This document shows positions 1-64,000 of a stretch of DNA of 64,000 nucleotides, piece by piece (the first letter of the stretch is position 1; the number at the start of each line of letters is the position of its first letter). Under the pieces are notes generated by a model. The model did no database searches. It saw only the letters and a list, made by a program, of their open reading frames with translations, and was not told the origin of the DNA. Source of the DNA: an uncultured Bacteroidia bacterium. Its GTDB lineage: Bacteria > Bacteroidota > Bacteroidia > Bacteroidales > Prolixibacteraceae. The position numbers were made by a program, and so were the translations under genes. The stretch is taken from NCBI GenBank assembly GCA_903850335.1, contig CAINLJ010000013.1, positions 1 through 64,000 of the forward strand, in the 5' to 3' direction.

Positions 1-1
1 A

Positions 2-385
2 AAGGCCGATGTCGCTTTGCCAAAATTTTCCATGAAAGAAGTTGCACATGTTCTGGCACGTAATAACCTCACCAATAACCTCACTAATAACCTCACTAAT
101 AACCTCAGTAATGGTGTAAGTAACAGTGCAGTAAATAACGGTGCAGTAAATAACAGTGCAGTAAGTAACAGTGCAGTAACTAACAGTGCAGTAAGTAATA
201 ATGCAGTAAGTAATAATGCAGTAATTAACAGCGCAGTAAGTAACGGTGCAGTAATTAATAGTGCAGTAATTAATAGTGCAGTAAGTAATGGGATCTTTAA
301 CAACATAAGTAATAATATCAGCAATATGATGCAAAATAACGTAAGTAATAACCTTAGCAATAACATTACTAATATGGCTAATTAA
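2..385 (+). CDS. 3' end of an Asn-rich tandem-repeat protein (5' end outside window)
   Basis: Open frame from the window edge to TAA; peptide ...KADVALPKFSMKEVAHVLARNNLTNNLTNNLTNNLSN then repeated [SNTI]-N-[SGN]-A-V pentads. Confidence 0.6.
   Translation, partial: KADVALPKFSMKEVAHVLARNNLTNNLTNNLTNNLSNGVSNSAVNNGAVNNSAVSNSAVTNSAVSNNAVSNNAVINSAVSNGAVINSAVINSAVSNGIFNNISNNISNMMQNNVSNNLSNNITNMAN
61..288 (+). repeat. In-frame degenerate tandem repeat: about four 12-bp units (aataacctcact) followed by about eleven 15-bp units (agtaacagtgcagta)
   Basis: Read directly; encodes NNLT x4 then SNSAV/NNGAV/TNSAV/INSAV units. Confidence 0.9.
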
Positions 386-512
386 TAATAAGTAGTGGGT
401 AATAACTATAATTTCAATCAATAAGTTTTTTATGTTATATTGATAAAGATAATGGCATGTTCCATTCCGGACCTATTAAAACAGATCATTACAGAGGCAT
501 AGGACGCTCAAA

Positions 513-3500
513 ATGAAGGCAAAGATCATGATTGTGGACAACGAGGAAGACCTCAGGCAATTGATCTGTCAAAATTTCCAACGGCAGATCAGGGAAGGAG
601 TGTACGATTTTGAGTTTGCGCGCAATGGTCTTGAGGCGCTTACTAAACTAATCAGTCTGTCTAAGATTCCTATGAAGACGATTAATTGTTGTTGGAATAT
701 TTGCGTATCTTTCCTTGTTCTTCCCCTCTTTTTGTGGTTTTCAACCCCTCATTCTCTCTATGCACAGGGTAAAATTGATTTGCAAAAATTTGAAACTCCA
801 AACCTTAAGTTGGTTTTTCTGGATAAAAGCACCTCCTACCTTGTTCCGCATACGGTAAGATCGTTTGAGAACTCGCTTGCTTTTCATGAGAAATTCTGGA
901 ATTACATACCCTCTGACAAGACGAATATCCTTTTTAATGATTTTACTGATGCTGGGAATGGTGGATCAATAGTATTTCCATGGAATTTCATAGTTATTGG
1001 TGTGGCTCCATTTGACTACACTTTTTCTGTGCTTCCCTCCAATGAACGGATGCAATGGCTAATGAGTCACGAACTCACTCATCAGGTGATGTGTGACAAG
1101 GCATCAAAACAGGATTGCGTTTTCCGTTCCATTATGGGGGGAAAGGTCATTGCCGACAATCGGGATCCTATCTCTATGGCGTACAGCTATTTCGCCACCC
1201 CTCGTGCTTTTTCCCCTCGTTGGTACCATGAAGGGATAGCGGTTTTTATGGAAACATGGATGTCTGGCGGTATAGGACGGGTGATGGGAGGATACGATGA
1301 AATGGTGTTTCGGACTATGGTGCACGACAGCGCTTTCTTTTATAATGTAATCGGGCTTGAGTCAGAAGGGACAGCTATCGATTTTCAGGTAGGGGTGAAT
1401 TCTTATCTTTACGGAACCCGTTTCGTAAGCTATCTTGCATACCATTACGGCCTTCCAAAACTCAAAGAGTTCTATTCAAGAACTAATTCGAGTAAACGCT
1501 ATTTTGCTGCACAGTTTAAACAAGTATATGGAATCCCCATTCAGGAAGAATGGGATAAATGGGTTGATTGGGAACACCAGTTTCAACAATCGAACCTGGA
1601 GGAAATCCGGAAATTCCCGATCACCGGTTATCGTAAGATATCTCAGAAACCATTGGGTTCTGTTTCGCGGCAATACTATGATCCTGTTTCCAAAAAAATA
1701 TTAACAGCACTCAGTTATCCGGGGAAATTGGCTTATATTGCTGCTATTGATGTAAGAGACGGTGCTATAACAAAGATCGCTCCTGTACCAAGCCCGAGTT
1801 TGTTTTTTGTAACCAACCTCGCCTATGATGATTCTTCCAAAACGATTTTTGCTTCAACAAAAAACAAAGATTGGCGGGGACTTCAGTCTGTTGACATAAG
1901 TACTGGAAAAGTTAAAGAGCTCATTCAAATTACCCGGACCGGCAATCTGGTTATTGATCCGAAAGATCATTCGTTATGGGGTATTCAGATCATGAGTGGC
2001 CGTACAGGACTGGTGCAGATTAAGCCTCCGTATACCGAACTCCAAACGATCATGACTCTTCCTTATGGAAAAGATTTATCTGACCCAGCCATATCGCCGG
2101 ATGGAAGGCTGATTTCAGTCACACTTTCTGATGTAACAGGAAGCCAGAAACTGGTTGTCTATAAGATTGCCGACCTGATTGCAGGCAAATCAGATCCGCA
2201 GGTCATTTACGAATTTGAGGATAATCCGGCGTCCAACTTTGTTTTCTCCCCCGATGGTAAGTTTCTTTATGGAACATCTTATTATACAGGCGTTTCCAAT
2301 GTATTTCGGATTTCATTGGAAACACATAAAGCACAGATTCTCACTAATGCTGAGACCGGATTTTTTCGCCCGTTGCCCATTTCAGCAGATTCTATGATCG
2401 TGTTCAACTATACCCATGATGGGATGATTGCCGGCATGATGAAAATTGATACAGTGGAAAGTGTAAATCCTGTGACCTATTTGGGGCAGCGGATCTTTAA
2501 AAAATATCCGGAAATCGAAAACTGGACATTACCTTCACCGTTAAAGATCAATCTGGATTCAATAAAAATTGTTGAAGAACGTTACCGTCCGGTCAAAGAA
2601 CTTAAGTTGGCCAGTGCGTATCCAATAGTGCAGGGCTACAAAGGATTTGTTGCAGGTGGATATCGTTTAAATTTTATGGATCCAATGGGTCTGAATTCAT
2701 TAAATCTGAAACTGTCAGTAACTCCTAACAAAGGATTACCAGATAAACAAATTCCACATATTTCGGCTGAATACAAATACTGGAACTGGTCTTTCACCGG
2801 AAATTATAATTACGCCGATTTCTATGATCTTTTCGGTCCCACCAAATTCAGCATGGCCGGTTACTCTTTTACTGCAAAATATCTCAAAGTCATCAACTGG
2901 TTCACACCCAGAAAAACCGATTTCTTCGTCAAACTATCTGTTTATGGTGATATGGAGACGCTGCCTGGAAATCAGAACATCGACTCAGATTATCGCAATT
3001 TTTATGTTGGGACTATCAACTATCACAGGAGTTATCTTGGAAAGTCACTTGGCGCTATTGAACCAGAGCAGGGTTACGACTGGAATGTATACGGTTACAG
3101 CAGCCTTGCAAAACAAGCCTTTTACCCCCAGCTGATCAACAACTTTGATCTTGGGTTTCTATTGCCGTTGCGAAATAGTTCCCTGTGGTTCAGAACTTCC
3201 CTCGGACAGTCGTTTGGAAAGACAGGTATAACTAATTCCTATTTTTATTTTGGTGGATTTGGTAATAACTACCTGGATTACAGATCTGCCCAACAATACC
3301 GGGAGATGTCGGGCTTTCCCGGAATGGAGATCGATGCCATTTCGGCGATGAACTACGGAAAGTTTTCTCCTGAATTGGATTTAAAACCTTTCCGGTTCAG
3401 GAAAGTTGGATTTAAAGGGCTCTACTCAACCTATGCCAGATTGACCCTGTTTGGAATGGGTTTATTTACCAATATTGGCTATAATCAACCTCAAATCAGA

Positions 3501-3647
3501 CAGCTCAACTATTATTCAACCGGTGCTCAGCTCGATTTTGAGATTGTTCTCTTCTCATTGCTTAAGTCAACACTTTCACTTGGTTATGCAAGAGCTTACA
3601 GCAATGTAAATTCACATGATGAATTTATGATTTCGCTAAAATTATAG
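513..3647 (+). CDS. Secreted gluzincin-like metalloprotease with beta-propeller-like and C-terminal beta-barrel-like region; first ~50 codons are a response-regulator receiver fragment. Probable native start is ATG at 672
   Basis: HELTH at 1068-1082 and downstream WYHEGIAVF; signal peptide MKTINCCWNICVSFLVLPLFLWFSTPHSLYAQ at 672; N-terminal MKAKIMIVDNEEDLRQLI...FARNGLEALTKL is receiver-like. Confidence 0.75.
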   Translation: MKAKIMIVDNEEDLRQLICQNFQRQIREGVYDFEFARNGLEALTKLISLSKIPMKTINCCWNICVSFLVLPLFLWFSTPHSLYAQGKIDLQKFETPNLKLVFLDKSTSYLVPHTVRSFENSLAFHEKFWNYIPSDKTNILFNDFTDAGNGGSIVFPWNFIVIGVAPFDYTFSVLPSNERMQWLMSHELTHQVMCDKASKQDCVFRSIMGGKVIADNRDPISMAYSYFATPRAFSPRWYHEGIAVFMETWMSGGIGRVMGGYDEMVFRTMVHDSAFFYNVIGLESEGTAIDFQVGVNSYLYGTRFVSYLAYHYGLPKLKEFYSRTNSSKRYFAAQFKQVYGIPIQEEWDKWVDWEHQFQQSNLEEIRKFPITGYRKISQKPLGSVSRQYYDPVSKKILTALSYPGKLAYIAAIDVRDGAITKIAPVPSPSLFFVTNLAYDDSSKTIFASTKNKDWRGLQSVDISTGKVKELIQITRTGNLVIDPKDHSLWGIQIMSGRTGLVQIKPPYTELQTIMTLPYGKDLSDPAISPDGRLISVTLSDVTGSQKLVVYKIADLIAGKSDPQVIYEFEDNPASNFVFSPDGKFLYGTSYYTGVSNVFRISLETHKAQILTNAETGFFRPLPISADSMIVFNYTHDGMIAGMMKIDTVESVNPVTYLGQRIFKKYPEIENWTLPSPLKINLDSIKIVEERYRPVKELKLASAYPIVQGYKGFVAGGYRLNFMDPMGLNSLNLKLSVTPNKGLPDKQIPHISAEYKYWNWSFTGNYNYADFYDLFGPTKFSMAGYSFTAKYLKVINWFTPRKTDFFVKLSVYGDMETLPGNQNIDSDYRNFYVGTINYHRSYLGKSLGAIEPEQGYDWNVYGYSSLAKQAFYPQLINNFDLGFLLPLRNSSLWFRTSLGQSFGKTGITNSYFYFGGFGNNYLDYRSAQQYREMSGFPGMEIDAISAMNYGKFSPELDLKPFRFRKVGFKGLYSTYARLTLFGMGLFTNIGYNQPQIRQLNYYSTGAQLDFEIVLFSLLKSTLSLGYARAYSNVNSHDEFMISLKL

Positions 3648-3806
3648 TTTATTTTACATAGCTAAGGGCTACTGATAAAAGCTTTGATATTAAATTAGAG
3701 TATCATTACGAAAAATCTGTAGGATTGATCAATGTAGTCTCAAAGGAAATGGGCAGGTTTTTTTTCTTAATCCGATCAATAATGCCTGTTACTCTACGGC
3801 ACAGAA

Positions 3807-3832
3807 AAAAAGGAGCTTAAAGACTCCTTTTT
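3807..3832. terminator. Intrinsic terminator between convergent genes, potentially bidirectional
   Basis: aaaaaggag/ctccttttt, 9-bp stem with 8-nt loop, A-tract and T-tract on either side. Confidence 0.7.
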
Positions 3833-3914
3833 CCCTGTTTGGAGGTTAGTACTCAAAGAACACCCTATACTTTTGTTGTAGGGATATGGGATAATGGCAA
3901 GCGAATTCCACAAT

Positions 3915-6900
3915 CTATTCCTCTTCTACTCTCTTTAAATTATCATCAGGAATACGGTCGATCAGGTAATTATACGGATCGATACCCGCCTGCCAGGGTT
4001 TTTCCTTCATTCGGAAAGTGAAAACATTTTCTTTCGCAGTCACTTTCAGTCGTTTCATTACTATAGGATTACCAAGATTTTTCTTGCTCTTTGGCTCAGA
4101 AAAAACGCCAATGTCGACATAATCAGCCATTGCAATTTCTTTCTCCTTTCCAAGAGTATCGGATCTGAATTTTTCAGAATTAGTCTTTAAAGTAACTTCA
4201 TATTCATCCCCAATCTTCTTATACTTTGCCTCCATCGTTCGGTTGGAAAACAGGGTGATGTTCTCAAACATATCATCGATAAGATATTGCAAACTATCGG
4301 GGGTAGCCTTTCTAAAAGCACGAATTGCCGATGGGGACGTTGCATACGGTGGTTGTTTGTAAGCAAATGAATCAAGCAGAGTTCGCAGAGATCCATTTAC
4401 TTTATCTTCGCCGATCATCTCCTTGAGATAGTACATGATTACGCTTGCCTTTTGATAGTGGATATACCCCTGGGACTCAGATTTCATCAGTGGCCGTTCT
4501 GCCTCAAACTCGTTACTCCTTCCTCTTAAATATCCATCCATCTCATACTTAAGAAATTTCTTCATCTTATCTTTACCGTATTCCTTTTCCATGACCATCA
4601 GGGCCGAATACTGGGCAAATCCCTCACTCATCATCTCACTACCCTGCATGTTGGCACCACACATTTGATGGGCCCAGTATTGATGTCCCATCTCATGAGC
4701 TACGACGTAAAATACCTGATCTATATCATCTGCAGTAACTTTTCGTAAATCGATAATAAAACCTATCCCTTCGCTATAGGGCATTGTGCCGGGAAATGCC
4801 TGAGCAAAACTTGAATAACGCGGAAACTCGATAATCCGGCATTGCTTGTGATAATATTTCCCGAAATTCGTTGTGTAATATTCAAGAGATTTCTCAAGGC
4901 TCTTCAACATGTTAGGAACATTAAATTCATGGGGTTTGATATAATAAACCTCCAGGTCAATACCGTTCCATTTCTTGCGTGCTACCTCATATTTTGCGGA
5001 TATAAAAGAGTAAAAATCAAGTGACTTCTGATCCAGCTTATAGTTAAAATAACGTTTCCCATCTGCCTCCCAGGATTTAACAAGACTGCCGGGAGCGATG
5101 GCAATCTGATCCGGTTCGGTGCTGATTGTTGTATTTACTTCGACCCAGTCTGCATCCTTGTTAAGGTATGAATTTGCCCGGGTCATAAGGTCATTTTCGT
5201 TGAGCTTTGGCATTCGACGTCGTGGTGGGAGCTTCAGCTTTATTCTCTTGTTCTTGTCGCCAATCTCATATCCATCCATATAGCCCAAAGATGGAACAAT
5301 ATTCCCGTTATTAAAAAATGTGCCGTTTTGTGTTAGCTGTGTAAAAGAGACTTCATTTTCAAATCCCTTTGATATTCGTGACACATCAAATTTAATCAGG
5401 ACCGAATCTTTGGGTTGCAAGGGAGAGGAAAGGGTATAAATGCGGTAATTCAATCTGGAATCGATTAATTTTAAAGTACTTCCTTTTATTGAAATGTTAA
5501 CAGTATCCGGAATTGACGGCAATGTAAAATGCAGTTCTGTGATAGGCTGATTGGAAATGTTCCGGGCCCAAACGTTCACAGTGGCTTTCATACTACGTTG
5601 CGAAGGCATCAGTTCGATCGTATAATCATACTTATAAAAACGCGGCTGAATTATATTCTCATATTTCTTGTAGGCCTTCTCATAATCAACCTGTTTGTTT
5701 TCCTGTTCCTTCTCTGAATCATATTTATTCAAAACCTTTGTATTGTAGTAAATAAAACCACTGCACAAAATAAAGATAAAGGCAGTGCCTCCGATGGCAG
5801 TTTTATAATTCAGGATTACAGATTTTGCCGCTCTCAGTCGTTTGTTAAAACCGGTCTCCTCACCACGAATATAAAATGCAAAAATAATAAAGCCGACAAG
5901 CAGGGAAAAAATCAACCAATAGGTATTGAACCAAACAGTTGATGGGATAAAGGGACCATAACCATTCATATCCGAATAGGTAACATTCGGTGTTAAACCA
6001 TATTTTACCATATTTGTGCTTATCCTCAACAATCGCCAGATAAATGAATTCAAAATCACGAAGGTAACGAATGCAAAATAGGCAATATACCTGTTGTTGA
6101 TTACGTAGTGAAAGAATAATGCCAGAAAGACAAGGAAAGTAAATGATAGCAAATCCATCACAAGAAGTGATTCGAAATATACGTCCAGTTGATATCTGTG
6201 ATAGCCAAATGCTGTTTGGGCGATAACTCCAATTAAAATAGTACAAAAAAGAATAAGTGCAATAGAGGCAACCATTGCAATTAATTTCGAAACAAACAAC
6301 AATGAGGTCTGGATTGGGGTGGCGTCCTGCATTTCATTGAATTTCGAATCCCTCTCTTTCCATACCAGTACACCTGAATAAAAGGTTATAATTGCTATCA
6401 GATAAAGATAGAAAGAACCTTGTATTGAGCTAATTACGTCGTAGGTGACAGGATACTGATCGGTGCCGTACCTACCCGTAAAGCTTGTTAATGACGAGAC
6501 CAGGTTTATTACACCGATTAATACTATTATTATAAAAGTCGGATTTTTTATGATAGCCTTGGTTTCAAAATTTATTAAATACAGAAGGTCGGACAATGTA
6601 AATTTACCGGCGGAGGTGGGTTGGAAATGAGGAATTCCAGTTACAGGCATTGACTCCTGTTTTACTTTTTTCTCTTTTTTCGCCTTTTGATTTTTCGTGC
6701 TGAAGGAGAATTTAAAGTATCCAACAAATAAAATCACTGCACTTATCCCGACCCAGATGAGCCGGTTGTACAGGAACGCTCCGATTAATGGTACGGCGTG
6801 TAGATTCTTTTCATCGACTGTCATGTATTTTCCTATGATTCCTTCGGGCCGGAATCCAAATGGATCAAGTATATTTGCGAGCCACTCTTTTTCAAGATCA

Positions 6901-7487
6901 CGTGTAAAGCCAGATGAAACGACATAAAATACGAGGATCAGCATCGCTCCGACGAATGACACCGTATTACTTCTGAAGATTATTGCAAGCACGTATAAAA
7001 ATACAGCTGCTATGATTGTGTTTGGTATGCCAAAGCTCAGTATTCCCTGAAGGTGACCGCTCCAGATGATATCACCATAGCGCTCTGCCTGTGCCCAGGG
7101 CATAAGCGGACCGATCAGACTTCCTAATGAGACGCCGAGCAGGGGCAATATTGCAATTGATGTTGCACCAATAAATTTCCCAAAATAGTAATCCCGTTTT
7201 TTTATCGGGGAGGAAAATACAAACTGATACATACCGTGAGCAAAATCCCGGTTTGCAGTTGCATTCATAAATGCCGTCGTCATTAATAAACAAACCAGCG
7301 ACATAACACCATAGTATGTCTGGATCACATAAGGGGCATTCTTATGAACACTTCCTACACCACCTCCAATTGTAACATTATCAGACGAAACAGCACCCAT
7401 CACCAACATCGTGTTGATGAATAAGAATATCCAGGTCATTGGCGAACCAAGCCATAACTTCCATTCGTGTTTTATAAATTTCCACAT
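3915..7487 (-). CDS. ABC-2 type permease fused to M1-family aminopeptidase-like domain
   Basis: Multiple TM segments in the N-terminal half; HEMGHQYWAH zinc motif (4683-4697) in the C-terminal half; adjacent to ABC ATPase. Confidence 0.85.
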   Translation of the reverse strand: MWKFIKHEWKLWLGSPMTWIFLFINTMLVMGAVSSDNVTIGGGVGSVHKNAPYVIQTYYGVMSLVCLLMTTAFMNATANRDFAHGMYQFVFSSPIKKRDYYFGKFIGATSIAILPLLGVSLGSLIGPLMPWAQAERYGDIIWSGHLQGILSFGIPNTIIAAVFLYVLAIIFRSNTVSFVGAMLILVFYVVSSGFTRDLEKEWLANILDPFGFRPEGIIGKYMTVDEKNLHAVPLIGAFLYNRLIWVGISAVILFVGYFKFSFSTKNQKAKKEKKVKQESMPVTGIPHFQPTSAGKFTLSDLLYLINFETKAIIKNPTFIIIVLIGVINLVSSLTSFTGRYGTDQYPVTYDVISSIQGSFYLYLIAIITFYSGVLVWKERDSKFNEMQDATPIQTSLLFVSKLIAMVASIALILFCTILIGVIAQTAFGYHRYQLDVYFESLLVMDLLSFTFLVFLALFFHYVINNRYIAYFAFVTFVILNSFIWRLLRISTNMVKYGLTPNVTYSDMNGYGPFIPSTVWFNTYWLIFSLLVGFIIFAFYIRGEETGFNKRLRAAKSVILNYKTAIGGTAFIFILCSGFIYYNTKVLNKYDSEKEQENKQVDYEKAYKKYENIIQPRFYKYDYTIELMPSQRSMKATVNVWARNISNQPITELHFTLPSIPDTVNISIKGSTLKLIDSRLNYRIYTLSSPLQPKDSVLIKFDVSRISKGFENEVSFTQLTQNGTFFNNGNIVPSLGYMDGYEIGDKNKRIKLKLPPRRRMPKLNENDLMTRANSYLNKDADWVEVNTTISTEPDQIAIAPGSLVKSWEADGKRYFNYKLDQKSLDFYSFISAKYEVARKKWNGIDLEVYYIKPHEFNVPNMLKSLEKSLEYYTTNFGKYYHKQCRIIEFPRYSSFAQAFPGTMPYSEGIGFIIDLRKVTADDIDQVFYVVAHEMGHQYWAHQMCGANMQGSEMMSEGFAQYSALMVMEKEYGKDKMKKFLKYEMDGYLRGRSNEFEAERPLMKSESQGYIHYQKASVIMYYLKEMIGEDKVNGSLRTLLDSFAYKQPPYATSPSAIRAFRKATPDSLQYLIDDMFENITLFSNRTMEAKYKKIGDEYEVTLKTNSEKFRSDTLGKEKEIAMADYVDIGVFSEPKSKKNLGNPIVMKRLKVTAKENVFTFRMKEKPWQAGIDPYNYLIDRIPDDNLKRVEEE

Positions 7488-7497
7488 AATAGTTCAG

Positions 7498-8370
7498 TTA
7501 AACCAGTTCGTTGAGATTCGCAAAAAATACATCTTCCAGGTTTTCTTCCGCTTTAGTAAACCCGTTATCGAGTTCCTTTTCCGAAAAAGCGTGAATTAAA
7601 GGCTTACCACCCACCAGTTTACTTGAGATTATCTTGTATTCGCCCTGGTAAAAGGGAAGTTCGGATTTGTCAACTTTACGTTCCCATACCTTGCCTTTGA
7701 TTTGCAGCAAGGCATCGTCCGTATTGCCGCTGAATAACACTTTGCCCTTATCCACAATTGCCATTTGGTTGCATAGCTCCCTGACATCCTGCACAATATG
7801 GGTTGAGAGAATTACGATAATATTCTCTCCGATTTCGCTGAGAATATTATAGAACCGGTTACGTTCACCAGGATCAAGACCTGCTGTTGGTTCATCAACA
7901 ATTACCAGTTTAGGATCACCTATCAGGCATTGGGCGATTCCAAATCGCTGACGCATACCGCCACTGTAGCTGCTTACCGATTTTTTCCGGTGTTCAAAAA
8001 GGTTCACTTTATTCAACAGATAATTCACGATCTCCTTCCGTTCGCCGCTATTTCCAAATCCTTTCAACAATGCCAGATGATCGAGCAAATCGACTGCTGA
8101 GGTCCGTGGGTAGACCCCGAATTCCTGAGGCAGGTAACCCAAAACTTTCCGCACTGATTCTTTATCATTTAAAACATCCATTTCTCCGAGCATCGCTGTG
8201 CCGCTATCTGCATCCTGCAAGGTTGCAAGGATCCGCATTAAAGTCGATTTTCCAGCACCGTTAGGACCCAAAAGCCCGAACATACCTTTGTTGATAGTCA
8301 ATGAAACGTCGATTAAGGCACGTACTCCGTTGCCATATTGCTTGTTAAGGGCTTCAATTTTTAGGATCAT
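7498..8370 (-). CDS. ABC transporter ATP-binding protein
   Basis: Walker A GPNGAGKST, signature SSYSGGMRQRFGIA, Walker B LVIVDEPTAGLDP. Confidence 0.95.
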   Translation of the reverse strand: MILKIEALNKQYGNGVRALIDVSLTINKGMFGLLGPNGAGKSTLMRILATLQDADSGTAMLGEMDVLNDKESVRKVLGYLPQEFGVYPRTSAVDLLDHLALLKGFGNSGERKEIVNYLLNKVNLFEHRKKSVSSYSGGMRQRFGIAQCLIGDPKLVIVDEPTAGLDPGERNRFYNILSEIGENIIVILSTHIVQDVRELCNQMAIVDKGKVLFSGNTDDALLQIKGKVWERKVDKSELPFYQGEYKIISSKLVGGKPLIHAFSEKELDNGFTKAEENLEDVFFANLNELV

Positions 8371-8576
8371 AAGGATTGGTTTTTAATGAATGTTTGACGA
8401 TTAGCAGTGATTTAAAGTTACAATATTGTTGAATAACTTATGGCAATTTTCTCAATTTCCTTCTCTTTTTCAAAATTTATTTGTACGAAACCTGTTTCCA
8501 CCTTCTGAAATTTATATCAGCTAATATTACTGTGCAATAACAAATACAGATGATTTAAAAATTTTAAAAATAAACC

Positions 8577-11099
8577 TTACCGGGCAACCTTAATCCTCAA
8601 AATTGTGAACGATCCAGGAGCAAATTCAAAATCGAAATCCTTTGAGAATTTGCTGTATTTGACAGATTTTGGTGATATTTTCAATGGCTCCTCAAAAGAA
8701 TTTTCGTCTTTAAGATTCGCCGAAGATAAAGTTATCACTTCGCCTTCGGGTGAGAGGGTGCTACTGTTTTTGATTTTAACAGATGGATGCCAGATTGTTT
8801 CATCTGCATTTACAACTTTAATGATCAACTCACCGCTCCTTTCGTCATATCCTGCAACCGAGAACTGATGTAACGGACTTACTGATTTATATTTCAGAAA
8901 CTCCTTTCCGTCAATCCAAAGAGAAATGATCTGTCCGGACCTGACAATCTTTAGATCGTACCATTTATTTGTTTCAACAGCAAACGGGAGCTGTTCAGAA
9001 ACTATTCCAACAGTTGCTCCTCCCTCGATCTTTTCCATTGCAGTTTGTGTATTTCCCCAGCCTCCAACATTAAAAAGATATCCTTCACGATTCTTGTCAG
9101 ACATTCCGAAATAGATCAGGAACCCTTCATTCCCGCCGGTTTTACGTGCTTTTAATTCAAAGGTATAGTCTCCTGACGAGGTCTTATCGCCAATAATCTG
9201 GGTCATATCCAGGTTTGAGTGCTGAGCAACAAGGGTATCCGAAAGGCTCCATTCCCCGCAGTTTTTCTGCCATCCTGCGGGTTTCTCCACTTTACTATCT
9301 GAGGTAGTAATCTTAAAGTCCTTATATTCAGACTGAGTCTGCCAGGTTCCAACTCCGAAGCGGCCATCTGCAAAGAGAGGAACCGGTGTCTCAGCCCGGG
9401 GAGCTATAGTAGTCGTTAAATTAAAGGTTGGCTTATTTTCTGACACCATTTTTTGCACATAATAGGAAGTGCGTCCTACAACCTTTGTGTTGTCGATCCA
9501 AATCAGGTTTACCGGCCACGTCCTGTCATTCCGGTTCTCGAAAAGCGGTGCATAAGATGCCATTTTCACAAGGTCGCTGTTGCGTTCCATGCCTGTGATA
9601 AATGCGGCTTCACTTAATGCTGCCAGCATATTCCCTCCACCAACACCTTGATTACATGCATACTCACCAACATAGACCGTATGTTCACCGCGAGGCTGCT
9701 TATCGAAGATTGTCGAATTTTTGAAGAAGAAGTCAGGAGCTACATACCAGTGTGGATCAATCATATCAGTTTTAGCTATTTTCTTCACTTCATTACCCAG
9801 ACCATGATTAGAAATCAGTGTCAGTTGCGGGTATTTAGATTTTATAGCTTTATAGAAGAGGTCGAAGCGAGCATTATACACTGGTCCGTTGTTCTCATTT
9901 CCAATCTCAACATATTGTAATGGGAACGGTGCCGGATGTCCTGAGGCAGCACGTTTCGCTCCCCAGGCACTGGTTGGGTCCCCAAGCGCATATTCTATTG
10001 CATCCAGCACATCATTCAAATAAAACTGAACATCCTCTTCCTTGCATGCGTCACCCGAACGAGCCTGACATCCAAGACCTATATTACAAACAAACATAGC
10101 TTTAGCACCAATATCTTCACAAAATTGAAGGTGTTCAAAATAACCATAACCGTAAGTACTCCGGTATCCCCATGTACTGTACTCACCACTCCGGGTCATC
10201 GGATCGCCCAGGGTCTTCTTCCACTCGAAGCGGTTTCCAAGGGTGATTCCTTCCACGACACATCCCCCTGGCCAGCGAACGAATCCCGGATGCAGGCCAA
10301 CAAGCATTTCAGCAACATCCTGACGCATTCCATTTGGCCTGTTTTTAAATGTTTTTTCAGGAAAGAGGGATACATAATCGACCCTGACAGTTCCTGTGCC
10401 ATCAAAACAAAGAGCAAATCTGGCTTTTGCATCAGTCTGAACCGGACTTATGACCATCTTATATTCCTGCCATCCGGAAATATTTTTAAGTGGAACGGGC
10501 ATTTCGGCAAGTGACTTTCCCGATGATGAAATCAGGCAAGCCTTAAGATTGCCCTTATAATTTGGGGTATGAAGGTAGAATCGTAAATTATAGCGCTCGC
10601 CCTGTTTAAGACAAATGCCCCAGAAACCGCTGTTAATCAGCATCACCTGCTCTGATGCTCCAGGAATATTAATCTCCAGGGAATTAGGTGCTGCACGATC
10701 CAAAGGGTTATTTTTAGTCAGTTTCATTTGAGCCCTGACTTTCCCCTCCGATTCCAGGGACCATCCGGGAATCGGATCGCTACTCCAGCGAAATGCATCG
10801 TGACTGACTCTTCCAGTAAGATGATTTTTAACCGGAGCAGGGTAGATCTTATCGCCATTTACAGAATATCCCGCGGGAAACTCTTTTTCCTCAAAACCCC
10901 GGTTTTGGATGAGTTCGGCATACAACCCTCCCTCTCCTGCATGATTAATTTCTTCGAAGAATACACCGTACATATTTGGAGAGACAACTGCACCTTTTTC
11001 AGCGACATCAACGGTAATCTGCCCATCAGTTTGAGGGTGCAGTACACAGGAAAGAAGCAAAAGTGATGCAAATAAAGCAGGGAGAGAAATTTTTTTCAT
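8577..11099 (-). CDS. Alpha-L-arabinofuranosidase, GH51-like, with laminin-G/DUF1080-like insert
   Basis: MYGVFFEEINHAGEGGLYAELIQNRGFE, RWPGGCVVEG, YVEIGNENNGPVYNARFDLFYKAIK, YVGEYACNQGVGGGNM. Confidence 0.85.
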   Translation of the reverse strand: MKKISLPALFASLLLLSCVLHPQTDGQITVDVAEKGAVVSPNMYGVFFEEINHAGEGGLYAELIQNRGFEEKEFPAGYSVNGDKIYPAPVKNHLTGRVSHDAFRWSSDPIPGWSLESEGKVRAQMKLTKNNPLDRAAPNSLEINIPGASEQVMLINSGFWGICLKQGERYNLRFYLHTPNYKGNLKACLISSSGKSLAEMPVPLKNISGWQEYKMVISPVQTDAKARFALCFDGTGTVRVDYVSLFPEKTFKNRPNGMRQDVAEMLVGLHPGFVRWPGGCVVEGITLGNRFEWKKTLGDPMTRSGEYSTWGYRSTYGYGYFEHLQFCEDIGAKAMFVCNIGLGCQARSGDACKEEDVQFYLNDVLDAIEYALGDPTSAWGAKRAASGHPAPFPLQYVEIGNENNGPVYNARFDLFYKAIKSKYPQLTLISNHGLGNEVKKIAKTDMIDPHWYVAPDFFFKNSTIFDKQPRGEHTVYVGEYACNQGVGGGNMLAALSEAAFITGMERNSDLVKMASYAPLFENRNDRTWPVNLIWIDNTKVVGRTSYYVQKMVSENKPTFNLTTTIAPRAETPVPLFADGRFGVGTWQTQSEYKDFKITTSDSKVEKPAGWQKNCGEWSLSDTLVAQHSNLDMTQIIGDKTSSGDYTFELKARKTGGNEGFLIYFGMSDKNREGYLFNVGGWGNTQTAMEKIEGGATVGIVSEQLPFAVETNKWYDLKIVRSGQIISLWIDGKEFLKYKSVSPLHQFSVAGYDERSGELIIKVVNADETIWHPSVKIKNSSTLSPEGEVITLSSANLKDENSFEEPLKISPKSVKYSKFSKDFDFEFAPGSFTILRIKVAR

Positions 11100-11164
11100 A
11101 CCGGCTAAATATTAAACTTTCTTTATAATTATCAAATAATAATTTCCTGATATAGATTATTCTG

Positions 11165-11172
11165 CAAAGATA
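11165..11172 (-). promoter_or_regulatory. Candidate Bacteroidota -7 element (TATCTTTG) upstream of GH51
   Basis: CAAAGATA on + strand = TAnnTTTG on -, about 70 bp upstream of the ATG. Confidence 0.4.
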
Positions 11173-11246
11173 TGGCAGCTACACAGCCAGATTCCAGAAA
11201 CGTAGTAGTTATATCTTTGTAGTTTGACAAAATAAGAAACTTATCA

Positions 11247-11396
11247 AGAGGCTCAAAAGGTAAAAATTTAAACGCAATTGCCGCAAGGTGAAGACGAAAA
11301 CAAGATCAAAGTATTATTTTTCAATATATTAACTCTGCGCAACTCCGCGCTCCTTCTCAGTGCACTCCGCGGTAAAAACCTTTTGATATAGCCTCT
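11247..11396. repeat. Intergenic inverted-repeat element (REP/MITE-like)
   Basis: agaggctcaaaaggt (11247-11261) and accttttga[tata]gcctct (11378-11396) flank a segment with ctctgcgcaactccgcgctcc...cactccgcgg. Confidence 0.5.
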
Positions 11397-11481
11397 GGAT
11401 CTTAATATGTCATCATTCAACCGAAGTATAATTCTCTCAATATACTAAATGCGCCCTTAAAGTTCCACTGTCAAAACTTCC

Positions 11482-12855
11482 CTAAATAGGTACAGACCAA
11501 ACGAATATCCCCAGGAGAAGGACAGCTGTTCCACATACTATTATAAGAGCAGCATTAAGCTTATTGATAACCAGGGGGGTTGGACTATTACTTTCGGAAA
11601 ATGCCTCACGAAGGACATAGAAATAGTAATAAATTCCAATTACAGCCATTATAACAGCGAAAATTGAGATCGCCAGATACCCCTGGCTGATCGATAAGAT
11701 AAAGACCCGGTATTTTGCCAGGAACCCTGCTGTCGGAGGCAGTCCGGCCAATGACATAAGAAGGATGGTCATAAACACAGCCATCCAGGGTTTTTGCCGG
11801 TATAATCCCCGGAAAATAGAGAGTTCCTCGAGTCCAAGTGAGGCCCTTTTCATGTGGATAAAGATTATAAAAAGCGGGACAGTGGCCAGTGAATATACGA
11901 ATGTGTAATAGAGCAATACCGCGGCGGATGAATCATGCTGCGAAAGCATGGCAAGCATCATAAATCCGGTATGAACAATTGCCGAATAAGCCAGTAAACG
12001 CTTGAAATTTGTTTGTCGCAAGGCTGCAAGATTTCCTACAAGAAGTGAAAGGCCTGTCATCACCCAAAGTGTTTTTTCCAATGGACCCGGAAGTGGCAGC
12101 AATCCCATTCCGAGTAGCCGGTAGAATGCAGCAAAGCCTGCGGTTTTCACAACCGTCGCCATAAAGGCCGTTACCAAAGTAGGTGCTCCTTCATAAACAT
12201 CAGGACTCCAGAAATGGAATGGAGCTACTGCTACTTTAAAAGCGACGCCAATCAATATAAAGAGTAGTCCCACCATTAACATCGGAGGCAGATGACCATG
12301 AAACTGAGCAATGTAATTTTTGATTTCAGGGAGGTAGAAAGTTGCCGAAGCACCATATACGAGGGCGATTCCAAACAGGAAAAATGTTGTGGCAAACGAA
12401 CCAAGGAGGAAGTATTTAAACGAAGCCTCATTGGATCTGAAGGAGGACTTTTTCCCTCCAGCCAGGATATATAATGGAATCGAAAGAATTTCGATTCCCA
12501 GGAAAAGCATGATCAGGTTCGAGAAGGAAGTCATTAAAAAGGCACCGGTAAGAGCGAAGATCATCAATGCATATTGCTCAGCCACATGATGTTCCATGCG
12601 ATCGTAATAGTTTATACCAAACAGAAAAATCAGTATAGTAATAATAAGCATCGATACATTAAAAGAAATTGAGAAATTATCGATGATCATCATATCATGA
12701 AAATATTTAGATCCAAGATTCCAGTCCTTAACTGAAAGAATCAGAGTGGCAACCAAACCTGTAATAGCAACGGGCGCCAGGATTGTTTTGTTATTTACAA
12801 AACCCAGGTAAAGGATGATGATTCCAAAAACTGTTAATAAAATTAGTGCGCTCAT
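11482..12855 (-). CDS. nuoN: NADH-quinone oxidoreductase subunit N
   Basis: Proton-pumping antiporter-like membrane protein, last gene of the nuo cluster. Confidence 0.93.
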   Translation of the reverse strand: MSALILLTVFGIIILYLGFVNNKTILAPVAITGLVATLILSVKDWNLGSKYFHDMMIIDNFSISFNVSMLIITILIFLFGINYYDRMEHHVAEQYALMIFALTGAFLMTSFSNLIMLFLGIEILSIPLYILAGGKKSSFRSNEASFKYFLLGSFATTFFLFGIALVYGASATFYLPEIKNYIAQFHGHLPPMLMVGLLFILIGVAFKVAVAPFHFWSPDVYEGAPTLVTAFMATVVKTAGFAAFYRLLGMGLLPLPGPLEKTLWVMTGLSLLVGNLAALRQTNFKRLLAYSAIVHTGFMMLAMLSQHDSSAAVLLYYTFVYSLATVPLFIIFIHMKRASLGLEELSIFRGLYRQKPWMAVFMTILLMSLAGLPPTAGFLAKYRVFILSISQGYLAISIFAVIMAVIGIYYYFYVLREAFSESNSPTPLVINKLNAALIIVCGTAVLLLGIFVWSVPI

Positions 12856-12892
12856 TGGCTGACTATATTCAAGTTGTTTCTAAAAGATTCGA

Positions 12893-14371
12893 TTAATGTG
12901 TTAACTGGGATATTACCTCTCCAGCAGGTCCCAAAAGTTTCTGCATGGAATTTACAGACGCTTCTGCCAGATCCAGAACAGGTTGCGGATAGATTCCCAG
13001 TACAAAAATTACTGCAATTAAAGGAATCAGGATAAAATAATCAAGAACTCTGATATCCTGAACTTTAGAAAAGGCCGGATTGGAATCACCCAGCATGATT
13101 CTTTGATAGGCGTAGAGCATATAAATGGCTCCAAGAATCATTGTTGTTCCACCAATCAGGGCAACCCATAGCGATTGTTTGGCAAGACCGGTTATGATTA
13201 AAAATTCACCCACAAAACCGGAAGTCATTGGCAAAGCAATAGAACCCAGTACCGCCATCAGCAGAAGAATAGCCATTCCCGGTGCGACGTGTTTCAATCC
13301 TCCCATTTGAGGTAATTCGAGTGTTCCGGTTCTCTCCTGGATAAGATGTACGAGATAAAAGAGTGCAACTATTGTAACTCCATGACTAATCACCTGGAAA
13401 AGAAGGCCTTGAAGAGAATATACATTCAATGCAAACATAGCGGCAGCCATGAGTGAGATGTGGGCCATCGAGGAAAAGGCTATAAGTCTTTTGATATTCG
13501 ACTGCCTGAAAGCGATCACAGAGGCATAAATAACACCTGTAAGACAAAGCGCAATAACAATATTCTGCCAGTAAAGAACTCCCTCTGGTACAATAGGAAA
13601 CAAAAAACGTAAGGCGCCATAAATACCCATCTTCGTCATAACACCCGCCAGAATCATAACTCCCTGTTTTGATGCCATTGTATACGTAGATGGTTGCCAG
13701 GTATGGAAAGGGAAAACGGGCATTTTTATCGCGAAGGCAATAAAGAGAATCCAGAAAAGCCAATTTTGAGTATGGGCAGGTATATGAAGCTGGTTAAAAG
13801 CAGAGAAATCAGTTGTATGGAGACCTGGGGTTAGTGTAAACAGATAGATAATTCCGAAAAGGAGAAATAAACTTCCGGTGAGGGTGTATATGAAAAATTT
13901 CAGAGTTATTGCCCTCCGGTTTTCACCACCCCAGAGGAGTAGAATAAAATACACCGGAATCAAAGTCAGTTCCCAGAATATATAAAACAGGAAGGCATTC
14001 TGTGCCAAAAAGACACCTAATAATGAGGATTGGGTAAACAGGATCAGAAAGTTTAGGACAGGGATCTTAATGTGTGACCGGGTGAAGCCTGAAAGAATTA
14101 TAAAGGGGAAGAGCAGATTAGTTAATAATATCATAATAAGGCTAATACCATCATATCCCAGTGTGAACTGAGTCCCCATAAAATGCGTCCAGTTAACCGA
14201 ATAGGTCGCAGAAGGAACCGATATTATCAAGCCAAGTGTGATTAATAGATTAGCTACCGCAGCCGTAAGTGCAATGATTCGCACGGTTGCCGGATTCTTC
14301 AGAGGAAGAAGGAGCAGCCCTGTGATAATCGGTAATAAAAGAATAATTATCAATATCATAGGATCAGACAA
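12893..14371 (-). CDS. nuoM: NADH-quinone oxidoreductase subunit M
   Basis: FLFYIFWELTLIPVYFILLLWGGENR; synteny. Confidence 0.95.
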   Translation of the reverse strand: MSDPMILIIILLLPIITGLLLLPLKNPATVRIIALTAAVANLLITLGLIISVPSATYSVNWTHFMGTQFTLGYDGISLIMILLTNLLFPFIILSGFTRSHIKIPVLNFLILFTQSSLLGVFLAQNAFLFYIFWELTLIPVYFILLLWGGENRRAITLKFFIYTLTGSLFLLFGIIYLFTLTPGLHTTDFSAFNQLHIPAHTQNWLFWILFIAFAIKMPVFPFHTWQPSTYTMASKQGVMILAGVMTKMGIYGALRFLFPIVPEGVLYWQNIVIALCLTGVIYASVIAFRQSNIKRLIAFSSMAHISLMAAAMFALNVYSLQGLLFQVISHGVTIVALFYLVHLIQERTGTLELPQMGGLKHVAPGMAILLLMAVLGSIALPMTSGFVGEFLIITGLAKQSLWVALIGGTTMILGAIYMLYAYQRIMLGDSNPAFSKVQDIRVLDYFILIPLIAVIFVLGIYPQPVLDLAEASVNSMQKLLGPAGEVISQLTH

Positions 14372-16265
14372 TTAAGATAAAAATTATAAATAAAAGTATG
14401 CCTGCGACCATGGCAAAGAAGTAAAAACTCATGATGCCCTGTTGCAACTTGCGAACCAGGTCTCCTAGTCTGGAGGTTAGAATTCCGATCTCGTCGATAA
14501 TTGGATCAAGTATTTTAGTCTCAATCTGATTGTAGAAAAAGTCGGAAAGAAAACCGAAAGGCTTCTCAAAAACAGCTGAGTAGATTTCGTCGAGATAGAA
14601 CTTATTGGCAATTATCCTGCCGAAAACCGAGATCTTCTCGCCGTCTTTGGCAGGGACTACCGCCTTTTTAACGTAGGTCCTGTAGGCTAATAATATAACG
14701 AGACCCAACAGAATCAAGGAAGCGATGATTAATCCTATTTCGGTTGTATTGTCCAGTTCTGCTGTGATTTTTGAGATAATTGTCTTATGCAGAAACTCAC
14801 TAAATCCGGAATCACCGCCAAACAAGGATGGAATATTCAGAAATCCACCAAATACAGACAAGACACTCAGTATTATCAACGGTATTGTCATGACCCGTGG
14901 GGATTCATGCGGGTGTGACGTGCTTAGGCGCTGGTTCCCGTAGAACACAAGATAGAGTAATCTGAACATATAAAAGCAGGTGATGAGGGCACCTCCCAGT
15001 GCCAGGACATAAAGCACGGGATTATTTTCAAAGGCATCGGTAAGTATCTGGTCTTTACTGAAAAAACCTGAGAATGGAGGAATTCCGCTGATTGCGAGTG
15101 TAGCTGTAAGGAAAGTAAGGAATGTTACCGGCATCTTCTTTTTAAGACCACCCATCTTGCGGATGTCCTGTTCGCCACCCATGGCATGAATGATACTTCC
15201 GGCACCCAGAAAGAGTAGTGCCTTAAAGAATGCATGAGTAGTAAGATGAAATACAGCTGCCGAATAGGCTCCAAGTCCAAGTGCAAGAAACATATATCCC
15301 AACTGCGAAACAGTTGAGTAGGCAAGGACTTTTTTTATGTCATTCTGACGCAATCCAACTATTGCGGCAAGGATCGCGGTAGCCAAACCAATAACAATAA
15401 TGATGTTAAGGGTAATGGGAGCGAGATTATAGAGTATACTAGACCGGGCAATCATATAAATACCCGCTGTAACCATTGTCGCCGCATGGATAAGGGCCGA
15501 AACCGGTGTTGGTCCTGCCATTGCATCGGGCAACCAGGTGTATAGCGGAATCTGTGCGCTTTTTCCAACGGCTCCTACTAAAAGCAATAGCGTAATCAGG
15601 GTGATCATTGGAGCTCCCGTTTGTAACGTCGCTGCCTGTGAAAATACTTCTGTGAAGCTAACCGATTTGAAAGTAAAGAAAAGGAGGATGATTCCAAGTA
15701 TAAAACCAAGGTCACCAATACGGTTCATCACGAAAGCCTTACGGGCAGCATAATTATAGTCAGGGTTTTTAAACCAGAAGCCGATCAGTAGATAGGAGCA
15801 AAAGCCGACGCCTTCCCATCCAATAAAAAGAATCAGGTAGTTGGCTCCCATCACCAATAGCAACATACTGAATGTAAACAGGTTCATCTGAGCAAAAAAA
15901 GTGTTTACCCGTTCATCATCATGCATATATCCAATCGAATAGATATGAATGAGTGATCCCACACCCGTAACAATCAGCATCATAATGATCGAAAGGTGAT
16001 CGATCATAAAGGCAAAAGGGATCTTCATATCACCGGCAGAAATCCAGTTAAACAATGTGAGTGTCGCCGATTCCTGACCAGAGGACTTCATTGTAAAGAA
16101 TAATAGCACGGAGATTAGGAATGAGAGAGATACCAGTGTACTTGCAAGGATACCAGCCTGATTATTCTTTAAGCGGTTTTTGGCAAGGCCGGTGATCAAA
16201 AATCCCAGTAAGGGAAAAGCCGGCACGAGCCAGGCTAATGTAATATAAGGAATTGATGCTACCAT
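14364..16265 (-). CDS. nuoL: NADH-quinone oxidoreductase subunit L
   Basis: GWEGVGFCSYLLIGFW, DAMAGPTPVSALIHAATMVTAGIY; synteny. Confidence 0.97.
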   Translation of the reverse strand: MVASIPYITLAWLVPAFPLLGFLITGLAKNRLKNNQAGILASTLVSLSFLISVLLFFTMKSSGQESATLTLFNWISAGDMKIPFAFMIDHLSIIMMLIVTGVGSLIHIYSIGYMHDDERVNTFFAQMNLFTFSMLLLVMGANYLILFIGWEGVGFCSYLLIGFWFKNPDYNYAARKAFVMNRIGDLGFILGIILLFFTFKSVSFTEVFSQAATLQTGAPMITLITLLLLVGAVGKSAQIPLYTWLPDAMAGPTPVSALIHAATMVTAGIYMIARSSILYNLAPITLNIIIVIGLATAILAAIVGLRQNDIKKVLAYSTVSQLGYMFLALGLGAYSAAVFHLTTHAFFKALLFLGAGSIIHAMGGEQDIRKMGGLKKKMPVTFLTFLTATLAISGIPPFSGFFSKDQILTDAFENNPVLYVLALGGALITCFYMFRLLYLVFYGNQRLSTSHPHESPRVMTIPLIILSVLSVFGGFLNIPSLFGGDSGFSEFLHKTIISKITAELDNTTEIGLIIASLILLGLVILLAYRTYVKKAVVPAKDGEKISVFGRIIANKFYLDEIYSAVFEKPFGFLSDFFYNQIETKILDPIIDEIGILTSRLGDLVRKLQQGIMSFYFFAMVAGILLFIIFILIV

Positions 16266-16588
16266 TTCAACCGGTTCAAAAGGTTAATATCAACAGAATC
16301 CACATTGCGCTTCATCATCACAACAATTGCTAATCCAACAGCAACCTCAGCTGCAGCTACGATCATAATAAAAAATACAAAAACCTGTCCTGAGGGATCC
16401 GAATGATAGGCCGAAAAAGCAGTAAGCAACAGATTGACTGAATTGAACATAAGCTCAAGACACATTAGAATTGCAATTGTATTTCTCCGGAATAATACAC
16501 CCATCATTCCGATGCTGAAAAGTGCCACGCTCAGTCCAATGTAATTCTCCAGTGGAATAAGCTGTATCGCGGATGAGATCTCTTTCAT
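16259..16588 (-). CDS. nuoK: NADH-quinone oxidoreductase subunit K
   Basis: NTIAILMCLELMFNSVNLL, AAAEVAVGLAIVV; synteny. Confidence 0.95.
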   Translation of the reverse strand: MKEISSAIQLIPLENYIGLSVALFSIGMMGVLFRRNTIAILMCLELMFNSVNLLLTAFSAYHSDPSGQVFVFFIMIVAAAEVAVGLAIVVMMKRNVDSVDINLLNRLKW

Positions 16589-16602
16589 AGTTATAAATTA
16601 TA

Positions 16603-17003
16603 AGTTATGAGTTATAAATTTTGTACTTAGCCTGATTAATTCACAAACTTTGTGAAACCTTTGTGTATTAGTTTATTGGTGGCAATAAAAAGCCTGGTTA
16701 CCAAGGCCCTAAGACTCTAAGGTTCTCCAAGTTAAGAATGTCCATGAACTATTCAGGTTAGAAGTGATTATTGCACTTCTTAATACCTTTAATAACCCAT
16801 AAGCCTCATTATTAATATTTTCAAATTCTTGTTCATCTAAATATTTTGTTTCCTTCTTAAAAACTGCTTGCTTGTAATATATTCTCTCTTCTCTTCAACA
16901 AGGAATTGGTAAAGTCTTATTATACGAACAGTAAACAGAAATCTCCTGTCTTTTAATATACTTTTTCCGCTCACTAATACCTTACCTCTCCTAACTCATA
17001 ACT
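16603..17003. repeat. Segment bounded by an 11-bp inverted repeat (agttatgagtt / aactcataact) inside the nuo operon
   Basis: 16603-16613 and 16993-17003 are perfect reverse complements. Confidence 0.55.
16709..16894 (-). pseudogene. Remnant of a four-helix-bundle (S23/Avd-like) protein
   Basis: Minus-strand frame: REERIYYKQAVFKKETKYLDEQEFENINNEAYGLLKVLRSAIITSNLNSS..., resembling the C-terminal helices of S23-type proteins; no start codon, 5' portion absent. Confidence 0.5.
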
Positions 17004-17004
17004 C

Positions 17005-17496
17005 TCAAACGTCCTTCTTTCCAAGCATCAAGGCTCCGACCATGGCAGATATAAACAGGATAGATGACATTTCGAATGGAAGAAGAAACTCATTAAATAA
17101 AACTGTTCCTATTCCGGTCACCAACCCAAACTCACTTGTAAAAGGATACCTGGCATGTATTTCGAAAGTCTGACGGGTTGCAGCCAGCAAGACAAGAAAA
17201 AATATTCCGCCTGTTATTACCGCCGAGACCCGGGTTACGGTTGATTTACGAAGTATGATGGCTTTATTTAAATTAAGGAGCATAATCACAAACAGAAACA
17301 ATACCATGATTGCACCCGTATAGACAATGACATGAACTACAGCCAAAAATTGCGCATTTAATAGAATATAGTGACCTGCCATTGCCAGAAAACACACGAT
17401 CAAATAAATTACATTGTTGATCGGATTCTTTGAGAATACAACCGCTAATGCACAGATGATCATTATTGCTGAAAGAAAATAAAATAGAAAGATCAT
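17005..17496 (-). CDS. nuoJ: NADH-quinone oxidoreductase subunit J
   Basis: Membrane protein with VVHVIVYTGAIMVLFLFVIMLLN; synteny. Confidence 0.95.
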   Translation of the reverse strand: MIFLFYFLSAIMIICALAVVFSKNPINNVIYLIVCFLAMAGHYILLNAQFLAVVHVIVYTGAIMVLFLFVIMLLNLNKAIILRKSTVTRVSAVITGGIFFLVLLAATRQTFEIHARYPFTSEFGLVTGIGTVLFNEFLLPFEMSSILFISAMVGALMLGKKDV

Positions 17497-17520
17497 TTTA
17501 TAGTTTATTAAATGTCAGAA

Positions 17521-18096
17521 TCATTTATTATGGGCAAAACGCTTTACTAGTTTAAACTCGTGCACAGCCTCGGTTTGTCGGGCTGAAATATCAATCCGCA
17601 AATTCGGATCAAGGGGTTCTACAAGGATATCTTTACCATAGACAAATGGTGCACGTTTATATTGCGACGCTACAATCCTGTCTGTAAGGAAGATAGCTTC
17701 CTTAGGGCAGGCATCTTCACAATCGCCGCAGTAGATACAACGTAACATATTGATTTCGTATATCGCAGCATATTTCTCTTCGCGATAAAGATGTTCTTCA
17801 CCAGGTTTGCGTTCAGCGGCTTTCATAGTGATTGCCTCGGCAGGGCATGCGACGGCACACAGTCCACAGGCGGTGCACCGTTCACGACCCTGATCATCGC
17901 GTTTCAAAACATGCTGGCCTCTGTAAACCTTGCTAAACTCCCTTTTTTGTTCCGGATAACTTATTGTTGTCTTTTTACTAAAAAAGTGACTTATGGTGAT
18001 AGACATTCCCTTGAGAATGGCAGGGATATAGATCCTTTCCATGAAGGTCATCTTCTTGTCAGAGACCATTACCGATCTGTTTGTTAAATTTTGCAT
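17521..18096 (-). CDS. nuoI: NADH-quinone oxidoreductase subunit I
   Basis: Two 4Fe-4S motifs: CTACGLCAVACP and CIYCGDCEDACP. Confidence 0.96.
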   Translation of the reverse strand: MQNLTNRSVMVSDKKMTFMERIYIPAILKGMSITISHFFSKKTTISYPEQKREFSKVYRGQHVLKRDDQGRERCTACGLCAVACPAEAITMKAAERKPGEEHLYREEKYAAIYEINMLRCIYCGDCEDACPKEAIFLTDRIVASQYKRAPFVYGKDILVEPLDPNLRIDISARQTEAVHEFKLVKRFAHNK

Positions 18097-18106
18097 AGCG
18101 ATCGGA

Positions 18107-19138
18107 TTAAGTTAATTCAGTAAAGAAATAATAGATTCCGGTGGCCATAATATTGAAAATTGCCATAGGAATTAAGCCCTTCCAGCCCAGGTTCATCAGC
18201 TGGTCATACCGGAACCGTGGTAATGTCCACCGGATCCACATGAATAGGAAGATCATCGCAAAAATCTTCATGAAGAAGAATCCTGTACCCAGAAGCGTAA
18301 CCGTATTCTGAGCGAGTCCCAGATCATCAAGAAACGGCATATTATAACCTCCGAAATATAATGTCGCAATCACTGCTGATGAGATAAACATGTTGATGTA
18401 CTCGGCAAATAGATAAAACCCCAGTTTCATCGAGCTGTATTCGGTATGGTAGCCTCCGATAAGTTCAGTTTCACATTCAGGCAGGTCAAACGGAGCACGG
18501 TTTGTTTCTGCAAAAGCGCAGGTGATAAAGATAAAAAATCCGAGAGGCTGGTAGAAGATATTCCAGTGCATGCCATGTTGTTGCGATACGATCTCATGAA
18601 GGCTTAGTGAACCTGTAGTCAGAACAAGTGCAATGATTGACATTCCCATTGCCAGTTCATAGCTGATCATCTGGGAGGCTGCGCGTATGGCTCCAAGGAG
18701 TGCATATTTATTATTCGAGGCCCAGCCTCCGATCATGATACCATAAACACCGATTGAGACCATGGCAAAAACATACAGAATTCCAATGTTCAGGTCGGCG
18801 ATTTGCAAGGAAAATTCCTTTCCGCCAATCGTCAGACTACCTCCCCACGGAATGACAACTCCAGTCAATAAAGCGGTTGTCATGGCTATGGAAGGGCCGA
18901 TTATAAAAAGTTTTCTGTTTGCTGTGAGCGGAATGATCTCCTCCTTCATAAACATTTTAAGACCGTCAGCAAGCGGTTGTAATAAACCGAAGGGGCCTGC
19001 ACGGTTAGGACCACGTCTATCCTGCATAAACGCGGCTACTTTTCGTTCTCCATACGTCGAGTACATCGCCACGATAAGTGTGACAAGTAAAATGATGAAC
19101 AGAAAAATAGTTTTAAAAATCAGTGTTGTCAAATCCAT
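18107..19138 (-). CDS. nuoH: NADH-quinone oxidoreductase subunit H
   Basis: RRGPNRAGPFGLLQPLADGLKMFMKE, ETNRAPFDLPECETELIGGYHTEYSSMK. Confidence 0.97.
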   Translation of the reverse strand: MDLTTLIFKTIFLFIILLVTLIVAMYSTYGERKVAAFMQDRRGPNRAGPFGLLQPLADGLKMFMKEEIIPLTANRKLFIIGPSIAMTTALLTGVVIPWGGSLTIGGKEFSLQIADLNIGILYVFAMVSIGVYGIMIGGWASNNKYALLGAIRAASQMISYELAMGMSIIALVLTTGSLSLHEIVSQQHGMHWNIFYQPLGFFIFITCAFAETNRAPFDLPECETELIGGYHTEYSSMKLGFYLFAEYINMFISSAVIATLYFGGYNMPFLDDLGLAQNTVTLLGTGFFFMKIFAMIFLFMWIRWTLPRFRYDQLMNLGWKGLIPMAIFNIMATGIYYFFTELT

Positions 19139-19196
19139 ATCAAATGGTTTCTTTTAGCCTTACAATTATCAAATTAACATTTTGACTTAATGTGTT

Positions 19197-20147
19197 TTAC
19201 TTCACAATTCGCACCGCATCACCAGGGTTTGTCAGATAATGATTCTGTGAGATTACCGAATGACGTTCAATTGTTCTGGGTCCTTCTATAACCCAGTCCC
19301 CGGTTTCTTTATGATCAAACCGGCAATCGTTACAGATAAATTCTTCCAGCTCACCATATTTGTCTTTTCTACCGGTTACCCTGAGCAGTTCTTCACCTTT
19401 CATCCAAAGGACAACCTTACCGCTGCATTTTTTGCATTCACGGTGAGCGTCGAAGGGTTTTGTGAACCATACCCGGCTTTTAAACCGAAAGGTGTTATCC
19501 GTTAAGGCGCCAACAGGACATACGTCGATCATGTTACCTGAAAAATCATTGTCTACGGCTCTTTGGATATGTGTACTTATTTCGGCATGATCGCCACGGC
19601 CGAGTACCCCATGAACACGTTTTTCGGTAATTTGATCTCCGACCATCACACAACGGTAACACAGAATACAACGGTTCATATTCAGTTTGATCTTATCGCC
19701 GATGTCAATTGGTTTAAACGTTCTCCTTTCTTCGACTGTTCGGGTTTCCTGAAGGCCGTGCACATAAGAGAGGTCCTGCAGATGGCATTCGCCTGCCTGA
19801 TCGCAAACCGGACAGTCCAGAGGATGGTTAAGCAGAAGAAATTCGGTTATTGCCTGACGGCTTTCCATAGCTTCAGGAGATGTTATATTCTGAACAACCA
19901 TACCGTCCTGAACGAGTGTACGGCACGAAGCGACAAGTTTTGGCATAGGTCGCGGATCTTTGGCAGAACCCTGGGCAACTTTTACCAGACAGGTTCGGCA
20001 TTTTCCTCCACTCCCCTCGAGCTTTGAATAATAGCACATAGCAGGAGGTACCACGCTGCCACCAATCTTACGGGCAGCATTCATGATGGTTGTACCGGCT
20101 TCTACCTCCACCTCAATATTATCGATGGTTACCTTTAAAAGGGGCAT
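19197..20147 (-). CDS. nuoG: NADH-quinone oxidoreductase subunit G, short form (2Fe-2S and 4Fe-4S region only)
   Basis: CYYSKLEGSGGKCRTCLVKV, HPLDCPVCDQAGECHLQD, CILCYRCVMVGDQI; ends at ~316 aa with no molybdopterin domain. Confidence 0.9.
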   Translation of the reverse strand: MPLLKVTIDNIEVEVEAGTTIMNAARKIGGSVVPPAMCYYSKLEGSGGKCRTCLVKVAQGSAKDPRPMPKLVASCRTLVQDGMVVQNITSPEAMESRQAITEFLLLNHPLDCPVCDQAGECHLQDLSYVHGLQETRTVEERRTFKPIDIGDKIKLNMNRCILCYRCVMVGDQITEKRVHGVLGRGDHAEISTHIQRAVDNDFSGNMIDVCPVGALTDNTFRFKSRVWFTKPFDAHRECKKCSGKVVLWMKGEELLRVTGRKDKYGELEEFICNDCRFDHKETGDWVIEGPRTIERHSVISQNHYLTNPGDAVRIVK

Positions 20148-21436
20148 TTCTGTAGTTTTATGTGTTCTTCAAATTCTTCACGGAAATGACGAATTGCACT
20201 GGCGACAGGCCATGCAGCTGCATCTCCGAGAGGACAAATTGTATTTCCTTCAACATGTTTTGATATATCTACAAGCAAATCAATATCTTTGGTTGTACCC
20301 TGACCGTTTTCGATACGGGTTAAGATCTTCTCCATCCAGCTTGTGCCTTCGCGGCAAGGGCTGCACTGACCACAGGACTCATGGCGGTAAAATCTTGCAA
20401 ACGTCAGGAGATTCTTAACGATACAGGTGGTATGGTCCATGACTATAAATCCTCCTGAGCCAAGCATAGTACCCGTTTGAAACCCTCCCTCAGACAATGA
20501 TTCATAACTCATAAGCCGTGGCTGACCCGCAGCAGTTTTAAGAATTAATTCCGCCGGAAGTATTGGAACAGAGGAGCCTCCTGCAACAACGGCTTTTAGC
20601 TTATTTCCATCTCTTATTCCTCCACAATACTCATCACTGAATATAAATTCTTCTACCGGGAGGCCCAGTTCTATCTCATAAATACCAGGTTTATTAATAT
20701 GTCCGCAAGCTGAAATAAGTTTTGTCCCTTTGCTGTTTCCAACACCTATTGCAGCGTATGCATCACTTCCATTGTTAATTATCCAGGGAAGAGTAGCGAT
20801 GGTTTCAACATTATTAACCACTGTAGGGCAGCCGTATAATCCGACAATAGCCGGGAATGGTGGTTTAATCCTGGGATTGCCGCGTTTACCTTCCAGCGAT
20901 TCAAGAAGTGCTGTTTCTTCGCCGCATATATATGCTCCGGCGCCCGGATGGCAATACAAGTCAAGGGAGTAACCTGATCCAAGTATATTCTGACCAAGAT
21001 ACCCGTTATTGTATGCTTCCTGTATGGCTTTTTCAATAATGTTTAATACATAAAATAGTTCGCCGCGAATGTAAATGTAGGCCGTCTTAGCTCCCAGAGC
21101 ATACGATCCAAGGATCATCCCTTCGATAAGCTGATGGGGATTAAGAGTTCCAATGTGTCTGTCCTTGAATGTCCCGGGTTCACTTTCATCATAATTACAA
21201 ACCAGGTATCTGTCCTTGCCGCTTTGTTTATCGATGAATCCCCATTTCATCCCGGTAGGAAAACCGGCACCGCCACGACCTTTTAATCCCGATTTCTTCA
21301 CTTCATCGGTGACTTCATCCGGAGTTAGAGTCTTTAATGCCTTTTCAACGGCGGTATAACCTCCCAGATTTCTGTAAACCTGAAATCCGGCGAGACCTGG
21401 AACATCAATATTTTTTAGTAAGATCTGTGTTGCCAT
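20135..21436 (-). CDS. nuoF: NADH-quinone oxidoreductase subunit F
   Basis: GLKGRGGAGFPTGMKWGF, CNYDESEPGTFKDR, ESCGQCSPCREGTSWM. Confidence 0.97.
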   Translation of the reverse strand: MATQILLKNIDVPGLAGFQVYRNLGGYTAVEKALKTLTPDEVTDEVKKSGLKGRGGAGFPTGMKWGFIDKQSGKDRYLVCNYDESEPGTFKDRHIGTLNPHQLIEGMILGSYALGAKTAYIYIRGELFYVLNIIEKAIQEAYNNGYLGQNILGSGYSLDLYCHPGAGAYICGEETALLESLEGKRGNPRIKPPFPAIVGLYGCPTVVNNVETIATLPWIINNGSDAYAAIGVGNSKGTKLISACGHINKPGIYEIELGLPVEEFIFSDEYCGGIRDGNKLKAVVAGGSSVPILPAELILKTAAGQPRLMSYESLSEGGFQTGTMLGSGGFIVMDHTTCIVKNLLTFARFYRHESCGQCSPCREGTSWMEKILTRIENGQGTTKDIDLLVDISKHVEGNTICPLGDAAAWPVASAIRHFREEFEEHIKLQKCPF

Positions 21437-21439
21437 GTA

Positions 21440-22012
21440 TTACAGGTAAGGATTAGTATGTGAAATTTTATTTTCACGTTTCCATTTTTCCAGCAGTTCA
21501 TCGGCTTTATTAGTTGTAAGGTTTTCGTGATATTCTTTACCTACCTGAATAACAGGTCCATTCCCACATGCAGCAAGACATTCAACAGTTTTAAGTGTGA
21601 ACTTGCCATCCTGCGTGGTCTCTCCCGGTTTGATCCCTAGTTTGGCTTCGAAGTGAGCAAGAATATTTTCAGCACCTCTTAACCAGCAAGGTCCTGTCTG
21701 ACACACCTCAATCACACAATTTCCAACGGGTTTAAGGTTAAACATGCTGTAAAATGAGGCGACTTCGTAAACTTCGATTGACTCAATCTTTAGTAAGGAT
21801 GCCACGTAATCCATCATTTCAGGACTAAGCCATCCATTATTTTCAGACTGGGCTATGTGTAATAACGGTAGAAGAGCAGATTTTTCACGACCCTTGGGAT
21901 ACCTGTTTATAATCCGATTCACCAGATCAAGCGTCTCTCGACTAAATTCACTGATTTTAATATTATCCTGCATTATATTCTTTTTTTCTTTTTGGATAGA
22001 CGTTGCGCGCAA
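21440..22012 (-). CDS. nuoE: NADH-quinone oxidoreductase subunit E (true start probably the internal Met of MQDNIKISEF, ~21973)
   Basis: Thioredoxin-like 2Fe-2S subunit: CQTGPCWLRGAE, ECLAACGNGPVIQV. Confidence 0.94.
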   Translation of the reverse strand: MRATSIQKEKKNIMQDNIKISEFSRETLDLVNRIINRYPKGREKSALLPLLHIAQSENNGWLSPEMMDYVASLLKIESIEVYEVASFYSMFNLKPVGNCVIEVCQTGPCWLRGAENILAHFEAKLGIKPGETTQDGKFTLKTVECLAACGNGPVIQVGKEYHENLTTNKADELLEKWKRENKISHTNPYL

Positions 22013-22036
22013 CGTCAGGACGATTCGCGCATCGTC
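21999..22036. repeat. Two tandem 18-bp palindromes between nuoD and nuoE
   Basis: gacgttgcgcgcaacgtc (21999-22016, perfect) and gacgattcgcgcatcgtc (22019-22036, 6-bp perfect arms). Confidence 0.85.
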
Positions 22037-22045
22037 GCTTACAAT

Positions 22046-23281
22046 TTATGCATCTAATTCTCCTGCAATAACATTCATAGAACTCATTGTTAGGATGGCG
22101 TCCGAAAGCATATTTCCCTGCACCATTTCAGGGTATGCCTGATAATAGATAAAGCATGGCCTGCGGAAATGAAGTCTTGATGCAGTACGTCCACCATCGC
22201 TGACTAGATAATACCCCAGCTCTCCGTTAGCAGCTTCAATGGCATGGTAAACCTCACCGGCAGGAATATCTGTTTCTCCCATAACAATTTTAAAATGCCA
22301 GATCAGCGCTTCCATGTTGTTATAAACCTTTTCTTTAGGAGGAAGGACAAAACGAGGATCGCTTGCGTAATAAGTCGTTTTATCTTCCATTTTATCCAGT
22401 TTGTCCAAAGCCTGATGGATGATGCTCATACTCTGCTTCATCTCCTCCTGGCGGACCATGAACCTGTCGTAGGTATCGCCACTCGAACCAACAGGAACGG
22501 TAAAATCAAATTCATCGTATGAGCAATATGGATTCATAACCCTTACGTCATAATCCAGACCGCAAGCCCGCAGATTAGGACCTGTAAACCCATAGGCAAG
22601 TGCACGATCGAGTGGGAAAGCCCCAACATTGATAGTACGGTCCATAAAGATCCGGTTCCTTGACAGCAGGTTTTCAAACTCTTTTAATTTCGCAGGGAAT
22701 GTTTTAAGAAAATACCTGATTTTATCCCAAACTTTAGGACTGAAATTACGTTCGAAACCGCCTATTCTGCCCATATTTGTCGTGAGCCTGGAGCCGCAGA
22801 TTTCTTCATATATTTCGTAAATAAATTCCCTGTCCTGGAAAATGTACGTAAAGCCTGTCAGGGCTCCACTGTCGACTCCAATCACGCTGTTGCAGATGAT
22901 ATGGTCGGCCAGCCGTGCGAGCTCCATGATAATTATCCTGAGGTAATCGACACGTTTTGGGGTTTCGATGCCAAGTAATTTCTCGACCGTCATGTGCCAA
23001 CCCATGTTATTCATAGGTGCTGAGCAATAATTCAGACGGTCGGTAAGCGGAGTGACCTGATAAAATGGCCGACGTTCTGCGATTTTCTCGAATGCACGAT
23101 GAATATATCCTATCGTTTGTTCTGTACTAACAATAAACTCACCGTCCATGAGCATTACATTCTGGAATACGCCATGGGTTGCAGGATGCGTCGGGCCGAC
23201 GTTAAGGGTGTTATATTCCTTTGGCTCCTCTGCCTTGACAATGTCTTTGTCCCAATAATCGGTTTTAACTCCTTTTGCCAT
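22046..23281 (-). CDS. nuoD: NADH-quinone oxidoreductase subunit D
   Basis: NVGPTHPATHGVFQNVMLMDGE, IGYIHRAFEKIAE; synteny. Confidence 0.96.
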   Translation of the reverse strand: MAKGVKTDYWDKDIVKAEEPKEYNTLNVGPTHPATHGVFQNVMLMDGEFIVSTEQTIGYIHRAFEKIAERRPFYQVTPLTDRLNYCSAPMNNMGWHMTVEKLLGIETPKRVDYLRIIIMELARLADHIICNSVIGVDSGALTGFTYIFQDREFIYEIYEEICGSRLTTNMGRIGGFERNFSPKVWDKIRYFLKTFPAKLKEFENLLSRNRIFMDRTINVGAFPLDRALAYGFTGPNLRACGLDYDVRVMNPYCSYDEFDFTVPVGSSGDTYDRFMVRQEEMKQSMSIIHQALDKLDKMEDKTTYYASDPRFVLPPKEKVYNNMEALIWHFKIVMGETDIPAGEVYHAIEAANGELGYYLVSDGGRTASRLHFRRPCFIYYQAYPEMVQGNMLSDAILTMSSMNVIAGELDA

Positions 23282-23308
23282 TTATGGTCTGTAATTTCTA
23301 TAAAAAAT

Positions 23309-23818
23309 TTACCTTCCAAACATAGTGTCATCCTTATCCTCACGGGTCTGATCCTCGAGAGGGAAGTCTTTTCTTAATGGAAAGGCTGTCATTTCCTCAA
23401 CATTCAAAATACGTTTGAGGTTTGGATGTCCATCAAAAAGTATCCCAAAGAAATCGTATGTTTCACGTTCCATCCAGTTGGCAGATGGCCATACAACCGT
23501 TGCAGTTGGAACATGCGGGTCTGAAATGACAGTTGCAGTCTTTAAACGAATTCTATGATTATTTACAAAGCTATGTAAATGATATACTACTCCAAGCTGT
23601 TCTTTTTCAGGATAATGCATGCCACAAAGGGTTGTCAGGAAATTGAATTGCAATTCACTGTCATCCCGAAGAAATAGCAGGAGTTCCTGAATAATTTCCT
23701 TGCTGACCGTAACACAAAGCATGTCGGCCAGAATTTCATGGTGTTCAATCGAGTTGCCGAACTTTTCGTTCAGCTTTGTTACGACTAACTGGTCTCTTTC
23801 TGGAATGGTCTGGAACAC
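23309..23818 (-). CDS. nuoC: NADH-quinone oxidoreductase subunit C
   Basis: ANWMERETYDFFGILFDGHPNLKRIL; LRKDFPL. Confidence 0.95.
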   Translation of the reverse strand: MFQTIPERDQLVVTKLNEKFGNSIEHHEILADMLCVTVSKEIIQELLLFLRDDSELQFNFLTTLCGMHYPEKEQLGVVYHLHSFVNNHRIRLKTATVISDPHVPTATVVWPSANWMERETYDFFGILFDGHPNLKRILNVEEMTAFPLRKDFPLEDQTREDKDDTMFGR

Positions 23819-23829
23819 AAAAATATATT

Positions 23830-24393
23830 TTATTCGATGTTATATTTATTCATCAGATCCTGATATTCTTTAGAATTTCTTCTTCTTAAGGATTCATTTC
23901 CAACAAGTTCCTGTATTTTAATAATACCGTCAATGATTTGTTCGGGACGGGGTGGACAGCCTGGGACATATACATCCACTGGTATTACTCTGTCAATACC
24001 TTGTAAAACACTGTAAGTGTCGAAGATACCGCCACTCGAAGCACACGCGCCAACCGCAATTACCCATTTTGGTTCTGCCATCTGAATATAAACTTCACGC
24101 AGGACAGGTCCCATTTTTTTTGCAACGGTTCCCATAACCATAAGAAGGTCGCTTTGACGCGGCGAAAAGCTCAGTCTTTCTGAACCAAATCGAGCCAGAT
24201 CGTAGTGGGCTCCCATTGTGGCCATAAATTCTATTCCACAGCAAGAAGTAGCGAAAGGCAATGGCCATAATGAGTTTTTGCGTGCAAGTCCTACTGCTTT
24301 TTCCATTGAAGTGGCAAAGAAACCCTGTCCTGAGATCCCTTCGGGAGTCTCGGCTATTGTAGGAGCTAAACTAATTTTTTCTTTATCGAACAT
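23830..24393 (-). CDS. nuoB: NADH-quinone oxidoreductase subunit B
   Basis: FATSCCGIEFMA, VPGCPPRPEQIIDGI. Confidence 0.97.
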   Translation of the reverse strand: MFDKEKISLAPTIAETPEGISGQGFFATSMEKAVGLARKNSLWPLPFATSCCGIEFMATMGAHYDLARFGSERLSFSPRQSDLLMVMGTVAKKMGPVLREVYIQMAEPKWVIAVGACASSGGIFDTYSVLQGIDRVIPVDVYVPGCPPRPEQIIDGIIKIQELVGNESLRRRNSKEYQDLMNKYNIE

Positions 24394-24416
24394 GAATAAG
24401 ATATTATAAGCCAGCC

Positions 24417-24779
24417 TTAACGTTTATCCCATTTTAATGCACCCTTCATAATAATGTAAATAAACCCTGCAAGAACAAGGATCATAAACAGAAACATATC
24501 GAGAAAGCCCTCTTTACCTAAAGCCTTGAAATTTACTGCCCAAGGGTACATAAAGATCACTTCAACGTCAAAAAGGACGAACAGTATCGCGATAAGGAAG
24601 TATTTAACTGAGAATGGGCTTCTTGCATTTCCTAATCCTTCAATTCCACACTCAAAATTCTCAAGTTTAGCCCTGGAAAATCTCTTTGGCCCAAGAAAAT
24701 GAGTTGCGACCATTGTAGTAATTACAAAGCCAAAAACTAAAAGTGTCTGAATTAAAACAGGGATATAATCTTGTGGCAT
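24417..24779 (-). CDS. nuoA: NADH-quinone oxidoreductase subunit A
   Basis: NFECGIEGLGNARSPFSVKYFLIAILFVLFDVEVIFMYPWA. Confidence 0.97.
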   Translation of the reverse strand: MPQDYIPVLIQTLLVFGFVITTMVATHFLGPKRFSRAKLENFECGIEGLGNARSPFSVKYFLIAILFVLFDVEVIFMYPWAVNFKALGKEGFLDMFLFMILVLAGFIYIIMKGALKWDKR

Positions 24780-24896
24780 ATTTGTTAAAACTGAGTTTGT
24801 AAAATAATGTAATCAATATTTAACTAAACAACGAATATTTTATTTTGTTCGTAAAGTTAAAAAAAAAGCGGCTTAACCAAACACATTCAATAAAAT

Positions 24897-26027
24897 CTAA
24901 ACCAGCTTTTCATCAGGTAGTAAATGGTCTCTGCTGTTCTCACTTTCGCCAGCAGTTGCAGACCTTTTTTCTCTGTATTTTATGATCTCAAAGGGTAAAT
25001 TTCCAAGAAAAAATCCTAATCCAAGAATCATTAAAAAAGTAAAATTATTCCCCAGAACATTGATAATGCTCAGAGCAAGAATGATGATCAGGCCGTTAAT
25101 GAGGATAATCAAAAGAGTGGAATTCAAATGAGATAGACCAATTCGTAATAGCTGATGATGAATATGATTCATATCTGCCCTAAAAGGAGATCTCCGTCTG
25201 TAGATTCTGATTGCAAAAACCCTCAAAGTGTCAATCACTGGGACAATCATAATGGCCAGCGAAAGAGCAGGCAAACCCTCCATTACATTGCTATCTGCAG
25301 GAATAAATTCGTTAAAATGTATTGTAAAAACCGCCAGGATGGTTCCAAGGATTAAAGAACCGGTGTCGCCCATGAATATTTTATTCGTTTTCCCAAAAAC
25401 ATTGAATAGGAAAAAAGCTCCTAAACTTCCTGCCAGACTAAAACATGCAATTGTATAAAGCGGATCCCCTGCATTCAAGAACCATACCCCATAAGTCAGG
25501 GAGACCAGAATACCAGTTCCGGAGGCTAATCCATCGATTCCATCAATAAGGTTAAACGCGTTTATAATGCCTACCAAAGCGATTACAGACAAAATAGTTC
25601 CAAAAATGTAACCGGTCTGACCAATTCCAAACAGACCATGAAGGTCCGTCAGCCGATAATTCCCAAGCAGTACAAGCCCAAATGCTACGGCCAGTTCAAT
25701 AAGTAACTTACGAACAGCTGAGGTGCCAATGAGATCATCCTTCAGGCCAACACTAAACATCACAAATATTGCAGCAAATAAGTATTTTAGACAGTCAATA
25801 TTTACTTTTCCGGAAGCAATAAGCAAACTAATGACGAAACCAATCAGAATAGAAATCCCGCCAAGGGTAGGAACGACTATTTTAGTTGCGGACCGCTCGT
25901 TTGGAACATCAAACAATTTTTTTACCCTTGCTATCCTAATAATAATTGGAATACTAAAATAGGCTATCGAAAAACCTATAGTTAAACTAAAAAAAATGTT
26001 AACAAGTAAAGCAGTATTAGAAGACAT
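24897..26027 (-). CDS. MraY/WecA-family undecaprenyl-phosphate sugar-1-phosphate transferase
   Basis: VPTLGGISI, GLKDDLIG, NAFNLIDGIDGLA, FMGDTGSLILG, RADMNHIHHQLL. Confidence 0.92.
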   Translation of the reverse strand: MSSNTALLVNIFFSLTIGFSIAYFSIPIIIRIARVKKLFDVPNERSATKIVVPTLGGISILIGFVISLLIASGKVNIDCLKYLFAAIFVMFSVGLKDDLIGTSAVRKLLIELAVAFGLVLLGNYRLTDLHGLFGIGQTGYIFGTILSVIALVGIINAFNLIDGIDGLASGTGILVSLTYGVWFLNAGDPLYTIACFSLAGSLGAFFLFNVFGKTNKIFMGDTGSLILGTILAVFTIHFNEFIPADSNVMEGLPALSLAIMIVPVIDTLRVFAIRIYRRRSPFRADMNHIHHQLLRIGLSHLNSTLLIILINGLIIILALSIINVLGNNFTFLMILGLGFFLGNLPFEIIKYREKRSATAGESENSRDHLLPDEKLV

Positions 26028-26249
26028 TCCTCAATATTATGTTTAAGAAATTGCAGGAAGATAAATTCCCGAAATTTTTGATAAATGAAAAAACTTAAGC
26101 TTTTCCTGTTAATATTATTGAAATTTACAGGTATCGGGACACAAAATTATATTTCTTTCCCAAAATTATGTCTGTATTTATATGTAGTTCTGAAATATAA
26201 CAATATTATAACATTAATCCCGGCGTCTTTACGCTAATTTAAAATTGTC

Positions 26250-26257
26250 TATATTTG
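26250..26257 (+). promoter_or_regulatory. Candidate -7 element (TATATTTG) upstream of ECF sigma gene
   Basis: Matches TAnnTTTG, ~50 bp upstream of ATG 26306. Confidence 0.4.
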
Positions 26258-26305
26258 TGAGTCTCAATTCTAAAATGAACAACTTAAGCCAAATTTTCTG
26301 CTACG

Positions 26306-26872
26306 ATGAATGCTGACTCAGAGTTATTTCAAAGGATCAGCCAGGGCAGTGAGGAGTCATTTACTGAGGCATTCGATCAACATTATGCTCCGCTATGCTT
26401 TTATGCTGACAAGTTTATACATGATATGGACGAATCCCGGTCACTCGTACAGGAGGTTTTTGTTGATCTTTGGACAAAGCGCTCTAAGATTCATATTAAG
26501 CAATCGTTAAAAAGCTACCTTTTTAAATCTGTGAGGAATATATCTCTTGATTACATTAAGCACAAGAATGTAGAATCAAAATACCTCAAACATTCGCAGC
26601 ATGAATCCGAAAGTGATGATCGTGATTTAATTGAAGAAGCAGAACTCAATGCCTGTATCAACAGAGCGGTAGAAGAATTACCGGAAAAATGCCGTGAAAT
26701 CTTTTTACTTTGCCGGTTTGAAGATTTAACATACAAAGAAATTGCAGATCGTCTTAATTTGTCAATCAAGACTATTGAGATGCAGATGAGCATTGCCTTA
26801 AAAAAATTACGATTAAAACTAACTGATCGTCAGCATATTCAATTGTTGGTATTCCTTATTTCGAAAAAATAA
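26306..26872 (+). CDS. RNA polymerase ECF sigma-70 factor
   Basis: ELFQRISQGSEESFTEAFDQHY...; region 4: LPEKCREIFLLCRFEDLTYKEIADRLNLSIKTIEMQMSIALKKLR. Confidence 0.93.
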   Translation: MNADSELFQRISQGSEESFTEAFDQHYAPLCFYADKFIHDMDESRSLVQEVFVDLWTKRSKIHIKQSLKSYLFKSVRNISLDYIKHKNVESKYLKHSQHESESDDRDLIEEAELNACINRAVEELPEKCREIFLLCRFEDLTYKEIADRLNLSIKTIEMQMSIALKKLRLKLTDRQHIQLLVFLISKK

Positions 26873-26942
26873 TTCTTTCCGTTACGGGGTAATTTGCGGA
26901 TTGATCGTCTTACCTTCAAATCAGATTTTAAGACGTATTAAA

Positions 26943-27941
26943 ATGGACCATCTGCTGCCCGATATTGACTTACAAATAGCTGCCTTTTTATCCGGAAACT
27001 GCAGTACTGAAGAGGCGGAAGCCTTAATGCTATGGCAAAATCAGTCGGATGAAAATAAAAAAACGTTCGATTTGGCTTCCAAGGCCTGGAAAAATTGTCT
27101 CTATCAATTATCGAAAGCAGAAATCAGAAATGATAAGGAACTAGTATTAAGGTCGATACTCAGTCAAACAACGCTCGAGTTAAACAGAAGTAAGGCACTT
27201 TCAAAACTTCTGCGTATAGCCGCTTTTCTTGCTGGACCAGTATTGCTTGCCATTGGATTATATGTTGGATATACAACGAAATCCAACAAGGTAGTTGCCT
27301 GGAATTCAGTTTCGGCACCCCGTAAACATATCGCAATCTTTAATATGGCCGACGGCACTGAGATTTGGTTAAATGCAGGATCGACCCTAAGTTATCCGAC
27401 CGAAATTCAAAATAATAAGAGAGAGGTAAAACTTGTTGGTGAGGGATATTTTAAGGTTACCAAGGATGCGTCCAAACCGTTCATTGTATCCACACCAAAT
27501 ACTACAGTCAGGGTACTTGGAACAACCTTCAACATGAAAGCCTACCCTGATGAAGAAAAGGTGACGACCACCCTGGAGGAGGGTTCAATAGAACTAACAA
27601 CAACCAAAAGCGGCAACTTACCATGTAAACTAAGGCCTGGGGAGCAGGCTATTTGTGTAGTTAAAGAGAATAAGATCACAGTTAATCAAGTTGATGCAAG
27701 CAGATTCAGTGCCTGGAGGAGCGAAAAATTTTTATTCAGGGATGCAGATCTGAAGACAATAATCACCGAGCTCGAGCGGTTGTACGATATTAAAATTCAT
27801 ATTAACAATCCTAAACTTGCTACTCTGCGCTTCAGAGGAATGTTCAGTTATGATCAGGATTTACTCGATGCTTTCGAAACGCTAAAGCGAAGTGTTACTA
27901 TGAACTATACAATCAAAGGTCGGGAAGTATGGCTTGAATAA
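26943..27941 (+). CDS. FecR-family anti-sigma factor
   Basis: Single TM, FecR motif DGTEIWLNAGSTLSYP...VKLVGEGYFKV, VLGTTFNMKAY; start at MDHLLPD preferred over the track's 26901. Confidence 0.9.
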   Translation: MDHLLPDIDLQIAAFLSGNCSTEEAEALMLWQNQSDENKKTFDLASKAWKNCLYQLSKAEIRNDKELVLRSILSQTTLELNRSKALSKLLRIAAFLAGPVLLAIGLYVGYTTKSNKVVAWNSVSAPRKHIAIFNMADGTEIWLNAGSTLSYPTEIQNNKREVKLVGEGYFKVTKDASKPFIVSTPNTTVRVLGTTFNMKAYPDEEKVTTTLEEGSIELTTTKSGNLPCKLRPGEQAICVVKENKITVNQVDASRFSAWRSEKFLFRDADLKTIITELERLYDIKIHINNPKLATLRFRGMFSYDQDLLDAFETLKRSVTMNYTIKGREVWLE

Positions 27942-28233
27942 ATATTCATGTTAATATATATAATATTTTTACTGTTTATTTAGTAACACAAATGTAACAC
28001 GTATGTAATTGATTTGTAATATTATAGGTGGTTTTTTGTTGTTTAATAATTTGTTAAATGATGCTTTAAAAACTTAATAAATTTAAAAAATCTAAGTGCC
28101 TATGAGAAAATAAACTGCGATGGATCAGATGCAAAAAACAACGGAAATAGTCTCACCTATTCCCGTTGCAGAAAAACGCCGGTGAAGGCGAAAAACGAAT
28201 AAATCATTTTATTACACAAAAACATTCAAAAGT

Positions 28234-31200
28234 ATGAAAAAAAAACCCAATCTAAACAGGGGGAGGGAACTCCTGTTTAAAAAAGTGTCACGTATTATGA
28301 AACTATTCTTAGCTATTTTGGTGATTACAATCACGCAGGCAACGGCAAGTGTATATTCACAAACTGTCCGTCTGAACCTCAAAATGGAGAATGCGACAAT
28401 TGCCGAGGTTTTTGATGCAGTTGAAAAGCAATCCGAGTTTTTCTTTTTCTACAATAAAGGGCAGATCAATGATCAGAAAAAGGTTTCTATCGATTTGCAG
28501 GACAGTAAGATAGATGAAGTTTTGGCCACAGTCTTTGGGAAAGATGCTGTGAGCTATGAAATTATTGGCAGAAATATTATCGTTAAATCGACTGATCCTT
28601 CGGGCTCCTCTTCATCACAACAGGCAGGTCAGAAGATATCCGGCAAGGTTACTGACCAGACTGGGAGCGCTCTGCCTGGTGTAACTGTGGTAGTTTCCGG
28701 CACGTCGACAGGAACGATTACTGATGGAGATGGAAATTATAGCCTTACACTTCCTGCTGGTGCAAGAAGTGTGATATTTTCTTTTATTGGATTACAAAGC
28801 CAGGAGATTTTGGTTTCTGGCAAAAGCACGTTAAATATTACAATGAATGAGCTCACGGTGGGTCTGGAAGAGATCGTGGCGATTGGTTATGGAACAACAA
28901 AAAAGCAGGATTTATCTGCGGCTGTTGCTGTTGTTCAAAACGTAGAAAAATTAAAAGAATCTCCTCAGCTAAGTATTGCCGGGATGATTCAGGGACATGT
29001 TCCGGGCGTTACAATCGTTAATCAGGGTGGCCAGCCAGGTGCAGGTCCGCAGGTAACGATACGCGGAACTGGTTCAAAGACTGAAAGTGTATTGTATGTC
29101 GTGAATGGTGTTCCGGATGCTCCATTTAATCCTGAGGATGTTGAATCGATTACTGTTTTAAAGGATGCTGCCTCAGCTGCTATTTATGGTGCACATGCCG
29201 GTTCAGCAGGTGTTATACTTATTACTACACGTCAGGCAAAGGAAGGGAAACCAACGATTGAGTATAATGGATTTTATGGTGTAAGATCGGCATGGAAATT
29301 ACCACAATCACTAACTGCAAGTGATGAGGCAAAGGTTTCGAACCTGGCATACACCAATGCGGGGATGACTCCCCTTTCGGGCTGGGATGTTACAAAGAAT
29401 CCCAACGATCAGGTTAACCGTACAAACTGGATAGGCACAGTTTTCAGGACAGCAGCCGTTCAGCGCCATACGGTTACCGTTAATGGAGGGACAGACAAAC
29501 TTACCACTTTGTTTCAGGCAAAGTACGAAAAAGAGGATGGGACACTTGTAAATACATATACCCAAAATATAACCTTACGGTTCAATTCCAGTTATCAGAT
29601 CAACAAATACCTTAAATTCAAGGAAGATTTGTTCTGGATCAACAACGACAACAGGGGCACTGATACTCAAAGTGGATATACCGGAACTATTTTATCAGCC
29701 ATTTACATGCCAAGGGCGGCAACTCCCTATTATGCCAATGGCAAATTTGGTGGTGTTGGCCCTGTTGATTCCCCTTATCTTGGTATCCATGGTGATGTCG
29801 TCAATCCTCTTGCATCGTTGTTGAGAAATCAGAGCTATGTCCGTAACAGCAATCTACTCTCTACCTCAGAACTTCATCTTACTGATATAGTAAAAGGCCT
29901 GGAAATTACTTCAAGGTTTGCTTACAAAGGTTTTAACTCATTTTACAAGAATTTCAATTATCTGCGCCCTGAGCCAGGTAAGCCAAACAACCAAAACAGC
30001 CTTGATTACAACACAGGAAAGGATTACCATTGGATTTGGGAGAATACAATTAATTACAGCCGAGTATTCGACAGGCACAATCTTGGTTTAATGGCATCAA
30101 CAATGTCAAAGGAAGATGCTAGCAGAAGCTTCGGACTTACTGCCAGAGATTTCACCCGTGAAGATGCATGGGCGCAATATCTTGTAAACGCACAAACTTT
30201 CTCAAAAGACCGTCCCTGGGATGGCGAATATAAAGACCGCAACCTTTCGTATGTTGGACGTGTATCCTATAGTTATGCAGACCGTTATTTCGCCACTGCA
30301 AGTTATCGCCGTGATATAGCAGGTCGCCTCGCTGTTGGAAACCGTTCAAAGGATTATCCCGGAGTCACTGGAGCCTGGAAAATTACTTCAGAGCCCTGGT
30401 TTAAAGTTTCAATAATCGACCTTTTAAAGGTACGTGCCAGCTGGGGTAAAATCGGTAACCTGGGTTCAATTGGGATGTATTATGGATATCCAAGCCTTTC
30501 AGGCGATTACACCTACCAGGTTGGAAACGGGGCCCCTTATTCACCAGCCGCTTATGTTTCGAGCGCATATAATTCTAAGTTATCCTGGGAAACCACACAA
30601 CAAACTGACTTCGGGATTGATGTGCTGATGTTAAAGAAGAGACTTAGCATTACCGCAGATTATTTCATGAAGAAAACTTTTGACCTTATTAAACAGCAGG
30701 ATACCAAATGGACAGCCACTTATGGTGTCAGCGCACCTCTTATCAACGAGGGTGAGATCTCGAATAAAGGATTTGAATTTGCAGCCAACTGGTCTGATAA
30801 AACCGGTGAGCTAAATTATAATGTAGGACTTAACTTCGCGACGTTACAAAACAAAGTAACCTATATCGATCAGAACCCAACATCTTATTGGGCTCATGGT
30901 GATTCATGGAGAGGTATTCTTGCCCCCTTCCGTTCAACAGTCGGTCAGCCCTACTATTCTTATTGGCTGGTTCAAACAGCAGGTATATTTAAGAGTGCCG
31001 CCGAGGTAGCAGCATATACTAAAGATGGCGCTCTTATTCAGCCAAATGCAAAACCTGGAGACCTTAAATTTATTGACAAGAATGGTGATGGGAAAATCAG
31101 TGATGCCGACCGGGTTTATATGGGCAATGCTTTCCCAAAATTCACTTATGGATTCAATGTAAATTTAAACTGGAAAAACTGGGACTTAAGTATGTTCTTC

Positions 31201-31608
31201 CAGGGAGTCAGTGGTGTTAAACTATTTAACGCGTTCAAAGAGTCGACGTTAAATGCTTCTGAGCAAGGTTACAATCGCTGGGACAAAATTCTAGGCGCGT
31301 GGTCACCTACAAACACAGGCTCGTCAATTCCGCAAATTAGCGCAAGTGATGCAAATAAAAACTTTGGAACACCTTCTGACTGGTACCTTGAAAACGGCGA
31401 TTATCTTCGTTTGAAGAACCTTTTAATCGGCTATACATTCAAAAAGACACCTTGGAATGGTTCGCTTAGACTGTATTTCAGCGGAGAGAACCTCCTTACA
31501 TTCACAAAGTATTCAGGAATGGATCCCGAAGTTGGAGGTTACGGTCTTGATGGAGGCCAGTATCCTGTATCAAGAGTATTCTCATTTGGAGCTAAACTTA
31601 ATTTCTAA
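28234..31608 (+). CDS. SusC-like TonB-dependent receptor with STN domain
   Basis: STN region (VRLNLKMENATIAEVFDAVEKQSEFFFFYN), carboxypeptidase-like domain GKVTDQTGSALPGVTVVVSGT, plug and barrel ending in aromatic F. Confidence 0.95.
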   Translation: MKKKPNLNRGRELLFKKVSRIMKLFLAILVITITQATASVYSQTVRLNLKMENATIAEVFDAVEKQSEFFFFYNKGQINDQKKVSIDLQDSKIDEVLATVFGKDAVSYEIIGRNIIVKSTDPSGSSSSQQAGQKISGKVTDQTGSALPGVTVVVSGTSTGTITDGDGNYSLTLPAGARSVIFSFIGLQSQEILVSGKSTLNITMNELTVGLEEIVAIGYGTTKKQDLSAAVAVVQNVEKLKESPQLSIAGMIQGHVPGVTIVNQGGQPGAGPQVTIRGTGSKTESVLYVVNGVPDAPFNPEDVESITVLKDAASAAIYGAHAGSAGVILITTRQAKEGKPTIEYNGFYGVRSAWKLPQSLTASDEAKVSNLAYTNAGMTPLSGWDVTKNPNDQVNRTNWIGTVFRTAAVQRHTVTVNGGTDKLTTLFQAKYEKEDGTLVNTYTQNITLRFNSSYQINKYLKFKEDLFWINNDNRGTDTQSGYTGTILSAIYMPRAATPYYANGKFGGVGPVDSPYLGIHGDVVNPLASLLRNQSYVRNSNLLSTSELHLTDIVKGLEITSRFAYKGFNSFYKNFNYLRPEPGKPNNQNSLDYNTGKDYHWIWENTINYSRVFDRHNLGLMASTMSKEDASRSFGLTARDFTREDAWAQYLVNAQTFSKDRPWDGEYKDRNLSYVGRVSYSYADRYFATASYRRDIAGRLAVGNRSKDYPGVTGAWKITSEPWFKVSIIDLLKVRASWGKIGNLGSIGMYYGYPSLSGDYTYQVGNGAPYSPAAYVSSAYNSKLSWETTQQTDFGIDVLMLKKRLSITADYFMKKTFDLIKQQDTKWTATYGVSAPLINEGEISNKGFEFAANWSDKTGELNYNVGLNFATLQNKVTYIDQNPTSYWAHGDSWRGILAPFRSTVGQPYYSYWLVQTAGIFKSAAEVAAYTKDGALIQPNAKPGDLKFIDKNGDGKISDADRVYMGNAFPKFTYGFNVNLNWKNWDLSMFFQGVSGVKLFNAFKESTLNASEQGYNRWDKILGAWSPTNTGSSIPQISASDANKNFGTPSDWYLENGDYLRLKNLLIGYTFKKTPWNGSLRLYFSGENLLTFTKYSGMDPEVGGYGLDGGQYPVSRVFSFGAKLNF

Positions 31609-31626
31609 TTTTAAAAAATCAGAAAA

Positions 31627-33213
31627 ATGAAAAAAATATATTTCATCTTATTAACCCTCGTTCTTTCTACCTCTTGTTCGAAAGACTGGGTCGACACCAA
31701 GCCTAACGGACTGCCAACTACGGCGTATTTCTGGCAGAGTGAGGAGGATATCAATAAGGCAGTCGCGGCAATGTACATTTCATTACGTTATGAATCAACC
31801 TGGGGACGTAACCTCTTCTGGGTTCAGGCTGCCAGCGATGACCTGATCATTGGACGTACAAAGGCAGATGCCGAAAACATCAAAAACTTTATTTGTTCTG
31901 GCCGCGAAGGATATACAGTTGGCGCCTTCAATGACCTTTACTGGACAATGGATAAGGCAAATCAGCTTCTGGCGAATATTGATAATGCAAAGAATGTTAG
32001 TGATGCGATTAAAAATCGCGCCAAAGGGGAGGCATATTTTATCCGCGGACTGACACACTTCTGGGTAGCTTATTTATACGGCACAGATAAACAAGGAGTT
32101 CCTTATGACGGACCAGAAAATCCGGAATACCAAAAACGAATTCCACCACAATTGGCATCTGTCAAGGATAACTATGCTCAAATAATCTCAGACTTTACAA
32201 AAGCTGCGGATCTCCTTCCCTTATTCCAGACTTATGGCAGTGCCGATCAGGGACGTGCACATAAAGCAGCAGCATGGGGATATATGGTAAAAGCTTATGC
32301 TTACTGGGCTGCCTGGGATAATACTAAATGGGCATTAATTCCTGATTTGTGTGATAAAATTAAGAACGAAGGTGGCCGTGCACTGGCAAAAGTCTCTGGC
32401 GATCCTAAAGCAAGTTTTAGGGCAGCTTTCACAATTGCCCAAAATTGGGGATCCGAGTATATCTGGTCTGTGACATCAGGTACACAGGGAGGCAGTGAAT
32501 TTCCGGGCGTAGTTCTCGAAAATAAAGGATGGGGTAAATATAACGGATGGGGATATTTCCAGCCAACGGAAGAGCTCTACGAAGAATACGAAGCCAATGA
32601 TCCGCGCCGTGAAGTTACAATTCTAAAATTTGGAGACCAGTTTACCTATTTTGGAGTTCCTACAAGGTATAATTCAACAAATAGCCTATCGGGATTCCAG
32701 ATTAACAAATATATGGAGCCCTATAGCTATGGAACAGGTGGTAATTCAGGTTCTAATGCTTTCATTAATCAAAACGGCGATTATCCAACCACTTCCCTGA
32801 ACCTCCCATTGATGCGGTATGCTGAGGTGCTTCTATTTAAAGCTGAGGCACTTATAAATCTCAATAGGGCTTCGGAGGCTGCAGCACCTTTGAACGAAAT
32901 AAGGGCTCGTGTCGGACTCGACCCTGTTGCCACTCCAACACTCGATGCATTGAAACATGAACGCCGCTGTGAGCTTGCCTGCGAATGGACTGACCGGTTT
33001 CATGACTTAAAACGTTGGGGCGATGTGGCTAAAATCCAGATGCCATTACATGGCCGGAGTCATGCCGATAAGACAAATCCTGACTCTCCTTACACAATAG
33101 TTCAAGTATGGAAAGCCAGAACTTACGATCCTGCAAAGGCTATCGTCTGGCCTTACAATCCGGATGAAATTTCACGTTCGAACGGCGCCTATAAACAAAA
33201 TTCAGGCTGGTGA
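31627..33213 (+). CDS. SusD-like nutrient-binding outer membrane lipoprotein
   Basis: Lipoprotein signal STSCSKD; RYAEVLLFKAEALINL, HERRCELACEWTDRFHDLKRWGD. Confidence 0.93.
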   Translation: MKKIYFILLTLVLSTSCSKDWVDTKPNGLPTTAYFWQSEEDINKAVAAMYISLRYESTWGRNLFWVQAASDDLIIGRTKADAENIKNFICSGREGYTVGAFNDLYWTMDKANQLLANIDNAKNVSDAIKNRAKGEAYFIRGLTHFWVAYLYGTDKQGVPYDGPENPEYQKRIPPQLASVKDNYAQIISDFTKAADLLPLFQTYGSADQGRAHKAAAWGYMVKAYAYWAAWDNTKWALIPDLCDKIKNEGGRALAKVSGDPKASFRAAFTIAQNWGSEYIWSVTSGTQGGSEFPGVVLENKGWGKYNGWGYFQPTEELYEEYEANDPRREVTILKFGDQFTYFGVPTRYNSTNSLSGFQINKYMEPYSYGTGGNSGSNAFINQNGDYPTTSLNLPLMRYAEVLLFKAEALINLNRASEAAAPLNEIRARVGLDPVATPTLDALKHERRCELACEWTDRFHDLKRWGDVAKIQMPLHGRSHADKTNPDSPYTIVQVWKARTYDPAKAIVWPYNPDEISRSNGAYKQNSGW

Positions 33214-33295
33214 TCCAATCTGCTTAATCCTTATCCTGAAATAAAAAACTATTCATCGGTTATTTCATTTTTCATGCGATAATCCATTAGATTTT

Positions 33296-33321
33296 ACAAG
33301 AGCCGGAGGTCCGGCTCTTGT
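33296..33321 (+). terminator. Strong intrinsic terminator after SusD
   Basis: acaagagccgg-aggt-ccggctcttgt followed by tttatttta. Confidence 0.9.
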
Positions 33322-33327
33322 TTTATT

Positions 33328-33956
33328 TTATACTTTTGGGTGATTTTTAGCCACCGGCAGGTATCTCCTGAAAAATTCAGCAGAGTCTGTAACCTCTGCC
33401 CGTAAGGTGCCGGATTCAAAAAAGGATATCACATTAAACGTGTTGTTATACATTGTTTTATAATTGGACATTGAGAATGGTTTATCTGACTCCCCTTTAT
33501 TGGAAAGCCAGTGTAGTTTGGCCTGATTTTCTGCAGTAAGTTTTGTATTGGCAAGACTTGCATAGTGAGACAAAAGGTTCAGTGCTTTTTTTCCAAATTG
33601 ATCCGTCGAAGGTGTTTGCCAGGCTTTGCGTATATAACTGGGATCAAATGGCTTCTCAAACTGATTCCTGTAGGTTTGTTCACAAACAGGGCTGGAAGGT
33701 CCAAGTTGCAAGAAATTAATCCTACCTTTGATGCTCAAAATATGCCAAAGAACGCTAACGATAAAATCCTATTGGTGATTTTCTCACTGAATTGCCTGTT
33801 CAGTGAGTCAGCTCACAGCGACCCATGTGAGAATAGCAGGGTAATAGATTGGTAATATTTACCACCCTTATACATACCATCAGGTGCATAAAGCAGATCA
33901 TCACTGTAGGCATATAATATCTCCTTTCCACCTAGAGGCAAAACTAATTGGTGTTA
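33328..33956 (-). pseudogene. Frameshifted remnant of an unidentified gene
   Basis: Two coding-like minus-strand pieces: HQLVLPLGGKEILYAYSDDLLYAPDGMYKGGKYYQSITLLFSHGSL* (~33814-33950), then 33328-33738 ORF SIKGRINFLQLGPSSPVCEQTYRNQFEKPFDPSYIRKAW...; stops between. Confidence 0.5.
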
Positions 33957-34107
33957 ATTTCCCATTATTGCAAATATCCGGAAGACAACACATCATATCT
34001 TCACGAGGAATAATATTTTGGACTTTCATCACGTGAACCATAAACACAAAATTTCCAACTTTGTAACTCAATACATTAATTACTAAGCTCTCTCGAATAT
34101 TTAAGAT

Positions 34108-35874
34108 CTAATCTGTCAAAATATTTACTTCCTTAGGTGCCATAAAAGTTGTATTCACCTTCCCGTTGGGCATTTTTCTGTGTTCAATTTTCACTACTCC
34201 ATATGGGGTAGGGAATGTCCCCTTTACCCATTGCAAATCGCCAAGGTGCGGTTCAATTTTAATTACTTTACAACCTGGTTTTATTACCTTTACACCTAAT
34301 ACATATTGTGTCAACCACGAAGTAGGCCCCGAAGCCCAACCATGACACAAACTGTGGCGTAAACTTTTATAACAATACCCACCATACGTTAAATGAACAT
34401 CCGTTTTCCCTTCCGGAACAAGTTCATCAATTCGGGCACCATTTTTCATCCAGTCGATATCAAAATCTTCCCAGAAAGTTGTTGCACCAAGGTCGAGCAT
34501 ACCGCCCCAATATTGCCGGATATTGTCGATTGCGCCCTGAAAATCGCCAGCCTTTGCGCGCGCCAGGAGCATATAATAACCGTAATAGGTAGACATTTTA
34601 TGAACACTGTCACGGGCCAGTATTTCGGAATTGGTTTTTTCAGGTGAGACTATTTCTGCGAGGGCAAGTAGTGCTGCAGCCTGTTTTGATCCTGACATTT
34701 CGGGTGTATGTTTTTTGAGTTTTGTCAGGCTTAAGCTGCATATTTTTACAGTTTCCACATCACCCAGAATCGTGCAGAGCTCAACGCCTGCCTGGAAAGT
34801 CATGACCATCAATGATTGCAAACCGGCATGAATAGCTAGTATATTCTCGCTTGAGGGCCAATCAAGAAAACGTGTACCATCAAGGATCTCTTTCCCGTCC
34901 GGGTCAATTTTTGTTGAAAGTTGCCGTAATAAAGCCCCAAGGTAAACCTTCTGTTGCTTAAGATAATCGAGATTTCCCTGGTAATAGTACCAGTCACGGT
35001 GGATCAGTATCCACCACATTGAATAGGAGCTGATACCATTCATCCAGTTGGGAAGCGGAGTGATATTACGGACCAGATCAAGGCTTTTCGGAACAACACC
35101 GATGTTTCCGAACACTGAATTTATGGTCATCACCTCAGTGTGCATATCTCCTATCCATACTAGCCGGTCGCGTTTAATACCGTCCCAAAGGTAATCCTGC
35201 ATATTCAGATGAACAGTATAAGCACCTGTCATCCAGATTTTATTGAGCCGCTCGTCATTACAACTGAATGAACCCAGGTAAGGGATATCTCGGTAGGTAA
35301 AGATAGCGTTCACCTCCTTCAACTCCAGTTTTGTGTTAGGATCAACCAGCTGAATGTTGGCAAATCGGAATCCTGAATTGCCAATTTCCAGTCGTCCCAA
35401 CCAGGGTAATTCGACAATAAAATCCCGCATCGCATGGTCATTGGTTGCCCCGTCTTTTGAAATATCGCTCAGAGTTTCACTCACCGATTCCCCTAGCCGT
35501 ATACGGACCTTTGCGGCAGGATTGTTGTTGCTAATGGTTGTTACAAGCTCGATACCACCCTGGATTTCTCTTCCGAAATCAAGGATAATCCCAGGTTTGG
35601 AATCTTTATCACTGATCAACGTAAGGTAGATACCCTGGTTCAGGTCTGCCTGTCCAATGCCAGGTTTAAGGATGTTCTCTGCGTTCAACACCTGTTTTCC
35701 GGAGTGATTATCGTAAACCGAGATAACGCGGGTAGGATTGAGAAATGTCCGCGTTAATGCTGTTGACCTTCCACTTATTCCATCCTTTATAAATACAGGC
35801 GGTAACTGGCCAAAAGATGTTCCTGAAACGCATAAAAGCAAGATCCCCAATAATTTTCGGCTACAAATTTTCAT
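34108..35874 (-). CDS. Alpha-L-rhamnosidase, GH78-like
   Basis: Signal peptide; YLWDGIKRDRLVWIGDMHTEV, SLCHGWASGPTSWLTQYVLGV. Confidence 0.85.
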   Translation of the reverse strand: MKICSRKLLGILLLCVSGTSFGQLPPVFIKDGISGRSTALTRTFLNPTRVISVYDNHSGKQVLNAENILKPGIGQADLNQGIYLTLISDKDSKPGIILDFGREIQGGIELVTTISNNNPAAKVRIRLGESVSETLSDISKDGATNDHAMRDFIVELPWLGRLEIGNSGFRFANIQLVDPNTKLELKEVNAIFTYRDIPYLGSFSCNDERLNKIWMTGAYTVHLNMQDYLWDGIKRDRLVWIGDMHTEVMTINSVFGNIGVVPKSLDLVRNITPLPNWMNGISSYSMWWILIHRDWYYYQGNLDYLKQQKVYLGALLRQLSTKIDPDGKEILDGTRFLDWPSSENILAIHAGLQSLMVMTFQAGVELCTILGDVETVKICSLSLTKLKKHTPEMSGSKQAAALLALAEIVSPEKTNSEILARDSVHKMSTYYGYYMLLARAKAGDFQGAIDNIRQYWGGMLDLGATTFWEDFDIDWMKNGARIDELVPEGKTDVHLTYGGYCYKSLRHSLCHGWASGPTSWLTQYVLGVKVIKPGCKVIKIEPHLGDLQWVKGTFPTPYGVVKIEHRKMPNGKVNTTFMAPKEVNILTD

Positions 35875-35981
35875 TATAATATATTTATTGATAGTAATGA
35901 TAAGAATTCGCTTTGGATCAAAAAATGATTCGCCACTTTTACCTAATGATATTTTTTATTGATTGATAGCTGTATAGATAG

Positions 35982-37001
35982 TTAAACTGTCCCCAGGGGA
36001 ACATCGCCATTGACATACCAATCGAGCGGATCCGCATCGTTTTGCATGTTATCAGACCATTTAAATTCAAAATCGGGATGATGGCAAGTTTCAACGAGTT
36101 GTATTAATGGTGGTGTGATCATCTGCTTATTCCGCTCAACGACAAAATTTATCTTTTGAAAATCGGCCCATTTTCCGCTGACATATTTCTGGAGTTTATT
36201 GCCACCAAAAAAACGGTAATCGTACACCAGCCATCTTGTTTTTGGATTCCAGTCCATATCGAGGTAGAGCCTCATCCAGTTATCCCCCGAATTTGGCGTC
36301 ATGGCAGCAGTAGTTTCGGCGTTGAACCAGATATTTTTCCGGTCGGGGGCAATCTTTAAGAAGTGAAAATCATTTCTCCCAGTGATATTGGTGCAGGTAA
36401 TCGCAGGTTTTGAAACTGCACCCGTGTGGTTTCGTGGCTGCGTATCGCCAGTATAGGAAAATTCAATCCAGGGCCACCCACTCACCTTATGCGACTCGTT
36501 TGGCCATTGTGACTCACGGAAAGTGAAAAAAGATAGGTAATTCTTTCCAACTACAACCTTCGAAATCCAGATGATCAATGGTTTGCCATCCAAATAAAAC
36601 CAGCAATCCGGGTAATAATATGGTGCCCTGACAGCATCCATTTCATTCATGAGTTCATTGGCTTGTTTCGGGTAGACCAACGTTATGGTGGCATCGATCA
36701 CCAAAAGGTCGACAAAAGTATCGGTGAGTAACTGGATGCTACGCATATGTGCCCAGTAATCGGCTCCGCGGTAATAGCCATAAACGCGTTTACCCCAAAA
36801 ATGCATCCCAATCGGTCCACCAGGTTTATACACCCGTTTCACCCAAAAATTATTTTTGTAATCCTGGAGCATCTCGGGATGATTTGCAACAGTACCATTC
36901 GATTGGAGTGTTCTGTCAAGGTCATCGGTTCCTGCTAATGGCTGGCTTCCTGTCGTATAGCATACAAAGACAAACAAGGAGAATATCAGTTGACGTTTCA
37001 T
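35982..37001 (-). CDS. Shortened GH71/99-like paralog with C-terminal CBM9-like domain; catalytic region probably incomplete
   Basis: YGYYRGADYWAHMRS...VDLLVIDAT...CWFYLDGKPLIIW...SFFTFRESQWP then GRNDFHFLKIAPD...FEFKWSDNMQNDADPLDWYVNGDVPLG; lacks the WNEW segment of the longer paralogs. Confidence 0.7.
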   Translation of the reverse strand: MKRQLIFSLFVFVCYTTGSQPLAGTDDLDRTLQSNGTVANHPEMLQDYKNNFWVKRVYKPGGPIGMHFWGKRVYGYYRGADYWAHMRSIQLLTDTFVDLLVIDATITLVYPKQANELMNEMDAVRAPYYYPDCWFYLDGKPLIIWISKVVVGKNYLSFFTFRESQWPNESHKVSGWPWIEFSYTGDTQPRNHTGAVSKPAITCTNITGRNDFHFLKIAPDRKNIWFNAETTAAMTPNSGDNWMRLYLDMDWNPKTRWLVYDYRFFGGNKLQKYVSGKWADFQKINFVVERNKQMITPPLIQLVETCHHPDFEFKWSDNMQNDADPLDWYVNGDVPLGTV

Positions 37002-37104
37002 CGCCGTTAATTTTTTTACACCATTTAAAATTTACAAGTCACACACAAACTTCATATTGGCCTACACTACAATAACTTATAGGAATAATGTATTTATCCC
37101 TTGT

Positions 37105-39186
37105 CTATTTTGTCCAGATGTAGCGGTAGTTGAATCGCCGGTTTGGAGCTGTGTCACCATCTGTACATAATGAAATCGGTGTTTTCAGGTCTGAAGCATT
37201 ATCGCTCCATTTAAAATCAAATATGAATTTTGTCCCGGTTAGTCCGAGTAATTTTCGGGGAACAGACACCTCCAGTTTGTTCTCAGCGTACCTAAACTCT
37301 AAATCAGCTACCTTAATCCATGGATTTTCAGGGTGTGCAGGGTCAAAACGCATTAAGGTTGTTGTCTTTTCGTCCTTAATATTTTTATTGATAATAAAAT
37401 CATAACCAAACCATCCTGTTTCGGGGTTGTTGTCTGCGTCAATCAAAAGCAACATCCAATTGTTGCCATTGCAGGAGGTGAGTTTTCCAGCAGTTTCAGC
37501 ATAAAAACTGACACTTTGCTTATCAACGGCAACTTTACTGGTAATGATATCATTTCGTCCCGATTCATTTTTGTAATGTAATCCGCCGTACCCGTTATGG
37601 TCCCGATGCAAAACATCTCCTTTGGTATCCCTGAACTCATTAATCACTGTTTTCCAATCATCAAATTGTCCGTCCATTTTAACTGAATGCAGACCCTGCT
37701 GAACCGGAATGGGCCTGATTCCTTTGTATCGCCTGATATTCTGGGCCATCTGCATATAATAGTTATCGGTATAACCATCCATCATTGGCTGAATGCACCG
37801 ATTGAATTCAGAGTTGTACTGATCGACAAAAAAGAAAGGACTTTTACGGTGCATAAAGGCGAAATTATCCTGTTGGTATTTTCCAGCTGTCCATTCATTC
37901 CAGTCATTGATATAGAGCATTTCAGGATCACTTTTTAGTGCTTCGTTCCATCGGTCCTGAAAATAGATCCCGTACCCTTCTGGATTTTTAACGGTTTTAT
38001 TCAACCAGGGTACGTAGGCTGAATCCGGAAGATCATATTGATTGAGATGCGGCTCACCGGTTTCACGGCGCCATGATTTACCCACCAGGCTTGAAGGGTG
38101 CTGTGCAGGTGTAACCGCTGCCTCTTCCATTTTCCCATTATGGGTAGAAACCAGATCATCCGGATTCATTCCCATCACTTTTTGGTTCCCCAGATCATAA
38201 CCAAAACTCCAGTTATCTTCAGTTCCGACAAAACGGTTGCCGGCCCACTCATCGTAGCCCCACCACATCGTCCGTTTCGTAAAGAAGTTCTTCACTTCAT
38301 TCGTATAATCCTTATAGAATTCCTCTATATAGGCAGGATTCCCAAAATGGGGATTATTGACATCGGTTTTTGCCGCCGCATCATAATGTGGATTAGGTTG
38401 TTTGACTTCTTTGCCGTTTGCATCAAATTTGGGGGTGCCATTGTATAAAATCAGTGGCTTGCCATCCCAGTAAAACCAAAGATCAGGGAATTTTCTGGTT
38501 TTGTAAATCTTATCATAGAGGTCCTGAACAACTGTAATTACCGGACCATTAAATGCCCAGAAACAGAATTTTGGCACCTTATTCCCTTCAGCCTTCATCC
38601 TTTGCATCGTTTTAAAAAGGACTTCCCATTCATCCCAATATCTCACTGCATTGGTAACATCCATGATCAGTACATCGACCCCAGCATCGGTGAGCATCGA
38701 CATATCCTTACGAATCACATACTCATCCTGGCTCAGGAAATAGCCCATCTCCGGCTCTCCCCAATGGTAAGAAACTTCACTCCAGAGAGGATGTTTTGCA
38801 TCCAGACGGGCGGTTGGATCTGCCTTGTAAATTTTGGAGACATCAGCAGAATAGGGCACTTTGAAATTTTTATAATGGTCCTGTGTGTGCCAGGTGATAT
38901 AAAAAATACTCACGACCCGTCTTTTACATGTCTTGACAGGACCCACTTCCTGCATGCCCGGCATTTTCCGGCCAAGTGCGTCCGATGCCACCCAGGTATC
39001 GGAGTAGAGATCCCTGAAATAATTTTCTTCAATTGCCTTATCCACTGATTGGTTAGCGACAGTTTTTGAAGCCGCTGAATTACTTTTGACCCCGTTTTCT
39101 ACCCCACAGGCGGGTTGGGAAACGATCAACAAAGAAACTGCCAGTAGCAGCAGGAAAATATTCCGATAATCCAAATTATATTTCAT
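37105..39186 (-). CDS. GH71/99-like (DUF5010-type?) glycosidase with C-terminal CBM9-like domain
   Basis: IFYITWHTQDHY, YFLSQDEYVIRKDMSMLTDAGVDVLIMDVTNA, DLWFYWDGKPLILYNG, YINDWNEWTAG; C-terminal LLIDADNNPETGWFGYDFIINK...FDFKWSDNASD. Confidence 0.75.
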   Translation of the reverse strand: MKYNLDYRNIFLLLLAVSLLIVSQPACGVENGVKSNSAASKTVANQSVDKAIEENYFRDLYSDTWVASDALGRKMPGMQEVGPVKTCKRRVVSIFYITWHTQDHYKNFKVPYSADVSKIYKADPTARLDAKHPLWSEVSYHWGEPEMGYFLSQDEYVIRKDMSMLTDAGVDVLIMDVTNAVRYWDEWEVLFKTMQRMKAEGNKVPKFCFWAFNGPVITVVQDLYDKIYKTRKFPDLWFYWDGKPLILYNGTPKFDANGKEVKQPNPHYDAAAKTDVNNPHFGNPAYIEEFYKDYTNEVKNFFTKRTMWWGYDEWAGNRFVGTEDNWSFGYDLGNQKVMGMNPDDLVSTHNGKMEEAAVTPAQHPSSLVGKSWRRETGEPHLNQYDLPDSAYVPWLNKTVKNPEGYGIYFQDRWNEALKSDPEMLYINDWNEWTAGKYQQDNFAFMHRKSPFFFVDQYNSEFNRCIQPMMDGYTDNYYMQMAQNIRRYKGIRPIPVQQGLHSVKMDGQFDDWKTVINEFRDTKGDVLHRDHNGYGGLHYKNESGRNDIITSKVAVDKQSVSFYAETAGKLTSCNGNNWMLLLIDADNNPETGWFGYDFIINKNIKDEKTTTLMRFDPAHPENPWIKVADLEFRYAENKLEVSVPRKLLGLTGTKFIFDFKWSDNASDLKTPISLCTDGDTAPNRRFNYRYIWTK

Positions 39187-39198
39187 CGTTTAAATATT

Positions 39199-42100
39199 TT
39201 AGTATTTAACACTCGATATTTTGACTGGTCCAATCAGTCCGGATGTCTGAAGTGTATTAGCAGGTGTATAGGGGTTCACTGAACACCAGATCAGCCGTTC
39301 TCCTTCGGATAGACGGCTGTCGCCAATCAATCTGTTCACCCAGGTATTGACCACCTCAATTTTCAATACATTTTCCCCAACTTTTACTAGATTTGTGATG
39401 TCAAGAGTGTAGGGTGCAGTCCATACACCACCAGCAAAATTGCCGTTTAGGGTAACCTTGGCCATAGCCGTTACACCACCCAGGTTGATGATCAACTTTT
39501 CACCTTTTGGTAGTTCTTCAATATTGAATACAGAATTGTAGAAGGCAGTTCCGGAGTAGTATTTAATCCTGTCATCCTGCGAAGCTGTCCAGTCCTGTAA
39601 TCTCTCGTAAATCACCGGTTCCTGCGGACCTCTTTGTGAAGGGTTAAAATTAACAGTCCACGGACCTTTTACATCGGCAAGGATTGATGAGGCCGGATAG
39701 TTGGAATCAACAGAATTTGCCGAAGCTCTGCCGGACGATTTTCGGAAGACGATAAAAACACTCTCATATGGTTCAAGTTTCAATGGTACGGCGGTAGTAT
39801 TCTCTTTTTGTATAAAAGCGGGCAGGTTTCGGATGTAACCTGTGGTGGCTTCCCAAAGTTCAGGTTGTAAACCTTTCACCCTCATATCCGGGGTAATCAC
39901 CTGCGGAGTGGCAGTCTGGTTAGTTATAAAATAGATTTCGCCATTCACCAGGGTCCGGTGTCCGTAATGAATCGAATGATCAACCGGCAGCTTGCAGTCA
40001 GGGACGCATTTGATCAGTGAAAAAGCCTCTACCATTGACAATCCGTTAATGATCAATCCTTTTCCTACTTTGCGCGATTTTATTTTCACACCATCCACTT
40101 CTCCCCATATTTCTGAAGCCATTAACTGCACCTGTCTATCGGCAGCGGGTTGGTTCTGAAGGCTGGGTGATCGTTTAGGTGCCGGGCCCAGAACAACTGC
40201 CCCATTCGTGACCAGTTCTTTGATTTTGGACAGCAACTCAGGGCGCATGGTTTCAAGTTTTGGAAGAACTAAAATCCGGTACTGTGTTCCATGAGGCAGG
40301 GTGATCAGTCCATCTTTTACGGTCATGAATTTTTCAATAACCTCTGCATTCATATAGTCGAACTGATATCCTTCGGGGAGGGCGGGATCGGCAATTCCTG
40401 TCATTTTGGGAGTATCCTCGCCGATAAAATAGGCTACATCGGCTACATTAAGCCCCTGTTGCAGCATGAAATTAGTTCTTTTCAGATATTGCGTATAAAC
40501 ATCTATCTGGGAGAACCAGGTATTTTTACGGTTGAATTCGTTTCCAAACCCGGCATTAACACCTGGATTTTTATCCTCATAAGGTTGGGAAATATAGACA
40601 TGGAGCAATGTATTGTTGATCCCTTCAGCAAAAAAACGGTCGCCTCTCTGTTTAATAGTGGCCGGATAGCGGCTGAATGCACGTCCCCCGCAGGTATTCG
40701 ATTCAGCCGATATTTTTGTCTTGCCGTAAATGTGACCGCATGACGTTGCCGCCCGGTTTTCGATGTTTCCAAGTTCTCCTTCACTCCAGAACTCACCACC
40801 AATTTCATCCGACTGACCGCCATACATCAAAAATTCACCTGGGAAACCCCAATGGCCGTAACACTCAAGCCAGGTCCTCAGTCCATATTTATGACTTACA
40901 TCCCTTAATCCGCCGACATAATCGTAAGCCACCTTGTCGGCAACCATCCGGCGCATATCCCAGAGGAAGCGGTCGGAGGCCAACTCAGAGTTAACCACTC
41001 TTCCCTGATAAACCGGAAGGTATGGGATGGGATCGTATCCATATTTTTGTTCGAATTCTGACAAAAAACCATCGGTAAAATTCTGCCCACCGGTTTCGTA
41101 GCTGTCCTGAACAATAACTTTAAAACACTTTCTGTCGGCTTCAGGGATCCGTTTCAGAATCTCACCCATAAAGGCATAGAAGTGTTTTTCAATGTGTTTT
41201 TTGCTCATTTTATCAGCTTCATACCCTGTAGCTTCCGGAGAAGCCGGACCATTTACAGTACCCGTCGGGGTCATTCCTGTACGAAGGATTACCCAATCAC
41301 CTTCTGGAACATCCCATGAAAGTGTGCCATCTGCAGATAAGTTTTTAGTGAGATCAATTACCTTTGACACATCAATAACGGTTGCTTTATCATCCGTTTC
41401 CGACTGAACAGGCCATTGATAATCATGCCAGTATGGCAGTGGTGTGGGGTGCATTTTAGCCAGTGTTTTTTCGCTGTAACGTTCAACGCGTGGAGATGCA
41501 GCCAGCACTAATTCTGCAATTCCGCATTTGGATTTGATATTTTTAACCACCAGACGGAAACTTGATGCAGTTGTGGCTGGAAATGAAATCACAACAGGAG
41601 CATAAGGATCAAAGCCAACATTGAGTGCTGGATTGGAACGGTTAATCTGAAATTCGGAGAGGGTTTTGTATTCCCCATTTTCCTCTTTGACTAGAAATTG
41701 AGCCATTACCAGCATTGGCTGTTCCGTCGGCCTGACAAGCAGACTGCGTGCTGTGAATGGTTTTTTAGTTTCAATATTGATTGTAAACTCATCGCCGTCT
41801 GGAAAATTGATTCCGGTTTTTTTGTTTCCATCTATAATCGTTGAAAGATCAGCAACTTTCGGAATGGAGGTAATTGTTCCGTTTTGATTGTTTAAAACGA
41901 GCTGGTCATCCTTAGTAGCAGGCCAGGCGAGTACTTTCACATCCTGAAAAATATCGATTGGCTGCTGAAGTTTTTGGGCCAATTTTTGCGGCCCCTTAAC
42001 CCTGAGTTCAGAAGCTGCAAGGTAACGCATTGCCTCGCCTGGTTTGATCCAGGGTCCGCCCGACTGGCTCCACCCTGGTGAGTTGAAAATCCCGATTTCG

Positions 42101-42441
42101 ATATTCAGTTCAGTAGCAGCTTTAAGTGCGGCATGCAGAATATCCCACCACTCCTCACTCAACATTTTGACTTTGCCGTAAGGGACATCACTTAAACCTA
42201 TATTGCCGATAAATGCACGGTTTATTCCACCCTTTTTCATTGACTGCAGATCTTTAACAACACCCTCTTTTGAAATGTTATCTGAAATCCAGTACCAGTA
42301 TACACTGGTCTGCATAGAGTCCGGTGGCATGATAAAACCACTCTTCAATGCTTCGTCGGACACTCTGACCTTTTCGGTTAAGCATGATGTAACCATCAGA
42401 ACAACAACGAGCTCAATCGCGAAAATGAATACTTTCTTCAT
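39199..42441 (-). CDS. GH106-like alpha-L-rhamnosidase (lipoprotein)
   Basis: Lipoprotein signal VTSCLTE; VYWYWISDNISKEGVVKDLQSMKKGGINRAFIGNIG, IGIFNSPGWSQSGGPWIKPGEAMRYL; C-terminal galactose-binding-like domain. Confidence 0.85.
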   Translation of the reverse strand: MKKVFIFAIELVVVLMVTSCLTEKVRVSDEALKSGFIMPPDSMQTSVYWYWISDNISKEGVVKDLQSMKKGGINRAFIGNIGLSDVPYGKVKMLSEEWWDILHAALKAATELNIEIGIFNSPGWSQSGGPWIKPGEAMRYLAASELRVKGPQKLAQKLQQPIDIFQDVKVLAWPATKDDQLVLNNQNGTITSIPKVADLSTIIDGNKKTGINFPDGDEFTINIETKKPFTARSLLVRPTEQPMLVMAQFLVKEENGEYKTLSEFQINRSNPALNVGFDPYAPVVISFPATTASSFRLVVKNIKSKCGIAELVLAASPRVERYSEKTLAKMHPTPLPYWHDYQWPVQSETDDKATVIDVSKVIDLTKNLSADGTLSWDVPEGDWVILRTGMTPTGTVNGPASPEATGYEADKMSKKHIEKHFYAFMGEILKRIPEADRKCFKVIVQDSYETGGQNFTDGFLSEFEQKYGYDPIPYLPVYQGRVVNSELASDRFLWDMRRMVADKVAYDYVGGLRDVSHKYGLRTWLECYGHWGFPGEFLMYGGQSDEIGGEFWSEGELGNIENRAATSCGHIYGKTKISAESNTCGGRAFSRYPATIKQRGDRFFAEGINNTLLHVYISQPYEDKNPGVNAGFGNEFNRKNTWFSQIDVYTQYLKRTNFMLQQGLNVADVAYFIGEDTPKMTGIADPALPEGYQFDYMNAEVIEKFMTVKDGLITLPHGTQYRILVLPKLETMRPELLSKIKELVTNGAVVLGPAPKRSPSLQNQPAADRQVQLMASEIWGEVDGVKIKSRKVGKGLIINGLSMVEAFSLIKCVPDCKLPVDHSIHYGHRTLVNGEIYFITNQTATPQVITPDMRVKGLQPELWEATTGYIRNLPAFIQKENTTAVPLKLEPYESVFIVFRKSSGRASANSVDSNYPASSILADVKGPWTVNFNPSQRGPQEPVIYERLQDWTASQDDRIKYYSGTAFYNSVFNIEELPKGEKLIINLGGVTAMAKVTLNGNFAGGVWTAPYTLDITNLVKVGENVLKIEVVNTWVNRLIGDSRLSEGERLIWCSVNPYTPANTLQTSGLIGPVKISSVKY

Positions 42442-42477
42442 TTGTAGATTATTTTTAACACCGATTATTTTGTGCTT

Positions 42478-42912
42478 TTACCCGAATAAACGAAATTTAA
42501 CCGTCCACCTGGTAGTATCGCCATTTACATAGAAATCCATGATATTCCCGTTCTTCTGCATATTGTCGTTCCATTTGAACTCGATATCGATATCTTTTCC
42601 AACCAGACTCAGGATATCACTTCTGATCTCTAATTCGAGTTTATTGTTGACTGCAAATTTTGTCTCTGCCACCGGTTCCCACTGCCAATGGCCTGCAACA
42701 TTTTTCCCGACAATTACCTTGTTCCCTTTAGGGCTCAAACGGTTTACCATGAAATCATAACCTTGCCATCCAGTTGATTTATTTTGTTCAATATCAATGA
42801 ATAACATCATCCATTTGCAGCCGGTTACCGGAGTAAGCTTTTCGGCAGTTTCTGCATACAAATAAACCTTCTCATCATCACGTGCCACCTTAACCCCGAC
42901 AATGTCATTCCT
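42478..42912 (-). pseudogene. Orphan 3' fragment of a GH71/99-like gene (CBM9-like tail only)
   Basis: RNDIVGVKVARDDEKVYLYAETAEKLTPVTGCKWMMLFIDIEQNKSTGWQGYDFMVNRL...FKWNDNMQKNGNIMDFYVNGDTTRW; matches tails of the 37105 and 47167 genes, no signal peptide or catalytic region. Confidence 0.7.
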
Positions 42913-45157
42913 ACTGAATCAGGTTAGTATAAACGACTTCACTCCAGTTTAAAATTCCGATCACCGATTTATAGATATCAAAAACGGTATCCTCCTGAGT
43001 TGTTCCGGCTGCCTGGTAGGCAAACCAAACCGGTTTCTTTCCACCAGGGTCACTATTGTCATCTGGGAATCGGCGCAAACCGATACGCAATCCGCCCTCA
43101 GCCCTGTTATCAATCCAGTTGTGCCACTGAAAAGCATCAATCCCGTCGAGCGTTTCCAGTTTTTTCCAGGTATAGGCAAACCCGGCTGCCTGCTCCTTTA
43201 AGTCGAGATCGGAGTAAGTTCTCGAATTGGTTCCATTCTCTGATAGCCAAACTGTTCGCTTAATGCTCCCCTTATAAAGATTTTCGGACTTCTTAATCCA
43301 GGTATTCAAAACCTCAAGGTTTTTAAATGTAATCAATGGAGTGTTCAAACTAAATATTGCATCGATATCGTTCCAGGTTTTGGGCTCAAAAAGGTCCTCA
43401 GGATAAGGATGATAGGCCAGTCCCCACTGGAAATCACCCTCGGCTCCCGAATAATCAACCAGTGTTTTCAGCATACTTTTGGATGTATACATTGGCGTCC
43501 CGACTGAAGTTGTCCAGGAGTGGGTGAAGGAGGCAAATACTTCGCTGTTTTCATCATAATTGCGGACAATATTGTAGCACATCCGCATCGATTTGATATA
43601 AGTATCCATATAAACCAGCATTGGTTTATCGCCCATATTTGTCCAGGATATTCCTGCATCCACTTCATTGTGCATGATCCAGTGGTGGATACGGCCATAG
43701 AAGTTGTCAATGCGACAATAACGACCCGCAAGAAAATCGAGTGCTGCTGCATAGCAATTTATACTCTCATCAGTGGTCATATTTGGCATTGTAAAAATGC
43801 CTTCTGACGTGTAACTTGGATGCTGCAGCAGGTGTCCAATCTCAGGATCTGCGCATTGGGAAGCTGGTTGAATAAGAATAATCGCAGCCACAACAATATT
43901 CCGGGAATAAGCGGATTTCATTGTCCGGTCCAGTTCCTCCACCTGAGCCTGATCAAAATAGTAGGTTTTATCTCCGTAAGTATGCGCAAATGCATTACCA
44001 TGTAATTGCGCATACATAAAACTTGTTGGAGTAATATTCACTGTAACAGTCGAAATATTCAGGTCATCCAGGTCTGACTCAAACCCTCTGCTGATGGAAT
44101 AACCACCTAACCCCTTTTTAGTGGCCGGTTTTATTGAAGTCATTGTTTGAACTGGGGTAATCTGACTGGCATATTTGGCATGGGAAACTATCTCATCAGC
44201 TGTAGCTCCAATTTTTGCAATCACCCATTTCGACAAAAGCCGATCGTATTTAAAACCATTACGGGTGATATAACGATCTAAATTAGTTGAAAAAACAGGA
44301 GTACTTAATCCAACTTTATTTACAAATTTAGTGATTTGAGTCAGATGATCACCAGGGGTAATTTCGCATAGACTGAATTCTCCGGAACCGGAATAGTTTC
44401 CTTTAATAGTAATCGATGAAACACCAACATTCACTTCACTAATCAGTGAACTGTATGAAGCATTAAGATATTTATTAAGATTGGATTCAAGCGCCAAATC
44501 GTTTTTAATCAATTCGGCACGGGCCGACGCTGCAGCCTTTTCTGCCGCATTAAGGCCCCTCAGATAAATGTTTCGGATTTGAATCTTTAAACCTGTCTGA
44601 TTCCCAAAATCCATCCTTAAAAAATCACCCGCATTCCCCCAACTCAGCAGCTTAATTTCGCCGGTTAAATCGATGGAATATGAACTCCAACCAGTTGATG
44701 CAGGGACCAAATCTGTTTTAACAGAACGTGCTTCCGTAATTGGAGAGGCCAGGAAGATTTGCATAACGCCAATATCCGCAGAACATTGATATTCAAAGGT
44801 AAGCACCAATGAATCGGAAGGGTTCGTGGTATTGAGAGGATCCAGATACAGGTAAGGATCTGTACCCGTAGTAGTCAGTTCGTATTGATATGTAGTTTTC
44901 TGGCTTATTTGAATTTGATTACCAGATGTTAGTACAATATTCTGATACTTCACTGAATCTGTTGGTTTTACAACAGGTAATACGGGCTTAATTAACGCTG
45001 TCTTCTTGCAGGAGTCGAACATTAACGTCAAAGCAGGAAACAATAAAATCATAATGAAATATCGTAAAAGAGGACCTAATTTCACAGATATATTGTTTCG
45101 CAAAATAGTATCGGGATATTCCTTTGCATTATTAATTAAGGTCATTCTGCTGAACAT
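42911..45157 (-). CDS. DUF5722-like lipoprotein (putative glycosidase)
   Basis: MFDSCKK lipobox; GGYSISRGFESDLDDLNISTVTVNI, YGRIHHWIMHNEVDAGISWTNMG, WLSENGTNSRTYSDLDLKEQAAGFAYTWKK. Confidence 0.75.
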   Translation of the reverse strand: MFSRMTLINNAKEYPDTILRNNISVKLGPLLRYFIMILLFPALTLMFDSCKKTALIKPVLPVVKPTDSVKYQNIVLTSGNQIQISQKTTYQYELTTTGTDPYLYLDPLNTTNPSDSLVLTFEYQCSADIGVMQIFLASPITEARSVKTDLVPASTGWSSYSIDLTGEIKLLSWGNAGDFLRMDFGNQTGLKIQIRNIYLRGLNAAEKAAASARAELIKNDLALESNLNKYLNASYSSLISEVNVGVSSITIKGNYSGSGEFSLCEITPGDHLTQITKFVNKVGLSTPVFSTNLDRYITRNGFKYDRLLSKWVIAKIGATADEIVSHAKYASQITPVQTMTSIKPATKKGLGGYSISRGFESDLDDLNISTVTVNITPTSFMYAQLHGNAFAHTYGDKTYYFDQAQVEELDRTMKSAYSRNIVVAAIILIQPASQCADPEIGHLLQHPSYTSEGIFTMPNMTTDESINCYAAALDFLAGRYCRIDNFYGRIHHWIMHNEVDAGISWTNMGDKPMLVYMDTYIKSMRMCYNIVRNYDENSEVFASFTHSWTTSVGTPMYTSKSMLKTLVDYSGAEGDFQWGLAYHPYPEDLFEPKTWNDIDAIFSLNTPLITFKNLEVLNTWIKKSENLYKGSIKRTVWLSENGTNSRTYSDLDLKEQAAGFAYTWKKLETLDGIDAFQWHNWIDNRAEGGLRIGLRRFPDDNSDPGGKKPVWFAYQAAGTTQEDTVFDIYKSVIGILNWSEVVYTNLIQ

Positions 45158-45247
45158 TTTAGTTTAGTTATTTTCATTCTTCAATCTCTTTCAATTCTTA
45201 TAATGATTTTTAAAGGATCTTACTGTTTAATAAAAATATAAATTTGA

Positions 45248-47155
45248 TCACCTGATTTTGGGCAGCCATGTACACACCCTTTTCCCCGACCAACTGTTTA
45301 CGGAACTGTAATCAACCATCCGGATATATCCTTCAGTCGTCGGAATTTTAATCAGCAACTTATAAGACTGAGTGCTCCCACTGTCAGTCAACACGTTTAC
45401 ATAACGCTCCTTTGATATAATCGTGACTGGTTGATTAAAGTTTGCATCCATATTCTCATCTCTGGCCAGCACAACCGGACCTCTGACCACTGCCTGAAAA
45501 TTGTCTCCTGCACGATTACTGCCGCGTGGGGAATCGATAATCCTGCACCGCATATCCAGCGACAACACGATCTTGTCACCTGAAGCCCATTTCCGGTTAA
45601 TTTCGGCATATTTACCTGGAGTGGCTGAAACTGATTCTCCGTTAATTTTTAAGATAGTTGCTTTACTCCATTCCGGAATTCGCAACCGGATCGTGAATTT
45701 CTCAGATGCTGTCGGTGTAACTTTCAAAACAATGTCACCTGACAGAGGATAATTGGTTTCAATATCGAGTCGGACATTTTTTTTGTTTCTGGAAAGTGCA
45801 GTGGCAGAACCACTATTGTAAAGATTGATTACTGGTCCTGAAGCAGAATTCATCACAGCTACATAAGGGAGATAGGCCAGACCCATTGGTCCGTTCAGAT
45901 TACAACAGGTGACATAAACCCCGCCGACTATTCCACCCCAACCCTCCGGATCCGTTTTAACACCATTCAATAAATTGACATAACTAAACCCATCACCCGA
46001 AGGCTTCATCGCTCCTAAAAGTCCGTTATAAGTATATTTTTCTATCATTTCAATTGCCAGAGGGTCGCCGGTCAGACGTAAAATCTGGCTGCATAATTTA
46101 ATCCAGGTTACACCGGCACAGGTCTCCATCATCCTTTTTATTTCCGGATTGGTTTGTTCAAAAGCTGTATTGTCCCAACCTTCACCAAACACTGCCGGGT
46201 GATAGGGCTGATCGCCGCCGCCATTTCCAATAATGGTAATTTCGCTGGCTATAATATTATGATACAAGTTAATGAACGCCTGTTTCCAATGTTCATTTCC
46301 GGTTACCCGATAGTATTCCACCAACCCCTCAAACAGCGACATCATTTCATAAGCCTTTGGATAAACCCCTCCGATTTGTTCCGGTGCCTTGTTATTAAAC
46401 GCTTCTTCAATCATATTAAATCCTTTGGCACCACCTTCAATTTCAACAATATAATGGGCAAAATCGAGATAACGCGTGTACCCGGTCAGCTTATACAAAC
46501 GCAGGATTGGTTCAAGAACCGTGCTCGACTCAATATGATTTGGACTCCAGCCCTGATCGACAATCCGGGTTTTGGGAGCAGGACCTATCTGAGAAACGAT
46601 TCCATCGGCCTGATCAATCATTGCCTGCAAAACCTTTGGGTCTTTTTCCACCTGCATATAATATTCATCCAGTCCAAGTAAGACGTATTTCCGTTCCCAC
46701 AGGTCTCCACCTGGTCCATCAGGTTGTGTTGAAACATCGGAACAGCTGATCGTTCCATTTGATCTTCTTGTAGTCAAAAGATCGGCAACTGTAGTTTTTA
46801 GAATTTTCTTCAGTTCCGGATCCCGGGTGTATCTGTAAAACATACATCCAGAACGGACAGCTTTTCCCCACATCTCACCCTGTGCAAAAAAGGATCTGCC
46901 TGTTCGGAATTTTTCAACAAGTGCCGAATAAGGTACTAGGCCCTTGTTCCAGTGAGCGATTGAACACTGAATATAATCTTCCAGATAACCGTTGAAACTG
47001 ATTGAATTTGCTGCTAACGTATTAAACTGATCAGTTACCTGCACCCGGTTTTCCGATTTGAATGAAAAGAGAATAGTGGCAGGAAATGCGAATAAGATCA
47101 ACCGGATTATATGGTTACCAAAAAATTTGGTTAAAGAAGAGTTGAACATCCCCAT
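45248..47155 (-). CDS. GH127-like (DUF1680) beta-L-arabinofuranosidase family protein
   Basis: METCAGVTWIKL and VYVTCCNLNGPMGL motifs resembling the Glu/Cys zinc site of GH127. Confidence 0.82.
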   Translation of the reverse strand: MGMFNSSLTKFFGNHIIRLILFAFPATILFSFKSENRVQVTDQFNTLAANSISFNGYLEDYIQCSIAHWNKGLVPYSALVEKFRTGRSFFAQGEMWGKAVRSGCMFYRYTRDPELKKILKTTVADLLTTRRSNGTISCSDVSTQPDGPGGDLWERKYVLLGLDEYYMQVEKDPKVLQAMIDQADGIVSQIGPAPKTRIVDQGWSPNHIESSTVLEPILRLYKLTGYTRYLDFAHYIVEIEGGAKGFNMIEEAFNNKAPEQIGGVYPKAYEMMSLFEGLVEYYRVTGNEHWKQAFINLYHNIIASEITIIGNGGGDQPYHPAVFGEGWDNTAFEQTNPEIKRMMETCAGVTWIKLCSQILRLTGDPLAIEMIEKYTYNGLLGAMKPSGDGFSYVNLLNGVKTDPEGWGGIVGGVYVTCCNLNGPMGLAYLPYVAVMNSASGPVINLYNSGSATALSRNKKNVRLDIETNYPLSGDIVLKVTPTASEKFTIRLRIPEWSKATILKINGESVSATPGKYAEINRKWASGDKIVLSLDMRCRIIDSPRGSNRAGDNFQAVVRGPVVLARDENMDANFNQPVTIISKERYVNVLTDSGSTQSYKLLIKIPTTEGYIRMVDYSSVNSWSGKRVCTWLPKIR

Positions 47156-47166
47156 ATTTCTGTCAT

Positions 47167-49674
47167 TTATAAATTTACAATAAGTTTTCTTGTCTGGCTT
47201 GTTTCCCGATTACTGAAACGTATCATGTAAATCCCCTTGTTCTTAATAAAATCCATTGTAATACAATCGGATAATATAGAGTCAGGGTACCGTTTTTGCC
47301 ACAATACCAGACCTGACATGCTAAAGATGGTGATTTGTGAATCTTTTGAAGTTGCCCGGGGAAAAGTCAGGTAAAGGTTATCTTTGGCAGGATTCGGATA
47401 GATCAGAAATGAAGGAAGCGATATATTTGATATTCCCGTTATCACTTCAGTAAAATAATGGTAATTAAACCTTCCTGCCGGTGCGACATCCCCATTAACA
47501 TAGAAATCCATTACATTTCCATCTTCCTGCATATTATCGCTCCATTTAAATTCAAAATTCAGCAGTTTATCATCAGTTGCTCCGAGAATAGACCGCCCTA
47601 TTCGAATTATCAATGTCTTCCCATTTACAACATATTGCGCGTCCCCAACCTTGCTCCAGTTCCAGGTATTGTCACTTTTTTCAATCGTTGCGGTTGCACC
47701 TGGGTTTAACCTGTTAATTACATAATCATAACCCTCCCATCCGGTGCCCTTGTTCCGGTCAATATCAATAAACAGCCGCATCCATTTTTGGTCTGAACTG
47801 GCGGTTAACGAGTCGGCAGTCTCGACATAGAACCAAAGATAATCGTTATCGCGGGCCACCTTTGCAGATACGAGATCATTTCGTCCTGTAGCATTTGTAT
47901 AATTCAGAGCGTTACCTTGTCCGGGGTGATCGCGGTGCATGATGTTTCCTTTATAGGAATGGTAGACAGGTTCAACATTACTCCAGGATTTTGGGTCATT
48001 CATATCAATTGTTTGGGCGGCAGAGGCAACTGATTCATCCGGCATTCCTTTAAATTTCCGTATATTGCTAATTAACTGCATGTAATAGACGTCCCCCTTA
48101 TTTCCCCACGATTTTACCGGTTCGATATCACGGCTTTTCTCTGCCGAATATTCATCGACAAAAGCAAACGGTTTCACATCCCAGTCGAACCATCGTCCGG
48201 CGATCCACTCGTTCCAACCAGTGACAAATACCAAATCGGGGTCAATTTCTGTGGCACGTCCCCATTGTTCCTGAAAATTAAGACCGTATAACCATGCATC
48301 CGTGCGCATGGATTGTCCTACGGCTTTTGTATAGCTGCGGCCATAAGTCAGTGCTGTATTAAAACCGCTGGCATGTCCTCCGCTGGCATCGGAGGCATTC
48401 TGGGCCACACCAACTGTTGCCTGTTCATATCCCCCACCAGCTTTGGGTCCGTAACCGTGCTGGGGATAATTCTCCAGCCATCCCCACTGGTCATCGCGCG
48501 ATGGGCCGCTCATATAATCGGGTTGACCGGGGCGAAAGGTGAAAAAGGATTTCATTTTATTGATCACCTGCTGATCAATGCCGGATGTAACTGCAACAGG
48601 TGTATGAACTGTGCCGGAAGTAAGTGCTGTAAAATTGTATTCCGGATTATAGGATATTTCACTTTGGTAGCTACCCGACACCTGAATTCCGCCATAATAA
48701 CTTGTTACAGGATCGGAGCTGTCGGTCCATTTCCAGACACCAACCTGTTCGGTACCCTTGTTCAATACCCAGATATATTCACCGCTCCCCTGTATAGGGA
48801 ATGTCAGTATATTTTTATCATTATCGGCGAAATTGACAAAGGTTTTCGTCGCAATGGGAATACCGGAAATACTTTGAGCATAGCTGGTATTCAATTTATA
48901 TAATGTCAGGGTTATATTTCCGATACTATTTCCCCAACTGGGACATGATGTATTAATGGCATAAAAAGGAGACGTAGCGGTAAATCTCATTGCTGCAGAT
49001 CCATCGCCCTGACTAACCAGACTTTCAGGATAGGCCATGATTAGTGGTTTGCCGTTCCACATGAACCATAAATCCTTATATAATTGAGGTTGATAGAGTT
49101 CTGTGTACAATTCATTAAGTATCGAAAGAGAATTGGCACTTGCGCCAAAAGGGAGCAAAAAGCAAATCTGAGGGGTATTCACACCATCTTTTCTGGCCTG
49201 TTCCCATACTTTTAACAATACAGTATAGGAAGATTTCCAGGTGAAAGTTCCATTCGTACAATCGAAAAATACAACGTCTATACCAGCATCAGCAAGCATT
49301 TCGGCATGTTTGCGCAGTACCCATTCATCGGTTGTCCGGTAATAGCCAAATAACGGTTCATCCCACCAAAAAACTCCCCCGGTAAGTCCCAGCCATGCCG
49401 GATGACTGGCATCGGTCGCAGCAAGTGGGTACTTTTTTAAAATTTCTGTAATGTTCAGTACAGGTGAAAAGGTTGCATTATCATCAGTGTGCCAGGTCCA
49501 GTAAAAAATACCTGCCAATTTATTCCGCTGATTGCCGGTTTCACTTTTCATAGGCAGTTTTCGGCCAAGGGCATCGGTCGCTGGTAACCCATTGCCATAA
49601 TTGGGTGCTGTGACCTGAGCCATTAAATTAGCAGTGATAACAAAAAGTGCAATTGATGACAATAGTTTCTTCAT
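47167..49674 (-). CDS. GH71/99-like glycosidase with inserted ~130-aa module, CBM9-like domain and C-terminal T9SS-type sorting domain (track ORF 47167..49824; start at MKKLLSS)
   Basis: IFYWTWHTDDNA, WVLRKHAEMLADAGIDVVFFDCTNG, FVTGWNEWIAG; tail LPSFLIYPNPAKDNLYL...GIYMIRF...RKLIVNL. Confidence 0.8.
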   Translation of the reverse strand: MKKLLSSIALFVITANLMAQVTAPNYGNGLPATDALGRKLPMKSETGNQRNKLAGIFYWTWHTDDNATFSPVLNITEILKKYPLAATDASHPAWLGLTGGVFWWDEPLFGYYRTTDEWVLRKHAEMLADAGIDVVFFDCTNGTFTWKSSYTVLLKVWEQARKDGVNTPQICFLLPFGASANSLSILNELYTELYQPQLYKDLWFMWNGKPLIMAYPESLVSQGDGSAAMRFTATSPFYAINTSCPSWGNSIGNITLTLYKLNTSYAQSISGIPIATKTFVNFADNDKNILTFPIQGSGEYIWVLNKGTEQVGVWKWTDSSDPVTSYYGGIQVSGSYQSEISYNPEYNFTALTSGTVHTPVAVTSGIDQQVINKMKSFFTFRPGQPDYMSGPSRDDQWGWLENYPQHGYGPKAGGGYEQATVGVAQNASDASGGHASGFNTALTYGRSYTKAVGQSMRTDAWLYGLNFQEQWGRATEIDPDLVFVTGWNEWIAGRWFDWDVKPFAFVDEYSAEKSRDIEPVKSWGNKGDVYYMQLISNIRKFKGMPDESVASAAQTIDMNDPKSWSNVEPVYHSYKGNIMHRDHPGQGNALNYTNATGRNDLVSAKVARDNDYLWFYVETADSLTASSDQKWMRLFIDIDRNKGTGWEGYDYVINRLNPGATATIEKSDNTWNWSKVGDAQYVVNGKTLIIRIGRSILGATDDKLLNFEFKWSDNMQEDGNVMDFYVNGDVAPAGRFNYHYFTEVITGISNISLPSFLIYPNPAKDNLYLTFPRATSKDSQITIFSMSGLVLWQKRYPDSILSDCITMDFIKNKGIYMIRFSNRETSQTRKLIVNL

Positions 49675-49759
49675 TGACTTAATTAGTCCTTTAGAGGTTT
49701 TTTTATAGCTTAAAAATATTTCTAAACAAAGCGATAATTCTTCCTTTAATGCAAAAAAA

Positions 49760-49855
49760 CAGGGAGACTTTTGACCTGATTTTGAATAACTGCAATTCCA
49801 TACTCCCGTCCTTTTCCCTCCCATTCACTCCTTTGAAGGGGTTGAGGAGATAGGG
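49760..49855. repeat. Intergenic repeat copy A
   Basis: ggagacttttgacctgattttgaataactgcaatt...ccctcccattcactcctttgaaggggttg; aligns with 50840-50935. Confidence 0.6.
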
Positions 49856-49937
49856 ATCATCGAAGCAAAAAGAGGATATAAAGAATTATGATATTATATT
49901 GATATTATTTCTTACTTCAAATTTTCATGGAGTATCT

Positions 49938-50726
49938 TCAGTTATTAATCACCTGCTTAAGGTTCGGAATAATTATACTCCCGGCTTTTCTGACATTGAC
50001 GAATTTTTCAAGATCCCGCATGGATATAACTTTAAAATGATTTTCCGAAAGGTATTTCAGATATTCCCTGAACAATTCAGGAGAGATAGTTACCCACGGA
50101 TGATCAATATCTGGAACCCCGTGGATGGTCAGGACCACGATTTTGCCATTTCCGGCCTCCCGGAATGCCCCCATAATTTGTTCTTTATTTCCTGCTGTAG
50201 TCGCCCAGCTTGGCACCAAAAGAGGATGATCGGTCTGAGGATCATAGACCTTGCTCCCTCCAACCCTGGCAAATTTGTAGCCACTTTCAATAAGCACCTC
50301 CAGGGAAGATTGGTTTAGGTCGTAACCCGGATAGGCAAAATTCACAGGTTTGGAAATATGCAGAGAATCACATTTATCCTCAATGAATTTGAGTTCATCC
50401 ATAAATTGCGCTTTCGTCAGCTTGCTCACTGGAGGATGGGTCCGGGTATGGCTAGCGATTTCAAAACCCATTGCATCGAGTGCCCTGATCTGCCTCCAAT
50501 TCATATATTTCGAACTGTCCTTAAAATTGGGAGGGAACTCACAGACAAAAAAAGTTGCACCAAAACCGTATTCTTTTAGTAGAGGAGCAACGATGGAATA
50601 ATGGCTTGCCGGGGCATCATCAAAGGTTAATACGACCAGTTTATCCGGAATTTTGTTTTTAAATACCCCCGAATTTCCAGATAAACAGATGGTTAATATT
50701 AGCAAGAGCAAAAATAATTTCTTCAT
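49938..50726 (-). CDS. Polysaccharide deacetylase, CE4 family
   Basis: LVVLTFDDAPASHYSIVAPLLKEYGFGATFFV, EIASHTRTHPPVS. Confidence 0.92.
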   Translation of the reverse strand: MKKLFLLLLILTICLSGNSGVFKNKIPDKLVVLTFDDAPASHYSIVAPLLKEYGFGATFFVCEFPPNFKDSSKYMNWRQIRALDAMGFEIASHTRTHPPVSKLTKAQFMDELKFIEDKCDSLHISKPVNFAYPGYDLNQSSLEVLIESGYKFARVGGSKVYDPQTDHPLLVPSWATTAGNKEQIMGAFREAGNGKIVVLTIHGVPDIDHPWVTISPELFREYLKYLSENHFKVISMRDLEKFVNVRKAGSIIIPNLKQVINN

Positions 50727-50759
50727 TAATCAATTGATTTCTAATAGCGACCTATACTA

Positions 50760-50767
50760 CAAAAATA
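50760..50767 (-). promoter_or_regulatory. Candidate -7 element (TATTTTTG) upstream of CE4 gene
   Basis: CAAAAATA on + strand, ~35 bp upstream of ATG. Confidence 0.35.
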
Positions 50768-50839
50768 AGTATTCGGAAAAATCTAATGTAATATTAAAAT
50801 TCTAATTTTCAACTTCTTGACCCCTTTAAAACTCCCTAA

Positions 50840-50935
50840 TAAGGAGCCTTTTGACCTGCATTATAAATAACTGAAGTTTCTTAAGCTCACTTTTCCCCTC
50901 CCAGCCCCTCAAAGAGAGGGGTTGGTGGGGTCAAA
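50840..50935. repeat. Intergenic repeat copy B
   Basis: ggagccttttgacctgcattataaataactgaagtt...ccctcccagcccctcaaagagaggggttgg. Confidence 0.6.
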
Positions 50936-50960
50936 GGAGGAAAAAAAATAATTTGTTCAA

Positions 50961-53135
50961 TTAATCCAACCAGCCTGGGTTCTGTATAATTCCGGCAACC
51001 TTATTAACTTCAGCCTGGTCAATTGGATACATTAACCATTTTGAGGAAGAACAGTTTCTGTCAGCAAATCTGAAGCGGTTGTAAGTAAGGTTTGTACCAG
51101 ACTTGGTAATTCGCATGCCAGTAACAAATTTATCGGTCTGATCCAGAATCTTCCAACGTCTGACATCAAAGAAACGATGCTCTTCGAAAGCCAGTTCAAT
51201 TCGACGTTCGTTCCTGTACTTCGTTTCAAAGGCGTCTTTAGCCATGCCAGCGGGAAAAGCGGGCATTCCTGCTCTTGCACGAACTGCATTAACAGCATCT
51301 CTGGCGCTTAAAGTTAAACCACCAGATGGAATAGGAACGTCGGGGCCGGCTGCCTGATTTGCAGATTCAGCGAAGTTCAGATAAAGTTCAGCCAAGCGGA
51401 ATAATCGGATAGCTCCATCTGCACTATTACTTAAGGTCGATTTATAATTATTGAATTTACGCTGGTAATATCCTGTGCGGGTATTAATGCGGCTAATGTC
51501 AGAGATCTCTTCCGCACCACCCACAAATGTCTCTACAACTTTACCATCTGAGATTCCGACCGGAGTCTGCGAGGATCCGGTTGCCAAAAGGGTATAAACA
51601 CCCGGAGCATAGGCAATACCGCTTCGGTAATTGCCTGAAACACTTGATCCATTTAAATAACTTTGGGAAGTTCCGTTTGTTTCATTCCATTTCCAAACGC
51701 CTACAGTTTCAGTTCCATGACTAAGTTCCCAAACATAATCCCCTGCAGGTTGTGCTGCAAATATAAGTTCAAGATTAGCGCCATCGGCAAAATTCACAAA
51801 AGTATTTGTTGCAATGGGGGTTCCTGAAACACTCGAGGTGTAGGAATCATTAAATTTATAAAGGGATAAAGTAAGGTTTCCAATAGAATTTCCCCAACTT
51901 GGACAGAGCGTACTAATAGCAGTAAAAGAATTTGAAGCCGTAAATTTCATACCGGCGGTTATCAAAGGCTGATCCAGATATCTTACCGCACCATTATAGT
52001 AAACAGAAGCATAAAACCTTGGATCACGACCCGCATAAGGATTAGAAGGATCATAACCGGAAGCACTGTTTATGATAGGCACTAACTTACTTGCATCAGA
52101 ATATCCGGTTATTGGAGCTTCGCCGTTGGCCATTTCATAACTATCTACCAGGTCCTGAGTAGGACAAGGACCTGTTCTGCTCATACTTGGATTTGTAGGC
52201 ATCCCTGCATATCTCCAGATTGCCATCTGGACGCCACTTTGATAAATGGTCTCCTTATCAACAGCCCTTTGATCATTGGAACTGGTAATGAAATAAAGTG
52301 CATAAGGATTCTGGGCTATATTGGAAGCGGGAACCACATCAAAAAGTTTATAACCGCCATTTAAGATACATTGGGATAATGCCTCTGCATTGATTTCAGC
52401 TGCCATTGTCCAAGTATATGTTCCATCGGACCAAAGAGGACTTGCCGCATAAGTAACCGCCTGTGATTTAATAGCATAAGCTACTGCACGGGACATATAT
52501 CCAAATTGATTGTCATAGATATTCCATGAAAAACCATCCTGGGTAGCAGGATAAGTTAGCGCCTTATCGCAGTCAGCCAAAATAAATTTAACAACTTCGG
52601 CAAAGGAAGCTCTCTTATCCTTTGAGAAATCATGATTAATTGCCAGTGGTTTATCAAAAATAGGGACGCCTCCATAACGTTTAATCAACTGTAAATAATA
52701 GAGTGCACGCAAAGTGAGTGCCTGGGCTGTCCATTGCCCTTTTTCGGCATCTGTGGCGTATACAGTTGCAGTTTTGATACTTTCAATAAACACATTGCAT
52801 TTGCGAATACCAGTATAAAGGCTTCCCCATGGACTACCGTCGGCCGAATACGTTGGATAGGTTAAAGTGGTAATACTTCCCCCATACCAGTTAATATATC
52901 TTGAACCCGGAGTAACATCATCTGCATCCTGAGCTTCGTCGCTGAACGACGCCCTGTCCATATAGGGAGCCGGACAGTAGCCATAGCAAGAATTGAGATA
53001 ACCCCGGGTCCTGTTATAATCATTAAAGACCTGGTCCATAGATATCCTCCCGTCAGATTGCAGATCCAGCTTATCTTTACACGATAATATGAGGAACGTC
53101 GCAAATATGAGTGTAAATATTTTATATTTTTTCAT
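50961..53135 (-). CDS. SusD-like protein carrying an inserted ~130-aa module (track ORF extends to 53162)
   Basis: Lipoprotein signal LILSCKD; RLAELYLNFAESANQ, YRNERRIELAFEEHRFFDVRRWK; insert at ~51553-51950. Confidence 0.9.
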   Translation of the reverse strand: MKKYKIFTLIFATFLILSCKDKLDLQSDGRISMDQVFNDYNRTRGYLNSCYGYCPAPYMDRASFSDEAQDADDVTPGSRYINWYGGSITTLTYPTYSADGSPWGSLYTGIRKCNVFIESIKTATVYATDAEKGQWTAQALTLRALYYLQLIKRYGGVPIFDKPLAINHDFSKDKRASFAEVVKFILADCDKALTYPATQDGFSWNIYDNQFGYMSRAVAYAIKSQAVTYAASPLWSDGTYTWTMAAEINAEALSQCILNGGYKLFDVVPASNIAQNPYALYFITSSNDQRAVDKETIYQSGVQMAIWRYAGMPTNPSMSRTGPCPTQDLVDSYEMANGEAPITGYSDASKLVPIINSASGYDPSNPYAGRDPRFYASVYYNGAVRYLDQPLITAGMKFTASNSFTAISTLCPSWGNSIGNLTLSLYKFNDSYTSSVSGTPIATNTFVNFADGANLELIFAAQPAGDYVWELSHGTETVGVWKWNETNGTSQSYLNGSSVSGNYRSGIAYAPGVYTLLATGSSQTPVGISDGKVVETFVGGAEEISDISRINTRTGYYQRKFNNYKSTLSNSADGAIRLFRLAELYLNFAESANQAAGPDVPIPSGGLTLSARDAVNAVRARAGMPAFPAGMAKDAFETKYRNERRIELAFEEHRFFDVRRWKILDQTDKFVTGMRITKSGTNLTYNRFRFADRNCSSSKWLMYPIDQAEVNKVAGIIQNPGWLD

Positions 53136-53174
53136 ACTAAATAATTTTTCAGATTTATACATTTACCCGACCGA

Positions 53175-56100
53175 TTAAAAAGAGACTTTTACACCTAAGT
53201 TGAATACCCGGTAAACTGGGAATGTGGTGTAGCTGCCCTCCGGTCCAAAGTCTTTGGACTTCATTTTATCCCATGTAATCAAGTTCTGTCCGCTTAGTAA
53301 AACTCTCACTCTCGATACAGAAATAGCTTTCGCCACTGAACCGGGGAGTGTATAGGCCAACTCCAGATTCTTTAGACGTAAATAAGACCTGTTATAGTTG
53401 TAGTAATCACTTGCCTGTTGATTAACGGTCTGGGCCAGTGAAAGTGCGGGAGCTGTAATTTTAGCTTTGCTGGCATATCTCTCAGCTGTCCATGCATTTG
53501 CATGCAATGCACCAAAAACCCCATCATAATCAGTTTCATATACACCTTGTCCGGAGTAAATTGTAGAATATTTCCCAACACCCTGGAAAATTAAACTTAA
53601 GTCAAAAGACTTGTAGGTAGCACCACCCCTGAAAGCATAAGTTACCAGAGGGAGGGCACCATAACCAATCGGCGCTTTATCCCGTTCATCAATCTTTCCA
53701 TCTTTGTTCAGATCCTGATATTTAAGGTCGCCAACCCTAGGGGTTCCAAAACCATACACCAAAGTATTTGAATTCAATTCAGCCTGGGTATTAAAGAATC
53801 CGTTCCCATTACTGTAATCTACTAAATAGCCAAACTCCTGTCCATATGAATAACCTTCCTGAACTTTTCTATAGGTGTAATCTGCAGATTTTACAGGCTC
53901 ATTCACCTTAACAAGGGTATTTTTCGCATAACTAAATGTACCGCCAAAGCTGATTGTCAGATTGTGATTGATCATTTTATTGTAATCAGCAGTAATCTCA
54001 TAACCTTTATTTTTGAAAATACCGACGTTGCTTTGAGGATAATTGGCTAAAGGAACACCCTGGTAAAGTGGAACAGTTGCTACTGCACTGACAATCATAT
54101 TATCCATCTGTTCCTTGAAAACGTCTACTGAGACAAAGAGTGAATTGAAAAACCCCATATCCAGGCCTAAGTTTTGTTTTGTTGATACCTCAGCCTTTAT
54201 GTTAGGATTACCAACCTGATTTTCATTGACTGTGTACTGCAGATATCCGATAGTGCCACCAGTGGTAACCGTGATGTTGTCAAGATAAGCAAAACGGGCA
54301 AGACCACTTTGGTCGTTAGCTGTCTTACCGTATGAACCCCTTATCTTCAGATTACTCAGCCATTTAAGATTGGCCATAAACTCCTCATTTGATGCCACCC
54401 ATGCCACTGACGCTGAAGGAGTTGTAACATACCTGTCGCTTCGTGCGTACTGCTCTGAGCCTGAGTACCCAACGTCAAATTTTACCAGATACTTGTTATC
54501 GTAACCATAAGTACCTTCTGCACCTGAACTTATCCTGTTATACGGTAGCAATCCAGGGATGGTATTATCTGCTTTGGTCAGATTTTGGTAGAAAAAGTAA
54601 GCCATACCCCCAATCTGGTGTTTATCAAAGTTGCGCTTATAGTTTAAAGCTGCATTGTAGGTCAGATTGTAATAGAAAGAAGAAGATTTACCATAAGCTA
54701 AAGGGGTATTGTTTTCTGATCCTTTCTTTGTGAATATAAGTGTATCAGGATTACTTGAACGCAACCAGCGCTCATAATTCTGAGTTGTACTTAAGCTTCC
54801 TACCGAGTTGGTCTGATAAGCAAATATGCCGGTCAGATTCAGTCCTTTTGTAAGAAAACTCATATCCAGGTCAAGCCCAAACTGGGAGGTAATATTGGTT
54901 ACTGTGCTCCTGATATACCCCGAACGATTCAGCATTCCATAGGTAGGGTTGGCAACACGTTCTGTAGTGATCACATGACCCGGAGTAACTACGGCACCGG
55001 TTTTAGCATCAAGAAGATCCGGTGTTGCAGGCCCGTACATGGTAGGGGGAATCTGGAAAAGACTCGCATAAATATCCGCATTACTTGAACCGGCTGTCCG
55101 TTCTCTTTTAATGTTACCACTTAACCGGACATAAGCTTTCAGGTATTTATTCAGGTTCACATCAACATTTGAGCGATAATTTATCCAGGTATTGTTTGCG
55201 TCAGGGTTATATTTAGTCTGATCTGCAATAAACTGACCACCCTGATGCATAAAATTGATATTTGAATAATAACGCACTTTATCATTTCCTCCGGTTACAT
55301 TAATGCCAACACGCTGCATGGAAGCAAAACTCTTCATGTATCTGTTGTACCAGTTATTATTGGGATACATGGGATCATTGCCTGCGCGATATTTTGCTAT
55401 TTGATCAGTACTGAAAAGATAGTTCTGACCATGCCCGTCATTGTACGCAGCCTGATTTCTCAATTCCGCATAATCTCCTGAATTATAAAATGCTGGCTGG
55501 GTAGATACCTGCTGCATTGATTGATCAAGGCTAGCAGTAATTTGAGCCCCCCCCTTTTTACCGCGTTTGGTGGTAATGACCATCAACCCATTTGCACCCT
55601 GAATACCATAGAGTGCCTCAGTTGAAGCATCTTTAAGTATTGTTACAGATTCGATTTCATTGGCACTGATGTAATCAAGGGTCTGGTTACTGTTATAAGC
55701 AACAATAATTCCGTCGATCATTACCATTGGGCCATTTCCTCTGGCACCTGAAAGACCACGTATATATAAATTGGTATTTGCCCTGGATAATTCAGAAGTG
55801 GTTTCCTGAGTAGTTAATCCTGCAAGACGTCCGGCAAAAGCCATTGTCAGGTTTGCAACCGGCGATTTTTCGAGTTCCGTGCCACTCACTGTTGCTACAG
55901 ATCCCGAAATATCATTTCTCAGCTGGGAAGTATAACCCAACTGAATCAATTCACCCTTTTTGTGGGCGTCCCATCTCAGCTGAACATCAATCCGTTCATT
56001 GTCTCCTGTGGATACCTTTTTGGTGGTATATCCATAACCGGAGAAAACAAGCTGCTTGATTTCAGAATTACTGATGGTGTATTCACCCTTTAAATTGGTA

Positions 56101-56294
56101 GTTGTGCCGATTTGGCCACTTTCGTCATTAATTGTTACACCGGCCAGTGGTTTTCCAAATTCATCAGTAACAATCCCATTGAAAGAAGCCGCCAGCTTCT
56201 GCGCACTAACTGTTGTTCCCAGGGAGAACATAAGCATTAACGCCAGCAGCAATGTTCTTTTAATCATTAATTTATGTATCATATGATTTATCAT
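53175..56294 (-). CDS. SusC-like TonB-dependent receptor
   Basis: NGIVTDEFGKPLAGVTINDESG, IESVTILKDASTEALYGIQGANGLMVITTKRG, barrel ending VFNLGVKVSF. Confidence 0.94.
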   Translation of the reverse strand: MINHMIHKLMIKRTLLLALMLMFSLGTTVSAQKLAASFNGIVTDEFGKPLAGVTINDESGQIGTTTNLKGEYTISNSEIKQLVFSGYGYTTKKVSTGDNERIDVQLRWDAHKKGELIQLGYTSQLRNDISGSVATVSGTELEKSPVANLTMAFAGRLAGLTTQETTSELSRANTNLYIRGLSGARGNGPMVMIDGIIVAYNSNQTLDYISANEIESVTILKDASTEALYGIQGANGLMVITTKRGKKGGAQITASLDQSMQQVSTQPAFYNSGDYAELRNQAAYNDGHGQNYLFSTDQIAKYRAGNDPMYPNNNWYNRYMKSFASMQRVGINVTGGNDKVRYYSNINFMHQGGQFIADQTKYNPDANNTWINYRSNVDVNLNKYLKAYVRLSGNIKRERTAGSSNADIYASLFQIPPTMYGPATPDLLDAKTGAVVTPGHVITTERVANPTYGMLNRSGYIRSTVTNITSQFGLDLDMSFLTKGLNLTGIFAYQTNSVGSLSTTQNYERWLRSSNPDTLIFTKKGSENNTPLAYGKSSSFYYNLTYNAALNYKRNFDKHQIGGMAYFFYQNLTKADNTIPGLLPYNRISSGAEGTYGYDNKYLVKFDVGYSGSEQYARSDRYVTTPSASVAWVASNEEFMANLKWLSNLKIRGSYGKTANDQSGLARFAYLDNITVTTGGTIGYLQYTVNENQVGNPNIKAEVSTKQNLGLDMGFFNSLFVSVDVFKEQMDNMIVSAVATVPLYQGVPLANYPQSNVGIFKNKGYEITADYNKMINHNLTISFGGTFSYAKNTLVKVNEPVKSADYTYRKVQEGYSYGQEFGYLVDYSNGNGFFNTQAELNSNTLVYGFGTPRVGDLKYQDLNKDGKIDERDKAPIGYGALPLVTYAFRGGATYKSFDLSLIFQGVGKYSTIYSGQGVYETDYDGVFGALHANAWTAERYASKAKITAPALSLAQTVNQQASDYYNYNRSYLRLKNLELAYTLPGSVAKAISVSRVRVLLSGQNLITWDKMKSKDFGPEGSYTTFPVYRVFNLGVKVSF

Positions 56295-56320
56295 TTTAAG
56301 GCTTTAAATAACTTTTATTG

Positions 56321-58228
56321 CTACCAACCTGTATTTTGCCAATCTGTACCTGTACTGGCTTTTAAGGCGTTTGCCTCATTCAGCGGAATAGGTAACCAGA
56401 GCCACTTATTGGTGTAATTCAAACGCTCATTGGCACGAACTGTACGACGGGCATAGGAATAAGTACCATCAGAATTTCGTGTAATTGCCATGGCAGTAAC
56501 CCAACGGTCTGTCTTTGAAAGATCCCCGGTAGGCAGTGACCAGCGGCGTATATCAAAATAACGGTTTTCTTCCAAAGCAAGCTCGACTCTGCGTTCATTC
56601 CTGATCCTTAGAATTAAATCCTCCTTAGATAAGGATGAGGGTAAATCGGGCATACCCGCTCTGCTCCTGATCTCATTTACAGCTGTGGTAGCTTCATCCA
56701 ATACTCCCGCTTCAGCGGCAGCCTCTGCAAAATTCAGTATTATTTCACCCAGACGGAAAAGTTTGTAATTGGCACCTCCTACCGGATTATCATTTCCTGC
56801 ATTGGGATGGAGAAATTTCCTTTCAAAATAACCTGTACGTGTTGCCTTTCTTGTAGTTGCATGGATCCCGGTTTGTGGTTCACCAATATAGGTAGAAATA
56901 ATTCTGGTTCTGTTGCCTGCTGATGCCGGATAATTCTCGAATGATTGCGGAACTTCAGGAAAACTCCAGGAACATTTTCTTTTAGATCCATTATAATAAA
57001 TAGAGGCATAAAAACGGGGATCCCTGTTTGCATAAGGGTCAGTCGCAGAATATAACTTATTGGCAGAATTGTAGTTCGGCTGCAGATGTTGATCATCAAG
57101 ATAAGGGTTTGCCAGATTAAGAATAGGCTGCCCATCGCTTGTTTCATAAGAATCAACCAACTCCTGTGAGGGGCATGTCCCCGATTTGTAGCCATCCTGT
57201 GCGCCAATACCATCAATATCCCAGATATTACCCTGACCATCGCGGCTCTGATAGATTGTCTCCTGGTCTACCGGAGTGGATGAATAAGCCATTGAATTGC
57301 AAAAATATTCATTGTAGAGCGCTGCATGGGTGTCCTTATTCGTTCCTATATAAGCCACATCTGAAAGAAAAGTCTGCGGAAAATTCACATTATTATAAAG
57401 CTGGTAACCATTTGCCTTCAGATTTGCCAACGAGGTTTTGTTTACTGTATAAGCCTCCTGCCAGTAATTCTGCCCGCCATTGTATAGCGGACTTGCGGCA
57501 AAAAGGATCATTTTCGATTTAATCGCTTCAGCCATTGCTTTATTAACCCGACCGGCTTCACTCGCGGTGGTTATCCTCCAGGGTAATTCGGCAGTTGCCA
57601 GAGCCACGTCACAATCTGAAATAATGAATTTTACCACATTGTAATAACTCTCCTTAGTTAATTTGGAGAAGTTGTCAGAATAGTTAAAAGGTACTTTTTC
57701 GATTGCCAGTGCAGGTCCAAACCATTTTAACAATTCTGAATAATAATATGCCCTGAGCAGGTATGCTTCTGCTTTCCAACGTTTTCTATCGGTTTCGCTC
57801 AACACGGTAGCTTTGTCAATACGACTAAGGAATACGGTGCAATTGCGGATGGAATTCCAGTATCCAGCCCAATAATTTCCATTATTTCCATCTGTGTTAC
57901 CCCATCCTCCATCTCTCAGTGCGTGACTGCTTGCAGAAGCACCACCATTATACATACTGCCTGACACAAGGGATGGTTCAGCCTCAGCGTCGGTATCCCA
58001 TGCTTCATCGCTGGCATCAACGGGACCCCTCATCCAAAAGAAATATCTTGTCCCTTTTGCAGGCATGTTCGTATAGCAACTATTCAGGAAAGCACCCACT
58101 TTATCATTGTCGGCAAAAACCTGATCCATGGTCAATTTACCGTCGGGCGCCATATCCAACGCCTTTTTGCATGAACCTAAGGTTATTATCAATAATATTA
58201 GAGGTAAAACGATATATTTAATTTTCAT
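56321..58228 (-). CDS. SusD-like protein
   Basis: Lipoprotein signal LGSCKKA; RLGEIILNFAEAAAEAG, IRNERRVELALEENRYFDIRRWS. Confidence 0.94.
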   Translation of the reverse strand: MKIKYIVLPLILLIITLGSCKKALDMAPDGKLTMDQVFADNDKVGAFLNSCYTNMPAKGTRYFFWMRGPVDASDEAWDTDAEAEPSLVSGSMYNGGASASSHALRDGGWGNTDGNNGNYWAGYWNSIRNCTVFLSRIDKATVLSETDRKRWKAEAYLLRAYYYSELLKWFGPALAIEKVPFNYSDNFSKLTKESYYNVVKFIISDCDVALATAELPWRITTASEAGRVNKAMAEAIKSKMILFAASPLYNGGQNYWQEAYTVNKTSLANLKANGYQLYNNVNFPQTFLSDVAYIGTNKDTHAALYNEYFCNSMAYSSTPVDQETIYQSRDGQGNIWDIDGIGAQDGYKSGTCPSQELVDSYETSDGQPILNLANPYLDDQHLQPNYNSANKLYSATDPYANRDPRFYASIYYNGSKRKCSWSFPEVPQSFENYPASAGNRTRIISTYIGEPQTGIHATTRKATRTGYFERKFLHPNAGNDNPVGGANYKLFRLGEIILNFAEAAAEAGVLDEATTAVNEIRSRAGMPDLPSSLSKEDLILRIRNERRVELALEENRYFDIRRWSLPTGDLSKTDRWVTAMAITRNSDGTYSYARRTVRANERLNYTNKWLWLPIPLNEANALKASTGTDWQNTGW

Positions 58229-58247
58229 ATTTTCTATAATTTGAAGT

Positions 58248-61200
58248 TTAGAAAGTAATGTTCACGCCAATGTTTTTCATTTTTGTCTGCTGATAGGTGA
58301 GTGAACCTGAAGTTTCCGGATCAAGGTGAGCCATTCTCAGGTTATCCCATGTGAATAAGTTATCTCCACTAATGAATATACGCATCTTGCTAACTCCCAA
58401 CATCTTAAGCATTCCATCAGGAAGGGTATAAGAGAGCTCAAGATTTTTCAGCCTGACAAACGAGCGATCCATAATAAAGAAGCTGTTGGCTCTGTGGTTA
58501 GCATTACTCAACGTGCTAAGTGCAGGATAGGTAATCTTTTGACCTGCAGCATAACGCTCGGCAGTCCAGGCAGTTCTGGTATAACCGAAGTAAGTTCCCA
58601 GTTTGGTGTTTTCGTAAGTTCCCTGGTTGCCATAGTTGCTTGAATAATGGGAAACACCCTGGAAAAAAGTGGTAAGATCAAATGCCTTATAATGAAGGCT
58701 GATCGTGAGACCAAAGTTAATTTCCGGTATACTTGAATAACCGATGGGTACGACATCTTTGTCATCTATAACACCATCGCCATTCTGGTCAATGTATTTA
58801 AAATCACCGACACGGGGCGAACCCGAAGCATATTTTGTCTTTGCCGAATAAACAGCCAACTCCTCGGCAGAATTAAAATAGCCGTTGCCATTACTGTAAT
58901 CTATCGCATAGCCGGTTGCCTGACCTAGCCTGTAACCGGTCGATCCGTATCTCATCATATAGGATGCATCCCGGATCTGTTCATCAAGAAACTTCACCTT
59001 GTTATGATTAAACCCGTAGTTACCCATCACCATCAGCGAGAAATCTTTAGTCACCGCCTTATTATAGGTGATTTCAGCCTCAAAACCGGAATTGTCAACT
59101 AATCCCATATTTACTTTTGGAAGATTACCAAGTGGAACGCCCTGGAATGTAGGCACTGTACCACGTGAAATCAGGATATTACTCCGGTTTTCGATAAAAT
59201 AATCAAAAGTGAAGTTAAAATCTTTAATCAATTGTATATCAACACCAAAGTTCTTTTTCTTTGCGATTTCCCATGAGATGCTTGTATTTCCTAAAAGCCC
59301 CTGATTGATACCCTGACCAAGTCCTAGGCTACCGAGCGGACCAGTTCCTACCTGAATATCACTTTGATAAAGAAAACGTGATGATCCCATCTGATCATTA
59401 CCAACCTTACCATAAGATGCCCTAAGTTTAAGATTAGTTACTATCTTATTCTCTTTAAGGAATTTTTCGTTGCTTGCAACCCATCCCAGGGATATGGCAG
59501 GGAAAAACCCATACCTGTTTTTAGGTGCAAACTGCTCTGAACCATTGTATCCCATGTTAACTTCACCCAGGTAACGGTTGTCATAGTTATAGGTAAAACG
59601 GCTTGATAGCCCTATCACATTATAAGGAATTTCGCCTGCGGTAGTTTCCCAATTATCGCGCTGCCCTAAGATCATTCCGGTAACGTTATGTTTCCCGCCA
59701 AAAGTCCGCATATAATTGACCGATCCCTGCATATTGATATTATAACGTGAATCAACCCCCTTAGTAATGGCAAGCATGGTTTCATTGGCACGGCTAACGG
59801 CATAGGTCAGCAGGTCGTTTGTAGCATCAACATTGGCAGAATATTGGCGTTCGTTTTTATAACCATCTTCAGCCGAAGTTGCTTTGGTGTCGAAGGAGAT
59901 CATCCCCTTGGCACTTAAACCCTTGGTAACAAGACTTCCCAAATCCCAGTTCACCCCAAACGATGAATTAAGATTAGACCTTACCTCCTTGCGATAACCA
60001 TACCTGTTCATAATCTCAAACGCAGTTCTGTCAAGATATGTAGGATAAATAATCTGCCCGGGTGCAACTCCAAAACCACCTAAGGTTGTTGGTCCCGGAG
60101 TGATTGGAAGAATTGTCTGTGCCTGATAGATTAAATCTGACATCATCCAGGAAGTACTGCCACCATAAAGAGTTGCTGAGGGCATGTTCACTTGTTCGAT
60201 ATAACTGCCTATGTTTAAAAAAGCTTTTACTGACTTGGAAACTTTATAATCTAAATTGGCCCTGAAGTTATAACGGTCCATATAGGATGAGGGATCATAT
60301 CCCAATACAGAATTTGGTTCAGTTTTTAAGTTACCACCCTGATGAAAATAGGCACCATTTATAAAATAAGTCAGCTTGTTCGTACCACCGTTAGCGTTAA
60401 TGTTAACGCGTGTAGATGGTGCATATTTTGAGAATGTTTCCCGATAATAATCATGGTCGGGGTACATGTACTTTAGAAGTGTGGCTTTATTTGCATAATT
60501 CGCATCACTTTTATTAAGACCTGCAAGTGGATTGGCATATTTATCCATTACCGCCTGAGAGAATGGAAGTGGGGATATATTGTCATTGGCAGACGCTTCA
60601 TTACGCAATTTCATATATTCAACGGAATGAAGACGTTCAGGTTCTCGGGTTAATGAAGTGAAACTCTGTAAAGCACTAACTGTCAACTCTGCTTTCCCTT
60701 CCAAACCACGTCGTGTAGTGATCAGAATAACACCGTTAGCGCCACGTACACCAAATACTGCAGTGGCAGAAGCATCTTTCAGAACCGTTACCGATTCTAC
60801 CTCATTAGCGTCAATCGTACGAATATTATCACGTGGAACTCCGTCTATAAGTACTAATGGGGCTGTACCATTTGTCGTAGCTGCTCCACGTAAATACATG
60901 GTAGCATCATCACGGCCAGGCTGACCACCCGCTGACTGAACAGAGGTCAACCCAGGTAACCTGCCAGCCAGTGCAATTGCTAAACTACCGGCATTACTTT
61001 GCATTAACTGGGTCTTTGGTACCGAAGCCACAGCTCCTGTAACCGATACCTTCTTCTGCGTTCCGTATGCGACAACAACGACTTGTTCAATATCAACAAC
61101 AGCCTCTTTTAACGTGACATTAATGGTGTTCTTTCCGGAAACCGGAAATTCCTGCGACAATAAACCAACAAACGAATAAACAAGAACAGCTCCTTGCTCT

Positions 61201-61406
61201 TTTTGAATCTTGATTTGATACATTCCTTCTGAATCTGAAAGCACACCATTGCTGGTTCCTTTCTCAACAATTGTTACACCGGGGATTGGCGCCCCGTTAG
61301 CATCGGACACTTTACCTTTTATTTGAGAAAATAGCTGTTGACTTAACATTAGCAATATTCCAAATAAAAGCATTATTTGCCAAAGCTTCCCTTTAGTTAC
61401 GTTCAT
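58248..61406 (-). CDS. SusC-like TonB-dependent receptor
   Basis: GKVSDANGAPIPGVTIVEKGTSNG, EQVVVVAYGTQKKVSVTGAVASV, VESVTVLKDASATAVFGVRGANGVILITTRRG. Confidence 0.96.
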   Translation of the reverse strand: MNVTKGKLWQIMLLFGILLMLSQQLFSQIKGKVSDANGAPIPGVTIVEKGTSNGVLSDSEGMYQIKIQKEQGAVLVYSFVGLLSQEFPVSGKNTINVTLKEAVVDIEQVVVVAYGTQKKVSVTGAVASVPKTQLMQSNAGSLAIALAGRLPGLTSVQSAGGQPGRDDATMYLRGAATTNGTAPLVLIDGVPRDNIRTIDANEVESVTVLKDASATAVFGVRGANGVILITTRRGLEGKAELTVSALQSFTSLTREPERLHSVEYMKLRNEASANDNISPLPFSQAVMDKYANPLAGLNKSDANYANKATLLKYMYPDHDYYRETFSKYAPSTRVNINANGGTNKLTYFINGAYFHQGGNLKTEPNSVLGYDPSSYMDRYNFRANLDYKVSKSVKAFLNIGSYIEQVNMPSATLYGGSTSWMMSDLIYQAQTILPITPGPTTLGGFGVAPGQIIYPTYLDRTAFEIMNRYGYRKEVRSNLNSSFGVNWDLGSLVTKGLSAKGMISFDTKATSAEDGYKNERQYSANVDATNDLLTYAVSRANETMLAITKGVDSRYNINMQGSVNYMRTFGGKHNVTGMILGQRDNWETTAGEIPYNVIGLSSRFTYNYDNRYLGEVNMGYNGSEQFAPKNRYGFFPAISLGWVASNEKFLKENKIVTNLKLRASYGKVGNDQMGSSRFLYQSDIQVGTGPLGSLGLGQGINQGLLGNTSISWEIAKKKNFGVDIQLIKDFNFTFDYFIENRSNILISRGTVPTFQGVPLGNLPKVNMGLVDNSGFEAEITYNKAVTKDFSLMVMGNYGFNHNKVKFLDEQIRDASYMMRYGSTGYRLGQATGYAIDYSNGNGYFNSAEELAVYSAKTKYASGSPRVGDFKYIDQNGDGVIDDKDVVPIGYSSIPEINFGLTISLHYKAFDLTTFFQGVSHYSSNYGNQGTYENTKLGTYFGYTRTAWTAERYAAGQKITYPALSTLSNANHRANSFFIMDRSFVRLKNLELSYTLPDGMLKMLGVSKMRIFISGDNLFTWDNLRMAHLDPETSGSLTYQQTKMKNIGVNITF

Positions 61407-61493
61407 ACGCGAATTAGTTTAAAATTTGTGGTTTTACAATAGTTCATGCTTGTTGGATTAATTTAACATATCAAAGTATGAGATTTCTTTTCT

Positions 61494-62630
61494 TTAGTTT
61501 CTAAGTATAAGTTTCAGATCATCTATAAATGCGCTGTTATCACCTCCATGCGTATTTGTCCCTTTAATCGTGATTTTGTGATCGCCAGCTGAAGCGGTAA
61601 AAGTTTTCGTAGTATAATTCGTCCAGGTAGATGAGGTAGGTTGAATAGTACTAACCAATGCATCATCGAAAAGGATATCAAGTGTTTGTGTTTGTGTGCC
61701 ACGTTGAGCAGCCATAAAACTAAGTGCCAGATTTTGTGCTGTAAAAGTGAATGTTTGAGACATTTGTGAGTCCCCTTGTAATAATCCTGTCTGAACACCT
61801 TCAGGAGCAGTTGCAGCGCCAAATGGACTGCCATTTCTTTGTTCGCCGCCGCCACCGCTAAATGACCATACATTAGGTTGCGGATTCATCACAAAACCTG
61901 AAATAACCGGCAATTCAAACGTACCGTTAGGAACAACAGGCGTAGGAATATCGGGCGTTAGGGTTGTAAAAAATAATTCATTGCCATATAAAACTCCATC
62001 AGAAGTAACACTATATGACCTGACATAATAGTCCTGACCAAAAAGCAGACCGGTCAGCGAACTTACAAATGTGCCAATCCCTGTACCATCACTTGTTTTT
62101 GTAGTAAGGGCAATTGTCGGATGCGGATTTACATCGTAGACTACTCCGCGGGCAGAAACAGCCAGGCCAATGTCGGCAATATTACCCCCTGTTGTTGCAG
62201 TATAAAAACTGATTGCAGTTACTGGAGCAGTAGTATTTTGTTGTTTGATGATGACATTAAAATCAACACTTGCCGTTGCCCCTTTTTGATCAACAACCAT
62301 CACCTTAACTAAAGATGATTTTTTAATGCTTGTAATAATCTGGGAGAAATTGATTGTGCCACTGGTATTCGCACAACTGGTTACCGCTCCATCAGGCAAC
62401 ATAATTGGTGCCGATCCGTCAATAGGATTAGCTAGCATCTCAATCATCCTGAATTTTCCGGTTGTTGAGGCCGTACCGGCAATAGTAAAAGGATCTCCTG
62501 CATAAACTCTGGCTGATGCTGGTTGCGTGGTTAGGCTGATTGACACCGCGACCATATCTTTTTTACAACTGATAAATAAGCTTGTCACCGCCACGATAAA
62601 TGTACAAAGGAATAGAATGTTCTTTTTCAT
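61494..62630 (-). CDS. Surface lipoprotein, putative glycan-binding protein with C-terminal jelly-roll/DUF642-like domain
   Basis: Lipoprotein signal SLFISCKKD; C-terminal NGTFELPVISGFVMNPQPNVWSFSG...QTFTFTAQNLALSFMAAQRG...HGGDNSAFIDDLKL. Confidence 0.65.
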   Translation of the reverse strand: MKKNILFLCTFIVAVTSLFISCKKDMVAVSISLTTQPASARVYAGDPFTIAGTASTTGKFRMIEMLANPIDGSAPIMLPDGAVTSCANTSGTINFSQIITSIKKSSLVKVMVVDQKGATASVDFNVIIKQQNTTAPVTAISFYTATTGGNIADIGLAVSARGVVYDVNPHPTIALTTKTSDGTGIGTFVSSLTGLLFGQDYYVRSYSVTSDGVLYGNELFFTTLTPDIPTPVVPNGTFELPVISGFVMNPQPNVWSFSGGGGEQRNGSPFGAATAPEGVQTGLLQGDSQMSQTFTFTAQNLALSFMAAQRGTQTQTLDILFDDALVSTIQPTSSTWTNYTTKTFTASAGDHKITIKGTNTHGGDNSAFIDDLKLILRN

Positions 62631-63265
62631 TGATTTGATTTGATTTTAGAAAGTAATTTATTTAGTTCATACTTTTTATATAAAATTAACACATCAAAGA
62701 TTCCCCTTAAAAGTGGTTTTAACTTGCATTTTTAGACCAATAACATGCAAATTCGTCCCTAATTTAATGGAGAAAGAATGTTATTGAAAGATTTAATGGA
62801 AATTTAACAAATACTCAATTGTCTGATTAACTATTATTTACATGCAATCACAAAAAATATGGACTAAAATTACCTACATACTTGCCTTAGACTATTAACT
62901 TGATGTGTTAAGGGTGTAAATGAAAATGCGAATGTTAAAATAACAATTAAATACAAGGTTTTAGAAGGGCCACCAGAGAAACATAACCTGAATTTTTCTT
63001 ATTTCGAAGAAATGATTTTGGAGGTAGAAAGGTGGGAAAAAAACGGGGGTATAATGGAGTAAGCTCAGTCACCCTGGTGTCATCCCTCGTATGGAAGGGA
63101 TCACATTATCAAAAAGAAATTAAATCAACAAAACGAAAAGAGAAAAACTATTCGGTAGAATCGCTTTACGGCTAAGCATTAAATTAATTAGTTGACGTCC
63201 ATGATAAATTAGTTTTTTTACTGAGGAACGAATAAGTTTTCTTCGGTAAATTAAGTTTTAAAACA

Positions 63266-64000
63266 TCACGGTCCTGCATTCACTTTTTCTTTTAACTGAT
63301 TAATAAATTCACGCGGACTTATCCCTTTTTCCTGTTTGAAAGCCTTACTAAAATAGGATGGAGATCCAAAACCTGTCATTTCGCTGATCTCGATAAGGGT
63401 AAACTTCTCCTGATACATTAATTCAATCGATTTATTGATGCGGTGTTTCTTGAGATAGGCAATTGGCGAAAGCCTGGTAAGACCCATAAATTTACGGTAG
63501 AAGGCCGACCGGCTCATATTCATATTTTTAGCCAATAAAAGAATATCCAGTTCAGGATTGGAGGTCTCCTTTTCAAGAAAAGTGTTCAGCTTCGAAAGAA
63601 AATGGATATCAAGCGGATTGATTTCAGATCTTTCCAATTTTGGCATTTGTCCATTCAGGAATATATCATGAATCCGTTTCCTGTTCTTTAACTGACTGTC
63701 GATGGCTGCCAGGAGAAAATCGATATTGAACGGCTTGGTGATATAAAGATCAGCACCCGATTGCATTCCGTCAATCTGACTCGATGTTTCGGTTTTTGCC
63801 GTTAAAAGAATCATCGGAATATGGCAAAGCTCGCTATTCCCCTTGATACTCTTTGTCAATTGATATCCATCCATTTTGGGCATCATAATATCCGAAACGA
63901 CAATATCCGGCAGATACTGCTTCACCATTTTCAAACCCGCTTCACCATCATGGGCAATAATCGTTTTGTAATAATTCTTCAAACTGTTCACAAGGAATGT
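63266..64000 (-). CDS. C-terminal part of a hybrid two-component system regulator: receiver plus AraC-type HTH (5' part beyond window)
   Basis: TFLVNSLKNYYKTIIAHDGEAGLKMVKQYLPDIVVSDIMMPKMDG, LLTAK, TKPF; HTH: ISEMTGFGSPSYFSKAFKQEKGISPREF. Confidence 0.9.
   Translation of the reverse strand, partial: TFLVNSLKNYYKTIIAHDGEAGLKMVKQYLPDIVVSDIMMPKMDGYQLTKSIKGNSELCHIPMILLTAKTETSSQIDGMQSGADLYITKPFNIDFLLAAIDSQLKNRKRIHDIFLNGQMPKLERSEINPLDIHFLSKLNTFLEKETSNPELDILLLAKNMNMSRSAFYRKFMGLTRLSPIAYLKKHRINKSIELMYQEKFTLIEISEMTGFGSPSYFSKAFKQEKGISPREFINQLKEKVNAGP

Follow-up and report, generated by a model that had tools for sequence, protein, structure and literature searches.

The window, i.e. the whole stretch of 64,000 nucleotides analysed here, carries a gene cluster with two SusC/SusD pairs and genes for GH127, DUF5722, GH106 and rhamnosidase-like enzymes as well as for a GH71/99-like enzyme. 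The latter has a segment in common with one of the two SusD proteins. M1 is the name given here to this 132-aa SusD segment and to all segments homologous to it; M2 denotes another module, which occupies the same SusD site in relatives. The features considered are the following:

50961-53162, minus strand: SusD-like lipoprotein with M1 (SusD_RagB, E 8.6e-47; SusD-like_3, E 6.2e-14)
51555-51950, minus strand: M1 copy in this SusD, residues 405-536, matched to the enzyme copy and to HMM matches in relatives
~51540-51965, minus strand: whole SusD insert that holds M1, ~142 aa, residues ~400-541, delimited by alignment with the empty-site orthologue of genome G025 and with M2-bearing orthologues
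53175-56294, minus strand: SusC-like TonB-dependent transporter, partner of the M1 SusD (from position and sequence reading)
56321-58228, minus strand: second SusD of the cluster, without the module, used as control (SusD_RagB, E 1.4e-52; alignment)
47167-49824, minus strand: GH71/99-like enzyme with internal M1, CBM9-like C-terminal part and T9SS sorting tail
48592-48990, minus strand: M1 copy inside this enzyme, residues 279-411, 55% identical to the SusD copy
37105-39186, minus strand: GH99-like paralogue without the module, used as control (Glyco_hydro_99, E 3.7e-6, below the curated cut-off; alignment)
42911-45157, minus strand: DUF5722 protein (PF18989, E 3.1e-119; 398.8 bits vs. a cut-off of 30.5)
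44543-44959, minus strand: N-terminal M2 copy of the DUF5722 enzyme (phmmer E 9e-29 against M2 of the G010 SusD)

The SusD host lies well over the curated Pfam cut-offs, with 160.6 bits vs. 23.1 for SusD_RagB and 53.1 bits vs. 27 for SusD-like_3. Its probable start is at 53135 (MKKYKIF...), and the SusC-like gene, identified by reading, is located directly upstream on the same strand. Within the protein, M1 is placed between 'RDPRFYASVYYNG' ('RDPRFYAS-YYNG') and 'VETFVGG...TRTGYYQRKF'. The SusD and enzyme segments are identical at 55% of 132 aa (E ~2e-43, tblastn against the window). When the two whole proteins are compared, blastp yields a single match, 48% over 170 aa (E 8e-42), which corresponds to the module and its edges. 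The window genome encodes exactly these two M1 copies. An initial annotation had proposed that SusD and the 47167 enzyme share a module with about half of the positions identical, and both peptides it quoted are indeed present. Of the span it gave, 51553-51950, the end is correct and the start lies two bases off, the true start being 51555. It had been unable to name a family, and none was found: M1 has no match to any family, including the named CBM families, in Pfam up to E 10, nothing better than E 0.55 by sequence in the PDB, and no NCBIfam match when the whole SusD and enzyme proteins were searched. M1 is hence not a described domain that SusD proteins routinely carry. Searches for M1 among plasmids, for spread by plasmids, and among viral contigs did not return a relative.

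In the enzyme, the 885-aa frame is probably over-extended. The true start would be 49674 (MKKLLSSIAL..., residue 51), since the start codon of relatives corresponds to residue 51 and L048 encodes an orthologue of 834 aa. The sorting tail is matched by Por_Secre_tail (5e-10) and TIGR04183 (4.2e-12), and the CBM9-like C-terminal part was assigned from sequence. PF16317 (Glyco_hydro_99) does not match the enzyme, and the module-less paralogue 37105 scores 26.8 against the cut-off of 33. All aligned enzyme copies share a 'WNE' motif, which may correspond to the acidic residues that act in GH99 catalysis close to where the barrel ends. The enzyme M1 follows 'GKPLIMAYPESL' ('GKPLIM') and precedes 'FFTFRPGQPDY'. 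In five close module-less paralogues, 'GKPCIMGYPDNLTDSPE' is joined directly to 'FFTFRPGQPDY', and alignment shows that the paralogue 37105 of the window lacks M1, too. The segment 'GKPLIM' ahead of the insert is probably a barrel strand. If the enzyme is a (beta/alpha)8 barrel like its GH99-like relatives, an insert behind a strand would be on the active-site side.

The insertion into SusD is equally clean. Among the 20 SusD_RagB matches in the window genome, 19 are in frames of at most 646 aa, and the focal protein alone is longer. At the insertion site, the solved homologue 3qnk, a protein of 517 aa, leaves no space for a domain of this kind. In a 607-aa SusD orthologue (G025:C240), which is 86% identical to the window SusD over the 391-aa N-terminal part, the site consists of the 12-aa linker 'AVRFLNQPMGKK'. 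Alignment also confirmed that the neighbouring SusD 56321 is devoid of the insert, as had been claimed from reading. With a module-less orthologue and a module-less neighbour, the segment is not integral to the common SusD fold. M1 behaves, based on its clean junctions in SusD and in the enzyme, as a discrete module within proteins that act on carbohydrates, and this is extended by a third host (see below). The empty-site SusD of G025 precedes three genes with sulfatase-like sequences (L099, e.g. 'ILVLLTDDQRWDALGYAG'), identified by reading, so that this module-less orthologue may serve a different, sulfated substrate.

When all 140 genomes of the family were searched, M1 was found in 11. Three further carriers came from the 295 genomes of the order sample, and M1 was absent from 395 others in the phylum sample. 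Very weak matches in L003, L014, L015 and L016 were dropped as chance after inspection. One M1 enzyme is located on a Chloroflexota-labelled contig (L026, DYKV01000224.1, titled Anaerolinea sp.); the T9SS-like tail of the enzyme points to misbinning of this contig. The third host comprises propeller-like lipoproteins of ~493 aa with an internal M1, whose GH130 and GH43 matches are below the cut-off. A search for module-less propellers among 61 relatives returned only propellers already known to carry M1; here, it is the internal position of M1 that suggests an insertion. In the two close relatives G092 (C9) and G085 (C206), SusD, enzyme and propeller each carry M1 in one locus. Each of the five M1 SusDs is accompanied, in its genome or locus, by a different protein that has M1 as well.

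Relatives differ from the window elsewhere in the cluster, too. In G092, the M1 propeller gene (L048:4742-6220) is located between the DUF5722 and GH127 genes, which in the window are 90 bp apart (45157-45248); the window genome has no propeller copy. Near its DUF5722 gene, G092 has a full-length module-less GH99-like gene (L048:142-1989). In the window, an orphan frame of 146 aa (42481-42918, minus strand), which resembles the C-terminal domain of GH99-like enzymes ('RNDIVGVKVARDDEKVYLYAETAEKL...'), sits between the DUF5722 and GH106 genes and is the apparent remnant of a decayed gene. A polysaccharide deacetylase (PF01522) is encoded between SusD and the enzyme in the window (49938-50726, minus strand), a WbsX-family protein (PF14307, L048:10730-11899) at this place in G092, and nothing in some other relatives. 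It seems to be a second place at which the cluster varies.

The AlphaFold2 model of M1, computed from eight sequences, is all-beta (pLDDT 69, pTM 0.71). Foldseek did not find any match to it at E <= 0.001; the best hit had an E-value of 0.009, and TM-scores did not exceed 0.45. Among the weak matches are LecB, CBM6, CBM32/F5/8 domains and the CBM of a pectate lyase, the CBM-like ones with E >= 0.03. The top two are phage baseplate proteins, and capsid proteins also belong to the best weak matches. The AlphaFold2 model of the whole SusD is poor (shallow alignment, pLDDT 45.5); it draws the insert as strands and the remainder as mainly helical. M1 is an autonomous accessory module and, on weak fold evidence, most likely a beta-sandwich of the carbohydrate-binding type. 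We infer that M1 would bind a glycan, that its copies may have a common ligand, and that products might be handed over.

The SusD site is not reserved for M1. In the focal clade, five rows have M1, seven have M2 and one is empty. M1 occupies the site in the SusDs of the window, G092, G085, L024 and G102. M2 is present in the second copy of G025 and in G010 and G016, and a more distant form of M2 in G138, G035, G054 and G101. The empty site belongs to one SusD copy of G025. The two G025 copies are 83-89% identical at the DNA level on both sides of the site, where one has 12 aa and the other a 158-aa stretch with M2. They are located on two separate short contigs of an assembly that is 83% complete and 6% contaminated. 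Because of these short contigs in an incomplete assembly, the copies may originate from two strains; a strain mixture would not weaken the comparison as such. A tree built from the SusD flanks, with the site left out, requires five changes among the three states; in it, the SusDs of G102 (with M1) and G016 (with M2) form a sister pair at 100/100. The SusD loop accommodates between 12 and about 160 residues. The earlier idea that a mobile module was grafted onto both a lid protein and an enzyme is borne out by the module-less relatives, the clean junctions, the third host fold and the three states of the site, and both grafting and exchange at the SusD site are well supported. It is highly probable that an exchangeable accessory module in a SusD loop describes the anatomy correctly.

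M2 is homologous to the N-terminal part of DUF5722 proteins in the window and in relatives. The M2 HMM, which includes the window copy, matches the N-terminus of the DUF5722 protein in the window with 4.9e-57. M2 also forms the C-terminus of a BACON-domain lipoprotein that adjoins the M2-bearing SusD of G101. In five of the seven genomes with an M2 SusD, a second M2 is found on a DUF5722-sized protein (DUF5722 was confirmed in G016). In a sixth, the second M2 is on lipoproteins, and the assembly of G035 has no second copy at E <= 1e-5. M1 and M2 were considered as one family, which was rejected with an hhalign probability of 0.9%. M2 does not match any family in Pfam or, by sequence, any entry in the PDB. 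A 1317-aa T9SS protein (L154:3883-7833, G014:C121) contains three tandem M2 copies and Flg_new repeats, and phosphodiester glycosidases carry M2 (L155). M2 is a wider module family that is apparently undescribed. The company it keeps, i.e. DUF5722 enzymes, phosphodiester glycosidases, a BACON lipoprotein and a tandem triplicate, is typical of binding modules. Both M1 and M2 are candidates for new binding-module families.

The M1 tree unites the SusD copies in a single group that lies among the enzyme copies, and it sets the propeller copies apart (96/97). At 59/91, the single SusD clade and its nesting among the enzymes are weak. The enzyme copies are spread over more lineages. SusD and enzyme copies have a C-terminal extension in common ('LTSG..HTPV') that is absent from the propeller copies. 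The nesting, the wider spread and the extension lend modest support to the enzyme as the more likely source of the SusD module. The transfer would have been a single old event, with vertical inheritance and replacement thereafter. That the G102 SusD recaptured M1 independently, from the enzyme of its own genome, was considered and found unsupported, as this M1 groups, weakly, with the remaining SusD copies. For the SusD M1, dN/dS between the window and G092 is 0.088 (flanks 0.038 and 0.052), and for the enzyme M1 it is 0.189 (flanks 0.047 and 0.115). These low values mean that the module is under purifying selection and maintained as protein.

How could such a module act in SusD? M1 was grafted into one SusD loop, probably from the surface-secreted GH71/99-like enzyme of the same polysaccharide utilization locus (PUL). 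The loop would serve as a socket; it can be empty, hold M1, or hold M2, which is also present on a DUF5722 enzyme or on a surface lipoprotein adjoining SusD. If lid and enzymes have one binding module in common, a single glycan could be held in the enzyme cleft as well as where the SusC channel opens, and products would thereby be passed over locally from enzyme to channel. Cleavage might be kept beside the SusC mouth, and the lid would gain an extra capture site. Exchange of the module could retune the lid to whatever the PUL enzymes bind. That the loop is a socket for binding-type modules of its own cluster's enzymes, by which lid and enzymes hold the same glycan, is the explanation we consider rather likely. 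More tentative, and possible rather than probable, is the further-reaching proposal that the loop is a dedicated exchange site at which the lid adopts the binding module of its own PUL enzymes with matched specificity, and that swaps re-target PULs.

Among the other explanations, docking has the best standing, although it is unlikely: The SusD, enzyme and propeller copies might associate with each other or share a partner around SusC. This would agree with the presence of M1 on as many as three proteins in a single locus, all secreted or at the surface, and with an exchanged module, M2, that is likewise common to a co-encoded protein. However, M2 is also found as a tandem triplicate on a T9SS protein and on phosphodiester glycosidases, for which no link to SusD was shown, the weak fold matches of M1 include sugar binders, and no docking partner domain was seen. 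Slightly less likely still, the grafts might be by-products of recombination within the locus that are tolerated in the loop and have no special function. Although a loop that tolerates such different lengths and an orthologue that manages with an empty site are what one would find in this case, purifying selection on the SusD M1, retention of the module across genera and the fact that modules present on neighbouring enzymes have filled this one site repeatedly all argue against it. That most homologues have the segment as a regular element of their SusD fold is practically out of the question: The region does vary among SusD proteins, and one SusD-like protein has a specific ~63-residue region, G382-G444, which may lie elsewhere in the sequence (PMC9599597), but the 12-aa linker of the G025 orthologue refutes this reading, and the frame lengths in the window genome and the structure 3qnk contradict it as well.

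If a lid is able to host the binding module of an enzyme and to swap it, at a fixed site, for that of another enzyme, evolution has a concrete path along which a PUL can keep capture and cleavage matched. SusD proteins are usually treated as single-domain lids with the specificity in their own surface, and the role of SusD binding in uptake is debated. The natural matched pairs, i.e. the same SusD with a different or no module, would allow a direct test of this role. A search of openly accessible journal papers did not reveal any SusD with a module of its own PUL's enzyme or any exchange at a SusD site, and, within the same scope, no paper on DUF5722 was found.

Outside the insert, the host is an ordinary member of SusD_RagB (PF07980). 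It departs from the norm of this family by the ~142-aa insert and the alternative occupants of one loop. With the beta-sandwich lectins and CBMs (LecB, CBM6, CBM32/F5/8), M1 has the all-beta model and a weak Foldseek resemblance in common; it differs from them in that neither a structural match at E <= 0.001 nor a sequence match in Pfam or the PDB connects it to a known family. Modules inserted into enzymes are already known: In the Xyn10C-like GH10|CBM4 xylanases of xylan PULs, inserts of this kind have been demonstrated to assist in binding and degradation (PMC7848910). There, as probably here, binding modules are inserted in a (beta/alpha)8 enzyme encoded beside susC-susD. The xylanase inserts differ in that they are a tandem pair from the named family CBM4, whereas M1 is unrelated by sequence to any CBM named in Pfam, and no SusD copy of the xylanase module is known to have been reported (PMC7848910). 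Certain SusD-like proteins fail to bind glycan by themselves, a lack for which other binding proteins compensate (PMC7157763, PMC9599597). Like SGBP-B in the SusE position and the SusD-like SGBP-A, the M1 SusD would capture glycan at the surface beside SusC. The SGBPs have their binding domains on separate lipoproteins, whereas in the present case SusD itself contains a module that an enzyme has as well (PMC7157763, PMC9599597). The PUL literature already supplies both halves of the model: CBM inserts in a barrel enzyme beside susC-susD on the one hand and SusD-like proteins that rely on other binders on the other.
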